From Pseudooceanicola endophyticus (GTDB lineage: Bacteria; Pseudomonadota; Alphaproteobacteria; Rhodobacterales; Rhodobacteraceae), in NCBI RefSeq assembly GCF_018760365.1, contig NZ_JAHIAB010000002.1, positions 372,001 to 436,000 on the forward strand: a DNA stretch of 64,000 nucleotides, in the 5' to 3' direction. Shown piece after piece: positions 1-64,000 of this stretch. The notes under the pieces were generated by a model, which was not told the origin of the DNA, searched no databases, and worked only from the letters and a program-made list of their open reading frames with translations. Made by a program: the position numbers and the translations under genes. Numbering within the stretch: position 1 is the stretch's first letter; the number at the start of each line of letters is the position of its first letter.

Positions 1-2
1 GG

Positions 3-278
3 CTGGAACGTCAGGATGCGCGGGTGCAGACGCTGCTGGCCACGGTGCCCGGCGTGGTGCGGCTGGATTACGAGGACATGTTCACCGAGGCGGGTGATTT
101 CACCCCCGAGGTCTGCGCGATTGGCGAACGGCTGCTGGGCGGCAGCGCGGTCGAGGCCCGGCCCGCCAATCTGCGGATGAACCCCGAACCGCTGGAGGCG
201 CTGGTCGACAACCATGGCGACCTGGTGGCGGCCCTGGTGGGCACGCGCCACGCATGGATGCTGGAGGCGGCGGGGTGA
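3..278 (+). CDS. C-terminal part of a sulfotransferase-like protein (5' truncated)
   Basis: The reading frame is open from the first complete codon at position 3 to TGA at 276-278, so the N-terminus lies outside the window. The visible roughly 91 residues contain a V-x-R-L-x-Y-E-D stretch, a short acidic helix, then a proline/asparagine-rich end with a DNHGD motif. This resembles the 3'-phosphoadenosine-binding tail of sulfotransferase-family proteins (LxYEDL followed by an N-x-x-E/D-L helix), but the PAPS P-loop is not visible. Its stop overlaps the GTG start of the next gene by three bases, suggesting a translationally coupled pair. The sulfotransferase call is inferred from weak motifs only. 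Confidence 0.5.
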   Translation: MERQDARVQTLLATVPGVVRLDYEDMFTEAGDFTPEVCAIGERLLGGSAVEARPANLRMNPEPLEALVDNHGDLVAALVGTRHAWMLEAAG

Positions 279-1330
279 GCGCGCGTGATCTTGCGCCGCC
301 CGCCCGGGATGAACGCTTCAGCGACTGGGCGCTGCTGCGCCGGCGCGGCGCGCGGCGGCTGGTGATCGCCTTCTCGGGGATCGACTGCAAGAAGGGGCGC
401 TTTGCCTATTACGATGTGCTGGCGCGGCAGGATTGCGACCAGCTGCTGCTGAACTGCCCGGACAACGGCTGGTTCTTCGACGGGGTGCCGCTGGAGCGCG
501 GGGATGCCTCGCGCGGGCAGACGCTGGACTTCCTGCGCGAGCTTGCCGCGTGCTACGACGAGGTGCTGATGCTGGGCGGCTCCATGGGCGCCTACGGGGC
601 GCTGCTCTACGGGGCCGGGCTGCCGGGCGCCAAGGTGCTGGCCATGTCGCCCGAGATCTACGGCGGCCTGCGGCGCGGCTTCTTCCTGCGCTGTGCGGGG
701 GTGGCAGGCCCCCCGCCGGGCCTCTCGGCGCTGCTGGCACGCAGTCCGGATTTCCGCCCCTGGATCCTGGTCGGGGAAAAGGTGGCCAGCGATCTCTTCT
801 GCCTGACCGAGGTGCCACCGGCGCGGGTGATCAGCCTGAAGAACTGCCCGCACACGATTCCCGCCTATCTTGAATCGCGTTTCGGTCTGGCGGCCCTGAT
901 CCCGGCGCTCTCCGAGGACCGGCTGGAGCCGATGCTGGCTCCCCTGCGCGGCGAGATGAGCCGCTATCCCGATCTGGCCGCGCTGCTTTACCTGCTGGAT
1001 CTGGGCCGTCTGCCGGTGGCGCGCGCCATGGGCTACCTCGGGACGCTGCCGCCGGACCTTTATCTGCGCGGCTATCTGGCTCTGGCGATCGCCCGCGCGT
1101 TCGAGCGTCAGGACCGGCCCGACATGGCATTGCGGCTGGCGGCAGAGGCGCGCACGGTCAATCCCGGCGACATGGAGGCGCAGGCTTTGCATGACCGGCT
1201 TTGGACCGCGCTGGAGGGGCGCCCGCCGGCGCCGCGCTTCCGGGCCCATGTGGACGCCGATCTCTGCGCCGTGCGGGCCTATCGCGCCCAGCTCGATCAG
1301 CTGGAGGCGCTGCACGGACCGGCGGGCTGA
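275..1330 (+). CDS. Serine-hydrolase-like protein with alpha/beta-hydrolase nucleophile elbow
   Basis: The product is about 351 residues if it starts at GTG 275, which overlaps the previous stop (GTGA); an in-frame ATG at 254 is an alternative. Near residue 110 there is a GGSMGAYGA stretch, the classic GxSxG nucleophile elbow, preceded by hydrophobic strands and followed by a second core strand. The C-terminal 80 residues look helical and repeat-like (ALAIARAFERQ, ALRLAAEA), consistent with a TPR-type tail. No signal peptide is seen, so it should be cytoplasmic. In this family such proteins sit beside sulfotransferases or glycosyltransferases for surface polysaccharide; that role is inference. 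Substrate unknown. Confidence 0.6.
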   Translation: MSARDLAPPARDERFSDWALLRRRGARRLVIAFSGIDCKKGRFAYYDVLARQDCDQLLLNCPDNGWFFDGVPLERGDASRGQTLDFLRELAACYDEVLMLGGSMGAYGALLYGAGLPGAKVLAMSPEIYGGLRRGFFLRCAGVAGPPPGLSALLARSPDFRPWILVGEKVASDLFCLTEVPPARVISLKNCPHTIPAYLESRFGLAALIPALSEDRLEPMLAPLRGEMSRYPDLAALLYLLDLGRLPVARAMGYLGTLPPDLYLRGYLALAIARAFERQDRPDMALRLAAEARTVNPGDMEAQALHDRLWTALEGRPPAPRFRAHVDADLCAVRAYRAQLDQLEALHGPAG

Positions 1331-1564
1331 GCCGTGCTTGCGGGGCTGCCGGGGCGCCTGTCCTGCGGCATCGGAGGGCCTTTAGAAGCCCGCCCGGGCC
1401 GCGCGTGGCGAGGTCCTGCCGGTCGCGCGCGCAGGTCTGCAAAGTCCCGCCTTCGGAGGCGCGCAGCGGCCCGCCGGACATGCAAAACGCCCGCGCAATG
1501 GCAGGCGGCTCACCCGGTTGGGTTCTGGCAGCGTCAGTCTAACTGTTTGATTTTGTTTCGACCC

Positions 1565-1595
1565 TTTCCCGTCCCGGCCGAAGCCGGGAGGGAAA
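1565..1595 (-). terminator. Hairpin terminator directly after tRNA-Ser
   Basis: A 13-bp stem with a CGAA loop and one bulged G lies one base beyond the CCA end of the tRNA, read on the minus strand. The arms are TTTCCC-g-TCCCGGC and GCCGGGA-GGGAAA. There is no long T-run, so it may act as a processing or stability element rather than a textbook intrinsic terminator. Confidence 0.55.
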
Positions 1596-1596
1596 G

Positions 1597-1686
1597 TGGC
1601 GGAGAGACAGGGATTCGAACCCTGGGAACCCGTAAAGGCTCAACGGTTTTCGAGACCGCCCCGTTCGACCACTCCGGCACCTCTCC
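1597..1686 (-). tRNA. tRNA-Ser(CGA)
   Basis: The reverse complement gives a type II tRNA. A GGAGAGG acceptor arm pairs with TCTCTCC, the D-arm is GCCGGAGTGGTCGAACGGGG-like, and the anticodon stem is CGGT/ACCG with loop CTCGAAA, so the anticodon is CGA (serine). A long variable arm follows, then the T-arm GGTTCGAATCC, discriminator G and an encoded CCA at 1597-1599. The long variable arm and GGTTCGAATCC confirm class and strand. It reads codon UCG, common in this GC-rich genome. Confidence 0.95.
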
Positions 1687-1704
1687 GCGGGGGTCGTGAG
1701 GGGC

Positions 1705-1732
1705 GTTTACAGAGAGTTGTGAACGGGTTCAA
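1705..1732 (-). promoter_or_regulatory. Putative sigma70-type promoter of tRNA-Ser
   Basis: On the minus strand TTGAAC (1732-1727) and GTAAAC (1710-1705) are separated by 16 bases, with the -10 about 18 bases before the mature 5' end at 1686. The -35 is good and the -10 is weak; position relative to the tRNA is the main support. Confidence 0.4.
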
Positions 1733-1859
1733 GGGCCTTTTGCATTGCGGAGGCCAAGAATGTTCCTACCTTTGCGTCAGGGGGCCGTTGCGGTGCCCCG
1801 ACGCCCCGTGGGCATGGCCCCGGCCGCCACGGGCACAGCATGAGAAGGAGTAAGCAGCA

Positions 1860-2750
1860 ATGAGGCAAGCAGAGCGGAGAGGGGCCGCGGCCGCGGTCCG
1901 GGCAGGGGATGCCGGCGCCATCAGGCGCGCGGGGATCATCCTCCTGTCCTCGCTGATTCTGCTGGCGGCCTATGCGCTGCCGGGGAAGGCGGCCACCGAT
2001 GAGCAGGTGAACGACTTTCTCAAGGTGACCGGATTCGACGTGGCGCTGGAAAGCATCCAGCTGAGCGCGGAGGCGGGGCCGCAGATGCTGAACCTGCAGC
2101 AGAGTGATTTCGCCACCACCTGGAAAGTGCTGACCGACGACATCTTCGCCCCCGCGACGCTGAAGTCGATGGGCGAGAAGATGATCCAGGCGAAGATCTC
2201 GGACGAGGAGCTGGCCTTTGCCTCGGATTTCTATTCCGGGGATCTGGGCAAGCGCCTGGTCGAGGCCGAGAACGCCTCGCACATGGATACGGACCAGGAC
2301 CGCAGCGCCAAGTCCCAGGACGTGCTGGCGAAGCTGATCGATGACGGCAAGACCGACCGGGTGGCGCTGCTCGACCGGCTGAACGCCGCGGTCGATGCGG
2401 CGGATGATTCCGAGATCTCGATGGCCGATGTCCAGTTCCGCTTCCTGACGGCGGCGCGCGATGCCGGGATCATCGACTTCCAGGTCGACGACCAGACGCT
2501 GCACGATTCGCTGAAGGAGAACGCCAAGGCCAACAAGGATCAGAATCGCATGAACGCGCTGATCAACTCGGCCTATACCTATCGCGATTTCACCGATGCC
2601 GAGCTGGAGACCTATGCCAAGGCGCTGGAGGATCCGAAGATGCAGGCGGTCTACAAGCTGATGAACGACGTCCAGTACGAGGTCATGGCAGAGCGCTTCG
2701 AGGCCGCGGCGGCCAAGCTGAAGGGGGTGGAGCCCTCGACCGACCTCTGA
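1860..2750 (+). CDS. Secreted DUF2059 domain protein
   Basis: The product is 296 residues with ATG at 1860 preceded by GAAGGAG. A basic N-terminus (residues 1-23) leads into a hydrophobic stretch (IILLSSLILLAAYALPG, about 25-42) with a likely signal-peptidase site after GKAA, so it is probably periplasmic. The C-terminal 80 residues carry the DUF2059 pattern: an aromatic YRDFTDAELE, then a helix with YxLMNDVQYEVMAERFEAAA. A second, more degenerate DUF2059-like region lies around residues 60-120 (FATTWKVL, DEELAFASDFYSGDLGKRLVEAE), suggesting two tandem copies. Function of the family is unknown. It is monocistronic, with a hairpin at 2772 and a new promoter at 2818. Confidence 0.8.
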   Translation: MRQAERRGAAAAVRAGDAGAIRRAGIILLSSLILLAAYALPGKAATDEQVNDFLKVTGFDVALESIQLSAEAGPQMLNLQQSDFATTWKVLTDDIFAPATLKSMGEKMIQAKISDEELAFASDFYSGDLGKRLVEAENASHMDTDQDRSAKSQDVLAKLIDDGKTDRVALLDRLNAAVDAADDSEISMADVQFRFLTAARDAGIIDFQVDDQTLHDSLKENAKANKDQNRMNALINSAYTYRDFTDAELETYAKALEDPKMQAVYKLMNDVQYEVMAERFEAAAAKLKGVEPSTDL

Positions 2751-2771
2751 GGCGGTCGGAAGGCATGATTG

Positions 2772-2788
2772 CCCCGGATTTTCCGGGG
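2772..2788 (+). terminator. Small hairpin after the DUF2059 gene
   Basis: CCCCGGA and TCCGGGG flank a three-base T loop, and the stem is followed by GTTT. It sits 22 bases after the DUF2059 stop and before the rplU promoter. The T-tract is short, so efficiency is doubtful. Confidence 0.45.
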
Positions 2789-2817
2789 GTTTGATGGGGC
2801 AGGCGGTCCTTGCGGGG

Positions 2818-2846
2818 TTGACATCGTGTCGCTGCGGAAGGATAAG
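2818..2846 (+). promoter_or_regulatory. sigma70-type promoter of rplU-rpmA
   Basis: A perfect -35 box TTGACA (2818-2823), a 17-base spacer and -10 box GATAAG (2841-2846) lie about 140 bases upstream of rplU. This would give a 5' leader of about 135 nt, a usual place for ribosomal-protein regulation, though I see no recognised autoregulatory structure in it. Confidence 0.65.
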
Positions 2847-2987
2847 CCGCCCATCCCGGAAGGCATCCGCCTTGCCGGGCATTTCAATGTCGTCCCCAGA
2901 GGACGCGCTGTTTGATGGCGATGCGCTCTGCATCACGAACGCCCGGCAACGGGGGCCAAAGGACGCGAAAGAAAAAGGAATGAACGC

Positions 2988-3368
2988 ATGTTCGCGGTTC
3001 TGAAAACCGGCGGCAAGCAGTACAAAGTCCAGTCGGGCGATGTCCTGCGTGTCGAGAAGCTCGCTGCTGATGCAGGCGAGAAGATCCAGTTCAACGACAT
3101 CCTGATGCTCGGCGGTGACGACGTGACCGTTGGCGCGCCCTTCGTCGAAGGTGCCGCCGTCCAGGCCGAAGTGGTCGACCAGATCAAGGGCGAGAAGGTC
3201 ATCCACTTCGTCAAGCGTCGTCGTAAGCACTCGTCGAAGCGCACCAAGGGTCACCGTCAGCAGCTGACGCTGGTCAAGGTCACCGAGATCCTGACCTCCG
3301 GCGCAGCCGACACCGGCGTCAAGGCCGCTGTGGGCGCAGGCTCCGTCGCTGCTGTCGCAGCCGAGTAA
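2988..3368 (+). CDS. rplU: 50S ribosomal protein L21 (bL21)
   Basis: Begins MFAVLKTGGKQYKVQ, the diagnostic bL21 start, and contains the conserved HFVKRRRKHSSKRTKGHRQ rRNA-binding stretch near residues 69-87. The product is 126 residues; the core is about 103 and the rest is an Ala/Val/Gly-rich C-terminal extension typical of alphaproteobacterial L21. It binds 23S rRNA in the large subunit. The start at 2988 is preceded by AAAAAGGA. It is followed 22 bases later by rpmA, and the pair plus obgE is a widely conserved ribosome-biogenesis cluster. Confidence 0.98.
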   Translation: MFAVLKTGGKQYKVQSGDVLRVEKLAADAGEKIQFNDILMLGGDDVTVGAPFVEGAAVQAEVVDQIKGEKVIHFVKRRRKHSSKRTKGHRQQLTLVKVTEILTSGAADTGVKAAVGAGSVAAVAAE

Positions 3369-3390
3369 CCCCAAGTAGGAGAGACCAGAT

Positions 3391-3660
3391 ATGGCACACA
3401 AAAAAGCTGGCGGTAGCTCCCGCAACGGCCGCGACTCCATTGGCCGCCGTCTTGGCGTCAAGAAGTACGGCGGCGAAGTCGTCATCCCCGGCAATATCAT
3501 CGCGCGTCAGCGCGGCACGAAATGGTACCCGGGTGCCGGCGTCGGCATGGGCAAGGATCACACGATCTTCGCCACCGTCGAAGGCAACGTGAAGTTCCAC
3601 AAGGGCCTGAAGGGTCGCACCTTCATCTCCGTTCTGCCAGTGGCAGAGGCCGCGGAGTAA
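3391..3660 (+). CDS. rpmA: 50S ribosomal protein L27 (bL27)
   Basis: An 89-residue protein starting [16 protein letters not shown], the invariant bL27 N-terminus that reaches toward the peptidyl-transferase centre. The [14 protein letters not shown] stretch around residues 49-62 is also diagnostic. There is no Firmicutes-style N-terminal cleavage extension. The start is preceded by AGGAGAG. Co-transcribed with rplU and ended by the strong hairpin at 3688. Confidence 0.98.
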
Positions 3661-3687
3661 GCCGACCTTCACCAGTGATGGTTCATT

Positions 3688-3725
3688 GAGGGGATCGGCC
3701 AACCCGCCGGTCCCCTCTGCCGTTT
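3688..3725 (+). terminator. Intrinsic terminator after rpmA
   Basis: A 12-bp stem (GAGGGGATCGGC with GCCGGTCCCCTC, one G-T pair) and a six-base loop, followed by TGCCGTTTT. It ends the rplU-rpmA transcript before the acetyltransferase gene. Confidence 0.7.
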
Positions 3726-3768
3726 TGCCGGTGGAGCGAGGGACGCTTATCGCCCGAGGGAGGACCCC

Positions 3769-4308
3769 ATGGCAGAAGACACCGCGTTCGCGCAGCCCGT
3801 CATCCGCGGCGAAGATGTCGATCTTCGTCCGCTCACCAAGGCCGACGCCGGCCTGATCGAGTTCTACGCCGCTGACCCACGCGTCGCGACGATGACCACC
3901 TCGATCCCGCATCCGCTGCCACCGGGAACGACGGAGGCGTTTCTGGCGCGCGCCATGGTCGCGGACCCGCGCGAGGTGATCTGGGCGCTCGACAGCTCCC
4001 GCGTTGGCGGGGCCGAGCTGAAGGGCATCATCAGCCTGAAGCGGATGGATTCCGGCCAGTCGGAAATCGGCTATTGGGTGGCGCCATCGTGGTGGGGCGG
4101 CAACATGGCCTCGGCGGCGGTGACGGCGCTGGTCGAAGCGAACCCGCTGGGCGACCGGTCGATCTTCGCTTCGGTCTTCCAGGACAATCCGGCTTCGGCA
4201 CGGGTTCTCACCAAGAACGGCTTCGAATATGTCGGGGACGCGGAAAGTTTCTCGGTGGCGCGTGGCGCCTCCGTCGCGACCTGGACATATATCCGAAAAC
4301 TAGATTGA
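3769..4308 (+). CDS. GNAT-family N-acetyltransferase (RimJ/RimL type)
   Basis: The product is 179 residues with ATG at 3769 behind GGGAGGA. The order of elements fits the RimJ/RimL-like GNAT fold: an early VIRGEDVDLRPLTKAD strand-helix, GYWVAPSWWGGNMASAAVTALVE (the acetyl-CoA-binding stretch, around residues 103-124), and the family signature ASARVLTKNGFEYVG near residues 142-156. It transfers an acetyl group from acetyl-CoA to an amine; the substrate (often a protein N-terminus or small amine) cannot be read from sequence. It lies between rpmA and obgE, an order often seen in Rhodobacteraceae, 47 bases before obgE. Confidence 0.85.
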   Translation: MAEDTAFAQPVIRGEDVDLRPLTKADAGLIEFYAADPRVATMTTSIPHPLPPGTTEAFLARAMVADPREVIWALDSSRVGGAELKGIISLKRMDSGQSEIGYWVAPSWWGGNMASAAVTALVEANPLGDRSIFASVFQDNPASARVLTKNGFEYVGDAESFSVARGASVATWTYIRKLD

Positions 4309-4325
4309 GCCGCCGGGCACGCTGA

Positions 4326-6508
<2,183 letters not shown>

Positions 6509-6529
6509 GACTTCGAGGAGGATGAGCCG

Positions 6530-7795
6530 ATGAAGGACGCTCAGGACATTCACGAGATCATGGACGGCATCGGTCGCGCGGCGAAGGCCGCCGCCGCCGA
6601 GCTGGCCTTCGCCAGCGCCGAGGCCAAGCAGGCCGCGCTGACCGGGGCCGCCGATGCGGTCTGGGCCGCCCGTGCGACGATCATCGCGGAAAACGCCAAG
6701 GACCTGGCCTTTGGGGCCGAAAAGGGCCTGACCGGCGCCATGATGGACCGGCTGAAGCTGGACGAGGACCGCATTCGCGGCATCGTTGACAGCCTGCGCG
6801 CCATCGCCGGGCAGCAGGACCCGGTGGGAGAGGTCATGGCCGAATGGGATCGCCCGACCGGCCTGCACATCCGCCGCGTGCGCACGCCTCTGGGCGTCAT
6901 CGGCGTGATCTACGAAAGCCGTCCGAACGTGACCGCCGATGCCGGGGCGCTCTGCCTGAAGGCGGGCAATGCGGTGATCCTGCGCGGCGGCTCGGAAAGC
7001 TTCCATTCCTCGCGCGCGATCCATGCCTGCCTGCTGGAGGGGCTGCGTGCCGCCGGCCTGCCCGAGGCCGCGATCCAGCTGGTGCCGACGCGCGACCGCG
7101 CCGCCGTCACCGAGATGCTGACGATGACCTCCTATATCGACGTGATCGTGCCGCGCGGCGGCAAGGGTCTGGTCGGGCTGGTGCAGCGCGAGGCCCGGGT
7201 GCCGGTCTTCGCCCACCTGGAAGGCATCGTGCACATCTTCGTCGACAAGGATGCCGATCCCGAGAAGGTGATGAAGGTCGTGCTGAACGCCAAGACCCGG
7301 CGCACCGGGATCTGCGGCGCCGCCGAATGCCTGCTGATCCACCGCGACATCGCCGAGACGCTGGGCGCCGACCTGGTGCGCGCGCTGGTCGAAAAGGGGG
7401 TCGAGGTGCGCGGCGACGAGACCGTGCAGAAGATGGCCTCCGTGGTCCCGGCAAGCGAGGATGACTGGGGCTGTGAATACCTCGACAGCATCATCGCGGC
7501 GAAGATCGTGGACGACGTGGACGGCGCCATCGCGCATATCCGCACCTATTCCTCGAACCACACCGACTGCGTACTGACCGAGAACGCCGCCGTCGCGCAG
7601 CGCTTCTTCGAACGCGTCGACAGCGCGATCCTGATGTGGAACGCCTCCACCCAGTTCGCCGATGGTGGTGAATTCGGCATGGGTGCGGAAATCGGCATCG
7701 CCACCGGCAAGATGCATGCCCGCGGCCCCGTGGGCGCCGAGCAGCTGACCAGCTTCAAGTACCTGGTGGTCGGCGACGGCACCACCCGCGCCTGA
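6530..7795 (+). CDS. proA: Gamma-glutamyl phosphate reductase
   Basis: A 421-residue aldehyde-dehydrogenase-fold enzyme that reduces gamma-glutamyl phosphate with NADPH to glutamate semialdehyde. Diagnostic stretches are [37 protein letters not shown], and [13 protein letters not shown], which holds the catalytic Cys near residue 262. The end [21 protein letters not shown] is also typical. The ATG at 6530 is preceded by GAGGAGGATGAG. With proB it forms a two-gene proline operon attached to obgE; proC is not in the window. Confidence 0.97.
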
Positions 7796-7953
7796 ACCTG
7801 CACGCCGGTCTTCGGAGCCCCCGAACGGGCCTTCGGGGATCGGCGCCCGTGCGCCGATGTCGCAGTGCATGATGCATTCTTGGGCGCCCTGATGCTTTTC
7901 GGGGCGCCCGATGGACGCCCCGCTGCGGGATCTTCAGGCGCCGGATCCGGCGA

Positions 7954-8556
7954 TCAGAAGGTGATCGTCAGGCTGTCGGCGGTCTCGTGCAGGGTGATCC
8001 TGCCGAAACGCTCCGCCACCAGGGCGGGCAGAAGGGCGAACTGCACATGGGCGGGCATCACGGTTTCGGCGCCTTCGTTGGTTTCCAGGATGGTCCAGAG
8101 CTTGCCATCGGGGCGCTGGCGCTGCGCCGGGCCCGACACTTCCCAGCCATCGTCATCGGAGCGCGTGACCGAGATCACGCCGCCATGGGGCATGGCGCTT
8201 TCGAAGCACAGCAGGGCCAGGAAGACCTCCTGGATGTCCTTGCGGTCGAAATCGCCGATCGGGGTCCAGTCATAGGTGACGCGGCCGCTCTGGCTCAGGT
8301 CATCAAGGATGGAGGCCACTTCGCGCTTGCCGATCTTCTGGCCGGCGCCGGCCATGCCGAAGGCGATGCGCAGGAAGCGGATCTTGGCGGAGGCGGCGCT
8401 GACGCTGTCGGAAATCAGCAGCATTTCCGGGCCGCGCACGGCCCCTTCCAGCGACAGAAGCTCGATCCCGTTCTGGATCGCGCCGACAGGAGAAATCAGG
8501 TCGTGGCAGATGCGCGACCCTATGAGCGACGCAAGGAGATGGCTATTCTGCATCAT
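7954..8556 (-). CDS. chpT: Histidine phosphotransferase ChpT
   Basis: A 200-residue protein resembling ChpT, the phosphotransferase that passes phosphate from the hybrid kinase CckA to CtrA and CpdR. The DHp-like helix carries LIGSRICHDLISPVGAIQNG with the phospho-acceptor His at residue 18. The C-terminal half resembles a degenerate HATPase domain without ATP-binding boxes, as known for ChpT. In Rhodobacterales this phosphorelay controls motility, gene transfer agents and quorum-linked traits rather than viability. It is convergent with proA and divergent from the DUF3553 gene. Confidence 0.88.
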   Translation of the reverse strand: MMQNSHLLASLIGSRICHDLISPVGAIQNGIELLSLEGAVRGPEMLLISDSVSAASAKIRFLRIAFGMAGAGQKIGKREVASILDDLSQSGRVTYDWTPIGDFDRKDIQEVFLALLCFESAMPHGGVISVTRSDDDGWEVSGPAQRQRPDGKLWTILETNEGAETVMPAHVQFALLPALVAERFGRITLHETADSLTITF

Positions 8557-8592
8557 GTGTCGGCTTTCCCTTTCTAGACGTAGGAGCCCGAA

Positions 8593-8772
8593 GTGAGTTC
8601 ATTGAACGATCTCCTCGAACCCGGAATGCTTGTGCGCCACCCCATGAAGCCGGATTGGGGGGTCGGGCAGGTTCAATCAAATATCGCGGGTCGTATCACA
8701 GTCAACTTTCCGGACGAGGGGAAGGTCGTGATCGACGGATCGCGGATCGACCTCATTCCAGTCTTTGACTGA
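8593..8772 (+). CDS. DUF3553 small protein
   Basis: A 59-residue ORF starting at GTG 8593, with TAGGAG as ribosome binding site 6-11 bases upstream. The sequence has M-L-V-R-H-P, DWGVGQVQS, GRITVNFPDEGKVVIDG and L-I-P-V, matching the short SH3/Tudor-like DUF3553 proteins of alphaproteobacteria. It is divergent from chpT, with only 36 bases between the two start codons, an arrangement often conserved in Rhodobacteraceae. Molecular function is unknown; the fold family is nucleic-acid or protein binding in other settings (inference). Confidence 0.82.
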   Translation: MSSLNDLLEPGMLVRHPMKPDWGVGQVQSNIAGRITVNFPDEGKVVIDGSRIDLIPVFD

Positions 8773-8928
8773 CCAAACGAAAATCTGGTTACCAAGTTAT
8801 TAACACAACCCATACTTGTGGGTTAGCGAAAGCGTGATGCGGGGCGGCGGCGGCTGCTCTCTTGCGTGGGCTCTGGGCATTCCCTAGAAGGGCCGGACCC
8901 GATTGATCCGGTAAGTGAACGGAGTGGC

Positions 8929-9690
8929 ATGACCCGGCCCCAGCCCCAATTCGAAGCCCGTCTTGCCAGAACCGAGGCCGAGCTGCTTGCCGCACAGCGC
9001 CTGCGCTACCGCGTCTTCGTCGAGGAACTGGGCGGCGGCGGGGCGCTGGTGGATCACGCGGCGCGTCTTGAACGCGACCGCTTCGATCCCTTCTTCGACC
9101 ACCTGCTGCTGTTCGACCATGCGCGGCCCTCGGATCCGGTGGTGGGCGTCTATCGTCTGCTGACCGATGCCCGCGCCGCCGAGGCCGGGCAGTTCTACGG
9201 CGAGGATGAATACGACCTGACGGTGCTGCGCGCCTCGGGGCGCAAGCTGCTGGAGCTGGGGCGCTCCTGCCTGCATCCCGACTATCGCGGCGGCCCGGCG
9301 ATGATGCTGATGTGGAACGCGGTCGCCGAGTATGTCAGCGAACGCGGCATCGAGGTGCTGTTCGGCACCGCCTCCTTCCATGGCACAGAGATCGCGCCGC
9401 TGGCGCCCTCGCTCTCGCTGCTGCATGCCCGTCACCTGGCGCCCGAGGCGCTGCGCGTGCGCGCCCGGCCCGAGGCCTTCCAGCCCATGGACCTGATGCC
9501 GGAGGCGCAGATCGACCGGCTGGCGGCGATGCGCGCCGTGCCGCCGCTGATCAAGGGCTATCTGAAACTGGGCGGTGTCGTGGGCGAGGGCGCCTACGTG
9601 GACCATGCCTTCAACACGGTGGACATCTGCCTGATCCTCGACAGCCAGACGCTGAACGAGAAGCAGAGCCGCCTTCTTCTGCGCGGCTGA
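8929..9690 (+). CDS. olsB: L-ornithine N(alpha)-acyltransferase
   Basis: About 253 residues from ATG 8929 (GGAG eight bases upstream). It belongs to the GNAT-like acyltransferases that load a 3-hydroxyacyl group from acyl-ACP onto ornithine, the first step of ornithine lipid synthesis. Seen: QRLRYRVFVEELG near residues 23-35, DPVVGVYRLL, LELGRSCLHPDYRGGPAMMLMW in the acyl-ACP binding region, and FGTASFHG. The C-terminal KGYLKLGGVVGEGAYVD is shared with hemolysin-like OlsB proteins. The next gene starts two bases after its stop and encodes the second enzyme. Confidence 0.9.
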   Translation: MTRPQPQFEARLARTEAELLAAQRLRYRVFVEELGGGGALVDHAARLERDRFDPFFDHLLLFDHARPSDPVVGVYRLLTDARAAEAGQFYGEDEYDLTVLRASGRKLLELGRSCLHPDYRGGPAMMLMWNAVAEYVSERGIEVLFGTASFHGTEIAPLAPSLSLLHARHLAPEALRVRARPEAFQPMDLMPEAQIDRLAAMRAVPPLIKGYLKLGGVVGEGAYVDHAFNTVDICLILDSQTLNEKQSRLLLRG

Positions 9691-9691
9691 C

Positions 9692-10528
9692 ATGAGCGAC
9701 ACCTGGTATTCCGAAGACACCCCCCCCGAACCGAAACCGACGGGGGCGGGCTGGCTGCTGTTTGCCCTGCGCGCCGTGCCCTTCCTGCTGATCTGCGGGA
9801 TCGGCCTCGTGCTGCTGCTGCTGGTGCGGCTGGTCGAACGGCCACTCTGCGGCGAACGCCGCCCCGTCACGCCCTGGTTCCAGCGCACGGTCTGCCGGGC
9901 CTTCTTCGCGATCTCGGGGATCCGGCTGAAGGTCACCGGCCAGCCGATGCGCCAGCGTGGTGCCATGGTCGCCAACCACGTCTCCTGGAGCGACATCTTC
10001 ACGCTGTCCGCCCCCCGCGCGGTCTTCTTCGTCTCGAAGTCCGAGGTCGCGGGCTGGCCGGGCATCGGCGTGCTGGCCAAGGCCACCGGCACCGTCTTCA
10101 TCAACCGCAACCGCGCCGAGGCCAAGGTGCAGGAACAGATCTTCCGCGACCGCCTGCTGCTGGGCCAGACGCTGATGTTCTTCCCCGAGGGGACCTCGAC
10201 CGACGGGCGCCGGGTGCTGCCCTTCAAATCCTCGCTCTTCGCGGCCTTCTTTGCCGAGGATCTGCGCGAGGTGCTGTGGATCCAGCCGGTGACCACGCTC
10301 TACCGCCCCCCCGAGGGGGCCGAGCCGCGCTTCTATGGCTGGTGGGGCGACATGGAATTCGGCGCGCATCTGGCCAAGGTGCTGGGCACCCGGCGGCAGG
10401 GCAGCGTGGAGGTGATCTATCACGCCCCCCTGAAGGTCTCCGATTTCCGGGGCCGGAAGGAGCTTGCCGCAGCCGCGGAGGCGGTGGTGCGTGGCGGCAT
10501 GCCCTGGGATTTCCAGCAGGCCCGCTGA
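9692..10528 (+). CDS. olsA: Lyso-ornithine lipid O-acyltransferase (PlsC family)
   Basis: A 278-residue 1-acyl-glycerol-3-phosphate acyltransferase-like protein that adds the second acyl chain to lyso-ornithine lipid at the inner membrane. A proline-rich N-terminus leads to a membrane segment at about residues 23-47 (LLFALRAVPFLLICGIGLVLLLLV). The PlsC motifs follow: ANHVSWSDIF (a variant of NHxxxxD), the FINRNRAEAK region, and FPEGTSTDGRRVLPFKSSLF. The start abuts olsB, forming the standard olsB-olsA pair. Ornithine lipids substitute for phospholipids under phosphate limitation; no Pho box was evident upstream. Confidence 0.9.
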   Translation: MSDTWYSEDTPPEPKPTGAGWLLFALRAVPFLLICGIGLVLLLLVRLVERPLCGERRPVTPWFQRTVCRAFFAISGIRLKVTGQPMRQRGAMVANHVSWSDIFTLSAPRAVFFVSKSEVAGWPGIGVLAKATGTVFINRNRAEAKVQEQIFRDRLLLGQTLMFFPEGTSTDGRRVLPFKSSLFAAFFAEDLREVLWIQPVTTLYRPPEGAEPRFYGWWGDMEFGAHLAKVLGTRRQGSVEVIYHAPLKVSDFRGRKELAAAAEAVVRGGMPWDFQQAR

Positions 10529-10550
10529 GGGGCCTGCCGGCAGATCGCCC

Positions 10551-11168
10551 TCAGAAGGCGGCGGTCAGCTTTGCCAGTGCGGCCACCGGATCCTCGGCGC
10601 GCCAGATTTCCTCGCCGATGCCGAAGAAATCGGTGACGGGAGAAAGTTTCGCGATGGTCTCGATGTCCAGCCCGCCCTCGGCGACCACCGGAACCTCGAT
10701 CATCTGCGACCACCATTCGAACAGCTCGAACGGGGCGACGGTGCCGTCGACCAGCGCGGTCTCGCTGGAGGGGCCGAAGCAGACGTAATCGCTGCCCGCT
10801 TCGCCCGCGCTCATGCCGTCATGGCGCGAGGTGCCGCAGAAGGCGCCGACGATGGCATCGTTGCCAAGCGCCTTGCGGGCCTTGCGCACAGAGCGCGAGC
10901 CGTCCTCCAGATGCACCCCGTCCAGACCCAGCCGTTCGGCCAGCAGGATGTGGCGTTCGATCACCAGCGCCACGTCGCGCGGCTCGCTCACTTCGCGCAG
11001 CATGTCGGCGGCCCGGCACAGCCGGTCCTCGTCATGGGTGGCAAGCGCCAGCCGCACGCAGGCGATCTCCTGGGAATCCAGCACCCGGGCCAGCTGCTCG
11101 GGGAATTCCATCAGGTCGAATTCCGGCGGCGAGATCAGGTAGATCTGGGGCTTTTCGTCCTGAGACAT
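10551..11168 (-). CDS. Thiamine phosphate synthase (ThiE)-like protein
   Basis: A 205-residue TIM-barrel protein. It begins QIYLISPPEF, has IERHILLAERLGLDGVHLED (in true ThiE, ND...A...GVHLGQ), IVGAFCGTSRHDGMSAGEAGSDYVCFGP (ThiE: SxHxxxEAxxAxADYIGxGP) and VPVVAEGGLD. The phosphate and thiazole-binding loops are altered (GVHLED instead of GVHLGQED). No other thi gene is adjacent, so it may be a ThiE paralog acting on another substrate. It is divergent from trmJ and separated from it by about 210 bases containing a dispersed repeat. Confidence 0.75.
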   Translation of the reverse strand: MSQDEKPQIYLISPPEFDLMEFPEQLARVLDSQEIACVRLALATHDEDRLCRAADMLREVSEPRDVALVIERHILLAERLGLDGVHLEDGSRSVRKARKALGNDAIVGAFCGTSRHDGMSAGEAGSDYVCFGPSSETALVDGTVAPFELFEWWSQMIEVPVVAEGGLDIETIAKLSPVTDFFGIGEEIWRAEDPVAALAKLTAAF

Positions 11169-11243
11169 GTCAGATCCTCTTGAAAGTTCGCGCCGCTATA
11201 CCGCGCCCCCCGGACAGAGGCAAAGGGATTGCACCGAAACTCC

Positions 11244-11268
11244 CTTCATCTTTCCCCAAATATGCATG
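11244..11268 (-). repeat. Rhodobacterales-type intergenic repeat, partial copy E
   Basis: Read on the minus strand: CATGCATATTTGGGGAAAGATGAAG. It has the ATATTT-GGGG-AAAGATGAAG core of copies B and C without the upstream hairpin. It lies in the divergent gap between the ThiE-like gene and trmJ. Confidence 0.45.
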
Positions 11269-11381
11269 TCGCCAGCCCGCAACGCACGCCCACGCAGATA
11301 TGATGCGACGTGGCTTGCCACACGCCCTCGACACCCCTTGCGCACCCGGCTAGACGAGGGCCAAGCAGAGAAAGGAACCCC

Positions 11382-12116
11382 ATGTCGCAGCCCGTTTTCG
11401 TCCTCGTCCGTCCCCAGATGGGAGAGAATATCGGAGGCGCCGCCCGCGCGATGTGGAATTTCGGCCTCGACCGGATGCGCATCGTCGATCCCCGGGATGG
11501 CTGGCCGAACCCGCGCGCCGTGGCGCTGGCCTCGGGTGCCGGGCGCCTGCTGGACGAGGCGCAGCTGACCGAGACCACCGATGACGCGATCGGCGACTGC
11601 ACCTATGTCTTCGCCACCACCGCGCGTGCCCGTGGCCTCACCAAGCCCGTGGTCACCCCCGAGCGCGCCATGGAAATCGCGCGCGAAAAGATCCAGGGCG
11701 GTGAAAAGGTTGCCGTGCTGTTCGGCCCCGAACGCGCGGGTCTTGAAAACGACGACATCGCGCGCGCCAATGCCATCATCAACGTGCCGGTGAACCCCGA
11801 GTTCGCCTCGCTCAACCTTGCGCAATGCGTGCTGCTGACGGCCTATGAATGGCGCCGCCAGGCCGGCGATGTCGAGGCCGAGCGCACCGAGCTTGCCGGC
11901 GCCGACTGGGCCTCCAACGTCGAGATCCAGAAGCTCTCGGAGCATTATGAATCCCGCCTCGACGAGGCCGGTTTCTTCTTCCCCGAGACCAAGGCCGAGG
12001 GCATGAAGATCGTGCTGCGCAACCTCTGGAGCCGGATGCCGCTGACGCGTTCGGACGTGCAGATGCTGCATGGCATCCTGCGCCAGATGGTGCGCTGGAA
12101 GGAACGCGGCGAGTAA
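11382..12116 (+). CDS. trmJ: tRNA (cytidine/uridine-2'-O-)-methyltransferase TrmJ
   Basis: About 244 residues from ATG 11382, which follows AGAAAGGAA. It is a SPOUT-class enzyme that methylates the 2'-hydroxyl of tRNA position 32. Motif 1 is FVLVRPQMGENIGGAARAMWNFG, with the NIGxxARxxxNFG signature. The knotted SAM-binding end has VLFGPERAGLENDDIARANAIINVPVNPEFASLNLAQCV. The longer frame to 11310 has no sensible ribosome binding site. The next gene, ctaA, starts 50 bases later in the same direction. Confidence 0.92.
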   Translation: MSQPVFVLVRPQMGENIGGAARAMWNFGLDRMRIVDPRDGWPNPRAVALASGAGRLLDEAQLTETTDDAIGDCTYVFATTARARGLTKPVVTPERAMEIAREKIQGGEKVAVLFGPERAGLENDDIARANAIINVPVNPEFASLNLAQCVLLTAYEWRRQAGDVEAERTELAGADWASNVEIQKLSEHYESRLDEAGFFFPETKAEGMKIVLRNLWSRMPLTRSDVQMLHGILRQMVRWKERGE

Positions 12117-12166
12117 GCCCGAATTCATCTCCGGGCAGCCCCCTGTCCGGGCCGAAGGAGACTGGT

Positions 12167-13300
12167 ATGAGCCAGAAGAGAAGCATTTTCGAAGACGTCT
12201 CGGAGACGCAGAAGCCCGAGATCCGCACCGGCGCCATCGACGGCGCGCGGCGCGGTTCGCGGCGGGCGGTCCGGATCTGGATGGCGCTGCTGTTCCTCAT
12301 GGTGGTGGCGATGATCGCGCTTGGCGGGCTGACGCGCCTGACCGACTCGGGGCTGTCGATCACCCAGTGGAAGCCGCTTTCCGGGGCGCTGCCGCCGATG
12401 GGCCAGGCGGCCTGGCAGCACGAATTCGACCTCTACAAGCAGATCCCGCAGTTCACCGAGCAGAACAGCTGGATGCAGCTGTCGGACTTCAAGCAGATCT
12501 ACTGGTGGGAATGGAGCCACCGCAACCTTGGCCGCGCCATCGGGCTGGTCTGGGCGCTTGGCTTCTTCGGCTTCTGGGCGCTTGGCAAGATCCCGCAGGG
12601 CTGGAAGGGCCGCTGCTTCGGCATCGGCGTCCTGGGCGCCGTGCAGGGCGCCGTCGGCTGGTGGATGGTCTCCTCGGGACTGGGCGGCGACATGCTGCGG
12701 GTCGCCTCCTATCGCCTGGCGATCCACCTGGGCGTGGCCTTCACTATCCTCGGATTCATCGCCTGGTTCGTCTACGCTCTTGGCCGCGAGGAACGCGACC
12801 TGATGCAGGCCCGCCGCGCGCGCGAGAAAAAGCTGTTCGGCATGTCCACCGGCTGGATGCACATGCTGTTCCTGCAGGTGCTGCTGGGCGCGCTGACCGC
12901 CGGCATCGACGCGGGCCGCTCCTTCACCGACTGGCCGCTGATGGGCGGGCAATTCTTCCCGCCCTATGCCTTCGACATTCAGCCGATCTGGCACAACTTC
13001 CTGGAAAACCCCGGTCTTGTGCAGTTCATCCACCGCTGCTTCGGCTATCTGGTGTTCATCTACGGGACCGTCTGCTTCCTCAAGGGCAACCGTTCGCCCA
13101 ATGCGGCGACGCGCCGGGCCTTCATGATTGCCTGGATTTCCATGCTGGTGCAGGTTCTGCTGGGCATCACCACGGTCATGACGGCGGCCATGGTGCATGT
13201 CGCCATCACGCACCAGCTCGTCGCGGTCCTGACCTTCGTGCTGATCATCCGGGCCCGCTTCATGGCGGCCTATCCCGTCGTCAGCGGCATCCGGGGGTAA
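12167..13300 (+). CDS. ctaA: Heme A synthase
   Basis: A 377-residue integral membrane protein of the COX15/CtaA family (type 2, as in alphaproteobacteria and mitochondria) that oxidises heme O to heme A for aa3 oxidase. Eight hydrophobic segments are visible, with IALGGLTRLTDSGLSITQWKP after the first and EWSHRNLGRAIG with a heme-ligand His near residue 125. LRVASYRLAIHLGVAFTI, FIHRCFGYL and VAITHQLVAVL supply further conserved His residues in paired four-helix bundles. Other cta genes are not adjacent. The carboxypeptidase gene follows after four bases. Confidence 0.95.
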   Translation: MSQKRSIFEDVSETQKPEIRTGAIDGARRGSRRAVRIWMALLFLMVVAMIALGGLTRLTDSGLSITQWKPLSGALPPMGQAAWQHEFDLYKQIPQFTEQNSWMQLSDFKQIYWWEWSHRNLGRAIGLVWALGFFGFWALGKIPQGWKGRCFGIGVLGAVQGAVGWWMVSSGLGGDMLRVASYRLAIHLGVAFTILGFIAWFVYALGREERDLMQARRAREKKLFGMSTGWMHMLFLQVLLGALTAGIDAGRSFTDWPLMGGQFFPPYAFDIQPIWHNFLENPGLVQFIHRCFGYLVFIYGTVCFLKGNRSPNAATRRAFMIAWISMLVQVLLGITTVMTAAMVHVAITHQLVAVLTFVLIIRARFMAAYPVVSGIRG

Positions 13301-13304
13301 CACC

Positions 13305-14780
13305 ATGCAGGCACTGAACGATCTTCTGGCCTTCCAGAAGGACACCGAGGCGCTGGCGCAGGTCTCCGGGCGCCTGAGCTGGGATCAGGAAACCATGATG
13401 CCGCGCGGCGCCGGGCACCAGCGTGGCGAGGAAACCGCGGCGCTGGAAAGCGTGCTGCACGCCCGGCGCACCGATCCGCGCCTGGGCGATTGGCTGGCCG
13501 CCTGCGAGGGTCAGGAGATGTCGCAGGCCGATGCCGCCAAGCTGCGGCTGATCCGGCGCAGCTACGAGCGGTCGGTCAAGATCCCCGAGCGGCTGGCGGT
13601 GGAACTGGCGCGCGTGACCTCGCTTGCGCAGGGCCAATGGGCCGAGGCGCGCGAAAAGGACGATTTCGCCGCCTTCGCCCCGGTGCTGTCGCGGGTCATC
13701 GCGCTGCGTCAGGAAGAGGGCGCGGCGCTGGCGGGCGAGGGCACGCCCTATGATGCGCTGATCGCCGATTACGAACCCGGCACCACCGCGGCCGAGCTGG
13801 GCGCGATCTTCGACGCGATGCGGCCCCGGCTGGTCGATCTGCGCGCCCGCGTGCTTGAGAAACCCGCGCCCAAGGGGGCCGAGGGCAGCTTCGACGAAGC
13901 CGCCCAGATGGCGCTCACGCGGGAGATCGCACTGGCCTTCGGCTATGACCTGAACCGGGGGCGGATCGACAAGGCGGTGCACCCGTTCTCGTCGGGGTCG
14001 GGCGATGATGTGCGCATCACCACCCGCACCAACCCCGAGGATCCGTTCAACAGCCTCTATTCGACGATCCACGAGACCGGCCATGCCTGCTACGAGCAGA
14101 ACATCGACCGGTCCTATGCGCTCAGCCCGCTGGGTCAGGGCGTCTCGATGGGGGTGCATGAAAGCCAGAGCCGGATCTACGAGAACCAGCTGGGCCGTTC
14201 GCGCGCCTTCACCGGCTGGCTGTTCGACAGGTTCCGCAGGGCCTATGGCGATTTCGGCATCGACACGCCCGAGGCCTTCTACGCGGCGGTGAACCGCGTC
14301 CAGAAGGATTTCATCCGCACCGAGGCGGATGAGCTTCAGTACAACCTCCACATCATGTTGCGCTTTGATCTTGAGCAGCAACTGATTGGCGGAACGCTGC
14401 AAGTCGGCGATCTGGAAGAGGCCTGGAACACCCGGTTCGCGGCCGATTTCGGCTATGCGGTGCCCAAGCCCTCTCTGGGATGCCTGCAGGATGTGCACTG
14501 GTCGCTGGGGCTGTTCGGCTATTTCCCGACCTATGCCCTGGGCAATGTCTATGCCGGCTGCCTGCACGAAGCGCTGCGCGCGGATCTGCCGGATCTGGAT
14601 GCCAGCCTGGCGCAGGGGATCACCACGCCGGCGACCGACTGGCTGCGCGACAACCTGCAACGCCACGGCGGGCTGCGCGAGCCGCGCGACACCATCACCC
14701 ATGCCTGCGGCAAGGCCCCGGACGCGGAGCCGCTGCTGCGCTACATCGAGACCAAGTTCAGCGAGATCTACTACCTGTAA
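13305..14780 (+). CDS. M32-family metallocarboxypeptidase (carboxypeptidase Taq)
   Basis: A 491-residue zinc carboxypeptidase of peptidase family M32. The zinc signature is IHETGHACYEQ (HEXXH, near residue 260) with the downstream HESQSR motif that provides the third ligand and is specific to M32. RTEADELQYNLHIMLRFDLEQQL and the C-terminal GLRxPxDTI stretch are also conserved. It removes C-terminal residues from peptides in the cytoplasm; no signal peptide is seen. Its ATG at 13305 is four bases after the ctaA stop, so it is likely co-transcribed with it. Terminator at 14803. Confidence 0.93.
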   Translation: MQALNDLLAFQKDTEALAQVSGRLSWDQETMMPRGAGHQRGEETAALESVLHARRTDPRLGDWLAACEGQEMSQADAAKLRLIRRSYERSVKIPERLAVELARVTSLAQGQWAEAREKDDFAAFAPVLSRVIALRQEEGAALAGEGTPYDALIADYEPGTTAAELGAIFDAMRPRLVDLRARVLEKPAPKGAEGSFDEAAQMALTREIALAFGYDLNRGRIDKAVHPFSSGSGDDVRITTRTNPEDPFNSLYSTIHETGHACYEQNIDRSYALSPLGQGVSMGVHESQSRIYENQLGRSRAFTGWLFDRFRRAYGDFGIDTPEAFYAAVNRVQKDFIRTEADELQYNLHIMLRFDLEQQLIGGTLQVGDLEEAWNTRFAADFGYAVPKPSLGCLQDVHWSLGLFGYFPTYALGNVYAGCLHEALRADLPDLDASLAQGITTPATDWLRDNLQRHGGLREPRDTITHACGKAPDAEPLLRYIETKFSEIYYL

Positions 14781-14802
14781 GGTCTTCACGCAGAACCTGA
14801 GC

Positions 14803-14826
14803 ATGGCCCCGCAAGGGGCCATTTTC
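14803..14826 (+). terminator. Intrinsic terminator after the M32 peptidase
   Basis: ATGGCCCC and GGGGCCAT enclose a GCAA loop, followed by TTTCATTT. It is a perfect 8-bp stem 23 bases past the stop codon. Confidence 0.8.
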
Positions 14827-14841
14827 ATTTGCGGATCTGGC

Positions 14842-14875
14842 AAAAAAATTGGGCCGGCTGTTCGGGCCGGCCCAA
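14842..14875 (-). terminator. Strong intrinsic terminator of the minus-strand orphan RNA
   Basis: TTGGGCCGGC (14849-14858) pairs perfectly with GCCGGCCCAA (14866-14875) around a seven-base loop. On the minus strand it is followed by AATTTTTTTG. It faces the + strand terminator at 14803 and ends transcription coming from 15,050. Confidence 0.85.
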
Positions 14876-14930
14876 GTGAAGGGATTGACGGGGTAGAAGC
14901 GTCAAGCCTTGTTAGAAAGATCTCTACGGC

Positions 14931-14957
14931 TCAGAAGAACCGCTGCTGAACGGGCAT
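14931..14957 (-). CDS. 8-codon mini-ORF with strong Shine-Dalgarno
   Basis: ATG at 14957-14955 opens a frame of eight codons ending at TGA (14933-14931); the peptide reads MPVQQRFF. A near-perfect Shine-Dalgarno AGGAGGG (14973-14967) lies nine bases before the ATG, much better than most host genes here. The ORF is inside the loop of a long helix in the candidate RNA. It looks like a leader peptide, but there is no in-line gene after the terminator. Translation is inferred from spacing alone. Confidence 0.4.
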   Translation of the reverse strand: MPVQQRFF

Positions 14958-15054
14958 CTATAGAGACCCTCCTAGGGACACGCTGACCTTCGCCTCTGCG
15001 AAGGAAATCCGGTCGCTGGAAACCTGGGTGCAACTTCAATTAGTCACAGGGATT

Positions 15055-15082
15055 AGTTTAACCATTCTGATCCCAGAAACAA
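15055..15082 (-). promoter_or_regulatory. Putative promoter of the orphan small RNA
   Basis: Minus-strand TTGTTT (15082-15077) and TAAACT (15060-15055) with a 16-base spacer. The surrounding DNA is AT-richer than its neighbours. It predicts a start near 15,048. Confidence 0.45.
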
Positions 15083-15205
15083 ACAGGAATTCTGCCGGCC
15101 CGACCGTCATAAGCCTGTCTGCACTTGCATATTTCGTTTCAGACAATGGCGCCTGTGCGAAAAAGGACATGCCGGATCGCACAGGCACGCGGCACCCTCG
15201 GCGGC

Positions 15206-16045
15206 TCAGAGCCCCTCGATGCCGTTGAACTGCTCGGCGATCCAGTCGGCGACCAGCTGCAGCAGCGGGTCCTTGCGACGGGTTTCGTGGAAGCAGAGGT
15301 AGAGAGGCGTCTGGAGCGGTTCCGATTCGGGATCGAAGGGCACCAGGCGCGGATCCTGGGTTGCCGCGATCGTGGGCATCAGGCCGGGCAGGCGGGTGCC
15401 CTGCACGGTCGAGAGCACCTCGGTCAGGCTTTCGACGCGGATCACCGGATCGCGGCCGCCCAGAATGTTGCGGGCGTGCTGGGCGGGCGGATAGCGGTCG
15501 TGCTTGTTGTGCAGACCGATCCAGCCGGCGTCGCGCGGACTGTCCTCGTAGCAGTAGACATTGGTGTGGTACTTGCCGATGTAGCGCACCACGAGGCGTC
15601 CCTGCTGGGGCCGCGCCGCCGAGACGAACAGGTCGTTGTCGCCAAGCGCATCCTGGTAGAACTGACCGGTGAAGGTAATTTCAAGCCCGGGGTTGCTGGC
15701 AAGGAACTGGCGCAGTCCCGGGAAAAGGACGAAACTGGCAATCGAGGGAGGGCAGCCGATATTGATGTGACCGGTGACGTGGTCGGGCGCCTGATCGCGC
15801 GCGTTCAGGTAGCTCTCGATTTCATTCTCGAAGGCGGTAATGCTTTCGATCAGATCGGTGATCGCCTCGTTGGCGGTCCATCCCTGGGGGGTCTTCAGAA
15901 AAAGATCAAATCCCAGGGTCTCTGACAGGCGCGCCAGACGCCGGGAGACGGTTGCCGGATTGGTATCCAGCAACCGCGCCGCCGCGCTCATCGAGCCTGT
16001 CTTGTGCACCGCAACGAGGTAGCGCAGGTCGTCCCAATTCTTCAC
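15206..16045 (-). CDS. LysR-family transcriptional regulator
   Basis: A 279-residue regulator. The N-terminal winged helix-turn-helix is clear: LRYLVAVHKTGSMSAAARLLDTNPATVSRRLARLSETLG over residues 7-45. A linker helix follows and then a periplasmic-binding-like effector domain from about residue 90 (GHINIGCPPSIASFVLFPGLRQF). Ligand and targets are unknown. It starts 28 bases after the gyrA stop on the same strand, so it could be partly co-transcribed with gyrA; no divergent target gene is next to it, unlike the usual LysR arrangement. Confidence 0.88.
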   Translation of the reverse strand: MKNWDDLRYLVAVHKTGSMSAAARLLDTNPATVSRRLARLSETLGFDLFLKTPQGWTANEAITDLIESITAFENEIESYLNARDQAPDHVTGHINIGCPPSIASFVLFPGLRQFLASNPGLEITFTGQFYQDALGDNDLFVSAARPQQGRLVVRYIGKYHTNVYCYEDSPRDAGWIGLHNKHDRYPPAQHARNILGGRDPVIRVESLTEVLSTVQGTRLPGLMPTIAATQDPRLVPFDPESEPLQTPLYLCFHETRRKDPLLQLVADWIAEQFNGIEGL

Positions 16046-16073
16046 GTCTATTCTTCCTCAAGTGCCCGCCGGA

Positions 16074-18812
16074 TCAATCCTCGGCGGGGCCTGCATTTTC
16101 CTCATCATCGCCCTGGTCGACGATGCGGGCAACAGAAACAACGTGCTCATCCTTGCCGGTATTGAACACGCGCACACCGCCTGCGCTGCGCGAGCGGAAC
16201 GAGATCCCGTCGACCGGCACCCGGATCGACTGACCGCGCGAGGTGGCCAGCATGATCTGGTCGTCCATCTCGACCGGGAAGGCGGTGATGATCGGGCCCG
16301 AACGCATGGATTTCTCCCATGCGGTCACGCCCTGACCACCACGGCCGCGCACCGGATAGTCGTGCGAAGAGCTGATATGGCCATGGCCGCCGTCGGTGAT
16401 GGTCAGGATCAGCGTTTCCGCCGCAGACATCTCGGCATAGCGTTCCTGGCTCAGCGGCATGTCGGCATTGCCTTCTTCGTCCTCGGTCGCCTCGGTATCG
16501 CCGGCCATGGCACGACGCATCTTGAGGTAGGAGGCACGCTCGTCGCTTTCGGCGAGGAAGTGCGGCAGCACGAACATCGAGGCGACTTCATCGTTCTCGG
16601 CCAGCTTCACGCCGCGTACACCCGTCGAGTTGCGCGAGTTGAAGACGCGGACGTCCTCGGAGCGGAAGCGGATGGCCCGACCCGAGCGGGTGAACAGCAT
16701 CACGTCGTCCTCGGGGCCGCAGATGCGGGCGTTGATCAGGCGCATCCCCTCGGCTTCGCCCTCGAACTTCATCGCGATCTTGCCGTTGCGCATGACGTTG
16801 GTGAAGTCCGACAGCGCGTTGCGGCGCACGGTGCCGGCGGAGGTCGCGAAGACGATCTGCAGATCGCCCCAGTCTTCCTCGGCCCGGTCGACCGGCATGA
16901 TCGCGGCGATGGAGACCCCGGTCGGGATGGGCAGGATGTTGACGATCGCCTTGCCCTTCGAGGTCCGGCCACCGGCGGGAAGACGCCAGGTCTTCAGCTT
17001 GTAGACCATGCCCTCGGTGGTGAAGAACAGCAGCTGGGTATGGGTATTGGCGACGAAGAGGGTGGTGACGGCATCGTCATCCTTCATCGCACCGCCCGAC
17101 AGGCCCTTGCCGCCGCGCTTCTGGGCGCGGAAATCGGCCAGCGGCGTGCGCTTGATGTAGCCGCCAGCAGTCACGGTGACGACCATGTCCTCGCGCTCGA
17201 TCAGGTCCTCGTCTTCCATGTCGCCGGACCAGTCGGCGATCTCGGTGCGGCGCGGCACGGCGAACTGGTCGCGGATCTCGCGCAGCTCGTTCGAGATGAT
17301 CTCCATGATGCGCTCGCGCGAGCCGAGAATTTCGAGGTATTCGCGGATCTTGCCGGCCAGTTCCTGCAGCTCGTCGGTGACTTCCTTGACGCCGATCTGG
17401 GTCAGGCGCTGGAGGCGCAGTTCGAGGATCGCGCGGGCCTGGGCCTCGGAGAGGTTGTAGGTGCCGTCCTCGTTGATCGTGTGGGTCGGATCGTCGATCA
17501 GCTTGATGTATTCCAGGATCGAGCTTGCCGGCCAGCGGCGCGTCATCAGCTTTTCACGGGCATCCGCCGCATCGGCCGAGGCGCGGATGGTCGCGACGAT
17601 CTCGTCGACGTTCGAGACGGCAACCGCGAGGCCGCAGAGCAGGTGGGCCCGTTCGCGGGCCTTGCGCAGCAGGTAGGCGGTGCGGCGGGCAACGACATCC
17701 TCGCGGAAATCGACGAAGGCCGACAGGAAGCCGTACAGGGACAGGGTTTCCGGGCGTCCGCCGTTCAGCGCCAGCATGTTGCAGCCGAAGGTGGTCTGCA
17801 TCGGCGTGAAGCGGAACAGCTGGTTCAGCACGACATCGGGGGTGGCGTCGCGCTTGAGCTCGATCACCACGCGCACGCCGTCGCGGTCGGATTCGTCCTG
17901 CACATGGGCGATGCCCTCAAGACGTTTCTCGCGGACCTGCTCGGCGATCTTCTCGATCATCGCGGCCTTGTTCACCTGGTAGGGGATCTCGTCGATGATG
18001 ATCCCGTAGCGGTCCTTGCGCAGTTCCTCGATATGGGTCTTGGCGCGAAGGATGACGCTGCCGCGGCCTTCAAGATAGGCCTTGCGGGCGCCGGAACGGC
18101 CCAGGACGATGCCGCCGGTGGGGAAGTCGGGGCCGGGGATGTACTGGATCAGGTCCTCGGTCGAAAGGTCCGGGTTCTCGATCAGCGCCAGGGTGGCATC
18201 GCAGACCTCGCCCAGGTTGTGGGGCGGGATGTTGGTGGCCATGCCGACGGCGATGCCGCCGGCGCCGTTGACCAGCATGTTGGGGAACTTCGCGGGCAGA
18301 ACCGTGGGTTCGCGGTCCTTGCCGTCGTAGTTGTCCTGGAAGTCCACCGTGTCCTTGTCGATGTCGTCGAGAAGGTAGTTGGCGACCTTGTCCATCCGGA
18401 CTTCGGTGTAGCGGAAGGCCGCGGCCTTGTCGCCGTCCATCGAGCCGAAGTTGCCCTGACCATCCAGCAGCGGCAGCGACATGGAGAAGTCCTGCGCCAT
18501 CCGCACCAGCGCGTCGTAGATCGCCGCATCGCCGTGGGGGTGGTACTTACCCATGGTGTCCGCGACGGGGCGCGAGGACTTCCGGTAGGGCTTGTCGTGG
18601 GTGTTGCCGACCTCGTTCATGGCGAAGAGGATCCGCCGGTGCACAGGTTTTAGGCCGTCGCGCAGGTCGGGAATGGCCCGGCTGACGATGACCGACATGG
18701 CATAGTCGAGGTAGGAGGTCTTCATCTCCTCGGCGATGGAGACGGAGGGCACGGAAGGACCCGGTGCCGCTTTTTCGTCTTCGTTTTCAGGGGTTTCCGG
18801 AGTATCGGTCAC
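16074..18812 (-). CDS. gyrA: DNA gyrase subunit A
   Basis: A 912-residue type IIA topoisomerase A subunit that cuts and religates DNA to introduce negative supercoils with GyrB. The N-terminal breakage domain has [18 protein letters not shown] and the active-site Tyr in [10 protein letters not shown]. The GyrA box is [12 protein letters not shown] near residue 552, followed by the C-terminal beta-pinwheel repeats that wrap DNA. At the residue equal to E. coli Ser83 there is Ala (Ala96 here), while the Asp87 equivalent is kept (Asp100). A 24-residue acidic N-terminal extension is present. It has its own promoter at 18857-18886. Confidence 0.98.
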
Positions 18813-18856
18813 GAGGTTCGCCTGTCTGGTCGGATCTTCTACATCTTGTTGGGCAG

Positions 18857-18886
18857 ACTATAGCACCGGGCTTATCTTGGGTGCAA
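18857..18886 (-). promoter_or_regulatory. Putative gyrA promoter
   Basis: Minus-strand TTGCAC (18886-18881) and TATAGT (18862-18857) with an 18-base spacer, about 45 bases before the gyrA start. It is the best sigma70-like pair in this divergent gap with usg. Confidence 0.55.
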
Positions 18887-19006
18887 TCCTTGCGCCTGCC
18901 TGCCGTTGGCAGCCAGAGGGATTGGCTGCCAACATACTGTTTTCGTTGAAAAGTAATCCCTTCATGCCAAGCTTCGAAGAGTGTCCGGCAAATTCGGAGG
19001 GATCGA

Positions 19007-19270
19007 ATGACGGAAACCGAGCTTCTGCTGAAGGGATACGGGCTGACGACGGCGGAGTTCTTCTACCGCATGCCCGACCATCGCCATGTCCTCAACAGCT
19101 TCCTGTGGCAGGATTACGACCTGGCGCCGGACCATCCGCGGCTGTTCCGCTTCATCGCCTTCTGGCAGAGCGAGATCGAGGGGCCGCTGCATTCCGTGCG
19201 CTTCGCCCATCGCCGCAAGCTGGCCAGCGGAGAGTGGCGCCAGGTCGTGGGAGAGTTTCGCTACCACTGA
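19007..19270 (+). CDS. Usg family protein
   Basis: An 87-residue protein with ATG at 19007 behind GGAGGG. The sequence LLLKGYGLTTAEFFYRMPDHRHVLNSFLWQDYDLAPDHPRLF is the conserved core of the small alphaproteobacterial Usg proteins, sometimes annotated as trpF-linked or 'tryptophan synthase beta-like' for historical gene-order reasons only. Its length is complete for the family and its function is unknown. It is divergent from gyrA and followed by a dispersed repeat at 19293. Confidence 0.88.
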   Translation: MTETELLLKGYGLTTAEFFYRMPDHRHVLNSFLWQDYDLAPDHPRLFRFIAFWQSEIEGPLHSVRFAHRRKLASGEWRQVVGEFRYH

Positions 19271-19292
19271 GGCCGCGCGCCCGGGGGCGGAA

Positions 19293-19344
19293 ACCGGCCC
19301 TTGCGGGCCGGTGCCTCCGGCGGAGGTATTTTCGACAAGAAAAT
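19293..19344 (+). repeat. Rhodobacterales-type intergenic repeat, copy D
   Basis: CCGGCCC/GGGCCGG hairpin followed by CCTCCGGCGGAGGTATTTTC and GACAAGAAAATG. It shares the TCCGGCGGnnnTATTT core with copies at 25242, 27909 and 36704. It lies between the convergent usg and SYLF genes. Confidence 0.55.
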
Positions 19345-19372
19345 GCCAGGGCGCGCGCACCGGGCCCGGAGG

Positions 19373-19948
19373 TCAGGGCAGGATGCGGGAGTATTTCAGC
19401 CCCTCGACCGTGGCGCCGACCTTGAGGCCGGCCTGGCCGAAGATCACCGCGATCACCGGCGACAGCGAGGTCGTGGTGTCGGCGCGGATGGTCTGGCCCT
19501 GGTTCGAGAAGACCAGGGTGGCATCGGCGCTGGCGGCCCAGCCATCGGAGCGGCGGAACTCGGCCAGGGCGGCATCGGTCATGAAGAACAGCACATGGGC
19601 ATATTGCTGGGCGCCGATCTGCAGGCCGATATTGGCCCGGGTGGCGGCATAGTAATCCACCGTGGCGCCGCCGACGCGCAGGGCGCCGCGCCCGTAACCG
19701 CCGCCGATGCCCAGGCCTGCCTCGGTGATCAGCGGCATGACCAGCATGCCGGCGGCCTTCTGCGACAGTTCGCGGGTGGCGGGATATTCCGAATACATCT
19801 GCTGGAGCGTGGCATCGACGCGGGCGTCGATCTCGGCGCCGCCATTGCTGCCGACGCCACCGGCGCAGGCCGCCAGCGCGGGAAGGCTGGCCAGCGCGGC
19901 CAAGGTGAAACCTCGGCGCGAGAGCCGGTTGGGGGATTGATCGCTCAT
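19373..19948 (-). CDS. SYLF/YSC84-domain lipoprotein with Tat-like signal
   Basis: About 191 residues from the internal Met at 19948; the longer frame to 20041 adds a low-complexity leader. The N-terminus has a twin-arginine stretch (SRRGFTLAAL, residues 10-19) and a lipobox ending LAAC with Cys at 28, so it is probably exported folded and lipidated. Residues 60-191 match the SYLF lipid-binding domain: AAGMLVMPLITEAGLGIGGGYGRGALRV, YYAATRANIGLQIGAQQYAHVLFFMT and a GVTVEG-like end. Role in the envelope is unknown. It is convergent with usg. Confidence 0.85.
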   Translation of the reverse strand: MSDQSPNRLSRRGFTLAALASLPALAACAGGVGSNGGAEIDARVDATLQQMYSEYPATRELSQKAAGMLVMPLITEAGLGIGGGYGRGALRVGGATVDYYAATRANIGLQIGAQQYAHVLFFMTDAALAEFRRSDGWAASADATLVFSNQGQTIRADTTTSLSPVIAVIFGQAGLKVGATVEGLKYSRILP

Positions 19949-20065
19949 CTCACTGCCTCTCTTGGGGGTCCCCGCGGGGACCGGGCGGGCCGTTGACCGG
20001 CCCTTGGCCCGAGGGATACCCGGAACCGGGCGCCCTGTCACCCTTTGCGGCGACAGGGCCGGGGT

Positions 20066-21070
20066 TCAGGCGGATCCGAACTTGCGGGCGAATTCGGGTG
20101 CGTAATAGGTCAGCACGCCGTCGCAGCCGGCGCGCTTGAAGGCCATCAGGCTTTCCACCATCACCTTGTCGCCGTCCAGCCAGCCGTTCTGCGCGGCCGC
20201 CTGCAGCATCGCGTATTCGCCCGAGACCTGGTAGGCGAAGGTCGGCACGCCGAACTGGTCCTTCACCCGGCGACAGATGTCGAGATAGGGCATGCCGGGC
20301 TTGATCATCACCATGTCCGCGCCTTCCGAAAGGTCGCGGGCCACGAGCCGCAGCGCCTCGTCGGTATTGGCGGGGTTCATCTGGTAGGTCTTCTTGTCGC
20401 CGCCCTTGAGGGAGGCAGCCGCGCCAACCGCATCGCGGAAGGGCCCGTAGAAGGCCGAGGCGTATTTCGCGGCATAGGACAGGATCATGACGTTTTGGAA
20501 GCCGTTCTTTTCCAGCGCGGCCCGCATCGCGCCGATGCGGTTGTCCATCATGTCGGAGGGGCCGATGATGTCGGCGCCGGCCTCGGCCTGGGACAGGGTC
20601 TGCTTGACCAGGGCCTCGACGGTTTCGTCGTTCACCACGTAGCCGTCCTTCACGTAGCCGTCATGGCCGGTGTCGGAATAGGGATCGAGCGCCACGTCGG
20701 TCATCACCAGCATCTCGGGGCAGGCGGCCTTGATGGCGCGGGTCGCGCGGTTCGACAGGTTCTCGGGGTTCCAGGCCTCGGAGGCATCGGCGCTGCGCTT
20801 GTCGCTCGGCGTGTAGGGGAAGATGTCGACCGCCGGAATGCCCAGGTCATAGGCCTCCGAGACCGCCTCGGCCAGCTTGTCGACGCTGCGGCGCATGACG
20901 CCGGGCATCGAGGGCACGGGCTCTTCGTGGTTTTCGCCCTCGCAGACGAAGACCGGCCAGATCAGGTCCCGGGTGTCGAGCTTGTTTTCCTGAACCAGGT
21001 CGCGGATGCCCGAAGAAACTCGGGTGCGGCGCAGGCGGGTGGCGGGGAAGGGCGCGTGAACGGGCTGCAT
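20066..21070 (-). CDS. hemB: Delta-aminolevulinic acid dehydratase (porphobilinogen synthase)
   Basis: A 334-residue enzyme that joins two aminolevulinate molecules into porphobilinogen for heme, B12 and possibly bacteriochlorophyll. I chose Met 21070 (MQPVHAPFPATRLRRTR, with GAGAGG upstream) over the longer frame. The first Schiff-base Lys lies in DGYVKDGYVV and the second in MVMIKPGMPYLDI. The metal loop ALDPYSDTGHDG has Asp in place of the Cys cluster, so it is the zinc-independent type usual in alphaproteobacteria. Monocistronic by position. Confidence 0.97.
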   Translation of the reverse strand: MQPVHAPFPATRLRRTRVSSGIRDLVQENKLDTRDLIWPVFVCEGENHEEPVPSMPGVMRRSVDKLAEAVSEAYDLGIPAVDIFPYTPSDKRSADASEAWNPENLSNRATRAIKAACPEMLVMTDVALDPYSDTGHDGYVKDGYVVNDETVEALVKQTLSQAEAGADIIGPSDMMDNRIGAMRAALEKNGFQNVMILSYAAKYASAFYGPFRDAVGAAASLKGGDKKTYQMNPANTDEALRLVARDLSEGADMVMIKPGMPYLDICRRVKDQFGVPTFAYQVSGEYAMLQAAAQNGWLDGDKVMVESLMAFKRAGCDGVLTYYAPEFARKFGSA

Positions 21071-21228
21071 GGGGGACCTCTCACAATATGCGGGGCAAGG
21101 CTTGGCACGGGGCGGCGGCAAGCTCAAGGGTGACCTGAAGGGGGTGGCGGGCCTCGGGGCTGGGAAAACGGTGCGGTCCGGGCTATATGGCTGCGGCGCA
21201 GCGAAGCCAGAGAAAAGGAACCCGGCCG

Positions 21229-21756
21229 GTGGATGCCCTCACCCTGATCCTCGCCCTTCTGGACCTCAGGTCCTTTTCAAATCTCTGGTTCTGGATCGTC
21301 CTGGCGGGGATCTGGACCTTCGCCGGCAGCCTGCTGGTGGGCGTGCCCCATGCCCTGGCGGCCGAGGCGCAGGCCGAGGGCAGCGCGGCCGAGCGCGACC
21401 TTCACGATCTCGTGCGGATCCGGGCGATCCGGGCCGAGACGCTGGTCGAGCGTCAGGGCGTCTGGTTCGCGGGGCTGGGCACCTTTCTTCTGACCGTGCT
21501 GGCGCTGCTGGGATTCCTTTATGACGTGGAATTCGGTCAGGCCGCCTTCCTGATCCTGTTTCCGCTGAGCCTGTGCTGGCTGATGAGCCTGCAAAGCTTT
21601 CGCCGCATGGGCCGCGAGCGTCCCGATACCGCGGGCCTGCTGCTGCGGCTGCGCCGGTTGCGGGTGTCGATCCAGGCGGTCGGCCTGATCGCGGTTCTGG
21701 CCACATCGGCCTGGGGCATGTATGTCAACGCCCTGCACGGCATTCTGGGACGGTAA
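21229..21756 (+). CDS. Four-helix membrane protein of unknown function
   Basis: I chose GTG 21229 because AAAAGGAA lies 9-16 bases upstream; an ATG at 21187 would add 14 basic residues. The product is about 175 residues with four hydrophobic stretches (near 15-38, 75-95, 100-117 and 145-165), joined by a charged amphipathic segment (AEAQAEGSAAERDLHDLVRIRAIRAETLVERQG). Such proteins in Rhodobacteraceae are, as far as I recall, sometimes labelled 'component of SufBCD complex', a name I cannot support from sequence. It ends five bases before the mfd start, so the two are likely co-transcribed. Confidence 0.6.
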   Translation: MDALTLILALLDLRSFSNLWFWIVLAGIWTFAGSLLVGVPHALAAEAQAEGSAAERDLHDLVRIRAIRAETLVERQGVWFAGLGTFLLTVLALLGFLYDVEFGQAAFLILFPLSLCWLMSLQSFRRMGRERPDTAGLLLRLRRLRVSIQAVGLIAVLATSAWGMYVNALHGILGR

Positions 21757-21760
21757 TCGG

Positions 21761-24700
21761 ATGGCACAACCTGGACGGATCACGCTCGGCGGCGCGCCGG
21801 AGGGCTTTGACGCGGCATTGATCCTTGCCGAGGTCGAAAAGAGCGGCGGCCCGGTGCTGCATGTGGCGCGGGATGATCGCCGCCTGGCGGCTATGGCCGA
21901 CGCGCTGCATTTCTTCGCCCCCGACATGCCGGTGGTGACCTTCCCCAGCTGGGACTGCCTGCCCTATGACCGCGTGTCGCCGAACCCCGACATCGCGGCG
22001 GCGCGGATGGCGACGCTGGCGGGGCTGGTGCATGGCATGCCCGCGCGCTACGTTCTGCTGACCACGCTGAATGCCGCGACCCAGCGGCTGCCCGAGCGCG
22101 CGATCCTGCGCGAGGCCGCCTTCAGTGCTGCCGTCGGTGCCCGCATTGATGAAAAGGCGCTGCGCAACTTCCTGGTCCGTATGGGCTTTTCCCAGGCCAA
22201 CACGGTGACGGAGCCGGGTGATTACGCGATCCGCGGCGGTATAATCGACATCTTCCCGCCGGGCGAAAGCGGTCCGGTGCGCCTCGACATGTTCGGCGAC
22301 GTGCTGGACGGGGCGCGCCGTTTCGACGTGGTGACGCAGCGCACCACGGAAACGCTGGACGTGGTGGAGCTGGCGCCGGTCTCGGAGGTGATCCTGGACG
22401 AGGCGGCGATCACCCGGTTCCGGCAGAACTACCGGATCGAGTTCGGCGCCGCCGGCACTGATGATCCGCTTTACGAAGCGGTCAGCGCCGGGCGCAAGCA
22501 GCAGGGGATGGAGCACTGGCTGCCGTTCTTCCACGACCGGCTGGAGACGCTGTTCGATTACCTGCCCGAAGCCTCGATCACGCTGGACGATCAGGTGACC
22601 CCGGCGCGGCTGTCGCGGTGGGAGACGATCGCCGACCAGTACGAGACCCGCCGCATCGCCATGGCCGACCGCAAGCGGATGGACAGCATCTACAAGCCGG
22701 TGCCGCCGAAGCTTCTTTATCTTGATGACACCGCCTGGGAGGCCGCGATTGCCGGCCGCCGGGTGATCGCGCTGTCGCCTCTGGCGCAGTCTCCGGGGCC
22801 GGGCGTACTGGATGCCGGGGGACGGATCGGGCGCAATTTCTCGCCAGAGCGGCAGTTGGAGAATGTAAGCCTTTTCAAATCTCTCGCAGACCATGTTAAA
22901 GTTAAACTTCAAGATGGTCCGGTGATTGTCGCCTCCTATTCGGAGGGCGCGCGGGAACGTCTGGAAGGGCTGATCGCCGATGAGGGCCTGAAGGAGGCCA
23001 TCCCTGTCACCGATGCCCGGCGCATCGGCAAGACGGGTCTGCATCTGGCGGTCTGGCCGCTGGAGCACGGCTTCGAGGGCAAGTGGAACGGCCGTCCGCT
23101 GACGGTGATTTCGGAACAGGACGTGCTGGGCGACCGGCTGATCCGGGGCGCGCGCAAGAAGCGGCGGGCCGACAATTTCCTGACCGAGGCGCAAAGCCTC
23201 AGCGCCGGCGATCTGGTGGTCCATGTCGATCACGGCATCGGGCGCTATCACGGCATGGAGGTGATTACGGCGGCGGGGGCGGCGCATGAATGCCTGCTGC
23301 TGGAATATGCCGAGAACGGGCGCCTCTACCTGCCGGTCGAGAATATCGAGCTGCTGACCAAATATGGTCACGACGAGGGTCTGCTGGACAAGCTTGGCGG
23401 GGGCGCCTGGCAGGCCAAGAAGGCCCGCATGAAGGAGCGCATCCGCGAGATGGCGGACCGGCTGATCCGGGTCGCCGCCGAACGCGCCCTGCGCCGCGCG
23501 CCGCTGCTGGAGGTGCAGGGCCACGAATGGGACAGCTTCCTGTCGCGCTTCCCCTACATGGAGACCGACGACCAGCTCTCTGCGATCCAGGATGTGCTGA
23601 CGGATATGGACTCGGGCCATCCGATGGACCGGCTGGTCTGCGGCGACGTGGGCTTTGGCAAGACCGAGGTGGCGCTGCGCGCGGCCTTCGTGGCGGCCAT
23701 GTCGGGCGTACAGGTCGCCGTCATCGCACCCACGACGCTGCTGGCCCGCCAGCACTACCAGAACTTTGCCGAGCGCTTCCGGGGCTTCCCGCTTCAGGTC
23801 AGCCCGCTGTCGCGTTTCGTCAGCGCCAATGATGCCGCGCGCACCCGTTCGGGGATCGGCGACGGCACGGTCGATATCGCGGTCGGCACCCATGCGCTGC
23901 TGGCCAAGAACATCCGCTTCAAGAACCTCGGTCTGCTGATCATCGACGAGGAGCAGCGCTTTGGCGTCGGCCACAAGGAGCGGCTGAAGGAGATGCGCAG
24001 CGACATCCACGTGCTGACGCTGACCGCGACGCCGATCCCGCGTACCCTGCAACTGAGCCTTTCGGGGGTGCGGGACCTTTCGATCATCGGTACGCCGCCC
24101 GTCGACCGGCTTTCGATCCGGACCTATGTGAGCGAGTTCGACGGCGTCACCATCCGCGAGGCGCTGCTGCGCGAACATTACCGCGGCGGCCAGAGCTTCT
24201 TCGTGGTGCCCCGCGTCAGCGATCTGGACGAGATCGAGGCCTTCCTGAAGGAACAGGTGCCGGAGGTGAGCTTTGTCGTCGCCCATGGGCAGATGGCCGC
24301 CGGAGAGCTGGATCGCCGGATGAACGCCTTCTACGACGGCAAGTACGATGTGCTGGTGGCGACGACCATCGTGGAATCGGGTCTGGATATTCCGCGCGCC
24401 AACACGATGGTGGTGCACCGGGCCGACATGTTCGGCCTCTCGCAGCTGTACCAGATCCGGGGGCGCGTGGGCCGGTCCAAGACCCGTGCCTATGCCTATC
24501 TGACGACGAAGCCCCGCGCGCCGCTGACCGATGCCGCGCAGAAGCGCCTGAGGGTGCTGGGCAGCCTGGACACGCTGGGGGCCGGGTTCACGCTGGCGTC
24601 GCAGGATCTGGACATCCGCGGCGCCGGCAACCTGCTGGGAGAGGAGCAGTCGGGCAACATGCGCGATGTCGGCTACGAGCTGTACCAGTCGATGCTGGAG

Positions 24701-25234
24701 GAGGCGATCGCCAAGATCCGCTCGGGCCAGCTGGAGGGGCTGACCGAGGCCGACGAACACTGGGCGCCGCAGATCAGCCTGGGCGTGCCGGTGCTGATCC
24801 CGGAAGATTACGTGCCGGATCTGGACCTGCGGCTGGGGCTGTACCGGCGCCTGTCGGGCCTGTCGAAGAAGGTCGAGCTGGAGGGCTTTGCCGCCGAGCT
24901 GATCGACCGCTTCGGGAAGCTGCCCAAGGAGGTCAACACGCTGCTGCTGTTCGTGCGCATCAAGGCGATGTGCAAGCGGGCGGGGATTGCCAAGCTGGAC
25001 GGGGGCCCAAAGGGTGCGACGATCCAGTTCCACAACGACCGCTTCGCCTCTCCGGAAGGGTTGGTGGCCTTCCTGAAGGACCAGAACGGGCTCGCGAAGG
25101 TCAAGGACAACAAGATCGTCGTGCGGCGGGACTGGGCGACGGAGGCGGATCGGATCAAGGGGGCCTTCGCCATCGCGCGGGACCTGGCCGAGAAGGTCGT
25201 TGCCAAGGAAAAGGCCGCGAAGGCGAAGGGCTGA
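21761..25234 (+). CDS. mfd: Transcription-repair coupling factor
   Basis: A 1157-residue DNA translocase that removes RNA polymerase stalled at lesions and recruits UvrA. I chose ATG 21761, since the frame to 21722 overlaps the previous gene. Domains in order: UvrB-like N-terminal modules (PSWDCLPYDRVSPNPDI near 68); the RNAP-interaction domain around 480-560 (LSAGDLVVHVDHGIGRYHG); the RecG-like helicase with Walker A GDVGFGKTE near 628, DEEQRFG and TATPIPRTL; and the TRG motif region with QLYQIRGRVGRS. The C-terminal UvrA-inhibiting domain follows. Length is normal. Confidence 0.97.
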   Translation: MAQPGRITLGGAPEGFDAALILAEVEKSGGPVLHVARDDRRLAAMADALHFFAPDMPVVTFPSWDCLPYDRVSPNPDIAAARMATLAGLVHGMPARYVLLTTLNAATQRLPERAILREAAFSAAVGARIDEKALRNFLVRMGFSQANTVTEPGDYAIRGGIIDIFPPGESGPVRLDMFGDVLDGARRFDVVTQRTTETLDVVELAPVSEVILDEAAITRFRQNYRIEFGAAGTDDPLYEAVSAGRKQQGMEHWLPFFHDRLETLFDYLPEASITLDDQVTPARLSRWETIADQYETRRIAMADRKRMDSIYKPVPPKLLYLDDTAWEAAIAGRRVIALSPLAQSPGPGVLDAGGRIGRNFSPERQLENVSLFKSLADHVKVKLQDGPVIVASYSEGARERLEGLIADEGLKEAIPVTDARRIGKTGLHLAVWPLEHGFEGKWNGRPLTVISEQDVLGDRLIRGARKKRRADNFLTEAQSLSAGDLVVHVDHGIGRYHGMEVITAAGAAHECLLLEYAENGRLYLPVENIELLTKYGHDEGLLDKLGGGAWQAKKARMKERIREMADRLIRVAAERALRRAPLLEVQGHEWDSFLSRFPYMETDDQLSAIQDVLTDMDSGHPMDRLVCGDVGFGKTEVALRAAFVAAMSGVQVAVIAPTTLLARQHYQNFAERFRGFPLQVSPLSRFVSANDAARTRSGIGDGTVDIAVGTHALLAKNIRFKNLGLLIIDEEQRFGVGHKERLKEMRSDIHVLTLTATPIPRTLQLSLSGVRDLSIIGTPPVDRLSIRTYVSEFDGVTIREALLREHYRGGQSFFVVPRVSDLDEIEAFLKEQVPEVSFVVAHGQMAAGELDRRMNAFYDGKYDVLVATTIVESGLDIPRANTMVVHRADMFGLSQLYQIRGRVGRSKTRAYAYLTTKPRAPLTDAAQKRLRVLGSLDTLGAGFTLASQDLDIRGAGNLLGEEQSGNMRDVGYELYQSMLEEAIAKIRSGQLEGLTEADEHWAPQISLGVPVLIPEDYVPDLDLRLGLYRRLSGLSKKVELEGFAAELIDRFGKLPKEVNTLLLFVRIKAMCKRAGIAKLDGGPKGATIQFHNDRFASPEGLVAFLKDQNGLAKVKDNKIVVRRDWATEADRIKGAFAIARDLAEKVVAKEKAAKAKG

Positions 25235-25241
25235 GGGCGGC

Positions 25242-25298
25242 AGGGGGCGCTGCCCCCGCGCCTTTCGGCGCTCCCCCGGGATATTTCGGGCCAGATGA
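25242..25298 (+). repeat. Rhodobacterales-type intergenic repeat, copy A
   Basis: A GGGGGCG/CGCTGCCCCC hairpin, then CGCC-TTTC-GGCG, then CTCCCCCGGGATATTTCGGG and CCAGATGA. It is located between the convergent mfd and HD genes. Confidence 0.6.
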
Positions 25299-25315
25299 CT
25301 GGGAGCGCGGCGGGT

Positions 25316-26455
25316 TCAGGCCAGCAGCGTGGTGATCTTCGGGGCGATGTGATCCCAGAGCGCAGGGGTGGCGCGGCGGATGACGCGACCGACGCGGGTG
25401 TCTATCATCTCGTAGGTGACGTTGTTGGCGCGCCAGGAGACGCCGTTGGAGGCGATGTTCTGCATCGGCGGCTGGAAGCGGTCGAGGGCCTTGGCGAAGC
25501 GGGCATCCGGGGTCTCGGCGGCTTCGAACTCCTGCCAGAGGGCATGGTGGGGGGCGCCTTCGGTGTCGGGCAGCAGGCCGAAGAGGCGGGCGGCGGCGGC
25601 CTCTTCCTTCTCGGCCATCAGGGCCTGGGTTTCGGGGGTCTGCAGGTAGAGGGGGGCATCGCCGGCGTCGATCTCGACCAGGTCATGCAGCAGCAGCATG
25701 CGGATCACCCGGGAAGGCCGGGTGCCCTCGGGGGCATGTTCGCCAAGGGTCAGCGCGTAGAGGGCGAGGTGCCAGGAATGTTCGGCGGAGTTCTCGAACC
25801 GGGAACCGTCGGTGAGGGTGGTGGCGCGGGTCACGGTTTTCAGCCGGTCGGCCTCGGCCACGAAGCGGGCGCGGGCGGCGACGGGCTGATCGGTGTCGGC
25901 GCAGGCGGCGGAGAGATGGGCGTGCAGATCGGGCAGGGTCTCGGCCAGCAGGCGGGCGCGACCGGTGGCGAGATTGCTCAGCGTGCCCTCCACGTGGTCG
26001 GCGCGGCGGGGCGAGGCGGCGAAGGTCTGCAGCACCGGCACGCCGAAATCGACGGATTTGGCGAGGCGGGCGTCGGGGGTTTCCTTTGCCTCGAATTCGG
26101 ACCAGAGGGCGTGGAAGGCGGCGCCCTGGTCGGCGGGCAGCAGCCCGAAGAGGCGTTCGGCGGCGGCGCGTTCGGCCCGTTCCAGGGCCGCGGCATCGTG
26201 GGGTTCGTCGAAGGGCTGATCGCCGGCGTCGATTTCCACCAGATCGTGCAGCAGCAGCATCGACAGGATGCGGTCGAGGCGATGATCGGGGAGGTCCGGC
26301 AGCCAGGCCATGGCCGCGAGCGCCGCCTGCCAGGAATGTTCGGCCGCGTTTTCCTGCCGGGACTGGTCGGTGAGGGTCGAGGCACGGATGACGCGCTTGA
26401 GCTTGTCGGCCTCGGTGAGGAAGGCAAGCTGGGCGTCGAGGCGGGTGCTGTCCAT
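25316..26455 (-). CDS. Tandem HD-domain phosphohydrolase (two YfbR/HDDC2-like copies)
   Basis: About 379 residues from Met 26455; the longer frame to 26539 runs into a non-coding leader. The protein is an internal duplication. Copy 1 has EHSW (His40), LLLHDLVEIDAGD (His70-Asp71) and Asp136; copy 2 has EHSW (His226), LLLHDLVEIDAGD (His257-Asp258) and Asp325. Each copy is about 187 residues and ends with an FGLLP...ALWxEFEAxETPDAR block. The HD family members of this type are metal-dependent 5'-nucleotidases; single-copy relatives are normal, so a fused pseudo-dimer with both sites intact is unusual. Substrate not determined. Confidence 0.85.
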   Translation of the reverse strand: MDSTRLDAQLAFLTEADKLKRVIRASTLTDQSRQENAAEHSWQAALAAMAWLPDLPDHRLDRILSMLLLHDLVEIDAGDQPFDEPHDAAALERAERAAAERLFGLLPADQGAAFHALWSEFEAKETPDARLAKSVDFGVPVLQTFAASPRRADHVEGTLSNLATGRARLLAETLPDLHAHLSAACADTDQPVAARARFVAEADRLKTVTRATTLTDGSRFENSAEHSWHLALYALTLGEHAPEGTRPSRVIRMLLLHDLVEIDAGDAPLYLQTPETQALMAEKEEAAAARLFGLLPDTEGAPHHALWQEFEAAETPDARFAKALDRFQPPMQNIASNGVSWRANNVTYEMIDTRVGRVIRRATPALWDHIAPKITTLLA

Positions 26456-26542
26456 GGGGGCTCCTGTCGCTATGCGCGTGGGGTAGGCCCATGGGCGGAA
26501 AGGTGCAAGGCCTGCCCCGGTCGAGGCAGGCCCTGTCATGGT

Positions 26543-27199
26543 TCAGCGCGTGGTCTCGGTGAGGCGGCGCTTCACGTAGTCGGAGACCGAACCGATCATC
26601 TGGTTCATCTGCTCTTCCTCGGAGAAGAAGTGGCCTGCGCCCTCGACTTCCTCGTGGGTGATGGTGATTCCCTTCTGCTCCTGAAGTTTCGAGACCAGGG
26701 AGCGGGTATCGGCGGGGGGCGCCACGCGGTCGGCGGCGCCGTTGATGATCAGGCCCGAGGAGGGGCAGGGCGCCAGGAACGAGAAATCGTACATGTTGGC
26801 GGGCGGCGCGACCGAGATGAAGCCGGTGATCTCGGGGCGGCGCATCAGCAGTTGCATGCCGATCCAGGCGCCGAAGGAGAAGCCCGCGACCCAGCAGTGC
26901 TTGGAGTTCGAGTTCATCGACTGGAGGTAGTCGAGCGCCGAGGCGGCATCGGAAAGCTCGCCCACGCCCTGGTCGTATTCGCCCTGGGAGCGGCCGACGC
27001 CGCGGAAATTGAAACGCAGGACCGTGAAGCCCATGTTATAGAAGGCGTAGTGAAGGTTGTAGACAACCTTGTTGTTCATCGTACCGCCGAACTGGGGGTG
27101 CGGATGAAGGACGATGGCGATCGGGGCGTCCCGGTCCCGCTGGGGGTGGTAACGGCCTTCAAGACGGCCTTCGGGTCCGGGAAAGATGACCTCGGGCAT
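26543..27199 (-). CDS. Alpha/beta hydrolase
   Basis: About 218 residues from Met 27199 (MPEVIFPGPEGRLEGRY, with GGAACC upstream). The fold markers are LHPHPQFGGTMNNKVV with an oxyanion-like HPHP, FNFRGVGRSQGEYDQG, and the nucleophile elbow AGFSFGAWIG (Ser near residue 107). The acid is in NGAADRVAPP and the catalytic His in VEGAGHFFSEEE. It matches the small serine hydrolases found across proteobacteria, with unknown physiological substrate. It is divergent from iscR and shares the intergenic region that holds the TTAGAA-N3-TTCTAA palindrome, so it might also respond to iron (inference). Confidence 0.85.
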   Translation of the reverse strand: MPEVIFPGPEGRLEGRYHPQRDRDAPIAIVLHPHPQFGGTMNNKVVYNLHYAFYNMGFTVLRFNFRGVGRSQGEYDQGVGELSDAASALDYLQSMNSNSKHCWVAGFSFGAWIGMQLLMRRPEITGFISVAPPANMYDFSFLAPCPSSGLIINGAADRVAPPADTRSLVSKLQEQKGITITHEEVEGAGHFFSEEEQMNQMIGSVSDYVKRRLTETTR

Positions 27200-27231
27200 G
27201 GAAAGGTTCCTCACAGGTGGCGCCTTCATTC

Positions 27232-27260
27232 TTGACGAATTTGGTCAGGCACCTTAGAAA
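27232..27260 (+). promoter_or_regulatory. Promoter of the iscR-suf operon
   Basis: TTGACG (27232-27237) and TAGAAA (27255-27260) are separated by 17 bases. The predicted start is near 27,267, giving a leader of about 125 nt before iscR. Its -10 is covered by the palindrome at 27254. Confidence 0.6.
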
Positions 27261-27268
27261 TGTTCTAA
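27254..27268. promoter_or_regulatory. TTAGAA-N3-TTCTAA palindrome, candidate iron-responsive operator (ICE/Irr-type)
   Basis: The 15-bp sequence TTAGAA-ATG-TTCTAA is a perfect inverted repeat overlapping the -10 and start region of the iscR promoter. As I recall the literature, the Irr-bound iron control element of alphaproteobacteria has a TTAGAA-N3-TTCTAA core; the IscR-bound Iron-Rhodo-box is the other candidate. Position over the -10 implies repression. Assignment of the binding protein is inference. Confidence 0.6.
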
Positions 27269-27391
27269 ACGGCTCATCCGGGCCGTTTGCCGGTTTCCAG
27301 CCGAGATAGTCTGGACGCGGGCGAAGGTCAATGAAATCAGCCAGTCCCAGCGGAGGGCCAGGCGAGGCGCAGGATCGGGAGAGAACCCCTC

Positions 27392-27892
27392 GTGAAACTG
27401 AGTACCAAGGGACGTTACGCCATGGTGGCGCTGTCGGACATCGCCCTGCAACCGGCGGAAAGCCTGGTGGCCCTGGGCGATATTTCCCGGCGTCAGTCGA
27501 TTTCGCTGCCCTATCTGGAGCAGCTTTTCGTGAAGCTGCGCCGGGCCGGGCTGGTGGTGAGCGTGCGCGGGCCGGGCGGCGGCTACCGCCTGTCGCGGGA
27601 GGCGGGAGAGATTCGCGTCCTGGATGTGCTTTCTGCGGTGGACGAGACGGTCAGCGCGATGCACAAGGGCGCGGGCGTATCGGGCGGGCTTTCGGGCAGC
27701 CGGGCGCAGTCGATGACCAACCGGCTCTGGGAGGGGCTTTCGGCCCATGTCTACGTGTTCCTGCACCAGACCACCCTGGCCGATGTCGTGCGCAACGGCC
27801 TGGCCCCGTGCCCGGCGGTGCCGAGCCTGCTGGTGCTGGTCGACGAGGATGATGCCGATGCGGCGGCCGAGCCGGTGAGTGCCGCGTCGTGA
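27392..27892 (+). CDS. iscR: Rrf2-family iron-sulfur regulator IscR (single-cysteine type)
   Basis: A 166-residue Rrf2 protein starting at GTG 27392 (GGGAGAG upstream). The winged helix is textbook: MKLSTKGRYAMVALSDIALQ, SLPYLEQLFVKLRRAGLV, SVRGPGGGYRLSR. The three Cys that hold the cluster in E. coli IscR (92, 98, 104) are absent; the region reads EDTVSAMHKGAG-like without any Cys, and the only Cys is at residue 140 (GLAPCPAVP). A single-Cys IscR with unusual cluster ligation has been described in Rhodobacter sphaeroides. It heads the suf operon and probably represses it. Confidence 0.92.
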   Translation: MKLSTKGRYAMVALSDIALQPAESLVALGDISRRQSISLPYLEQLFVKLRRAGLVVSVRGPGGGYRLSREAGEIRVLDVLSAVDETVSAMHKGAGVSGGLSGSRAQSMTNRLWEGLSAHVYVFLHQTTLADVVRNGLAPCPAVPSLLVLVDEDDADAAAEPVSAAS

Positions 27893-27908
27893 GAACCCGG
27901 CGGGAGAA

Positions 27909-27966
27909 AGGGGGCTCTGCCCCCGTCGCTGCGCGACTCCCCCGCCATATTTTTGGAAAGATGAAG
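27909..27966 (+). repeat. Rhodobacterales-type intergenic repeat, copy B
   Basis: GGGGGCTCTGCCCCC hairpin, GTCGC/GCGAC, then TCCCCCGCCATATTTTTGG and AAAGATGAA. It is located inside the suf operon between iscR and the cysteine desulfurase. Confidence 0.6.
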
Positions 27967-28001
27967 ATGTTGCGGATCGCGCGACATCGGGTGTGCCGAT
28001 C

Positions 28002-29045
28002 ATGAGCCGAGTGTATCTGGATCACAATGCGACGACGCCGCTGCGGGCCGAGGCCCGGGCGGCGATGATCGCGGCCATGGATGTGGCGGGCAACGCTTCT
28101 TCGGTGCATGCCGAGGGGCGGGCCGCCAAGGCGCTGATCGAGCGGGCGCGGGCCCAGGTGGCCTCTGCGCTTGGGGCCGATGGCGCCGACGTGGTCTTTG
28201 TCTCGGGGGCCACCGAGGCGGCGGCGCTGGCCATGGCGGGGCGCGACCTGGCCGTGGCCGATGTGGAACATGATGCCGTGCGCTCCTGGGGGCGGGCGGT
28301 GCTGGCGGTCGATGGTGCGGGCATCGTGAGTGTATCCGATCCCGCGGGATCGGCGCTGCAGCTGGCCAACAGCGAAACAGGCGTGGTCCAGAAACTGCCG
28401 GAGGGGCTGGCGGTCAGCGACCTGACCCAGGCCTTCGGCAAGCTGCCGCTGGCCTTCAACTGGCTGGGGGTCGGTATGGCGCTGATCTCGGCGCACAAGC
28501 TGGGCGGGCCGAAGGGTGTGGGGGCGCTGGTGCTGAAGCGCGGCACCGACCTGGCGGCGCAGCTGAAGGGCGGCGGCCAGGAGATGGGGCGCCGTGCCGG
28601 TACCGAGAACGTGATCGGCATTGCCGGGTTCGGGGCGGCTGCGGAAGCGGCGGCGCGCGACCTCGATGCCGGGCTCTGGGAGGCTGTGGCGGCCCGGCGC
28701 GACCGGCTGGAGGCCCGGCTGAGGGATGACATTCCCGATCTGGTGATCGCCGGATCGGAGGCGGCACGGCTGCCGAATACGACCTGCCTGATCTCGCCCG
28801 GCTGGAAGGGTGAGACCCAGGTGATGCAGATGGACCTTGCCGGGTTCGCGGTCAGTGCCGGTTCGGCCTGTTCCTCGGGCAAGGTGAGGGCAAGCAATGT
28901 GCTGCGGGCCATGGGCTATGACGAGGAGGCCGCCTCGGGCGCGCTGCGGATCAGCCTGGGTCTTGAGACAACCGATGAAGAGCTTGAGCGCTTTGCCACT
29001 GCCTGGCTGGCGCAGAGAAAACGTCGCCGCGCGCGTGCGGCGTAA
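28002..29045 (+). CDS. Cysteine desulfurase, NifS/IscS-like, short form
   Basis: About 347 residues from ATG 28002, a PLP enzyme that takes sulfur from cysteine. It starts VYLDHNATTPLRAEARAAM (IscS-type). The PLP Lys is in SAHKLGGPKG near residue 166, and the active Cys is in SAGSACSSGKVRASNVLRAMG near 290. It is about 50 residues shorter than E. coli IscS; the gap lies between the HDAVRSW region and ANSETGVVQ, where a normal helical segment is missing, but the catalytic residues remain. It stands between iscR and sufB while a separate sufS closes the operon, so the cluster has two desulfurases of different classes. Confidence 0.9.
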   Translation: MSRVYLDHNATTPLRAEARAAMIAAMDVAGNASSVHAEGRAAKALIERARAQVASALGADGADVVFVSGATEAAALAMAGRDLAVADVEHDAVRSWGRAVLAVDGAGIVSVSDPAGSALQLANSETGVVQKLPEGLAVSDLTQAFGKLPLAFNWLGVGMALISAHKLGGPKGVGALVLKRGTDLAAQLKGGGQEMGRRAGTENVIGIAGFGAAAEAAARDLDAGLWEAVAARRDRLEARLRDDIPDLVIAGSEAARLPNTTCLISPGWKGETQVMQMDLAGFAVSAGSACSSGKVRASNVLRAMGYDEEAASGALRISLGLETTDEELERFATAWLAQRKRRRARAA

Positions 29046-29060
29046 GAGATAGGACGCGAT

Positions 29061-30608
<1,548 letters not shown>

Positions 30609-30649
30609 GGCCTGCGGACTCAGGGTACGCCGGGGCAAAGGGTCGGGTC

Positions 30650-32275
30650 ATGGTTCAGAAGGTCTTTTTCTCGGCCGTCAAGAACGAGGGCCCGTTCCTG
30701 TTGGAATGGATCGCCTATCACCGGGCGATCGGTTTCGACCGGATGGTGATCTATTCCAACGACTGCACCGATGGCAGCCACGAGCTGCTGGAGGCGCTGG
30801 CGCAGGCCGGGATCATCGACCACCACCCCCGGGACCTTAAGCCCGGTCAGTCGGCCCAGGTCTCGGCGGCGCAGGCGGCGAATGCCGCCGGTGTCGTGGC
30901 GCCGGGGGACTGGGTGATCTGGCTGGATGCGGACGAGTTCCTGAACATCCACGCCGGGGCCGGCCATCTGGACGACCTGCTGGCCGAGATCGGAGAGGCG
31001 CGCGGCATGCTGATCCCCTGGCGGATCTTCGGCGATGGCGGCAACCTGACCTTCCCGGGCCGGGTTCTGTCGGAGGCCTTTACCCGGGCCGCCCGGCCGA
31101 CCTTTGGCGCCAATCGCGAAAGCAAGACGCTGTTCCGCGCCGGTCCGGGGATCGAGGGTTTTGCCGAGGTCGGGATCAACCGGCCGCGGCTGACGCCCGG
31201 CGCCCTGCGGGCCGTGGATTTCCTGACCGGGTCGGGGCAGCCGCTGGACGGGGCCTCGCTGCGCAACCTCGATTGGCTGGCGGGCCGCGACTTTGCCGCA
31301 AGCAAGATGGTCGCGTCCGAGGAATACGGCACCGAGCTTGCGCAGGTGAACCACTACTGCGTGCGCACGCCGGATCTGTTCCGGCTGAAGCGGCAGCGCG
31401 GGCGCGGTTACCGGGCCGATGCGACGGGGGCGGCCAACACCCGCCACCAGGACGATTTCTACGTGCGTCACAATCGCAACGGTGCCGAGGATCGCTCCAT
31501 CCTGCGGATGTTGCCCGAGACCGAGGCCGAACTGGCGGCGCTGCGGGCCCTGCCGGGGGTGGCCCAGGCCGAGGCGCTGGTGGCGCGGCGCACCGCCGGG
31601 GCGCTGGCGCGGCTGGAAGCCGAGGAGGGGCCGGTGCGCCGTCCCCGGGCGGCCGCCGCTGCGGCGGGGCCGAAGGATGCCACGATCGCGGCCCCCGAAC
31701 GCTTCGAACTGACGCTGCCGGAGGCCGAGGCCGAGGTGCTGCGGGCCGCCTATGCACGGGCCCGGGTGATCCTGGAATACGGCTCTGGGGGCAGTACCTT
31801 CGTCGCGCTCGACGGGCCGGCAGAGGCGGTCTTTGCGGTGGAAAGCGATGCCGATTGGGCCAGGCGCATCCGCACGGCGCTGCGCGCGGGCGATCCGGGG
31901 CGCCGGGTCCGGGTGCACCATGCCGATATCGGCAAGACGGGGGCCTGGGGCAAGCCGGTCAACCGGCGCGCCGCCGAGCGCTTCCACCTTTATGCCACGG
32001 GCATCTGGGATGCGGAGAAGTTCCGTCAACCCGATGTCGTGCTGATCGACGGGCGCTTCCGGGCGGCCTGTTTCATGACGGTGCTGCTGCGCACCACATC
32101 GCCGGTCACGGTGCTGTTCGACGACTACACCGAACGGCCCGAGTACCACTGGATCGAGGACTACCTGACACCCAGCCGGGTTGTCGGGCGCATGGCCATC
32201 TTCGAGGCGTCTCCCATGGCGTTTCCCACCGACGATCTCTCTCGCGTCGTCGGGGCCTATGCGGATTGGAGATAG
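30650..32275 (+). CDS. Glycosyltransferase family 2-like / class I methyltransferase-like fusion
   Basis: A 541-residue two-domain protein. Residues 1-260 are GT2/GT92-like: VFFSAVKNEGPFLLEWIAYHRAIGFDRMVIYSND and DWVIWLDADEFL with the DxD pair Asp93/Asp95. Residues 261-345 are a charged Ala/Glu-rich linker. Residues 350-541 look like a Rossmann methyltransferase without a perfect motif I: ILEYGSGGSTFVAL (about 372-385), VFAVESDADWA, PDVVLIDGRFRAACF. It sits between sufB and sufC, which are normally adjacent, with 41 and 63 bases either side. It probably acts on surface glycans, not Fe-S assembly. The combination is unusual; substrate unknown. Confidence 0.7.
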   Translation: MVQKVFFSAVKNEGPFLLEWIAYHRAIGFDRMVIYSNDCTDGSHELLEALAQAGIIDHHPRDLKPGQSAQVSAAQAANAAGVVAPGDWVIWLDADEFLNIHAGAGHLDDLLAEIGEARGMLIPWRIFGDGGNLTFPGRVLSEAFTRAARPTFGANRESKTLFRAGPGIEGFAEVGINRPRLTPGALRAVDFLTGSGQPLDGASLRNLDWLAGRDFAASKMVASEEYGTELAQVNHYCVRTPDLFRLKRQRGRGYRADATGAANTRHQDDFYVRHNRNGAEDRSILRMLPETEAELAALRALPGVAQAEALVARRTAGALARLEAEEGPVRRPRAAAAAAGPKDATIAAPERFELTLPEAEAEVLRAAYARARVILEYGSGGSTFVALDGPAEAVFAVESDADWARRIRTALRAGDPGRRVRVHHADIGKTGAWGKPVNRRAAERFHLYATGIWDAEKFRQPDVVLIDGRFRAACFMTVLLRTTSPVTVLFDDYTERPEYHWIEDYLTPSRVVGRMAIFEASPMAFPTDDLSRVVGAYADWR

Positions 32276-32338
32276 GCCGCTCGGGCGGCCATGATCATCT
32301 AAGGCGGCCTTAGGGACGCCGGTGAAAAGGACAAGAAA

Positions 32339-33093
<755 letters not shown>

Positions 33094-33094
<1 letters not shown>

Positions 33095-34410
33095 TGACCG
33101 CTCTGACCAATGCACAGCGGGCGCGTCAGCGCCTGGCCGAGCAGAAGGCGCAGGTGAGCGAGGCGCGGATTGCCGCCCTCGCACCCGCGCCCCAGGCCGG
33201 CTGGTCCGCCGAGGCCCGCGCCGACGCCCTGTCGCGCCTGCGCGCCGAAGGTCTGCCGCATCCGCGCGACGAGTACTGGAAATACACCCGCCCCGAGAGC
33301 CTGACCCAGGCCGAAGCCCCCGCCGCCGCGATCTTCACGACGGATGAGAAGGGCATCTTCGATGCCATCGACCGGGTGAACGTGGTCTTCGTCGACGGCG
33401 TCTTCTCGGAGGAGCTGAGCTCGGATCTGGCGCTGGAAGGCGTCTCGATCGAGCGTCTGGCCGAGACCACCAGCGATATCCATTGGGCCTCGGGCCTCTA
33501 TGGCAAGCTTGAGAAGGCGGGCCAGGATCCGGTCGCGCGTCCGCTTGCGGCGCTCAACACCTATGCGGCGACCGATGGTCTGCTGATCCGCGTCACCGCC
33601 AAGGCGACCAAGCCCGTCGCGCTGCAATATGTCCACAATTCCGAGACTTCCGACGCGATGCTGCATCACGTCGTGAAGCTGGAAGAGGGGGCGGACCTGA
33701 CCCTGCTGGAGAACGGCCCCGCCGCCGCGCGCTTCAACAAGGTGATGGAAGTGGACGTGGCCGATGGCGCCAGCTTCCACCATATCCGCGCCCAGGGCCG
33801 CGATCACGAGCGTCGCGCCGTGACCCATATCTTCGCGCGCCTGGGCACGGAAAGCACCTTCAAGTCCTTCACCATGACGGTGAACGGCGTGCTGACCCGC
33901 AACGAGGTGGTGGTCGAGTTCACCGGCAATGACGCGGTAGCCCACGTGGCCGGCGCTGCGGTCGGCGACGGCGATTTCCACCATGACGACACGGTCTTCA
34001 TCACCCATGACGCGGTGAACTGCGAAAGCCGGCAGGTCTTCAAGAAGGTGCTGAAGAACGGCGCCAGGGGCGTCTTCCAGGGCAAGATCCTGGTCAAGCC
34101 CGACGCCCAGAAGACCGACGGCTACCAGATCAGCCAGTCGCTGCTGCTGGATGATGACAGCCAGTTCCTGGCCAAGCCGGAACTTGAGATCTACGCCGAT
34201 GACGTGGCCTGTTCGCATGGCTCGACCTCTGGCGCGATCGACGACGACGCGATGTTCTACCTGCGCTCGCGCGGGGTGCCCGAGCATGAGGCGCAGGATC
34301 TTCTGGTGATCGCCTTCCTGGCCTCGGCCATGGAAGAGATCGAGGACGAGACCCTGCGCGACATCATGCTGGGCCGCATCACCGAATGGCTGGAGCGGCG
34401 TCGCGGCTGA
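33094..34410 (+). CDS. sufD: Fe-S assembly protein SufD
   Basis: About 438 residues from ATG 33094 inside the sufC stop. It is a right-handed beta-helix paralogue of SufB and completes the SufBC2D scaffold. Seen: HPRDEYWKYTRPESL near the N-terminus, LTRNEVVVEFTGNDAVAHVAGA, the conserved HHDDTVFITHDAVNCESRQVFKKVLKNGARGVFQGKI block with His residues needed for function, and the C-terminal DDVACSHGSTSGAIDDDAMFYLRSRGV. Its stop overlaps the next gene (TGATG). Confidence 0.97.
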
Positions 34411-34910
34411 TGTCGCTGATCGGCAACATCGCCGCCACCTATCGCGGTCCCCGCCGCGTCCTGCGCCAGCTGCTGGCGCAGGGCCCGCGCGAGGACCGCG
34501 CCCTGGCGTTGCTGATGGGGTCGGTGGTGATGATCTTCGTCGTGCAATGGCCGCGCCTCTCGCGCGAGGCGCTGGAAAGCGGCGAGAACCTTCAGATGCT
34601 GCTGGGCGGGGCGCTGTTCGGACTGGTGTTCATCCTGCCCCTGCTGCTCTACATCCTGGCGATGCTGAGCCACTGGGGGATGCGGCTTTTCGGCGGGCAG
34701 GGCAGCGGTTACGGGGCACGCCTGGCGCTGTTCTGGGCACTGGCGGCGGCGATGCCGCTGCTGGTCCTGCACGGGCTGGTTGCGGGCCTTATCGGCCCGG
34801 GACCCGAGAAAGCGCTGGTGGGCCTCGGCTGGCTGGCGGTATTCCTGTGGTTCTGGCTGGCCGGCCTCTGGGAGGCCGGTCGCGGACCCAAGACAGAGCG
34901 GAACGGCTGA
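34410..34910 (+). CDS. YIP1-family membrane protein 1
   Basis: 166 residues from ATG 34410, overlapping the sufD stop. Four hydrophobic segments are visible (about 38-52, 64-88, 102-125 and 134-152) after an arginine-rich N-terminus. The family pairing and the topology fit the YIP1/DUF1282-type proteins that are regular residents of Rhodobacteraceae suf operons. No role in Fe-S assembly is established. Two bases separate it from the next membrane protein. Confidence 0.65.
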   Translation: MSLIGNIAATYRGPRRVLRQLLAQGPREDRALALLMGSVVMIFVVQWPRLSREALESGENLQMLLGGALFGLVFILPLLLYILAMLSHWGMRLFGGQGSGYGARLALFWALAAAMPLLVLHGLVAGLIGPGPEKALVGLGWLAVFLWFWLAGLWEAGRGPKTERNG

Positions 34911-34912
34911 CA

Positions 34913-35473
34913 ATGCAATACTGGATCGAGCTGGCGCGCCAGAGCATCCTGAACCCGCGCGCGGCAGCGCCGATCGTGGCGGGACTGATCCTGCCGCCGG
35001 GCACGCTGGCGCTGCTGGTGGCCCTGGTTTCGGTGCTCAACGGCATCTTCTACGGGCTGTTCCTGCCCGCCGGCCTGCTGCCGGGGCTGTTTGGCCAGCC
35101 CATTCCCATGGCGGTGCTGTTCGGGGCGATCTTCGTCGCGGGCGCCGCCGCGCTGACCGGGGTCGGCCGCTTGTTCGGCGGCACCGGGGAGATCCGCGAC
35201 ATCCTGCGGGTCACCATCTTCCTGCAGATCATCCGCCTGGCCGTCCAGGTCGTGCTGATCGTCATCGCGCTACTGGTGCCGGTTCTGGCGACCTTCCTTG
35301 GAACGGCCGCCGGGGTCTGGGGCCTTTACATGATGATCTGCTTCATCGCAGCCGCGCATCGCATGGATTCCCGCGTGAAGTCCTTCGGTGTGATCGGCGT
35401 CACGTTTTTTGCCGCAATCATCGCCCTGTCGGTGCTCTTGTCGGCAATGGGCCTTGCGCCCATGGAGGTCTGA
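34913..35473 (+). CDS. YIP1-family membrane protein 2
   Basis: 186 residues from ATG 34913. It begins with an amphipathic IELARQSILNPRAAAPIVAGL, typical of YIP1 domains (x-x-P-x-x-A-x-x-L), then has five hydrophobic segments including YGLFLPAGLLPGL and ILRVTIFLQIIRLAVQVVLIVIALLVPV. It ends one base before the sufS start codon. Together with its neighbour it places two small membrane proteins between the scaffold genes and the desulfurase. Confidence 0.65.
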   Translation: MQYWIELARQSILNPRAAAPIVAGLILPPGTLALLVALVSVLNGIFYGLFLPAGLLPGLFGQPIPMAVLFGAIFVAGAAALTGVGRLFGGTGEIRDILRVTIFLQIIRLAVQVVLIVIALLVPVLATFLGTAAGVWGLYMMICFIAAAHRMDSRVKSFGVIGVTFFAAIIALSVLLSAMGLAPMEV

Positions 35474-35474
35474 G

Positions 35475-36695
35475 ATGTTCGACGTCAACGCGATCCGCAG
35501 GGATTTCCCGATCCTGTCGCGCCAGGTCAACGGCAAGCCGCTGGTCTACCTCGACAACGGGGCCTCGGCCCAGAAGCCGCAGGTGGTGATCGACGCGATC
35601 ACCCGCGGCTATGCCGAGGAATATGCCAACGTGCACCGTGGGCTGCACTACCTGTCGAACCTCGCGACCGAAAAGTACGAAGGCGTGCGGGGCAAGGTGC
35701 AGCGCTTCCTGAACGCAGGCCACGAGGAAGAGATCGTCTTTACCTCGGGCACCACCGAGGGGATCAACCTGGTCTCCTATGCCTGGGCCGCACCGCGGAT
35801 GGAGGCCGGCGACGAGATCGTGCTGAGCGTGATGGAGCATCATGCCAACATCGTGCCCTGGCACTTTCTGCGCGAACGCCAGGGCGTGGTGATTAAATGG
35901 GTCGAGATGGAGGCTGACGGATCGCTCGATCCGCAGAAGGTCATCGACGCCATGGGGCCGAAGACGAAGCTGGTCGCGATCACCCAGATGTCGAACGTGC
36001 TGGGCACCGTGGTCGACGTGAAGACGATCTGCGCCGCCGCGCGGGCGCGCGGCATCCCGACGCTGGTCGATGGCAGCCAGGGCGCGGTGCACATGCCGGT
36101 GGACGTGCAGGATATCGGCTGCGATTTTTACGCCATCACCGGGCACAAGCTTTACGGGCCCTCGGGGTCCGGCGCGATCTACATCCGGCATGAGCGCATG
36201 GCCGAGATGCGCCCCTTCCTGGGCGGCGGCGACATGATCCGCGAGGTGACACGCGAGGGGATCTGCTATGCCGATCCGCCGATGAAGTTCGAGGCCGGCA
36301 CGCCGGGCATCGTGCAGACCATCGGCCTGGGCGTTGCGCTGGATTACATGATGGAGATCGGGCTGGAGAACATCGCCGCCCATGAACGCAGGCTTGCCGA
36401 TTACGCGACCGAGAAGCTGCACGGGCTGAACTGGCTGAACGTGCAGGGGCAGGCGCCGGGCAAGGGGGCGATCTTCAGCTTCACCATGGAGGGTGCGGCC
36501 CATGCTCATGACATCTCGACCATCCTCGACAAGAAGGGGGTCGCGGTGCGCGCGGGCCATCACTGCGCCGGGCCGCTGATGGAAACGCTGGGCATCACCG
36601 CCAGCTGCCGGGCGAGCTTTGCCATGTACAACACGACCCAGGAGGTCGATGCGCTGGTCGAGGCGCTGGAACTGGCGCACGAGCTGTTTGCGTGA
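35475..36695 (+). CDS. sufS: Cysteine desulfurase SufS
   Basis: A 406-residue group II desulfurase (SufS/CsdA class) that supplies persulfide sulfur to the SufBCD scaffold. It starts [35 protein letters not shown]. The PLP Lys is in [20 protein letters not shown] and the active Cys is in [12 protein letters not shown] near residue 364. No SufE or SufU is visible in the operon. A dispersed repeat follows, and the usual SufA/SufT genes are not next to it, so the operon may end here. Confidence 0.97.
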
Positions 36696-36703
36696 AGATT
36701 TCC

Positions 36704-36757
36704 GATCCGCCGTCGGGCGGATCGGGCCTCCGGCGGGGATATTTGGGGCCAGATGAG
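36704..36757 (+). repeat. Rhodobacterales-type intergenic repeat, copy C
   Basis: GATCCGCC/GGCGGATC hairpin, then GGGCCTCCGGCGGGGATATT and TGGGGCCAGATGA. It lies nine bases after sufS and may double as its transcription end. Confidence 0.6.
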
Positions 36758-36879
36758 AGAGCCGGTCTGCGCGCGCCTTGGGCGTTTGCGACATTGGTTC
36801 GGTCGTTTTCGGCCCATCGGGTTTTCATTCCGGCGGGCGGCGTTACCCTTGGGGCATGCAATAACCCGAGGAGAGACGC

Positions 36880-37890
36880 ATGACCCTTCTGACCGAAGCC
36901 GACGAGATTTCCAGGATCGCATTCGGGTTCATGGGGTCGAAGGCCCTGTTCGCGGCACTGGAGCTGAATGTGTTTTCGCACCTGGCCAAGGGGCCGATGA
37001 CGGCCGAGGCGCTGGCGGCAGCGGAAGGCATTCACGCGGATCGTGCCATGACCCTGCTGACGGCGCTTGCGGGCCTGGGCCTGTGCAGCGTGGAGGAGGG
37101 GGTGTTCCGCAATTCCCCCGCCGCAGAGGCCTTCCTGGTGCAGGGGGCGAAGTACGATTTTGGCGAATACCTGCGGCTGCAGGTCGGCAAGCAGATGTAT
37201 CCGCTGCTGGACCAGATCGAAGGTGCCCTGACCGGCGAGATGGATCCGGAGGCGACCAAGTCCTACGCCGACTGGTTCTCTGATCCGGAGGAGGCGCGGC
37301 TTTATTCCGAGAGCCAGCATTCCGGGTCGCTGGGGCCGGCGCGGCAACTTGCCAAGGCGCTGGACCTGTCGGACAAGCGGCGGATGCTGGACGTGGGCGG
37401 CGGCACGGCGGCCTTTGACATCGTGCTGTGCGGTCGCAATTCCGAGCTGCGCTCGACCGTTCTGGAATTTCCCAATGTTGCCACCCTGGGCCGGCGCTAC
37501 GTGGCGGAGGCCGGGTTGTCGGACCGGATCACCTACCAGGAGGGCAATGCACTGGAAGCCGACTGGCCCGAGGGGCAGGATATCGTGCTGATGTCCTACC
37601 TGTTCTCTGGCGTGCCGGGGGCGGCCCATGCGGGGCTGATCCGCAAGGCGATGTCGGTCCTCAATCCTGGGGGTGTCGTGCTGGTACACGATTTCATCGT
37701 CGCCGAGGATCGTACCGGGCCCTCCCTCGCGGCGCTCTGGCAGTTGCAGCACACGGCCTTCACGCCGGAGGCGCGTTCGCTGGATTCGGGATGGCTGACC
37801 GGGGCGCTGGAAGGGGCCGGATTTGCCGAGGTGGGCATCCGGACGATGATCCCCGAAATGACGATGCTTGCGATGGGCACGAAGACCTGA
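36880..37890 (+). CDS. SAM-dependent O-methyltransferase with winged-helix dimerisation domain
   Basis: A 336-residue protein with ATG at 36880 behind GAGGAGAG. Residues 1-95 form the winged-helix dimerisation region ([35 protein letters not shown], then [20 protein letters not shown]). The methyltransferase core has motif [17 protein letters not shown] near residue 167, the acidic SAM-ribose residue in STVLEFPNV, and VLVHDFIV. This fits the plant-type/acetylserotonin O-methyltransferase family (Methyltransf_2). The substrate is a small hydroxylated molecule of unknown kind. It is the last host protein gene before the tRNA-Arg. Confidence 0.82.
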
Positions 37891-37930
37891 CGGCAGTTGA
37901 AGAAAATCGTCCCAGGCGGTGCGCGGACCA

Positions 37931-37959
37931 TTGCGGCCCGCCTGGGGAGCCGCTATAGA
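37931..37959 (+). promoter_or_regulatory. Promoter of tRNA-Arg
   Basis: TTGCGG (37931-37936), a 17-base spacer and TATAGA (37954-37959), ten bases before the mature tRNA start. It is a good sigma70-type match. Confidence 0.65.
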
Positions 37960-37968
37960 CGCGCTCAG

Positions 37969-38045
<77 letters not shown>

Positions 38046-38237
38046 TAAAATCAAGCACTTAGGAAAAGCACACTGGACCGTCGGTCCCGTTTTGGTGTGG
38101 AAACCCGGATAATTCATGCTCGACGCGCCTCGTCTTGAGCTGAGAATTCGGGTTTGAGGTGTGCGTGTAAGCTCCTCCGGAATCGCCACATAAGTTTAGA
38201 AGGGCCATCAGTGGCCTACTGCTCTTAGGCGAATGAG

Positions 38238-38259
38238 AAAGGGGCCCTAAGGCCCCTTT
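38238..38259 (-). terminator. Terminator of the small HTH gene
   Basis: AAAGGGGCC and GGCCCCTTT with a CTAA loop. On the minus strand it begins three bases after the stop codon of the 61-residue HTH gene and is followed by CTCATTC. Confidence 0.65.
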
Positions 38260-38262
38260 CTG

Positions 38263-38448
38263 TCAGATCGCTTGAGCGGCGCTACCAGAGAACGTCTTAC
38301 CATTTTTGATCTCGCTGATCCGCCCTGGGTTGACGTCATAGTCTGCAGCAATCCTATTGAGGTATTCGCCGCGCTGGATGCGCTTGTGGATCTCCACTGC
38401 GTCGCTGAAGGTTAGTTTGGTACTCGGTTTCCGTTCGATAAGAGCCAT
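38263..38448 (-). CDS. Small helix-turn-helix protein, 61 residues
   Basis: ATG at 38448 is preceded by AAGGA at good spacing, and a terminator follows the stop directly, which supports a real monocistronic gene. The sequence has a single HTH: FSDAVEIHKRIQRGEYLNRIAADYDVNPGRISEIKNGKTF, where IAADYDVNPGRISEIKNG looks like the recognition helices of resolvase- or homing-endonuclease-type HTHs. It lies between the tRNA and the integrase, so it may belong to the phage left end. Function unknown. Confidence 0.55.
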   Translation of the reverse strand: MALIERKPSTKLTFSDAVEIHKRIQRGEYLNRIAADYDVNPGRISEIKNGKTFSGSAAQAI

Positions 38449-38895
38449 TTGGGCATCCTTAAAGCGGCCGAGTCAGGGTTGACTAGATTTGGGAAATGTA
38501 GTATTCCCACACTATACAGAAGATCTAGCGTCCTGAATCGACGTTTGATTTAAGCCACGGAATCCTGCAAGATTCCGTGGCTTCTTCGTTTTAGCGTGCC
38601 AGATTTGGTTTGGCAAGCCGCTTCCGGCAAAATCCTCTGTATCCCCCTAAATTGGCCCGCAGAGTGGCGGGGTCTTGGCCCGGTGGGGGGCGGCGGCTTG
38701 CGCAAGTTGCGCACAGAAGCCCTTCTATGGCGCCCTGTGGCGCTGTTCTTCTAATGTACATTTTAAGTGCTGTTTGTGACATGTGACCTTGAGCCCGTGT
38801 CTGCCGACGGTTGGCCTTGGGGGCGAGTATCGACCGACAGCAAACAGTGATCGCTATGCAGGCATTCCCAACAGTTTTGAAATGCGCAGTGGATT
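38449..38895. other. Gene-poor gap between the small HTH gene and integrase
   Basis: 447 bases with lower GC at the left side. The only clear structure is the strong hairpin at 38552-38592. A 63-residue minus-strand frame at 38591-38782 has no ribosome binding site, uses rare-looking composition and overlaps the terminator side, so I do not call it. Confidence 0.5.
38552..38592 (+). terminator. Strong intrinsic terminator, plus strand, without an obvious gene
   Basis: AAGCCACGGAATC and GATTCCGTGGCTT form a perfect 13-bp stem with a six-base loop, followed by CTTCGTTTT. No plus-strand ORF feeds it, so it may end a short RNA starting near 38,500 or be the attP-side terminator. Confidence 0.7.
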
Positions 38896-39996
38896 TCAGG
38901 CGCGTTTGTTCATCGCATTCACGGCGGTCTGCATGTGGTCCGGCGCGTGATGGCCATACACCCGTTCAATGGTCTCGATGCTGGTGCCGAAGTATCCAGC
39001 CGCGTCCCAAGTCGTCGCGCCGCGCTGCAGGGCCCATGTGATCGCGGTGTGCTTGAGAACGTGAGGCGTGATTCCAGTCAGGTTGACGGTGATCCCGCGC
39101 GCCGCTGCCAGTTCCATCGCCAGGCTGACCGCACGGGGCCAGCCTTTTTTGATGTCCGCAACCATGCAGCGTTCTTCCACGCCCCGACGGATGATCTTCC
39201 GTTCCACCACGAACTGGCGCCCGTTCCTGGCCTGACGGCGCAGGTGCGCAAGATAGCGTTCGGGCAGGCGGGCCGGGCGCTGGCGCTTGTTGGTCTCCCG
39301 CTTGCCCTGGGGTTTGCGGTAGAGGATGCCGTTGACCGTATCGACATGGCCGCCGATCTTGCTCGGCTTGTCGATGTGCATGGCTAGGATCGTGGCCTTG
39401 CGGCTACCTGTGTAAAGGCCATGCAGGATGAAGTCCTGAAGGTGACGCCCGTCCTTGTTCAGGGCGCGTGCGCCGCGCAGCAGCCAAGCAGCCTCCTGGC
39501 GGGTCAGCCAGCGTTCCCTGGGATCGGGCTTCGGCGGCAGGGTCACCTTCGGCGCGGTGACCAGATAGCCTTCGCGGTGGCAGTAGTTCAGGGCCGCCTG
39601 CAGCACGCCCAGTTCCCGGCGGATCGTGCCGTCACTGCAACCGCGCTGCGTCGCATAGCGGCGGCAGGTCTCGCCCTTGATGGCCGAGACGGGCAGGTTC
39701 TGCCAGATCCGGTCCAGCGCCTCGATGGCGTAGCCGATGCGGGCGGGCGAGGCGACATGCGGCGCGTGTTCATCCGCGTAGATCGCCAGCACCATGGAAA
39801 TCGTCAGCTCTTCCGGTCGCGCCGGCCCGTTGGGGCGGTGCTTCCTTTCGATGTGGAGGGCGAGCAGCCTTTCAGCCTCTGGGCGGCTTGTTGTGCCGGT
39901 CGAAAGGCGAAGGGCTCCGTCGCGGATCTCCCAGACTGACGGTCCGTCTTTACGTGTTCTCCAGTGGAGGCGGGGGCCTTTGGCGCGACGCGGCAT
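38896..39996 (-). CDS. int: Phage tyrosine-type integrase
   Basis: A 366-residue site-specific recombinase. The N-terminal 60 residues look like an arm-type DNA-binding domain (LHWRTRKDGPSVWEIRDGALRLSTGT) and the core-binding domain follows. The catalytic domain has the first Arg in LYTGSRKATI (Arg199), TPHVLKHTAITW (His312, then Lys315 where the usual HxLR has Arg, and His316) and the nucleophile in IERVYGHH (Tyr347). The Lys for Arg change is a notable deviation but occurs in a conserved context. It overlaps the upstream excisionase-like gene by 193 bases and points toward tRNA-Arg. Confidence 0.92.
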   Translation of the reverse strand: MPRRAKGPRLHWRTRKDGPSVWEIRDGALRLSTGTTSRPEAERLLALHIERKHRPNGPARPEELTISMVLAIYADEHAPHVASPARIGYAIEALDRIWQNLPVSAIKGETCRRYATQRGCSDGTIRRELGVLQAALNYCHREGYLVTAPKVTLPPKPDPRERWLTRQEAAWLLRGARALNKDGRHLQDFILHGLYTGSRKATILAMHIDKPSKIGGHVDTVNGILYRKPQGKRETNKRQRPARLPERYLAHLRRQARNGRQFVVERKIIRRGVEERCMVADIKKGWPRAVSLAMELAAARGITVNLTGITPHVLKHTAITWALQRGATTWDAAGYFGTSIETIERVYGHHAPDHMQTAVNAMNKRA

Positions 39997-40154
39997 AGTT
40001 CGATCAGTTCCTTGAGGTCGTCAGGGTGCAGGCGTGCGGCGCGCCCGATGCGGATGGTCTTGCCGTGGTGATCGGCGGCGCGGCGCAGGCTCTCGACGGG
40101 GACGCCGAGCTGTGCCGCCGCGCTGGATATGGACAGCAGCCGGGGCAGGGTCAT
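39804..40154 (-). CDS. Excisionase-like DNA-binding protein
   Basis: 116 residues. The first 55 residues form a MerR/AlpA-type winged helix (LLSISSAAAQLGVPVESLRRAADHHGKTIRIGRAARLHPDDLKELIELC), as in phage excisionases. The rest is disordered and Ser/Thr/Arg-rich, and is read from DNA that also encodes the integrase N-terminus in another frame. The start overlaps the stop of the preceding gene (ATGA). Excisionase role is inferred from fold and position beside int. Confidence 0.65.
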   Translation of the reverse strand: MTLPRLLSISSAAAQLGVPVESLRRAADHHGKTIRIGRAARLHPDDLKELIELCRVAPKAPASTGEHVKTDRQSGRSATEPFAFRPAQQAAQRLKGCSPSTSKGSTAPTGRRDRKS

Positions 40155-40333
40155 GCGATAAACTCCTGCCGCATCCCGCGCAGCATCTTGCGCATTTCGG
40201 TTGCCAGGGCACGGCAGACGCGGCGCAGGTGGGGATTGTCGGTTTCGTCCGCGATCCTCTGAGCCTTGTCCTTGGCCTCTTTCAGGCGGGTGTATTCGTC
40301 ATACATGGGCGTTTCCTCGGGGCGGTGGGTCAT
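40151..40333 (-). CDS. Small phage protein, 60 residues
   Basis: The ATG at 40333 overlaps the stop of the methyltransferase-like gene (ATGA); a second in-frame ATG at 40306 has GAGGA ten bases upstream and would give 51 residues. The sequence MYDEYTRLKEAKDKAQRIADETDNPHLRRVCRALATEMRKML is all-helical and highly charged. No family recognised. It is part of the leftward operon, and its stop overlaps the excisionase start. Confidence 0.6.
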   Translation of the reverse strand: MTHRPEETPMYDEYTRLKEAKDKAQRIADETDNPHLRRVCRALATEMRKMLRGMRQEFIA

Positions 40334-40995
40334 GCCGCCACCGCCTGCAGCGCATGGGCGCCCCACTGGTCGGCGGCAGCTGCGGCCAGTCCCTCGAAGG
40401 TCCGGCTGCGGATCTTCCAGCGGTCGGGGCCGGGCGGGGCGCGGTGGATCGCGGACCAGGCGGCGTGGCTTTGCGGATCGGTGGCCCGGCGGGGCGGTGT
40501 CAGCCGGTGGGTGGCCTGCAGCGCGGGCAGGCCGCGCAGGTAGAAGCCGGTCGCCTTGAAGAACGGTTCTCCGAACCACCAGGGCTGGACGATCTGCGGA
40601 CGCGGCAGGTCGGCGGGGAGGCGTTCGCGGGCATGGCGGTGCATCACCGGGTTCTCGATGGCGATCCGCGGCACCTGGGCGTGCCAGCAGGCGGCGAAGA
40701 GGGCCGCGCCTTCGTCCAGTTCGGCCCACATCTGGGCGCGAGTCTTGCCGCGCGGCGGGACATGCAGCCAGCGGACACCGCTGTTGCAGAGCCGCGTGCA
40801 GGGCGGGTGCATGACGGCCAGCAGGTCCCAGCCGTCATTCAGGTGGTCGCGGATGTCGCCGGTGATGTGGCGGTTGCTGCCGTCTTCTGAAGGCAGGAGG
40901 TCGCAGGACCAGACATCATGGCCACGGGCCGCAAAGGCGCGACGCATGACTCCGCTGGTCTCGCAACCGATGAGGATGCGAAGGGATTGGGTCAT
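40330..40995 (-). CDS. Cytosine-C5 DNA methyltransferase-like protein
   Basis: 221 residues. It begins LRILIGCETSGVMRRAFAARGHDVWSCDLLP, the SAM-binding motif I of C5-methyltransferases (FxGxGG replaced by IGCETSG), has the catalytic motif IV MHPPCTRLCNSG (Pro64-Pro65-Cys66) and motif VI IAIENPVM (Glu114). The target-recognition region is very short, as in the compact phage forms. It may protect phage DNA or alter host methylation. Located in the leftward lysogeny operon, 30 bases after a small membrane-protein gene. Confidence 0.75.
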   Translation of the reverse strand: MTQSLRILIGCETSGVMRRAFAARGHDVWSCDLLPSEDGSNRHITGDIRDHLNDGWDLLAVMHPPCTRLCNSGVRWLHVPPRGKTRAQMWAELDEGAALFAACWHAQVPRIAIENPVMHRHARERLPADLPRPQIVQPWWFGEPFFKATGFYLRGLPALQATHRLTPPRRATDPQSHAAWSAIHRAPPGPDRWKIRSRTFEGLAAAAADQWGAHALQAVAA

Positions 40996-41025
40996 AGGTT
41001 TTCTCGAAAGATCCGGCGGGGCCGG

Positions 41026-41160
41026 TCAGGGATGCGGGGGAATGGCTGAGGCCAGCCGCAGGCCGATTGCGATCAGCCCGGTGATCAGGCCGCAGAGGTA
41101 AAGCAAGGCGCCGGCCCGGGCGGCCCAGATGCCAAGCCGCCGGCTGCGGCGCAGGTTCAT
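41026..41160 (-). CDS. 44-residue membrane micro-protein
   Basis: ATG at 41160 overlaps the NYN gene stop (ATGA), so translation is coupled. The sequence begins with a basic MNLRRSRRLG, then has a single long hydrophobic helix (IWAARAGALLYLCGLITGLIAIGL, about residues 11-34) and ends SAIPPHP. It is too short for standard gene callers. Small single-span proteins in lysogeny operons can act in superinfection exclusion or host modification; that is inference. Confidence 0.55.
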   Translation of the reverse strand: MNLRRSRRLGIWAARAGALLYLCGLITGLIAIGLRLASAIPPHP

Positions 41161-41708
41161 GCGGCGGCGCTGGCGCGTTCGGGGCGGGAAATTAGCGGGC
41201 GCAGGTCTTCGAGGTCCAGGAAGGTGTCGGCGGCCCGGCGCAGCTCGTCCGCCGCGAAGGGGCTGGGCTTGGTCTTCATGGACGACACCACCGTCACCCG
41301 GACGCCCTTGGACTGCAGATCCTGCACCAGCGGCGCGAAATCACGGTTCCCGGTGAAGAGCGCCATGTGCGTGATGCGGGGGGCAAGGTTCACCGCCGTC
41401 AGTGCCAGATCCACATCGGTATTGCCCCGGAAGCGGCGGCGGCCTTCGTCGTCGGTGAATTCGCGCGCCGGCTTCGCGATGACGTTCCAGCCGTTGTAGT
41501 CGAGCCAGTCGACCAGCGGGCGCAGGGCCACATGTTCGCCCTCGGCGGTGCTGATCGGCGTGAAGTAGCTGGCACGCAGCAGGCGCCCGGTCTGGGACAG
41601 CAGCCCCATCAGGCGCTTGTAATCCACGTCGATGCCCAGGGCGCGGGCGGTGGCATAGAAATTCGGGCCGTCGATCAGGGCGGCGGCGGTGTCGGTGGGG
41701 TGGAACAT
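41157..41708 (-). CDS. NYN-domain (PIN-like, LabA/DUF88 type) nuclease
   Basis: 183 residues from ATG 41708 (GGAGGA eight bases upstream). The PIN-like fold is indicated by AALIDGPNFYATARALGID with Asp13, an FRGNTDVDLALTAVNLA acid pair near 96-100, and HMALFTGNRDFAPLVQDLQSKGVRV with Asp near 124, which together form the metal site of LabA/NYN nucleases. These cut RNA or act as effectors; in prophages their job is unknown. It is in the middle of the overlapping leftward operon. Confidence 0.8.
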   Translation of the reverse strand: MFHPTDTAAALIDGPNFYATARALGIDVDYKRLMGLLSQTGRLLRASYFTPISTAEGEHVALRPLVDWLDYNGWNVIAKPAREFTDDEGRRRFRGNTDVDLALTAVNLAPRITHMALFTGNRDFAPLVQDLQSKGVRVTVVSSMKTKPSPFAADELRRAADTFLDLEDLRPLISRPERASAAA

Positions 41709-41710
41709 GG

Positions 41711-41971
41711 TCAATCCTCCGGGAATGTGGGGGCGGGATGCGCAAGCCTGACGCTCAGGATGCGGGCGCAATCGCGGTCCCTGCGGTCGCGCAGGGCAAG
41801 GCGGGCGAGGGTGGCGGTATCGGTCAGAAGGTTGCCGCCGTTCACAGGCACTGTTTCGGTGATCATCACGCCGTCCGGGCGGCGAAAGGTCACCTGCAGG
41901 TCGATGTCCGGGAAGAGGCCCGGGCGGGGCGGTTTGGCGGGGCGGTGCCGACGCAGAAGGGCGGTCAGCAT
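41711..41971 (-). CDS. Phage protein of unknown function, 86 residues
   Basis: The start ATG at 41971 overlaps the stop of the preceding micro-protein (TGATG). The sequence has an arginine/proline N-terminus and an all-beta-looking core (DIDLQVTFRRPDGVMITETVPVNGGNLLTDTATLARLAL). Not recognised. The 3' end contains the ribosome binding site of the NYN gene. Confidence 0.55.
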   Translation of the reverse strand: MLTALLRRHRPAKPPRPGLFPDIDLQVTFRRPDGVMITETVPVNGGNLLTDTATLARLALRDRRDRDCARILSVRLAHPAPTFPED

Positions 41972-42054
41972 CAGCGGCGCTGATAGAGCGACCAGACGAT
42001 GATGCCCGCATAGAGGATCGCCGCCGGGATCAGCACGGGAAGGGTCCAGCTCAT
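41971..42054 (-). CDS. 27-residue single-span membrane micro-protein
   Basis: ATG at 42054 overlaps the stop of the 130-residue gene (ATGA), and its own stop overlaps the next start (TGATG). The peptide is one hydrophobic helix (WTLPVLIPAAILYAGIIVW) with a basic YQRR end. Support comes from the double overlap and the membrane-like composition; translation is not proven. Confidence 0.5.
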   Translation of the reverse strand: MSWTLPVLIPAAILYAGIIVWSLYQRR

Positions 42055-42443
42055 GCACAATGCCCGTGGATTTCGGCCAGTACATCGGTGGCGGCCTCGC
42101 GTTCCTTCGGGGAGGGCGACAGACGCCGGATGATGTCGCAGGCGCGGGCAAGATCGCCCAGCGTGCCTTCCTCTGCGTGCAGCGCTGTGTGGCGGGCCCG
42201 TTCCAGCTGGCCTTCAAGGGCTGCGCTGCGCAGCGCCATGGCCAAGGCCGCCGGGTGGTCGCTGGCGGCGCGGCGCCAGGTCAGCAGTTCGGCGCAAAGG
42301 CCGGGCATCGTGTCGCCGAGGAAGTCGCGCGTTTCTGGCGTCATGCTGTTTTCAACGGCAAGATGTTCACGGGCGGCGAGATGAGCGAGACGCCCGTCGC
42401 TTGCCAGTGAAAGGGAATGTGTCGTGTCCAAATTCGCCTCCAT
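42051..42443 (-). CDS. First gene of the leftward phage operon, unknown function
   Basis: 130 residues, mostly helical (PETRDFLGDTMPGLCAELLTWRRAASDHPAALAMALRSAALEGQLERARHTALHAEEGTLGDL). The start at 42443 is only about nine bases from the predicted transcription start and lacks a Shine-Dalgarno, so it may be translated from a very short leader. A later Met at 42344 is possible. It is the gene most directly controlled by operators O1 and O2. Confidence 0.55.
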   Translation of the reverse strand: MEANLDTTHSLSLASDGRLAHLAAREHLAVENSMTPETRDFLGDTMPGLCAELLTWRRAASDHPAALAMALRSAALEGQLERARHTALHAEEGTLGDLARACDIIRRLSPSPKEREAATDVLAEIHGHCA

Positions 42444-42458
42444 CTGTTGGATGCCGGT

Positions 42459-42486
42459 AGAATATCCACGAAAAATGGACTGGCAA
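42459..42486 (-). promoter_or_regulatory. Leftward early promoter (PL-like)
   Basis: Minus-strand TTGCCA (42486-42481) and TATTCT (42464-42459) with a 16-base spacer. Operator O1 fills the spacer exactly, so repressor binding would block polymerase. Confidence 0.6.
42465..42479. promoter_or_regulatory. Operator O1, TCCA-N7-TGGA
   Basis: TCCACGAAAAATGGA, one of three perfect copies of a 15-bp half-site pair. It sits between the -35 and -10 of the leftward promoter. Confidence 0.7.
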
Positions 42487-42494
42487 GAAGAAAA

Positions 42495-42509
42495 TCCATA
42501 AACAATGGA
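42495..42509. promoter_or_regulatory. Operator O2, TCCA-N7-TGGA
   Basis: TCCATAAACAATGGA; extended symmetry gives AAATCCAT and ATGGATTT arms. It lies exactly 30 bp (about three helical turns) from O1, on the same DNA face, suiting cooperative repressor binding. Confidence 0.7.
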
Positions 42510-42781
42510 TTTTGACTGTTGCGCCTAACCGCAGAGTGAGCCTCTGGGCCGCAACTGAGCGGATATTTTGAGCCTGGAATTCGGGTTTTCTGAACGAACC
42601 TGAGGGTGAAGGCGCTCTGGCTATGTCATTGGGTTGCGCCCGTCGGATGCCGAGGGGGATCGGGCATTTAGCAACACTCTAGGGCGAAATGTCTCTGCTC
42701 ATGGCAATTTCGTGTTGAACCCGCCTCGCGTGACCTAAGGCGTCGAAGCCGCTTCCTGGGGACTAGGGCGGCAAGTCACGG
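42510..42781. other. Non-coding stretch between leftward operon and repressor
   Basis: About 270 bases with moderate GC. No ORF with a usable start, no further copy of the operator, and no strong hairpin until the terminator at 42782. Confidence 0.45.
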
Positions 42782-42809
42782 AAATAAAAGAACCGCCAGA
42801 AGGCGGTTC
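42782..42809 (-). terminator. Intrinsic terminator of the repressor gene
   Basis: GAACCGCC and GGCGGTTC with an AGAA loop; on the minus strand it is followed by TTTTATTTC. It lies about 80 bases after the repressor stop. Confidence 0.85.
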
Positions 42810-42890
42810 GAGGAGAAAGGAAGGTATGCAGAATGCAGGTGCCCGTACTTTATCGGATTGCCCGCGTCGCTGTGCGCCTTGGGGTGGACC

Positions 42891-43226
42891 TCAACTGGCT
42901 GTTTGATCCCATTCATCGTTTGCGCGCTGGAGGGCAGGGAACAGGGAGGCTTGAACATCGGCAGGAAGCTGGGCGAAATCGCCGTTCATGATGAAGTTAA
43001 AGTCGATCCGATGCGCCCTGTATAGGTAGCGCATCACGTCCCGGTTCGGGAACTGAAGCCCCTTTTCAATATTGTTGTAAGAAGTCTTCGAGACCCCGCA
43101 TCGCGTCGCGAACTCGGACTGCCTGTCAAAGCCAGCAGCATACCTGGCAGCCTTCACGCGGATCGCGCTGGCTTTGACGCCCATGTCGCTCTTATGGGCC
43201 AATTTTTCTTGTTCAAGAATATCCAT
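42891..43226 (-). CDS. XRE-family phage repressor (CI-like)
   Basis: 111 residues from Met 43226; a Met at 43256 would add ten residues. The HTH is clear: RVKAARYAAGFDRQSEFATRCGVSKTSYNNIEKGLQFPNRDVMRYLYRAHRIDFNFIMNGD, with the recognition helix around SKTSYNNIEKG. It lacks a peptidase (LexA-like) domain, so induction would not be by RecA-stimulated self-cleavage. It is flanked by operators on both sides (O1/O2 about 400 bp away, O3/O4 directly upstream) and is divergent from the Cro-like gene, the standard immunity layout. Confidence 0.8.
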   Translation of the reverse strand: MDILEQEKLAHKSDMGVKASAIRVKAARYAAGFDRQSEFATRCGVSKTSYNNIEKGLQFPNRDVMRYLYRAHRIDFNFIMNGDFAQLPADVQASLFPALQRANDEWDQTAS

Positions 43227-43276
43227 GCTGGTCAGTCGGCCTTCGACGTGTGTCACGGAGTCTGTTCTAACCGCTG

Positions 43277-43291
43277 TCCAGAAAATATGAA
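43277..43291. promoter_or_regulatory. Operator O4, degenerate TCCA-N7-TGAA
   Basis: TCCAGAAAATATGAA keeps the first half-site and the A-rich centre but has TGAA for TGGA. It is 40 bp from O3 (four helical turns) and overlaps the likely minus-strand promoter region of the repressor gene, so it may serve autoregulation. Confidence 0.45.
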
Positions 43292-43309
43292 CCTTCTGCG
43301 GGATGGACG

Positions 43310-43337
43310 TTGATAGTCCAAAAAAAATGGATTAACG
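43310..43337 (+). promoter_or_regulatory. Rightward early promoter (PR-like)
   Basis: TTGATA (43310-43315) and TTAACG (43332-43337) with a 16-base spacer filled by operator O3, the same geometry as the leftward promoter. The predicted start at about 43,344 falls on the ATG of the Cro-like gene (43345), so the message may be leaderless. Confidence 0.55.
43317..43331. promoter_or_regulatory. Operator O3, TCCA-N7-TGGA
   Basis: TCCAAAAAAAATGGA, with an A-tract centre. It sits inside the spacer of the rightward promoter. Confidence 0.7.
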
Positions 43338-43344
43338 CTGGCCT

Positions 43345-43626
43345 ATGTGCAGCGTTTCTGACATCTGTAACCGCCTGGGCCGTCGGCAGATTGCCGAACG
43401 TCTTGGGGTAGTGCCGACCACGGTGAGCAATGCAGCCGTGGCCGGCCTCTTCCCGGCAAAATGGTACCTGGTTCTGCGCGAAATGTGCGCGGCGGAAGGG
43501 ATCGACTGCCCGGAAGAGCTCTTCCGCTTCTCACGTGTGCAGAGCGTGGGGACTGAAGCGTTGGAGCCGGCAGAGGGACGTGGAGCCGATCACGCCGTCC
43601 AACTTGCGCATTGCACGCGATCTTAA
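43345..43626 (+). CDS. Cro-like HTH protein
   Basis: 93 residues. Residues 4-50 form an HTH (SDICNRLGRRQIAERLGVVPTTVSNAAVAGLFPAKWYLVLREMCAAEGIDC), like the YdaS/Cro group. The last 30 residues are unstructured. There is no Shine-Dalgarno before the ATG and the promoter start coincides with it, so it may be a leaderless message. It is divergent from the repressor across O3/O4 and is expected to oppose it. Confidence 0.7.
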   Translation: MCSVSDICNRLGRRQIAERLGVVPTTVSNAAVAGLFPAKWYLVLREMCAAEGIDCPEELFRFSRVQSVGTEALEPAEGRGADHAVQLAHCTRS

Positions 43627-43644
43627 CAGGAAAAGAGGTTGCCC

Positions 43645-44112
43645 ATGACGGACTACCGGAAGGTGACGCAAGCCAGCATGAGATCCATTCTCGACTGGTT
43701 CGGGTGCTATGACGCGGCTGCCGACTGCATCGCCGCGAGGTGGGGCGGCAGTGCCAACAAGGCCACGATCAGCAAGAAGGTCTCGGGTCTGCTGGACTGG
43801 ACGGTGGCCGATGTCATCGCCCTGGAAGACGCGCGGGGCCAGTACCCGGTGACGCGCCTGCTGGCCCGGCGCGTAGAGGAACAGGACGAAGTGCTGTCCG
43901 GCTCTCTCCTGTCGGATGGCTCCGAGATTGCGAAGGAATGCGGCGAGGCGATCCACGCCATCCTGCGGGCCCATGAATCCAGCCATGGCGATGATGTCGC
44001 GCGGGCCATCGCGGAACTGGACGAAGCGCTGGCTCCGATGCGCACGGCGCGGACGCGACTGGTCGGGATGCTGGATGGTGGCCCGCGTGGCCGGATGGCG
44101 GCTGCGGAATGA
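43645..44112 (+). CDS. Phage CII-like regulatory protein
   Basis: 155 residues from ATG 43645 (AGAGG upstream; the TTG at 43639 is less likely). The N-terminal part has YDAAADCIAARWGGSANKATISKKVSGLLDWTVADVIALEDARGQYPVTRLLARR, a pattern seen in phage CII/YdfX-type regulators in which an HTH is followed by an 'ALED' helix. A helical tail ends in Arg/Gly. It follows the Cro-like gene by 18 bases, as cII follows cro. The role in lysis-lysogeny choice is inferred from order. Confidence 0.6.
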   Translation: MTDYRKVTQASMRSILDWFGCYDAAADCIAARWGGSANKATISKKVSGLLDWTVADVIALEDARGQYPVTRLLARRVEEQDEVLSGSLLSDGSEIAKECGEAIHAILRAHESSHGDDVARAIAELDEALAPMRTARTRLVGMLDGGPRGRMAAAE

Positions 44113-44126
44113 GGGGACCTTTCACC

Positions 44127-44219
44127 ATGGGGGTGCTGTTGAACTCCAATTTCGCCACCCCCGAAAAATTGCCCGTAGAGGCCCATCTCGGGGTCTGGGC
44201 AGGGGTGGTGCCGGAATGA
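44127..44219 (+). CDS. 30-codon phage ORF
   Basis: ATG 44127 with GAGGGGAC about eight bases upstream, ending at TGA that overlaps the ATG of the next gene (ATGA). The peptide has a hydrophobic start and a Trp/Val-rich end (HLGVWAGVVPE). It is probably a small accessory protein or a coupling leader; support is only ribosome binding site and overlap. Confidence 0.4.
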   Translation: MGVLLNSNFATPEKLPVEAHLGVWAGVVPE

Positions 44220-44611
44220 GCAGACTCGCAAATGCACCGGCGGTGCATTTTGATCTTGAGCCTTTTCGGGCCTTTGCGACCCGCGAACTGGGGCAGACGC
44301 TGCTTTCGCCCGCCGGGGTCTGCATGAACCCGGCGTGCAGCTGCCCCTTTGTGCCTTGCCGCCCATGGCAGGCCTACTGCAGCGACACTTGCCGCAAAGC
44401 GGACGAAGCCGAAATGCGCCGCGTCGGCCAGCGGGCCGCGCCCGCGTTGCTGGCCTGGCGGCTGGGCAAGTACGAGATCCGCGACGAAGCCCTGCGCGAC
44501 CTGTCGCGTGCGGGCCGTCGCTACATCGGCCAGCTGCAAACCGAATGGCTGACCAGCCGCCAGAACCGCGCGCAAGCGGCCAAGAGCCCCGGAAGGGGGC
44601 CGGGCTTATGA
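44216..44611 (+). CDS. Cys-rich phage protein (zinc-binding motif)
   Basis: 131 residues from ATG 44216. A cluster of six Cys lies at 36, 41, 43, 48, 55 and 59 (CMNPACSCPFVPCRPWQAYCSDTCR), which resembles a MYND/treble-clef-like zinc site of the kind seen in small phage proteins before the replication genes. The rest is helical and arginine-rich (LAWRLGKYEIRDEALRDLSRAGRRYIG). No exact family name. It overlaps its upstream neighbour. Confidence 0.6.
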   Translation: MSRLANAPAVHFDLEPFRAFATRELGQTLLSPAGVCMNPACSCPFVPCRPWQAYCSDTCRKADEAEMRRVGQRAAPALLAWRLGKYEIRDEALRDLSRAGRRYIGQLQTEWLTSRQNRAQAAKSPGRGPGL

Positions 44612-44645
44612 GACAAACCGAATTTCAATCGAGTGAGGTGAGGGC

Positions 44646-45302
44646 ATGACAGACTTCGAACGTCAGCCGGACATGTGGCCGCTGAAACGTGGCGAGACAT
44701 TGTCCAACCACGACTGGTTTCCACTCTATGGGCACCGGTTCCTGGGCTCTTCCTTCGTCCGCAAGGCGGTATTGCAGGGGCGACGGGCAGACATCGGCAC
44801 CGCGATGATCCTCTGGGCGGAAGCCATGCGGGAAGATCCTGCGGGAACATTGCCGACGGATGACGAAGAACTGGCGTCTCTTGCCCGCTTCCAATCGGTA
44901 GAGGATTGGTTGGAGGTGAGGGAGGGAGTGCTGCACGGCTGGGAATTTGTCTTCGTTGAGGATGAACGAACGGGTGAGACGCAGCGCCGCCTTGGGCATC
45001 CGGGCTTCATGCAGGGCGTCGTGCTGCAGATGCACAAGCGCAAGATCAGTCGCGATGCAGGGCGAGAAATGCGTAACCTGGCGGTCAAAAAAAGTCGGAT
45101 CAAAAAGAAGATGGAAGAACTGCAGGTACGCGAACCGCTATTGTCGGACAGCCGGGCGTTGCACGCGATGGCAGAGTTCTTCGAGCAGTCCGACCTGCAC
45201 ATTACCCATGACAATGTCCGGAGCGCCATGGTAGAGGTGCTTGGCTATTCGGGTGATGTGATGCCATTTCCTACGGCAGGTCGCCGCCCGGCAGGGCGCT
45301 GA
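44646..45302 (+). CDS. DUF1376-like phage replication protein
   Basis: 218 residues. The N-terminal 70 residues resemble DUF1376, the domain at the start of many phage replication initiators: HDWFPLYGHRFLGSSFVRKAVLQGRRADIGTAMILWAEAMREDPAGTLPTDDEELASLARF. A lysine-rich middle (KKSRIKKKMEEL) and a short tail follow. The stop codon TGA (45300-45302) is part of the first unit of an iteron array, so the gene runs directly into the putative origin it may recognise. This placement parallels lambda O. Initiator function is inference. Confidence 0.65.
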   Translation: MTDFERQPDMWPLKRGETLSNHDWFPLYGHRFLGSSFVRKAVLQGRRADIGTAMILWAEAMREDPAGTLPTDDEELASLARFQSVEDWLEVREGVLHGWEFVFVEDERTGETQRRLGHPGFMQGVVLQMHKRKISRDAGREMRNLAVKKSRIKKKMEELQVREPLLSDSRALHAMAEFFEQSDLHITHDNVRSAMVEVLGYSGDVMPFPTAGRRPAGR

Positions 45303-45395
45303 AATCACGCTGAAATCGACGTGAAACACTGCTGAAATCAACTGAAATGTAGCTGAAACGCTGCTGAAATATTTCAGATAGTCACACTGAAATCG
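45298..45395 (+). repeat. Iteron array GCTGAAATC, 11-bp period
   Basis: TGAAA units start at 45300, 45311, 45322, 45333, 45343, 45354, 45365 and 45388, so seven follow each other at 10-11 bp. Most read GCTGAAAT(C). The seventh forms a palindrome CTGAAATATTTCAG (45364-45377) with an inverted unit. Spacing of one helical turn puts all units on one DNA face. Confidence 0.8.
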
Positions 45396-45445
45396 CCCTA
45401 TAGGACATAATAACAGATAACAAAACAAAACACCTTTCACGCGGT
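45396..45445. other. AT-rich region next to the iterons, candidate origin unwinding element
   Basis: CTATAGGACATAATAACAGA followed by TAACAAAACAAAACACC: about 45 bases with very low GC in a high-GC prophage, directly after the iterons. The combination iterons plus AT-rich stretch is the usual layout of a replication origin. A GTGCG-GAC-CGCAC palindrome follows at about 45,445. Confidence 0.55.
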
Positions 45446-45585
45446 GCGGACCGCACGGGGTGTGGATAAGTTTTGTGGTCCTGGCAGGCTGATAAGATCA
45501 GACGAATAGCCATATCAAACCGCCCCCCATTCCCGCCTCTCGCAAATTTCAGACCGGGGCAGTGCAGAGAAACAGGGACATCACC

Positions 45586-46173
45586 ATGGACAGTGCAGAA
45601 CAGGCAGAGGGTGCCCGCAGGGTGCGGGCGTTGCTGGTCGAGCCATTGCAGCGGCGGGGGTTGGTGAAGCCTTCGGCCATGACCAAGGACCAATTCGCGG
45701 CGATGCTGGACGACATGTGCGCCCGGCTGGCCTACATGAGCGCGGGCAGCATTGCCGCCCTGGAAGAGGAAGCCGCCGGGATGGCCAGCGGCAAGGATCG
45801 GGATCGCTTCCCCATCGCGCAGCGCATCCTGGAAAAGGCCTCGGACATCGAACCGCCGGGCGATGACGCCTCGCCGCTGATCCGGGCCGTCTTCGCCAAT
45901 CAGGTGGGGCATGAGGCGCTGGCCGGGGGCTGGGCGCCCGAACTGCTGGCCGAGGTTCGCCGGACGCGGAAATGGCCGGGCAAGTACACCCTCAGTCAGG
46001 TGCGCGCGCAGGCCGATGACGCGCTGCGCAAGATGACCCGCCTGCGCGAGTTCGAAGGGCAGGGGCAGGCGCTGACGCAGGAGGAAAGCACCTGGCTGCA
46101 GCGGCGGCGCGACGCGCTGGCGAAGTGCCGGCGGATCGCGGACCTGGGCCAGATGGCAGAGGGCGGCGCATGA
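45586..46173 (+). CDS. Phage protein of unknown function before the NusG-like gene
   Basis: 195 residues from ATG 45586. Nearly all-helical, with RVRALLVEPLQRRGLVKPSAMTKDQFAAMLDDMCARLAYMS and a C-terminal KYTLSQVRAQADDALRKMTRLREFEGQGQALTQEESTWLQRRRDALAKC. I do not recognise a family. Its stop overlaps the NusG-like start (ATGA), suggesting joint function or at least coupled translation. Confidence 0.55.
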   Translation: MDSAEQAEGARRVRALLVEPLQRRGLVKPSAMTKDQFAAMLDDMCARLAYMSAGSIAALEEEAAGMASGKDRDRFPIAQRILEKASDIEPPGDDASPLIRAVFANQVGHEALAGGWAPELLAEVRRTRKWPGKYTLSQVRAQADDALRKMTRLREFEGQGQALTQEESTWLQRRRDALAKCRRIADLGQMAEGGA

Positions 46174-46829
46174 GCATGATGGGCAAGATCGAAGCGCAGG
46201 AACTGCAATGGTTCGCCGTCCGCGTGAAGCGCAAGCAGGTGGGCGGTATCGGGCGCGCCACGGTCGGGGGCGAGTTCGAAGCCTATCGCGACCGCGAGGG
46301 CCGGGTAAGGAAGCGTCGTATCAGCGGCACCGGCACCCGGGTCTTCCTGCCGGAACACATCCTGAAGCGCGCAGGGTTTCAGGTCTTCCTGCCGGTCAAG
46401 AAGGTCATGAAGCGCCGCAACCGGTTCAACCCGGAACGGATCTGCGTCAGCCAGCCGCTGCTGGTCGACTGGATGTTCGTCGGCTGGCCGGTGGGCGAGA
46501 GGCGCTGGCATCAGCTGATGGCGCTGGACGTGGTGTCGGGCGTCATGGGCACCGGCGGGCATCCCGTCGCCATCCCCGAGGCCCGGATGCTGCAGCTGAT
46601 GCGGCAATGGGGCGGGGGACAGCTGGATGCGAACCTGCACCAGCGGGTGAAGGCCGCGCAGGATCTGCGCCCCGGCGATCTGGCCCGCGTCGTGGCGGGG
46701 CCGTTGCAGGATCATGACCTGCGGGTGGTCGAGGTGACGGGCCCTTCGGTGAAGGGGCTGATGGCGCTTCTGGGCGGCGAAATACCGGTCGAGGTTCGCG
46801 CCGAACTGCTGCAGCCCGCCGTGCGTTAA
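46170..46829 (+). CDS. NusG-like phage antiterminator candidate
   Basis: 219 residues. The N-terminal half resembles a NusG/RfaH NGN domain: LQWFAVRVKRKQVGG, a 40-residue insertion, then GFQVFLPVKKVMKRRNRFNPERICVSQPLLVDWMFVGWP and a strand near WHQLMALDVVSGVMGTGGHPVAIPEARMLQLM. The C-terminus has a KOW-type motif (LRPGDLARVVAGPLQDHDLRVVEVTGPSVKGLMALLGGEIPVEV). Such proteins clamp RNA polymerase and reduce pausing. Being the last gene before a long non-coding stretch and the late operon, it stands where lambda has Q. That function is inference from domain and place. Confidence 0.7.
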   Translation: MSMMGKIEAQELQWFAVRVKRKQVGGIGRATVGGEFEAYRDREGRVRKRRISGTGTRVFLPEHILKRAGFQVFLPVKKVMKRRNRFNPERICVSQPLLVDWMFVGWPVGERRWHQLMALDVVSGVMGTGGHPVAIPEARMLQLMRQWGGGQLDANLHQRVKAAQDLRPGDLARVVAGPLQDHDLRVVEVTGPSVKGLMALLGGEIPVEVRAELLQPAVR

Positions 46830-46844
46830 GCGCAGTCCCCAGAT

Positions 46845-46883
46845 GTTAAGGGGGGTTGACGCGATGAGTCCGCCTCCCTTAAC
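46845..46883 (+). promoter_or_regulatory. Inverted repeat enclosing a TTGACG/TTAACA promoter
   Basis: GTTAAGGGGGG (46845-46855) and CCTCCCTTAAC (46873-46883) form an 11-bp inverted repeat with one G-T mismatch. Inside and across it, TTGACG (46856-46861), a 17-base spacer and TTAACA (46879-46884) make a sigma70-type promoter. It lies 15 bases after the NusG-like gene and may be the late promoter with its control site. Confidence 0.5.
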
Positions 46884-47116
46884 AGTCGAATTGACGAAGG
46901 TTGCCGACCCACTGCTGCAAGATGCACGCTTGGCTTCCGGTCGAAGAGATACGCAGGCGTTCGCCCCGTTTCTCTTCGAATGCCGTCATGCCCTTGCGGA
47001 TCCGCGCGGATCATCAGCAAGCGGCAGTGCTGCTGCAATTCCCGAACGGCCCGGCTGCAAAGCGCGGGCCATTTTCATGTCCGGTGATCCTGCCGGACCA
47101 GCCAGGGGGCGTGCCC

Positions 47117-47695
47117 ATGTTCCGTGTTGGTGAGGTGGATATCCGGGGTCTGCAGCGGTTCGACAACCTGCTGGCGGGCCTCGGGCGCGAGGGTGACAAG
47201 GCCGTGGCCCGCGCCGTCAGCCGGGCCGGGGACATGGGGCGCACGCAGGTCATCAAGACGCTGGCCGCCCAGACCGGCCTGACGCAGAAGGTCATCCGCC
47301 GGTCCCTGCGGGTGCGCCGGGCCTCCTGGGACGTGCCGGAATACGTGCTGATCAGCGCGGGCACCGATGAGCCGCTGAAATACTTCAGGAAGCGCGAGAC
47401 GAAGGACGGCGTGGAAGCCTACCTGGGCAAGGCGCGGGGCACGGAATGGTTTGCCGAAAGCTTCTATCGTGGTGGCCTCTTCCCGCAGCGCCGTGTCGAT
47501 CTGCCGACGATGAACGGCCATGTCTTCGTCCGCGCAGGCGGACGCACGCAGCTGGAAAAGGTGACCTCGGGCGTCTTCATCCCCGAGGAAATGGTGCAGG
47601 GCACCACCGCCGCCGTCTGGTCCAAGACGGTCACGGCGGCCTTGCCGAAGCGTCTGGATCATGAGTTCAACCGGCTGCTGAACGGCGCGGCCTAG
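47117..47695 (+). CDS. Minor tail protein Z-like (tail completion) protein
   Basis: About 192 residues from ATG 47117 (AGGGGGC upstream); the longer frame to 46901 covers the non-coding leader. DKAVARAVSRAGDMGRTQVIKTLAAQTGLTQKVIRRSLRV near the start, FVRAGGRTQLEKVTSGVFIPEEM in the centre and ALPKRLDHEFNRLL at the end fit the lambda gpZ family. gpZ caps the tail tube and joins it to the head. It is in an unusual place, before the terminase genes instead of after the head-tail connectors. Confidence 0.65.
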   Translation: MFRVGEVDIRGLQRFDNLLAGLGREGDKAVARAVSRAGDMGRTQVIKTLAAQTGLTQKVIRRSLRVRRASWDVPEYVLISAGTDEPLKYFRKRETKDGVEAYLGKARGTEWFAESFYRGGLFPQRRVDLPTMNGHVFVRAGGRTQLEKVTSGVFIPEEMVQGTTAAVWSKTVTAALPKRLDHEFNRLLNGAA

Positions 47696-48032
47696 GCCGG
47701 GTCGAGGGCCGATCCCCCGGGGGGGGGGGCCGGGTCCGGGGCAGGGACCGTGCCGGAGCGGGAAGGCAGGCGGGGCCCCTGGGGCCCGGGGGGGCGCCAG
47801 TCACACCGGTTTTTGAAAGCCTTAACAAGGGGATTAACACTTAACACCGCCATGGTATCAGCCGACTATCTAGTAGAGAAAATGTGCCACTAAGTACGGC
47901 TTGAAGAAGCTTCAGTTGCCGCATCTAACCCAACTGGTTAAGAAAGGGAGAATACCTCGACCGGAGTGCTTTTACCTCACGTTTACGCGACTTGGTGCTG
48001 AGTCAAGCCATGTTACTTTTCGGAGGACGAAG
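47696..48032. other. Non-coding region with an 11-G run and TTAACA repeats
   Basis: CCCCC (47714-47718) runs into eleven G (47719-47729), followed by GGGGCCC-type stretches. TTAACA occurs at 47822, 47834 and 47841. Composition then falls to AT-rich from about 47,800, marking the edge of the cargo island. No gene is called except the 38-residue ORF that starts at 48033. Confidence 0.5.
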
Positions 48033-48149
48033 ATGCTAAATATCAGTAAGTGGCGGCCACTGATCTTTTGGTTGGTTGGTATTTTTGTTCTCGGTTATGT
48101 CCTTGGTTTCATCGGGAAGTTTGGTTTGAGCGTTTTCTTCAGCTCCTGA
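48033..48149 (+). CDS. 38-residue membrane micro-protein with strong ribosome binding site
   Basis: ATG 48033 is preceded by CGGAGGA at seven bases, one of the best Shine-Dalgarnos in the prophage. The peptide is one hydrophobic helix (PLIFWLVGIFVLGYVLGFIGKFGLSVFF) after MLNISKWR. Its coding DNA is also the reverse strand of the 3' end of the zinc-ribbon gene (overlap 48036-48149). A longer frame back to 47901 has no ribosome binding site. Whether both products are made is unknown. Confidence 0.45.
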   Translation: MLNISKWRPLIFWLVGIFVLGYVLGFIGKFGLSVFFSS

Positions 48150-48716
48150 GCTTGGTGTGTCCTTGCTTTGCTCATCAGGTCCGGCGGCTGGTGCTGCATG
48201 AGCAGAGTACAATTCACCGCGAACGTACTTCTGGTACACTTCGTCGCTATCATTGATTCCCGAAGCTACGCCGGCAAAGAAGAGCGCTATTGCGGCAGCG
48301 GCATGAAGAAACCTTCTCGGGTTTCTTGTCTTTCCAGCTTCCTCTACCGCGACTTCAAATTGGGGCCCGATCAAACGGCTTTTGATTCTTAAGCTGTTAA
48401 AGTCCTTAAACTTTTTTACGGCATGCGCAAATCTACGTGCTTGCTGCCGGGTGGGCCTGTGTTGTGCGAAACTATGAAAAACCTTGTCTTTGCCGTCGTA
48501 TTCTCCGTTCGATAGGGTAACGGCTGCTCCGCAATTTGCGCACTCGACAGTTGTTTCCTGAAGTTGAAAATTTGTGTCGCCTGCGAGTGGCATCACCAAT
48601 TTGGTCTTGCCGCAATTCGGGCAAAATCCGTCAACCAGATCCCCATCGAGACCGGAGAAGGCAACGTTTGAAATGCGGACTCGGCGTTTGCTTCCGGTGT
48701 TCCGTGGTCTAGCCAA
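48036..48716 (-). CDS. Zinc-ribbon membrane protein, prophage cargo (moron) candidate
   Basis: 226 residues from a TTG start at 48716, with AGGAG eight bases upstream. Residues 1-18 are basic. A zinc ribbon has Cys32, Cys35, Cys59 and Cys62 (FCPNCG, ECANCG). Residues 75-110 are basic with several aromatic residues. One membrane segment lies at about 136-154 (LHAAAAIALFFAGVASGI), and the last 55 residues are acidic, Ser/Thr/Pro-rich and probably disordered. It lies opposite to all late genes and is clearly AT-richer than they are (about half GC by eye). Function unknown; position and composition suggest expression in the lysogen. Confidence 0.65.
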   Translation of the reverse strand: MARPRNTGSKRRVRISNVAFSGLDGDLVDGFCPNCGKTKLVMPLAGDTNFQLQETTVECANCGAAVTLSNGEYDGKDKVFHSFAQHRPTRQQARRFAHAVKKFKDFNSLRIKSRLIGPQFEVAVEEAGKTRNPRRFLHAAAAIALFFAGVASGINDSDEVYQKYVRGELYSAHAAPAAGPDEQSKDTPSSGAEENAQTKLPDETKDITENKNTNQPKDQWPPLTDI

Positions 48717-48849
48717 GTCACTCTCCTGTGCCGGAAAATATGTGCTGCTTGAATGGCGATTCTAAATGGCTGCGAACTGCTTTGTAACGCGGAAGTTGTT
48801 CGCGGAAAAGCTTTGGCTGGTTTCGTGATACTATCGAGCGAGGCATCAC

Positions 48850-49578
48850 ATGCAGCAAATGAGCCAGGCCGATTTCGCGCGGGCCATGGGTGTCAGCCGC
48901 GCGGCGGTCAGCCAGTGGAAGGCCAAGGACATCCTGCGCGAGGACGCCTTTTCCAAGGCCGGGAAGGCCGGGAAGATCCTTTACGAGATCGCGGTGGAAC
49001 AGGTCCGCCGAAACCGCGACATCGGGCAGTCCCTCGGGAATGGGATTGCCACGCGGACCACGCCGGACCTCGCAGCTGGCCCTGCGGATCCGGCACCGCG
49101 ACGGGCGGCAGTCGAGGCGGCAAAGGCAGATCCTTCCCTGTCTCTGCCGCTGACCCCGCCGCCCGTCGCACCTGTCGCGCCCCGATCCTCCGAGGTGATC
49201 GAGCCCTGGCCCGTGCCAGAGCCGCCGCCCTGGAAGGTCGACAGCATCGAAGACCAGCTGAAGCGGGCGAAGCTGGAAGAGCAGTTGCGTCGCAACCGCG
49301 TCCAATCGGCGGAAGAGGCGCAGCGCACCGGTCAGCTGATGGCTGCGGCGGATGCGCGCGAACAGGCGGGCCGCATCGCGGTCACCATGCTGCAGATTTT
49401 CGAAGGGGCGCTGCCGGACTTCGCGGCGGCGCTGGCGGCGCGGTTCGATCTGCCGCAGCGCGATGTCCTGCACCTGCTGCGGGCGGAAATGGTCAAGGTC
49501 CGGCGCAGCGCCGCTGCCAAGGAACGTTCCCGCGCCGAGGCGGTCGCACGCGAGAAGGACGAAGGGTTGGAGGACTGA
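48850..49578 (+). CDS. Terminase small subunit (Nu1-like)
   Basis: 242 residues. An N-terminal winged HTH (MSQADFARAMGVSRAAVSQWKAKDILREDAF, residues 4-34) as in lambda gpNu1, a proline-rich linker around 85-120, and a charged helical C-terminus (EDQLKRAKLEEQLRRNRVQSAEEAQRTGQLMAA) that should bind the large subunit. It recognises the packaging site on concatemers. Its stop overlaps the start of the large subunit gene (TGATG). A cos or pac site is expected near the gene but could not be picked out. Confidence 0.8.
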   Translation: MQQMSQADFARAMGVSRAAVSQWKAKDILREDAFSKAGKAGKILYEIAVEQVRRNRDIGQSLGNGIATRTTPDLAAGPADPAPRRAAVEAAKADPSLSLPLTPPPVAPVAPRSSEVIEPWPVPEPPPWKVDSIEDQLKRAKLEEQLRRNRVQSAEEAQRTGQLMAAADAREQAGRIAVTMLQIFEGALPDFAAALAARFDLPQRDVLHLLRAEMVKVRRSAAAKERSRAEAVAREKDEGLED

Positions 49579-51557
49579 TGGGCATCACCGTGCGGGTCAC
49601 TTCGGCGGAATGGATGGTGGCAACCGTGATTGCCGACATCCTGGACCCGCCGCCTTCGGTCGATTACCTGGCCTGGGCCGAAGACAACATCGTCTTTTCC
49701 AAGCGCGAAAGCCCTCTGCCGGGGCCGTATAGCCGCGAACGCTTCAGCTATTTCAACGAGATCCTGACGGCTCTGTCGCCCGATGATCCCTGCCGGATCG
49801 TCACCCTGGCGAAGTCGGCGCAGCTGGGCGGCACGGTGCTGGCCAACATCTTCACCGGCGGGTCGATGGACATGGACCCGGGCGATTTCCTCTATGTCCA
49901 CCCGACCGAAGAAAACGCCCGGCGCTGGTCCAAGATGAAGCTGGGGCCGATGCTGAAGGGCACCACCAGCCTGCGCCGCATCTTCCCGATGAAGGCGCGC
50001 GACGGGCAGGACAGCGTGTTCTACAAGGAACGCCGCGACGGGCGCGGGGCCATCCAGATTTCCGGGGCCAATTCGCCCGCCTCCCTGTCTCAGGTGTCGA
50101 TGTCCCGGCAGGTGCAGGATGACCTGGCCAAATGGGACATGAACAGCGCGGGCGACCCCGAGACGCAGGCCGACAGCCGGTCGCAGGGCTATGAGTTCGC
50201 CAAGATTTTCAAGATCAGCACCCCCATGGTGGTGCCCGGCTGCCGGATCACCAAGAACTTTGAGGACGGATCGCAGGAATACCTCTACCTGCCGTGCCCC
50301 CATGACGAATGCGGCCACATGCAGACCCTTGAGTGGGAAAACATGCTGGCCTCCCTGGATGAAGAGCACCCCGAGCGGGCGCATTTCACCTGCGAAGCCT
50401 GCGGCGCGGCTATCGAGGAACACCACCGCGCCAAGATGCTGAAGGGCGGCGAGTGGCGCGCCGCGAACCCGAAGATGAAGCGGGTGCATCGGTCCTTTCA
50501 CATCTGGTCGGCCTATTCGCTGCTGCAGTCGTTCGAGCGGATCGCGCGCAGCTGGCTGGCTGCGAAGGGGGATCCGCCGCGCGAACAGACCTTCATGAAC
50601 GACGTGGTGGGCCGGGCCTATCGCGTCCTGGGCGAGGCCCCGCCCTGGGAAGACATCCGCGACCGCGCTTCGCAATCGGACTATGCGCGGGGCAGCATCC
50701 CGGCGGGCTTCCCGCTGGTGACCTGCGGCGTGGACTGTCAGGGCGACCGTGTGGAATGGCAGGTGGTGGCCTGGGGCACGCACCGCCGCCGCGCTGTGAT
50801 TGAATACGGGGTCTTCAACGGCCATATCAGCGAAGAGCGGTGCCAGCAGCAGCTGGACGCGCTGCTGAAACAGGGCTTCCGCAACGCCTACGGGCGCAAG
50901 CTGGAAATCGACGCCCTGGCCATCGACGGCAACGCCTACACGGAAGAGGTCTGGGAATGGGCGCGCCGTCACCCGGCGGCGCGGGTCATCATGGTGCGCG
51001 GCGTGCATCCAGAAACCGCGCCGCTCCTGGCGCAGGTCAAGCGCGAGCGGAACCGGCGCGGCAAGCTGCTGCGCTATTCCAAGCGGTTCTTCAACTTTGC
51101 GTCCTCGGTCCTGAAGATGGGCCTCTACCGGAACCTGAAGAAGGACGATCCCGAGGAACGGGGCTTCATCGCGCTGCCGCGCGGGCTGGAAGACGAATAC
51201 TTCCGCCAGCTGACGGCAGAGACTCGCAAGGCGCAGAAGGCGAAAAGCGGCTTTACGCGCTGGCTCTGGGTCAAGGATCCGAACCAAGCGAACGAGGGTC
51301 TGGATACCCACCTGCAGGCCGAGGCGGCGGCGATCCGGCTGGGCGTGCGGTCGCTGCAGGATGCCGAATGGGACGCGCTGCTGGCCGCGCGCGACAGCGC
51401 GCCCGATGCGGTGCAGGGCGATTTCGAAGACCTGCTGATGCCGGCGGCACAGGTGCAGGCTGCACCACCCGAAGCGCCGGCAGAAGAGGCCCCGGAGGCT
51501 GAGCGCCCGAGCACCTTCGAGGCGGCCAAGGCGAAATGGAAGAGGCGGCGGCGCTGA
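49578..51557 (+). CDS. Terminase large subunit, lambda gpA family
   Basis: 659 residues from ATG 49578. Phage terminase large subunit of the GpA family (ATPase and nuclease). The ATP-binding stretch is LAKSAQLGGTVLAN (Lys79), with Lys before SAQ as in the deviant lambda Walker A rather than GKT. A zinc-finger-like CPHDECGH...FTCEACGAAIEEHH lies at about 235-285. The nuclease half has VTCGVDCQGDRVEWQVVAW, an ALAIDGNAYTEEVWEWARRH acidic cluster and GLYRNLKKDDPEERGFIALP. Ends with a Lys/Arg tail (KWKRRRR). Length is normal. Confidence 0.93.
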   Translation: MGITVRVTSAEWMVATVIADILDPPPSVDYLAWAEDNIVFSKRESPLPGPYSRERFSYFNEILTALSPDDPCRIVTLAKSAQLGGTVLANIFTGGSMDMDPGDFLYVHPTEENARRWSKMKLGPMLKGTTSLRRIFPMKARDGQDSVFYKERRDGRGAIQISGANSPASLSQVSMSRQVQDDLAKWDMNSAGDPETQADSRSQGYEFAKIFKISTPMVVPGCRITKNFEDGSQEYLYLPCPHDECGHMQTLEWENMLASLDEEHPERAHFTCEACGAAIEEHHRAKMLKGGEWRAANPKMKRVHRSFHIWSAYSLLQSFERIARSWLAAKGDPPREQTFMNDVVGRAYRVLGEAPPWEDIRDRASQSDYARGSIPAGFPLVTCGVDCQGDRVEWQVVAWGTHRRRAVIEYGVFNGHISEERCQQQLDALLKQGFRNAYGRKLEIDALAIDGNAYTEEVWEWARRHPAARVIMVRGVHPETAPLLAQVKRERNRRGKLLRYSKRFFNFASSVLKMGLYRNLKKDDPEERGFIALPRGLEDEYFRQLTAETRKAQKAKSGFTRWLWVKDPNQANEGLDTHLQAEAAAIRLGVRSLQDAEWDALLAARDSAPDAVQGDFEDLLMPAAQVQAAPPEAPAEEAPEAERPSTFEAAKAKWKRRRR

Positions 51558-51585
51558 AGGCGGCCCCGCCAGATTGGGGGATGCC

Positions 51586-51855
51586 ATGGGCGACCTGGTG
51601 CCGCTGAGACCGGCAGACATTGACGTGGACACGCAGGAGGTCGGCGCGGCCTTCGTGGCGGCGATCCTCGGGGCCGTGGACGGCTACCTGGACGGCGTAG
51701 ACCGGCAGTTTCAGCGCGAGGGCATCCCGCCCTGGTCGGCGGCGCTGGTCCGGGTGCGCATGTCCGAGCGCCTAAGGGCGGCGCTGGATGCGGGCGGGGC
51801 CTTCGAATTGGCCGTGTCCTTCGACGGTGGGGCGGAAAGCGTGGTGATCGCATGA
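51586..51855 (+). CDS. Small phage head protein of unknown function
   Basis: 89 residues between terminase and portal; ATG 51586 follows GGGGGAT. Helical, with QEVGAAFVAAILGAVDGYLDGVDRQFQREG and a late beta hairpin (FELAVSFDGGAESVVIA). In lambda, gpW stands in this place, but a better gpW match is downstream of the portal. Its stop overlaps the portal start. Confidence 0.55.
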   Translation: MGDLVPLRPADIDVDTQEVGAAFVAAILGAVDGYLDGVDRQFQREGIPPWSAALVRVRMSERLRAALDAGGAFELAVSFDGGAESVVIA

Positions 51856-53435
51856 ACAGTGGACTGATCAAGCCGGACGGCACGCCCCTGGTGGCGCGGC
51901 AGGCGGCGCGGCCTGTGGCGCGCTATCTGCGCGACACCAAGTCGGGGGTGATCGCGTCCCGCATCGCCCCCCTGACGCGCCACGAAGAGGACGTGCGACG
52001 CAGTTGGGAACGCGCCGCCGGGCTTGCCATGGATCTTATCCAGAATTCGGGCCGCCTGAAGGGGGCCACGGATCAGGTGCTGGCCGATACGGTAGGCGTC
52101 GGGCTGACGCTTTCGCCGCAGCCGGATCTGCAGCCCCTGGGCTGGTCGGGGGAAGAGGAAACCGCCTTCATCCGCACGGTCAAGAAACGCTGGCGGCGCT
52201 ACTGGAACAGCGCGTCCGAGGTATCGATGAACGGCAAGCTGACCGGGCCGCAGCTGGTCGACATCGGGCTGCGCTGGCACATCGCCTATGGCGAGGCCAC
52301 CGGCGTCTTCGATTTCTTCGACGCGGCCACGCGCCGCCGCTACGGGGTCACCACGGGCACCAAGCTGCGCCTGGTGCCGCCGCATCGCCTGGTGCAGGAC
52401 ACCAACGCCCCGGCGGGGCTGTTCCAGGGCGTCCAGCATGACGAAAACGGGCGGGTGATGTCCTACCGCTTCCGCACCGGGCCTGCGGGGCTGGAACGGG
52501 CCGAGGACTTCCCGGCCTTCGACTCCGAGGGGCGGCCCCTGGTGATGCATATCTTCGACCCGATGGACAGCGAGGACGTGCGCGGGATTTCCCTGCTGGC
52601 CCCGGCCTTCCGCAAGCACATTCAGGCGGAAATGCTGGACGACGCCACGCTGCAAATGGCGATCCTGCAGACGGTCTTCGCCATCACGCTGACCAGCGAA
52701 GCCCCCAGCCAGGATGCCTTCGAGGCGCTGGAAGCGCTGCGCGAGGCAGGCGAGGGCGGCAAGACGATTGCCGCCGAATACATGGGGTATCTCGGGGCGC
52801 AGTTGGATCGCGCGGCGGACAGCCGGGTGTCGGTCGGAGCCGATCCGCAGGTGTCGCACCTGGGGCCGGGCGAAGACCTGAGCCTGAAGACCGCGAACGT
52901 GCCGGGCAAGGATTTCCTGCCGTTCTCGGGCAGCCTGGCGCGGGACATGGCGCGCACCATCGGCATCACCTACGGCGGGCTGACCATGGACCACACGCAA
53001 TCGACCTATTCCAGCGTGCGGATGGAAAACGCCTCCATCTGGTCTGTGGTCATGCGGCGGCGCGAACGCATCGCTGCGCCCATGTGCCAGATGACCTATG
53101 AACAGTGGCTGGATGAAGAGATTGGCGAAGGCCGCATCCCCTTCAAGGGAGGCTATGCCGCCTTCCTGGCACAGCGCGGCAGCGTGGTGGGGGCGAACTG
53201 GCAAGGCCCGGCGAAGCCCACGGCGGACGACTACAAGAGCGCGCGGGCGGCCACCGAACGGCTGGGCAACGGCACCAGCTCCATCGCCATCGAAACCGGC
53301 GATCTGGGCACCGACCCGGACAGCCTCTTTGAAGAGCGCCAGCGCGAACACCGCCGCTATGTCGATGCCGGCATGGCCTCGCCCTATGCCGCGCGCGAGG
53401 ATGCGCCGGTCATCCAGACGGAACCCCTGCCATGA
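51852..53435 (+). CDS. Portal protein, lambda gpB family
   Basis: 527 residues. The DNA-entry dodecamer of the head. Seen: RYLRDTKSGVIASRIAPLTRHEEDVRRSWERAAGLAMDLIQNSGRL, the RLVPPHRLVQDTNAPAGLFQGVQHDENGRVMSYRF stretch, FDPMDSEDVRGISLLAPAFRKH and a YGGLTMDHTQSTYSSVRMENASIWSVVMRRRE segment typical of lambda-type portals. ATGA overlap with the upstream gene, and the gpW-like gene overlaps its end by four bases. Confidence 0.9.
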   Translation: MNSGLIKPDGTPLVARQAARPVARYLRDTKSGVIASRIAPLTRHEEDVRRSWERAAGLAMDLIQNSGRLKGATDQVLADTVGVGLTLSPQPDLQPLGWSGEEETAFIRTVKKRWRRYWNSASEVSMNGKLTGPQLVDIGLRWHIAYGEATGVFDFFDAATRRRYGVTTGTKLRLVPPHRLVQDTNAPAGLFQGVQHDENGRVMSYRFRTGPAGLERAEDFPAFDSEGRPLVMHIFDPMDSEDVRGISLLAPAFRKHIQAEMLDDATLQMAILQTVFAITLTSEAPSQDAFEALEALREAGEGGKTIAAEYMGYLGAQLDRAADSRVSVGADPQVSHLGPGEDLSLKTANVPGKDFLPFSGSLARDMARTIGITYGGLTMDHTQSTYSSVRMENASIWSVVMRRRERIAAPMCQMTYEQWLDEEIGEGRIPFKGGYAAFLAQRGSVVGANWQGPAKPTADDYKSARAATERLGNGTSSIAIETGDLGTDPDSLFEERQREHRRYVDAGMASPYAAREDAPVIQTEPLP

Positions 53436-53698
53436 CGATCACCAACACCGTGCGCATCGGGTCGGACCTGATCGACATCAGCCGCCCCTGCGACGTGGTG
53501 ACGGCGCTGCGCAAGATGCAGCTGAAGCTGGGCACCGGCGGCATCCGCCAGACGGTGAAGATCGACGGCGAGGAAGTCACCTTCCAGAACGCCAATGACG
53601 CCCGGCTGTCGAAGCTGATCAAGCACTATCAGGCGGAATGTGACCGCGCGAGCGGCGCGCGCCGCAGCCGCTACGCCAAGCGCTTCCGGTTCGGCTGA
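53432..53698 (+). CDS. Head-tail joining protein gpW-like
   Basis: 88 residues. Short alpha/beta protein: SRPCDVVTALRKMQLKLGTGGIRQTVKIDGEEVTFQNANDARLSKLIKHYQAECDR, matching the gpW fold (two helices and a hairpin) in order and length, with a basic tail (RRSRYAKRFRFG). It plugs the portal after packaging. ATGA overlap with the portal gene. Confidence 0.75.
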   Translation: MTITNTVRIGSDLIDISRPCDVVTALRKMQLKLGTGGIRQTVKIDGEEVTFQNANDARLSKLIKHYQAECDRASGARRSRYAKRFRFG

Positions 53699-53741
53699 TC
53701 CGCCGGGCCGGACCCTTTCCAGACAATCAGGAGACAGCACC

Positions 53742-54800
53742 ATGGGAATTTTGGTGGATGGTGAGCTGTTGCTTTACGGGGTCGTGGGCGACGACTTCTG
53801 GGGCGACGGTTTCACGTCATCGGAGGTCATCACCGCGCTGGCCGAGGTCGGGCGGGATACCGACATCACCGTGCGCATCAACTCGGGCGGCGGATATACC
53901 GACGACGGGATCGCGATCTACAACGCCCTGCAGGCCCATCGCGGCGACGTGGCGGTGGTGGTCGATGCCATCGCGGCGTCTTCGGCCTCGATCATCGCCA
54001 TGGCGGGCGACACGATCACCATGCGCACCGGCGCGCTGATGATGATCCATGACCCGGCGATGATGACCTGGGGCAATGCCGGCGATCATGAGAAATCGAC
54101 CGAACAGCTGCATAAGCTGGCCGATCTGATGGCGGACATCTACGCCGAACAGACCGGCGAGGACGCCGCCGCGATCCGCGAGGACATGAAGGCGGAACTC
54201 TGGATGACCGGGGCCGAGGCCGTAGAGCGCGGCTTTGCCACCGACACCGAAAGCGGCAAGGCCAAGGCCGTCGCCGCCTTCGATTACCGCGCCTATGCGC
54301 AAGCCCCCAAGCACCTGAAGACCACGGCCCGCAAGGAAAAGTGGTCCTTCAAGGCGCTGGCGGACCCTGCGGCCCCCGCCGCCAAACCCAAGACCCATGC
54401 ACAGGAGACCCCGACCATGGACGGAAAGAATGCGCCGCAGGGCACGCCGCCCGGCGGCCCGACCAGCGCGGACGTGAAGGCGCGCATCAAGGCCATCACC
54501 GGCCACAAGGCCGCCGCCGGGCGGGCCACGCTGGCCGCGCACCTGGCCTTCGACACCGACATGCCCCTGGAAGAGGCCGTGGCGGTGATGGAAGCCGCCG
54601 CCGGGGATGCAGGCACCCCAGAGGACACCCCGCCCGAGGGCACGCCGGACCCGGACGGGCAGGGCGGCAGCACGACCGCGGAACTCTACCAGCAGCGCCG
54701 CACGCAGTCCCTGGCGCAGCCGGGCGGCAAGCCCGCGCCGAAGCCGCAGGCCACCATCGACATGCGCGGCATCTACGCCGCCCGCAACAAGGGAGCGTAA
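53742..54800 (+). CDS. ClpP/S49-type prohead protease fused to scaffold (lambda gpC-like)
   Basis: 352 residues from ATG 53742 (CAGGAGACA upstream). Residues 1-190 are a ClpP-like serine protease: ITVRINSGGGYTDDGIAIYNAL, nucleophile region DAIAASSASIIAMAGD (Ser near residue 87) and the His in ALMMIHDPAMM. Residues 190-225 are a Pro/Ala/Lys linker. Residues 226-352 are the scaffold, also made separately from an internal start at 54417. The protease digests the scaffold and itself during prohead maturation, as known for lambda C/Nu3. Confidence 0.85.
   Translation: MGILVDGELLLYGVVGDDFWGDGFTSSEVITALAEVGRDTDITVRINSGGGYTDDGIAIYNALQAHRGDVAVVVDAIAASSASIIAMAGDTITMRTGALMMIHDPAMMTWGNAGDHEKSTEQLHKLADLMADIYAEQTGEDAAAIREDMKAELWMTGAEAVERGFATDTESGKAKAVAAFDYRAYAQAPKHLKTTARKEKWSFKALADPAAPAAKPKTHAQETPTMDGKNAPQGTPPGGPTSADVKARIKAITGHKAAAGRATLAAHLAFDTDMPLEEAVAVMEAAAGDAGTPEDTPPEGTPDPDGQGGSTTAELYQQRRTQSLAQPGGKPAPKPQATIDMRGIYAARNKGA
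54417..54800 (+). CDS. Nested scaffold protein (Nu3-like), in frame within the protease gene
   Basis: An in-frame ATG at 54417 is preceded by CAGGAGACC, a good Shine-Dalgarno inside the protease gene, and would give a 127-residue protein (MDGKNAPQGTPPGG...). It is Pro/Ala/Gly-rich with one helical segment (SADVKARIKAITGHKAAAGRATLAAHL), as expected for a scaffold. This mirrors the lambda C/Nu3 nested pair. Separate expression is inference. Confidence 0.6.
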   Translation: MDGKNAPQGTPPGGPTSADVKARIKAITGHKAAAGRATLAAHLAFDTDMPLEEAVAVMEAAAGDAGTPEDTPPEGTPDPDGQGGSTTAELYQQRRTQSLAQPGGKPAPKPQATIDMRGIYAARNKGA

Positions 54801-54803
54801 CCC

Positions 54804-55184
54804 ATGGAAAAGGTCACCATGATGACCCGCAATCTGTCGTTCCTGCTGTCGCACGCGGCGGGCACGCGGTCGTTCAACACGATCACCATCGCCGCCGGTG
54901 AAGGCGAGCTGGCTCCGGGCACGGTGCTGGGCAAGGTCACGGCCTCGGATCTTTACGTGGTTTCGCCCGAGGCCGAGACGGTCGGCAAGGAAGGCGCGGA
55001 AACCGCCCTGGCCGTGCTGGCCTATGCGGTCGATGCCACCGACGCGGACGTGGACGCGCTGGTGGTGGATGCGGATGCCGAAGTGAAGGTGGGGATGCTG
55101 ACCTTCGACGCAACCGTGGATGACGAAACCAAGACGGATGCCAAGCTGGCGCAGCTGACCGCTGCCGGCATCCGCGCGCGCTGA
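54804..55184 (+). CDS. Head decoration protein, lambda gpD-like
   Basis: 126 residues. GTRSFNTITIAAGEGELAPGTVLGKVTASDLYVVSPEAE and AETALAVLAYAVDATDADVDALVVDADAEVKVGMLTFD match the gpD fold that stabilises the expanded capsid. ATG 54804 or the Met six residues later. It lies between scaffold and capsid genes, as in lambda. Confidence 0.8.
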   Translation: MEKVTMMTRNLSFLLSHAAGTRSFNTITIAAGEGELAPGTVLGKVTASDLYVVSPEAETVGKEGAETALAVLAYAVDATDADVDALVVDADAEVKVGMLTFDATVDDETKTDAKLAQLTAAGIRAR

Positions 55185-55198
55185 AGGAGAAAAGCAGC

Positions 55199-56191
55199 AT
55201 GTTGTGGGATAATTTCGGCCTGATCGCGCTGACCGCGACCCTGAACAACCAGCCCTTCGTGCCGGGGCAGGTGGGGGCCACCGGCATCTTCCACGAAGAG
55301 GGCGTGGATACCACCATCGTCATGGTGGAAGAGCAGAACGGCAGTCTGTCGATCATCGAACCGACCGAACGCGGCGGGCCGGGCACCACGGTTGGCGATG
55401 ACGAACGCAACCTGATCCCCTTCAAGGTGGATCACTTCGAAATCAACGATACCGTGCGCGCCGACGAAGTGCAGGGCGTGCGCCTGCTGGGCAGCACCGA
55501 CCAGATGGAAACGGTGCAGACCCGGATCGACAGCAAGCTGGGGCGCCACGCGATCCGCCTGGACGCCACGCTGGAACACCAGCGCGTCGGCGCGATCAAG
55601 GGCATCGTGCTGTCAGGCAAGGGCAAGGTGCTGCACAACCTCTATGACCGTTTCGGCATCGCGGTGCCGGCGGCGGTGTCTCTGGGGCTGGACGGCGACG
55701 TGTCGAAGCTGGCGAGCGCCATCAAGAGCAACGTCATCATCCCGATGGAAGACGAACTGGATGCGGCCTATTCCGGCACTCACGCCTTCTGTGGTGACGA
55801 ATTCCATGCCTTCCTGTGGGATCAGCCCGAGGTGCGCGAAACCTACCTGGCGCAGGCCGGGGGCACGCTGCGCGATGGCGCGCCCGATGTCTTCAATTTC
55901 GGGCAAATCACCTGGGAACGCTACCGCACCGGCAAGAAGGCCACGGCGGCCAATGGCGGCGCGCCCTTCATCGCCGCGAACAAGGCCCGCATCGTCCCCA
56001 AGGGCGTGCCGGAACTGTTCATCACCCGCTTCGCCCCGGCGGACCTGGAAGAGACGGTGAACACCATCGGCCTGCCGCGCTACGCGAACCAGTACCCGAT
56101 GGCGAACGGCAAGGGCCGTCACCTGGACAGCCAGATGAACGCGATTTCGCTCTGCACCCGGCCCGGTGTCCTGCGCGAAGTCACCATCTGA
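55199..56191 (+). CDS. Major capsid protein, lambda gpE family
   Basis: 330 residues, ATG 55199 behind AAGGAGAAAA. HK97-type capsid fold of the gpE type: TATLNNQPFVPGQVGATGIFHEEGVDTTIVMVEEQNG, RNLIPFKVDHFEINDTVRADEVQGVRLLG, AYSGTHAFCGDEFHAFLWDQPEVRETYLAQ and the C-terminal RYANQYPMANGKGRHLDSQMNAISLCTRPGVL are characteristic. It forms the icosahedral shell. A hairpin terminator follows 26 bases after the stop. Confidence 0.92.
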   Translation: MLWDNFGLIALTATLNNQPFVPGQVGATGIFHEEGVDTTIVMVEEQNGSLSIIEPTERGGPGTTVGDDERNLIPFKVDHFEINDTVRADEVQGVRLLGSTDQMETVQTRIDSKLGRHAIRLDATLEHQRVGAIKGIVLSGKGKVLHNLYDRFGIAVPAAVSLGLDGDVSKLASAIKSNVIIPMEDELDAAYSGTHAFCGDEFHAFLWDQPEVRETYLAQAGGTLRDGAPDVFNFGQITWERYRTGKKATAANGGAPFIAANKARIVPKGVPELFITRFAPADLEETVNTIGLPRYANQYPMANGKGRHLDSQMNAISLCTRPGVLREVTI

Positions 56192-56217
56192 TCCACATCC
56201 GGTCACCGACCCGATGC

Positions 56218-56246
56218 AAGGCCCGGCAGCACCCCTGCCGGGCCTT
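56218..56246 (+). terminator. Hairpin after the major capsid gene
   Basis: AAGGCCCGGCAG and CTGCCGGGCCTT form a perfect 12-bp stem with a five-base loop. T-run is weak, so it probably lowers downstream expression rather than stopping it, raising capsid yield relative to connectors. Confidence 0.6.
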
Positions 56247-56313
56247 CGACTTCGGCCCCGTCCGGGCGCGTGCCCGGATCGGCCTGCAGTCGTGACAGAG
56301 AAAGGGGGGCCAC

Positions 56314-56820
56314 ATGGCCGAAAAGAAAATCTGGGTGGCGTTCAAGAGCGCAACGCCCGTGCCCGCGTCCGTCCTGGGCGAGACGGCGGACCGCCGGATG
56401 AAGATCGGGGCCCCCGTGCAGCTGCCCGCGACCTATGCGGCGCAGATGATCGACAACGGCTTTGCGGTGGTGTCCAGCGCGCCCGTGACCACGGAGAAGA
56501 CCAGTGCCAAGACCACCAGCAAGAAGGCCACTGCCAAGGCTGCCGCCGGTAAGGCTGCCGCTGCCAATGTCACCGATAAAAAGGCCACCGCCGATGCCGT
56601 CACCGATCCGGCGCAGGCCAGTCTGAACATGGGCGACACGGGCGAAGGCACCACCGACCCGCTGACGGTCGAGGCGGCGCAGGCGGCCTATGACGCCATC
56701 ACGGCGCAGATGGAAACCCTGTCCGAGGACACGCCGGAATGGCAGGCGCTGAAGGACCAGCTGGACGACGCGGCAACCGCCCTTGCTGAGGCACAGGACG
56801 CCGCCAAGGCAGGTGTCTGA
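56314..56820 (+). CDS. gpFI-like packaging accessory protein (by position)
   Basis: 168 residues. A small N-terminal domain (IWVAFKSATPVPASVLGETADRRMKIGAPVQLPATYAAQMIDNGFAVVS) is followed by a long Ala/Lys/Thr low-complexity linker (about 55-90) and a helical acidic end. In lambda the gene after the capsid is FI, also Ala-rich, which helps terminase dock; the match is by position and composition. Stop and next start overlap by one base. Confidence 0.5.
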   Translation: MAEKKIWVAFKSATPVPASVLGETADRRMKIGAPVQLPATYAAQMIDNGFAVVSSAPVTTEKTSAKTTSKKATAKAAAGKAAAANVTDKKATADAVTDPAQASLNMGDTGEGTTDPLTVEAAQAAYDAITAQMETLSEDTPEWQALKDQLDDAATALAEAQDAAKAGV

Positions 56821-57191
56821 TGGACGCCAGCCTGCGCGATGAACTGAAGGCCGAAGTGGATGACCTGTGGTCCGAGACCATCCGCCATCTGCCGCTGGCG
56901 AAGGGCGCGCCCGACACCACGCGCAGCCCGGCGGAATTTGCCGCGATCCTGCGCACCGGCGCGCGGGACGAAGAGCGCCCGAACTACGCGGGCACCTCGG
57001 GGCGGCGCGTGGGCGTGATGGCGGACGGCGGGGTGCTGCGGATCGACCGCAGCGCCTGGCCGGACGTTCTGCCGCGCAAGGGCGACAAGGTGGTGGCGCT
57101 GGATCGCGAGGGCCAGCCGGTCTTCGACGTGCTGGCGGTGGATGATCGGTCGCACCTGCGGCTGATCTGTGACCTGGGGGAGGCGAACTGA
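56820..57191 (+). CDS. Head-tail connector, gpFII-like position
   Basis: 123 residues. A helical N-terminus (RDELKAEVDDLWSETIRHLPLAKG) then a beta-rich part (YAGTSGRRVGVMADGGVLRIDRSAWPDVLPRKGDKVVALDREGQPVFDVLAVDDRSHLRLICDL). Such short beta proteins with an ELKAEVDDLW start are annotated as head-tail joining proteins in related prophages. One-base overlaps at both ends place it in the connector block. Confidence 0.55.
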   Translation: MDASLRDELKAEVDDLWSETIRHLPLAKGAPDTTRSPAEFAAILRTGARDEERPNYAGTSGRRVGVMADGGVLRIDRSAWPDVLPRKGDKVVALDREGQPVFDVLAVDDRSHLRLICDLGEAN

Positions 57192-57970
57192 TGTCCCTGA
57201 CCATGATGGCGCTGCGGATCGCGGCGATCAAAGCCCTGAAGGCCGGCGGAACGCTGGTCGGGGACAACGTGCTGGACAGCCAGATTTCCGCCTTCGATCA
57301 CACGGCCAAGGGCGGGCTGCAGACGGATCAGCAAAGGCCCTTCATCGCGGTCTATACCGACGCGGCGAAGGCCGATGATCTGGGGCAGGCGGGCCTGCGG
57401 GGCAACGGGGTGGTGGACATCCTCTTCAACACCGGCGTTGCCATGACCATGACGCAGACGAACCGCGACACCGGCGCGTCCGAGATCATGGAAGGCTTCC
57501 CCGCCACCGATGCGCATTTCGAAGCTGTCCTGGACGTGCTGGAATGGCAGCTGGGCCGGGTGCTGTCGGACCCGGACAACCCTTGGGCCGATGTCTTCCG
57601 GGGCTTCGTGCTGTCCTATGCGGGCAAGCATCATGTCCGTTCGTCCAGCGCCGCAGATCAGGTGCGCCTGGCCGCCGGTCAGACCCGCCTGCGGGTCGAG
57701 GTCTTTGCCGATCCGCGTCCCGGCCAGCCGATGGACCCCGAAGGCCCCTGGGGCCGCTTCCTGGCGCTGATGGAAGCCGAGGCGGTGCCGCAGCTGGTGC
57801 TGTTCCAGATGGCGCTGGCGGACGCCTCCGAGGGCGCCTATCCGGCGGCGGAACAGCTGCTGGCGATGCCGGTGGCCGATGCCGAGGCGCTGCAGCTTTA
57901 CACCTTCGGCGGCGTGGCGCGCGATGTCACCCTGTCCGATCCCTCGGGCGCTGCGGTGCCGGTGTCCTGA
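57191..57970 (+). CDS. Probable tail terminator / head-tail connector protein
   Basis: 259 residues. Starts with MALRIAAIKALKAGGTLVGDNVLDSQISAFD, then ADQQRPFIAVYTD-like strands and long helices (HFEAVLDVLEWQLGRVL). The arrangement fits the tail-terminator group (alpha-beta sandwich that caps the tail tube), but I recognise no exact family. Its stop overlaps the V gene start (TGATG). Confidence 0.5.
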   Translation: MSLTMMALRIAAIKALKAGGTLVGDNVLDSQISAFDHTAKGGLQTDQQRPFIAVYTDAAKADDLGQAGLRGNGVVDILFNTGVAMTMTQTNRDTGASEIMEGFPATDAHFEAVLDVLEWQLGRVLSDPDNPWADVFRGFVLSYAGKHHVRSSSAADQVRLAAGQTRLRVEVFADPRPGQPMDPEGPWGRFLALMEAEAVPQLVLFQMALADASEGAYPAAEQLLAMPVADAEALQLYTFGGVARDVTLSDPSGAAVPVS

Positions 57971-58554
57971 TGTCGCGGCTGGTCACGATCATTGACGATT
58001 TGCGCCGCCGGGTCGCGGATCTGGAACGCCGGTTGCGCGGCCAGACCCGCACCGGCGTTATCGTGGCGGTCGATCCTGCGAACGGGCTGGCGCGGGTGCA
58101 GCTGCAGGACGGGGACAGCCCTTTCCTGACCGGCTGGATCCCCTGGGAAGAGGCTGCGGCGGGGGCGATGAAGACCCACACGCCGCCGTCCGTTGGTCAG
58201 CAGGTGCGGCTGTTCAGCGAAAGCGGCGACCTGGTGGATGCGACCATTCAGGGCAGCCTGAATTCGGATGCGAATGGCCGTCCCTCGGGGGCGGGGGATG
58301 CCTTCATCCTCGCTTCGGTCGGCGGGGCCAGCATCACCATCACCGGCGGCGGGTCGCAAGCGGTGGTGACGGTCGGGGCTGCCACCCTGACCCTGGACCC
58401 CGACGCGATCACCCTGGACGCGGCCACGATCACCCTGCGCGGCAACGTCGCCGCCGAGGGCGGTTCGCTGACCCATAACGGCACCAACGTGGGCGACACC
58501 CACACCCACGGCGGGATCACGGCGGGGCCGTCTTCGACCGGCACGCCCGAGTGA
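57970..58554 (+). CDS. Baseplate spike protein V (P2 gpV-like)
   Basis: 194 residues from ATG 57970. The N-terminal OB fold: DLRRRVADLERRLRGQTRTGVIVAVDPANGLARVQLQDGDSPFLTGWIPWEEAAAG. The centre is a beta-helix with TLTLDPDAITLDAATITLRGNV repeats. The end is GDTHTHGGITAGPSSTGTPE with His-x-His, which binds iron at the spike tip in P2-type spikes. It pierces the cell envelope during contraction. Confidence 0.85.
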   Translation: MSRLVTIIDDLRRRVADLERRLRGQTRTGVIVAVDPANGLARVQLQDGDSPFLTGWIPWEEAAAGAMKTHTPPSVGQQVRLFSESGDLVDATIQGSLNSDANGRPSGAGDAFILASVGGASITITGGGSQAVVTVGAATLTLDPDAITLDAATITLRGNVAAEGGSLTHNGTNVGDTHTHGGITAGPSSTGTPE

Positions 58555-58561
58555 TCTGCAG

Positions 58562-58586
58562 ACCGGCGCGCGTGGGGCGCGCCGGT
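58562..58586 (+). terminator. Hairpin between V and W genes
   Basis: ACCGGCGCGC and GCGCGCCGGT, a perfect 10-bp stem with a GTGGG loop, no T-run. Same style as the hairpins after the capsid gene and before the sheath gene. Confidence 0.45.
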
Positions 58587-58612
58587 GCCCCTTCCAAACC
58601 CCGAGGCATCCC

Positions 58613-58999
58613 ATGGACCTTGACCCCCAGACGGGCGGCACCGTCACGGGCTGGGCGCATGTCGTCCAGAGCCTGCAGACCCTGATGCGCACCCGGCTGA
58701 ACACCCGCGTCTTCAGGCGCGAATTCGGATCGGGCGTGCCGCAGCTGATCGACGCCCCGATGAACAGCGCCAACGTGCTGGCCCTTTACGTCGCCGTGGC
58801 CGAGGCCATCGACGTCTGGGAACCGCGCTTCGAGCTGACGGACGTGGCCCTTGAAGCGAATGCGCAGGGCCAGTTCACCATGACCCTGACCGGGGCCTAC
58901 CTGCCGAATGCCCACCTGGGCGACATGTCCACCGTTTCCGACGACACCCGCACCGTGAAGGTGCAGGCGACCGGGGCCGATGTCTGGAGCACCGCATGA
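58613..58999 (+). CDS. Baseplate wedge protein W (GPW/gp25)
   Basis: 128 residues. Gp25/lysozyme-like baseplate fold: TVTGWAHVVQSLQTLMRTRLNTRVFRREFGSGVPQLIDAPMNSANVLALYVAVAEAIDVWEPRFELTDV, with the conserved R-x-x-F-G-S-G motif and E-P-R-F. It links baseplate wedge to sheath. Its end overlaps the J gene by four bases. Confidence 0.88.
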   Translation: MDLDPQTGGTVTGWAHVVQSLQTLMRTRLNTRVFRREFGSGVPQLIDAPMNSANVLALYVAVAEAIDVWEPRFELTDVALEANAQGQFTMTLTGAYLPNAHLGDMSTVSDDTRTVKVQATGADVWSTA

Positions 59000-59952
59000 G
59001 CCGTTATTCCGCCCTTGATCTGGCCGCGCTGCCGGACCCGAGCGCCATTGTCGCGCTGGATTTCGACGCGATCCTGGAAGCCCGCCTGACCGAACTGGAA
59101 GCGCAGCTGGCCGAGGTCTTCGACGCCGCCAAGGTGGCCGAGGTCATGGCCCTGGCGCGCAACATCGCGGCCAGCCCCATGCGCTATCTGAACGAAGCCG
59201 CCGCCGCGCGCGAACTTTACATGGAAAACCGCATCAATCAGGCGGTGCGGTCGGTCTTCCTGGCGACGGCGACGGGCGATGACCTGGACCAGATCGGCGC
59301 CAACCGGGGCGTGGTGCGAAAGGTGCTGGACGACAGCGACGCGGACAATCCGGTGATGGAAAGCGATGCGACGTTCCGCGCCCGCATCCAGCTGGTGATC
59401 GAAGCCTGGTCGCCCCACGGCACGGAAGGGTCCTATGTCTATTGGGCGCTGGATGCGGACGACAGGGTGGTGGATGTGGCCGTTTACGGCCCGAACCACG
59501 GGCTGGACCCCGCGATCCCGCCTGCCGAACCCAAGATGGTCATCCTGTCCTCCGAGGGCGACGGCACGGCGGACGCGGATCTGCTGCAGGCGGTCTATGA
59601 CAACTGCACCGTGGACACCCGCCGACCCGTCGCGGACAAGCTGACGGTGATTTCGGCAACGCCCGTCACCTATTCGGTCGAGGCGGTGCTATACGTCACC
59701 AGCCCCGAGGCCGCATCGGCGGTGCAGGACGCCGCGCAGGCCGCTGTCGAAGCCTTCGCGGCGGGCCGGATCAGGATCGGCCGGAAACTCTACCGCGCGT
59801 CCCTGGCGGCGGCGCTGAATGTCTCGGGCGTGGTGGACGTTGACGTGATTTCCCCCGCCGCCAGTGTCGAGGTCGGACCCTTTGAGGCCGCCTATTGCGA
59901 CAGCATCACCATCACCCTGCAGTCGATCACCGGGGGATGGCGCGATGTCTGA
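58996..59952 (+). CDS. Baseplate assembly protein J
   Basis: 318 residues, P2 gpJ / Mu gp47 family. LDLAALPDPSAIVALDFDAILEARLTELEAQL at the start, MRYLNEAAAARELYMENRINQAVRSVFLATATGDDLDQIGANRGVVR, VIEAWSPHGTEGSYVYWALDADDRVVDVAVYGP, and a C-terminal RIRIGRKLYRASLAAALNVSGVVDVDV. Forms the baseplate wedge with W and I. ATGA overlaps on both sides. Confidence 0.92.
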   Translation: MSRYSALDLAALPDPSAIVALDFDAILEARLTELEAQLAEVFDAAKVAEVMALARNIAASPMRYLNEAAAARELYMENRINQAVRSVFLATATGDDLDQIGANRGVVRKVLDDSDADNPVMESDATFRARIQLVIEAWSPHGTEGSYVYWALDADDRVVDVAVYGPNHGLDPAIPPAEPKMVILSSEGDGTADADLLQAVYDNCTVDTRRPVADKLTVISATPVTYSVEAVLYVTSPEAASAVQDAAQAAVEAFAAGRIRIGRKLYRASLAAALNVSGVVDVDVISPAASVEVGPFEAAYCDSITITLQSITGGWRDV

Positions 59953-60691
59953 CACCCCCCGCAGCCTGTTGCCGGTGACCGCGTCCGATCTGGTGAAGGC
60001 GCTGGACCTGCTGGAAGAACGGCTGTTCGCGCTGCCCACGTCGATGATCACGAAGGACCCGCAGTCGGTCAGCGTGGCCTATCTGGATCACCTGGCCTGG
60101 GAAGAGTCGGTGGACGTGTGGGACGCCGACTGGTCGGAAGAGGTCAAGCGATCCGTGATCGCGGCCAGCGCCGAGGTGCACAGATACAAGGGCACGCCCC
60201 ATGCGATCCGCCACGCGCTGGCGGCCTTCGACGTGGATGTGGACCTGCTGGAATGGTGGCAGCCCGGCGGCGTTGACGCCGGACTGGTCGCGGGCAGTTT
60301 CCGCGTCACCGCCTTCGTCAACGCCAGCTTCTATGACGGCAGCGAAGACCGGCTGGACAATCGCATGGTCAAGGCCATGACCGCCGTCCTGCAGCGCGCC
60401 GCGCCGGTGTCGCGCAAGCTGGTCTTCCGCCTGGGCGAAACCTACCGAACCGGCGTCGCCCTGCGCGCCGGGCAGCAATCAAGCGGCCTGGACCGGCGCA
60501 AGCTGGCTCCGACGCCGCGCACCGACATCCCCCAAAGCGACCTGCAGCTGCGGGCCGGTGCGCGGGCGCAGCATCGCATGACGGCAGTGCTGTCCCCGAT
60601 GCCCGCCAGCGGCACCAGCAGCGCCGCCATCACCACCAGAGCCGCGATTTCACAGGCTGCCATCAGCCGCGAAACCCATGACATCGAGTGA
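59945..60691 (+). CDS. Tail protein I
   Basis: 248 residues from ATG 59945 within the end of J. P2 gpI family: SLLPVTASDLVKALDLLEERLFALPTSMITKDPQSVSVAYLDHLAWEESVDVWDADWSEEVKRSVIAASAEVHRYKGTPHAIRHALAAFDVDVDLLEWW, with the WEESVDVWDADW and KGTP motifs. It connects the baseplate to the tail fibres. The last 60 residues are disordered. Confidence 0.9.
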   Translation: MSDTPRSLLPVTASDLVKALDLLEERLFALPTSMITKDPQSVSVAYLDHLAWEESVDVWDADWSEEVKRSVIAASAEVHRYKGTPHAIRHALAAFDVDVDLLEWWQPGGVDAGLVAGSFRVTAFVNASFYDGSEDRLDNRMVKAMTAVLQRAAPVSRKLVFRLGETYRTGVALRAGQQSSGLDRRKLAPTPRTDIPQSDLQLRAGARAQHRMTAVLSPMPASGTSSAAITTRAAISQAAISRETHDIE

Positions 60692-60700
60692 GGAAATCCC

Positions 60701-62926
60701 ATGCCCACCACCCTCCTGACGGATGTGGCAGAACAGAAGATCAACCTGGCCGCCGGGTCCGGCTCTGCGGTCGTCATCACCCATATTGCGGTCGGCGACG
60801 GGGGCGGTGCGACCTATGACCCGAGCAATGACCAGAGCGCGTTGCAGAACGAAGTTGCCCGCGTGGCGGTCTATCAGAGCGAGCTGCTGGCCCCCAATTC
60901 CTGGCGCGTGCGGGCGGAATTCGGCGTGGACACTGCCGCCGCCTATGTCCGCGAGATCGGCTTTTTCGATCAGGACGGCGACCTGATTTCCGTCTGGGCG
61001 GGGGCCGATGTCGTGCCCCGCCAGACCGGCGCCATCGCTTACCTGATCGACCACGTTCTGAACTTCAGCCGGGTGGCCGAGGGGCTGGTGATCGTCAAGC
61101 CGGATGCCGAAGGCACGGAATACCTCTCGCCCGACAGCCTGCTGAAAAGTCAGGAGGCCCGGCGCGGCGAGGGCGCGACCTGGGCGGCCAAGGGGGGCTT
61201 TCTCTATCGCGAGGCGGCAGAGGGGGCGGAAGACGCCCATGTGACCACCGCCGGCGGTGTCGGCCTCTATGTCGTGCCGATCAACGGGGTCATCAACGCG
61301 GCGGCCTGCGGGGCCCTGGGCGACGGGGAAACCGACGATGCGGGGGCGCTGCAGGCCGCGATTGCCGCAACCGAGGCGCAGCGGGCGATCCTGCAGGTCA
61401 CCGCCGGGGCCGGGGCCTATCGCTACGGCGCGGAACTGAAGGTGACCAAGCCGATTTCCTTCCTCGGGTCCGGGCGGCGCAACACCATCTTCGAACCGAT
61501 GGACGGCTATTCCGGCTGGTTCATGAGCATCACCGAAACCAGCTTTGTCGGCAGCGGCAACCAGTCCGATGAACTGAATATCGGCAATGACAATGCCGGG
61601 GTGACGCTGGCCGATTTCTCTGTGCGCTCGTCGCGGACCGGGGTGGTGCAGCACGGGTTCCGCTGTGTCGGGCGCAATGACCGGATGCAGTGGCGGTCGG
61701 TCTATGTCGAGCAGCTGCAGGGCACGCATTTCCATTTCGGCTACAACAACGGCGTGGACAGCGACGGCGACGACAATCCGTCCTTCATCCGGGAATGCGA
61801 CTTCTACAACGTCGAAAGCCGGGGCGGCGGCGATGCGGACAGCAAGGCCCCGGCGGTGGTGATCGACAGCTGGGGCATCGGGGACGCCACGAACCTGTGC
61901 AACTTCTACAGCATGAGGGTCGTCTATGCCCGTCACGTCGGCATGGACATCCGTCACAACGGATCGCGGGTGCGCGATGGCGGCACGCCCATTGCGATGA
62001 ACGCCATCCGCCGGCTGCATTTCTATTCGCTGCTGCTGCACGCCACCACCGATGCGGCCTATGCGACGTCTGAGCCGACCGTGCGGATCACCGGCTGGGT
62101 CAACCTGCTGACCTTCTCGGGGTTGATGATGAATTCCTTTGCGGCGGATCAGACGGCGGTGGAAGTCAACGCCCGCACCATGAGCATCTATGACGGCACG
62201 ACCTACACCGACAGGCTGATCGCACCGGATGGTCTGAGCTTTGATTGCGATGTCTCTGCCGGGGACGGCAAGACCTTCGTCTTCAACGGTGTCGGTGCAG
62301 TCGATCTGAAGATGCGCGAGGTCGCGGCCATCGGCACCGACCTGACGGTGGGGGCGGCAGTGACCGGCCCCATCGTGGTGGCCGCGCCGCAGGACACCAC
62401 GATGGATATCGCGACCGAGGCTGCCAACAAGGTCTTCTGCTACAACAACAAGCTGGCCGGCCTGAACATGGTGACCACCGGGCTGACGGTCGGTGTATAC
62501 GAGGACAGCCCCCGCATCCTTTCCGGCAGCGGTTCGCCGGTGGGGGCGGTGAGCGCCCCGGCTGGGTCGCTCTACATGAGAAAGGATCAGGCGCCGGGGG
62601 AAAAGGACAGTGACCAGCTTTGGGCGAAATACGCCGGAAGCGAGTCCAATGGCTGGTTTCCGCTTCAGTTGGCGGCGTATTTCAACGATGCCAGCTATCC
62701 TTCCGCGCTGACGCCGGGGGCCAGCTATGTGGTGGACGATCTGCGCCGCATCGGGGCCGCCACCTCCGACGGGGAGGCCATTCAGGCCGCCATGTGGCGG
62801 GACACCCCGCCCACCTCTGCCACCGATGACGGTCAGCCCTCCGAAATGGCGAGCGACGGGGCGTATCTCTATCTTTGCGTTGCCGCGAATACCTGGGTCC
62901 GGGCGGGGCTTTCGACCTGGACCTGA
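60701..62926 (+). CDS. Tail fibre / tailspike with right-handed beta-helix
   Basis: 741 residues. Residues 1-145 are the P2 gpH-type baseplate-binding region (TTLLTDVAEQKINLAAGSGSAVVITHIAVGDGG, VREIGFFDQDGDLISVWAGADVVPRQTGAIAYLIDHVLNFSR). From about residue 190 a pectate-lyase-like beta-helix starts (AACGALGDGETDDAGALQAAIAAT, RNTIFEPMDGYSGWFMSI). A C-terminal region near 640-740 is a beta-sandwich-like head. A depolymerising tailspike would cut capsule or O-antigen; no catalytic residues can be named. No assembly chaperone gene follows. Confidence 0.8.
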   Translation: MPTTLLTDVAEQKINLAAGSGSAVVITHIAVGDGGGATYDPSNDQSALQNEVARVAVYQSELLAPNSWRVRAEFGVDTAAAYVREIGFFDQDGDLISVWAGADVVPRQTGAIAYLIDHVLNFSRVAEGLVIVKPDAEGTEYLSPDSLLKSQEARRGEGATWAAKGGFLYREAAEGAEDAHVTTAGGVGLYVVPINGVINAAACGALGDGETDDAGALQAAIAATEAQRAILQVTAGAGAYRYGAELKVTKPISFLGSGRRNTIFEPMDGYSGWFMSITETSFVGSGNQSDELNIGNDNAGVTLADFSVRSSRTGVVQHGFRCVGRNDRMQWRSVYVEQLQGTHFHFGYNNGVDSDGDDNPSFIRECDFYNVESRGGGDADSKAPAVVIDSWGIGDATNLCNFYSMRVVYARHVGMDIRHNGSRVRDGGTPIAMNAIRRLHFYSLLLHATTDAAYATSEPTVRITGWVNLLTFSGLMMNSFAADQTAVEVNARTMSIYDGTTYTDRLIAPDGLSFDCDVSAGDGKTFVFNGVGAVDLKMREVAAIGTDLTVGAAVTGPIVVAAPQDTTMDIATEAANKVFCYNNKLAGLNMVTTGLTVGVYEDSPRILSGSGSPVGAVSAPAGSLYMRKDQAPGEKDSDQLWAKYAGSESNGWFPLQLAAYFNDASYPSALTPGASYVVDDLRRIGAATSDGEAIQAAMWRDTPPTSATDDGQPSEMASDGAYLYLCVAANTWVRAGLSTWT

Positions 62927-62994
62927 TCGCTGATCCCGTCCTGATCCCGACCTGGTGGATCGGGGCGGGGTTCCTTCCCTTCTGCAATCCCCCT

Positions 62995-63024
62995 TTGACC
63001 CGGCCCATGCGCCGGGCCGGTCAA
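62995..63024 (+). terminator. Hairpin before the tail sheath gene
   Basis: TTGACC-CGGCCC and GGGCCG-GTCAA pair with one bulged C and an ATGCGCC loop. It is the third hairpin of this kind in the structural operon, 17 bases before the sheath start. Confidence 0.45.
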
Positions 63025-63040
63025 CCTTCTGAGGTACTTC

Positions 63041-64000
63041 ATGGCTTTCACGTCCTTTCACCACGGCACCCGGCTGCAGGAAACGAGCGAAACGCCCGTC
63101 CTGGTGCAGGTGTCGCAATCCGCGGTCGTGGGTCTTCTGGGCACCGCGCCCGATGCTGACGCGGACACGTTCCCGCTGAACACCCCCGTTTTGCTGGCGG
63201 GCGATGCCACGCTGGCGGCCAGCCTCGGGGACACCGGCACGCTGAAAGCTGCCGTGGATGATGTCTTTGATCAGGTCGCGCCCTATACCATCGTCATCCG
63301 GGTGGAAGAGGGGGCGGACGACGCCGAAACCCTGTCGAACCTGGTGGGCGATGCCACGGCCCGCACCGGCGTCCATGCGCTGCTGAAGTCGCTGCCCGTG
63401 CTGGGCATGAAGCCCCGGCTGATCGCCTTCCCGGGCTATTCCGCGCCCTCCGATCCCGCCACGCTGAACCCCGTGGTGGCGGAACTGGTGGGCGTGCTGG
63501 AAGAGCTGGGGGCGGTCGCCTTCGTGGATGGCCCCGACACCACCGACGCCGAGGCGGTGACCTATCAGGCGCTGATCGGCTCCGAACGGGTCTACCTTGT
63601 CGACCCACAGGTGAAGGTCTGGGACACCGCGACCAGCGCTTATGTGGCCCGGCCCGCATCGGCCCGCTTCGCCGGGGTGCAGGCACGCGTCGATACCGAA
63701 CTGGGCTTCTGGCATTCGCTGTCCAACAAGGCCATCAACGGCATCGGCGGCGTGACCCGTGAAATCACCTACGGCACGCAATCCGACTACCTGAACGAAA
63801 ACTGCGTCGGCACGATCATCAACCTGGGCTCCGGTTACATCACCTGGGGCAACCGGGGCTGCGGGTCCGAAAGCCTCTGGGCGTTCCTTGCGGTGCGCCG
63901 CACCGCCGACTTCATCAACGAGGCGATGCAAAAGGCGTACCTCGCCTTCGTGGACAAGCCCTTCAGCAAGGCCAACCTGAAGTTCATGCTGGAAAGCGGC
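63041..64000 (+). CDS. Tail sheath protein (3' truncated by the window)
   Basis: 320 residues visible from ATG 63041, open to the end. Contractile sheath, P2 gpFI family: FHHGTRLQETSETPVLVQVSQSAVVGLLGTAPDAD, YTIVIRVEEGADDAETLSNLVGD, KPRLIAFPGYSAP, VAFVDGPDTTDAEAVTYQ, and ARVDTELGFWHSLSNKAINGIGGVTREITY with TWGNRGCGSESLWAFLAVRRTADFINEAMQKAY, the strongly conserved sheath core. It proves a myovirus-type tail. About 70 more residues are expected beyond the window. Confidence 0.93.
   Translation, partial: MAFTSFHHGTRLQETSETPVLVQVSQSAVVGLLGTAPDADADTFPLNTPVLLAGDATLAASLGDTGTLKAAVDDVFDQVAPYTIVIRVEEGADDAETLSNLVGDATARTGVHALLKSLPVLGMKPRLIAFPGYSAPSDPATLNPVVAELVGVLEELGAVAFVDGPDTTDAEAVTYQALIGSERVYLVDPQVKVWDTATSAYVARPASARFAGVQARVDTELGFWHSLSNKAINGIGGVTREITYGTQSDYLNENCVGTIINLGSGYITWGNRGCGSESLWAFLAVRRTADFINEAMQKAYLAFVDKPFSKANLKFMLESG

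Follow-up and report, generated by a model that had tools for sequence, protein, structure and literature searches.

How might a repressor made of a single DNA-binding domain control a prophage, and through which sites? The question is raised by copies of TCCA-N7-TGGA that lie on both sides of a gene for a small helix-turn-helix (HTH) protein in Pseudooceanicola endophyticus. The window, that is, the whole stretch analysed, comprises 64,000 nt of this genome (GCF_018760365.1, contig NZ_JAHIAB010000002.1, forward-strand positions 372,001-436,000). As read from the DNA, the locus is very probably a lambda-like prophage immunity region in which a one-domain HTH repressor acts on OL and OR sites, in the manner set out below.

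The Prophage and Its Gene Blocks

The exact 49-bp repeat found at the tRNA-Arg(ccg) gene and again past the window edge (Table 1) delimits a prophage of about 36.2 kb, and the repressor gene falls within it. The leftward block carries a phage DNA methyltransferase gene near xis and int, two genes that are also present in the leftward block of a related locus (L116); for most of the other loci the flanking sequence is too short to show them. The rightward block runs from the Cro-like gene through weak replication-type matches (44646) and a NusG-like gene to the terminase and a lambda-type portal. The NusG-like gene (46125-46829, plus strand) matches the Pfam NusG model and, weakly, UpxY and RfaH; its product might be a phage-borne antiterminator.

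A small XRE protein with a methyltransferase gene in the block to its left, and with C proteins among the fold matches of its model, could belong to a restriction-modification style controller or another autoregulated XRE system instead of a phage immunity switch. This is very improbable, since the methyltransferase belongs to a phage family (phrog_757) and lies close to xis and int, the terminase, portal and att repeat define a prophage, and the operators sit on two divergent phage promoters.

Table 1. Features of the immunity region and its surroundings, in window coordinates
Feature	Position	Strand	Sequence or remark
tRNA-Arg(ccg)	37969-38045		
attL, 49-bp repeat at tRNA-Arg(ccg) 3' end	37998-38046	+	Identical copy at 74183-74231, past window edge
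Integrase gene, far end of leftward block	38896-39996	-	
xis-like HTH_17 gene, leftward block	39804-40154		HTH_17 score under library cut-off
NYN-domain protein gene, leftward prophage block	41157-42011	-	
First gene of leftward operon	42051-42431	-	Start probably TTG 42431, GGAGG 42441-42437 ahead
PL leader inverted repeat	42439-42451	-	Predicted fold
PL	42459-42486	-	TTGCCA 42486-42481, 16 nt, TATTCT 42464-42459; promoter scan, family profile
OL1 (O1)	42465-42479		TCCACGAAAAATGGA; within PL spacer
OL2 (O2)	42495-42509		TCCATAAACAATGGA; 30 bp from OL1
Terminator-like hairpin 3' of repressor gene	42790-42809	-	3 such in 1.7 kb scanned, 2.0 by chance
Repressor gene, HTH only	42891-43256	-	121 aa from GTG 43256, or 111 aa from ATG 43226
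PRM (repressor promoter)	43264-43291	-	TTCATA 43291-43286, 16 nt, TAGAAC 43269-43264; sequence, family alignment
OR3 (O4)	43277-43291		TCCAGAAAATATGAA; one good half, other overlaps PRM -35
Half-operator	43304-43307		TGGA; 9 nt from OR1
PR	43310-43338	+	TTGATA 43310-43315, 17 nt, TAACGC 43333-43338; read from sequence, family profile
OR1 (O3)	43317-43331		TCCAAAAAAAATGGA; within PR spacer, same place in relatives
Cro-like HTH gene, first of rightward operon	43345-43626	+	Start codon 14 nt past OR1

Operator Sites in the Window

The original prediction described three perfect copies of TCCA-N7-TGGA and a degenerate fourth surrounding the repressor gene. All three perfect copies (OL1, OL2 and OR1) are present, are the only exact matches in the 64-kb window, and lie with the fourth site on both sides of the gene in a layout that the relatives keep. 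Could such a cluster be a chance or low-complexity A/T effect of the promoter region? Promoter DNA is A/T-rich, shuffled windows hold 0.84 exact sites on average with three or more in 4 of 100, and matches with at most one mismatch number 17 in the window against a chance mean of 21.0, which is no excess. The idea can nevertheless hardly be credited: among 3000 first-order Markov copies of the local 916-bp region none holds three exact sites and one holds two, and across 58 related loci the spacing is kept while half-sites that contain G and C change in concert.

Since one-mismatch matches occur at the chance level, the fourth site (OR3) is judged by its place and its A/T centre: within the window, only this site and the three exact ones combine at most one mismatch with five or more A/T bases among the central seven. 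There is indeed a one-mismatch site where the degenerate copy had been placed, but simple decay does not describe it. In 43 of 58 loci the odd half, which overlaps the PRM -35, reads TTCA, and in only eight of the 58 does it agree with the half-site of the locus; the other half agrees in 44 of 58. The odd half is likely imperfect because its bases also serve as the -35 element from which the repressor gene is transcribed.

Whether the pattern is confined to these sites in the host genome had been put forward as a check, and it is not: exact TCCA-N7-TGGA occurs at 31 places. Of these copies, 28 have at most four A/T bases in the seven-base centre, yet the window's three have five, six and seven. 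The bare pattern was dropped as a criterion of specificity in the genome; the A/T centre alone sets the phage sites apart, and specificity must come partly from it, given the 31 places. The predicted distances of 30 and 40 bp between centres are right, but "whole numbers of helical turns" is approximate (30/10.5 = 2.9 and 40/10.5 = 3.8); exact helical phasing was dropped, the spacing in relatives being 30-31 and 39-41 bp.

The circuit had also been called complete. Its seating of operators in promoters stands, but the Cro-like gene and the half-operator TGGA ahead of OR1 had been overlooked. A half-site of the locus's own type recurs exactly at this 9-nt offset in 20 of 58 loci and one base further in 4 of 58, against a mean of 5.8 and a maximum of 12 for swapped consensus sequences at the 9-nt offset. 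On the simplest reading, the TGGA at 43304-43307 is possibly a weak OR2.

Operators in Related Loci

Relatives of the repressor were sought in viral contigs, genome contigs and genomes, giving 81 distinct hits after removal of duplicates. The family consists of the 60 with a profile score of at least 69 and a length of at least 90 aa; the other 21 are low-scoring XRE proteins or truncated rows (L073 and L117). At E <= 1e-9 the family profile finds matches in 15 of 394 sampled genomes of the host family and 21 of 390 of the host order. Named hosts include Aliiroseovarius, Tateyamaria and Paracoccus, and one Sulfitobacter plasmid carries a 34% match. Among 50,697 phage records the window repressor has no match at E 1e-5, and a family-type query of two joined members has none in the phage collection at E 1e-3.

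A test free of any motif took the 130 bp ahead of each repressor start and looked there for two 15-bp sites 37-43 bp apart whose four 4-base half-sites agree. In 46 of 60 loci the best pair stays within two mismatches, compared with 3.45 of 60 in dinucleotide shuffles, and these pairs cluster at offsets of -73 to -76 and spacings of 39-41. Two loci were set aside because they have no pair at the expected place (TCCGAAATTATCGGA lies farther out in L063, and nothing clear is seen in L013), which leaves 58. OR1 was taken as the best palindrome near -74 and set by hand in six of them (L001, L014, L016, L038, L094 and L095).

Counted over these 58 loci, whose rows are kin by descent (close pairs such as L111/L112 and L089/L090) and hence are non-independent events, the half-sites are TCCA in 16, TCCG in 15, TACA in 12, TTCA and TACG in four each, CTCA in three, GTCA in two, and TATG and TCTG in one each. 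Downstream of the repressor gene, a search with the locus's own half-site succeeds in 45 of 58 loci at a limit of two mismatches; the two sites of the pair are 30-31 bp apart in 43 of these and 48-49 bp apart in the other two. The 13 failures are ten pairs with three or four mismatches and three loci without a pair. When the half-site is borrowed from a locus of another type, 2.3% of downstream searches do as well. Sites on both sides of the gene change in concert, as one recognising protein would impose.

A second prophage-like locus occurs in the genome of the window itself (L037; G000:C42:319000-324587). Its methyltransferase is 88% identical to that of the window prophage and its repressor 40% identical to the window's. 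The operators there are of the TCCG/TCTG type, so the two prophages should, to judge by these sites, be heteroimmune.

Promoters, Message Starts and the PL Leader

The operators had been predicted to fill the spacers of a leftward and a rightward promoter, and both placements are borne out. TTGCCA-16-TATTCT encloses O1. TTGATA-17-TAACGC, which is absent from the strict promoter-scan results, encloses O3 and is backed by the family profile; its spacer is made up of one base, the operator and one further base. Aligned on OR1, the 58 loci have TTG before the operator (98, 84 and 87%) and TA after it (82 and 86%). The PL profile on OL1 is looser (T 96%, T 64% and G 54% before; T 72% and A 88% after) and covers 50 of the 58 loci, those with a pair of at most three mismatches at 30-31 bp and enough sequence. 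OR1 and OL1 thus lie inside the PR and PL spacers in most loci. By Escherichia coli standards the window's PR -10, TAACGC, is weak; it is less odd in this host group, because most alphaproteobacterial -10 elements are described as lacking the final T (PMC8407463).

The PRM profile draws on 55 of the 58 loci; left aside are the three CTCA loci, in which a longer gap separates the repressor start from the operators. The -10 of PRM is loosely conserved, with A at -11 in 85% and T at -12 in 49% of these 55 relatives, and TA at -12 and -11 in 28 of all 58 loci. It ends 6 nt ahead of the repressor start codon, and the preceding base is C in 74% of the 55. On the other side, 57 of 58 loci have the start codon of the Cro-like gene at +13 to +16, counted from OR1, where the transcript is expected to start. 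Since the start codons stand at or next to expected transcript starts, these promoter-to-start distances suggest that the repressor and cro messages are both probably leaderless. The repressor gene had been predicted to begin at ATG 43226. The gene stands, but its start moves: GTG 43256, seven bases behind the PRM -10 and in frame with that ATG, gives a protein ten codons longer and, if the messages are leaderless, is probably the true start.

The PL message is predicted to carry a leader with a small hairpin of its own (42437-42453, minus strand), in which TCCA 42451-42448 pairs with TGGA 42442-42439 over the GGAGG (z -0.9 in the window, not significant alone). In the 50 loci of the PL profile the leader from +8 to +45 is more stable than its shuffles (mean z -1.43, 30 of 50 below -1). 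The effect is weaker when the fold begins at +12, nearer the likely transcript start (mean -1.02, 23 of 50); the controls give -0.12 (8 of 50) for the next 38 nt and +0.18 (6 of 58) for the PR start. The stem sequences differ between loci, which suggests that the repeat is an RNA structure, with a DNA-binding inverted repeat as the alternative.

The Repressor, the Cro-like Protein and the Half-site

The repressor had been described as lacking a self-cleavage domain, and domain searches agree: its 111-121 aa give HTH matches only, with no C-terminal domain for self-cleavage or cooperativity. A model built from the one sequence is all helix, the last helix spanning residues 89-110; the best of five models has a mean pLDDT of 89 and the other four 48-52. 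Fold matches in the PDB include 434 Cro and P22 C2 with a probability of about 1, but none has E <0.001. The family profile is closest to the DNA-binding domains of P22 C2 (1adr, E 1.3e-5) and 434, and the best viral match is an HTH protein of an uncultured phage (E 1.1e-4). The Cro-like gene is named by its position, its library matches being weak (best E 0.027); a divergent HTH-type ORF is the first rightward gene in 57 of 58 loci.

An A-rich operator centre had been taken to point to indirect readout. The relatives' sites have such a centre too: across 202 sites, A/T makes up 91-99% at positions 6-10, compared with 41% in the background. P22 and 434 operators are described as having an A/T-rich centre that is not contacted and is read indirectly (PMC3317979), and the centres found here fit the same kind of readout.

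The half-site itself appears to be matched by residues of both proteins. At half-site position 4, A goes with Asn52 in 35 of 37 repressors and G with Ser52 in 20 of 21, so that residue 52 fits the base in 55 of 58 loci (the exceptions are L015, L038 and L017). At the corresponding residue of the Cro-like protein, Asn is present in 34 of the 37 loci with A, and Ser, Thr or His takes its place in 20 of 20 loci with G. This agreement could mean that the operators serve chiefly the Cro-like protein or another regulator, and that the HTH protein of 42891-43256 is not the lysogenic repressor. Such an arrangement is unlikely: sites lie on both sides of the repressor gene, with one over its own promoter, and residue 52 of the repressor fits position 4 in those 55 loci. 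Moreover, two proteins acting on the same sites is the lambda pattern, which makes this partly a question of share.

The correspondence between residue and half-site is a lead, not proof. At position 2, repressor residues 66, 40 and 36 show the strongest raw associations, and all three are outside the recognition helix. A poorly resolved tree, from which the helix columns were omitted, requires 14 or more changes of the 4-mer but just two at position 4; the link between position 4 and its residue is confounded by descent, independent pairs being too few.

A Model of the Switch

The preferred reading, a lambda-like immunity region, leads to the following model. Dimers of the repressor would recognise 15-bp sites in which two 4-bp half-sites enclose an A/T-rich centre. 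Seated at OL1 and OR1, which the sequence places between the -35 and -10 elements of PL and PR, the repressor would shut off the leftward genes, with xis and int at their end, as well as the Cro-like and replication genes to the right. Binding at OR3 would limit the repressor's own synthesis, while OL2 and the half-site near OR1 may aid occupancy. The Cro-like protein would compete for the same sites, as the tracking of the half-site by its helix suggests. The repressor and cro messages, from the spacing of promoters and start codons, would begin at or beside the start codons.

With no domain for self-cleavage in the repressor, induction would have to take another route, which may be an antirepressor, competition by the Cro-like protein or loss of repressor. 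The SOS-type direct repeat motif is GTTC-N7-GTTC. Neither it nor its complement occurs in the prophage; the window's copies, at 14937 and 29967, lie outside the prophage, and none is found in the next 19 kb. GAAC-N7-GTTC palindromes are present in the prophage at 46200, 66353 and 71640; the single copy in the window is at the chance level (0.56 expected).

A wider proposal, plausible but tentative, treats the family as a retargetable series of switches. Its layout would be fixed (OR1, the half-site, OR3, an OL pair at 30-31 bp, and operators filling two spacers of 16-17 nt), while the specificities of repressor, Cro-like protein and operators would have shifted jointly several times among up to nine half-site types. 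Both messages would be leaderless, and the leftward operon would have a gate at the RNA level, a leader hairpin over its ribosome site. The value lies in the family, in which the layout is fixed and the specificity changes. For roseobacter prophages and their relatives it makes the switch readable, and the repressor, Cro-like and operator sequences, paired across 58 loci, form a data set from which to learn the residues behind half-site specificity and to forecast mutual immunity between prophages.

Comparison with Known Systems

A search of PubMed Central titles and abstract openings, which leaves most subscription literature outside, found no description of these operators. Several temperate phages offer partial likenesses. 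Gifsy lambdoid prophages have non-cleavable repressors and LexA-controlled antirepressors (PMC3121763). The present system shares the lack of self-cleavage and the heteroimmune relatives with different operators, but its prophage lacks the SOS-type direct repeat. Rhizobium phage 16-3, a temperate phage of an alphaproteobacterium, likewise has a repressor (C) and an immunity region (immC) of its own (PMC10460002); the sequence comparison was the search of the 50,697 phage records, which gave no match. The temperate Sulfitobacter phages phi-A and phi-D belong to the roseobacter phages, and their XRE regulators are described without a LexA or peptidase domain (PMC7305329). Their authors leave the switch to future study, and the word "operator" does not appear in that paper (PMC7305329).

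Paracoccus phage Shpa (L119) has GCTA-N7-TAGC repeats at 3814-3989, two of them 31 bp apart, near a gene for a Cro-like relative with 33% identity; a repressor of the window's family was not found in the stretch searched. Three phage records have a Cro-like match, among them EBPR podovirus 2 (JF412295), whose gp66 is 50% identical over 62 aa. In its gp65/gp66 pair the opposite-strand gene is annotated as a transcriptional regulator, and the record matches the family model weakly (E 3.2e-6). This phage (L120, 3923-4001) has OR-type sites of similar look: TCCACCTTATGTGGA lies between TTGATG and TATAGT, as in a PR-like spacer, and is preceded by a TGGA half-site and, at a greater distance, by TTCACAAAATGTGAA. 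The partial record, annotated only as regulator and promoter, shows no like sites paired at 28-44 bp with at most one mismatch between positions 3000 and 4001 of the stretch.

The immunity region of lambda is laid out around cI, cro, OL and OR, and its cI message from PRM is leaderless. With lambda, 434 and P22 the present locus shares operators that flank the repressor gene and are seated in PL and PR, a divergent cro-like gene, a repressor promoter facing OR, and an HTH of the P22 C2 and 434 type. It shares as well the A/T-rich centre, described as uncontacted in P22 and 434 (PMC3317979). It differs from lambda in that a lone HTH domain of about 100-121 aa makes up the repressor, with no part for cleavage or cooperativity, that OL has two sites and OR two full-length sites and one half-site in place of lambda's three full sites in each, and that the repressor and cro messages are both predicted to be leaderless. 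That it represents a new variant of the lambda-type immunity region, one with single-domain repressors, is well supported by comparison of the loci.
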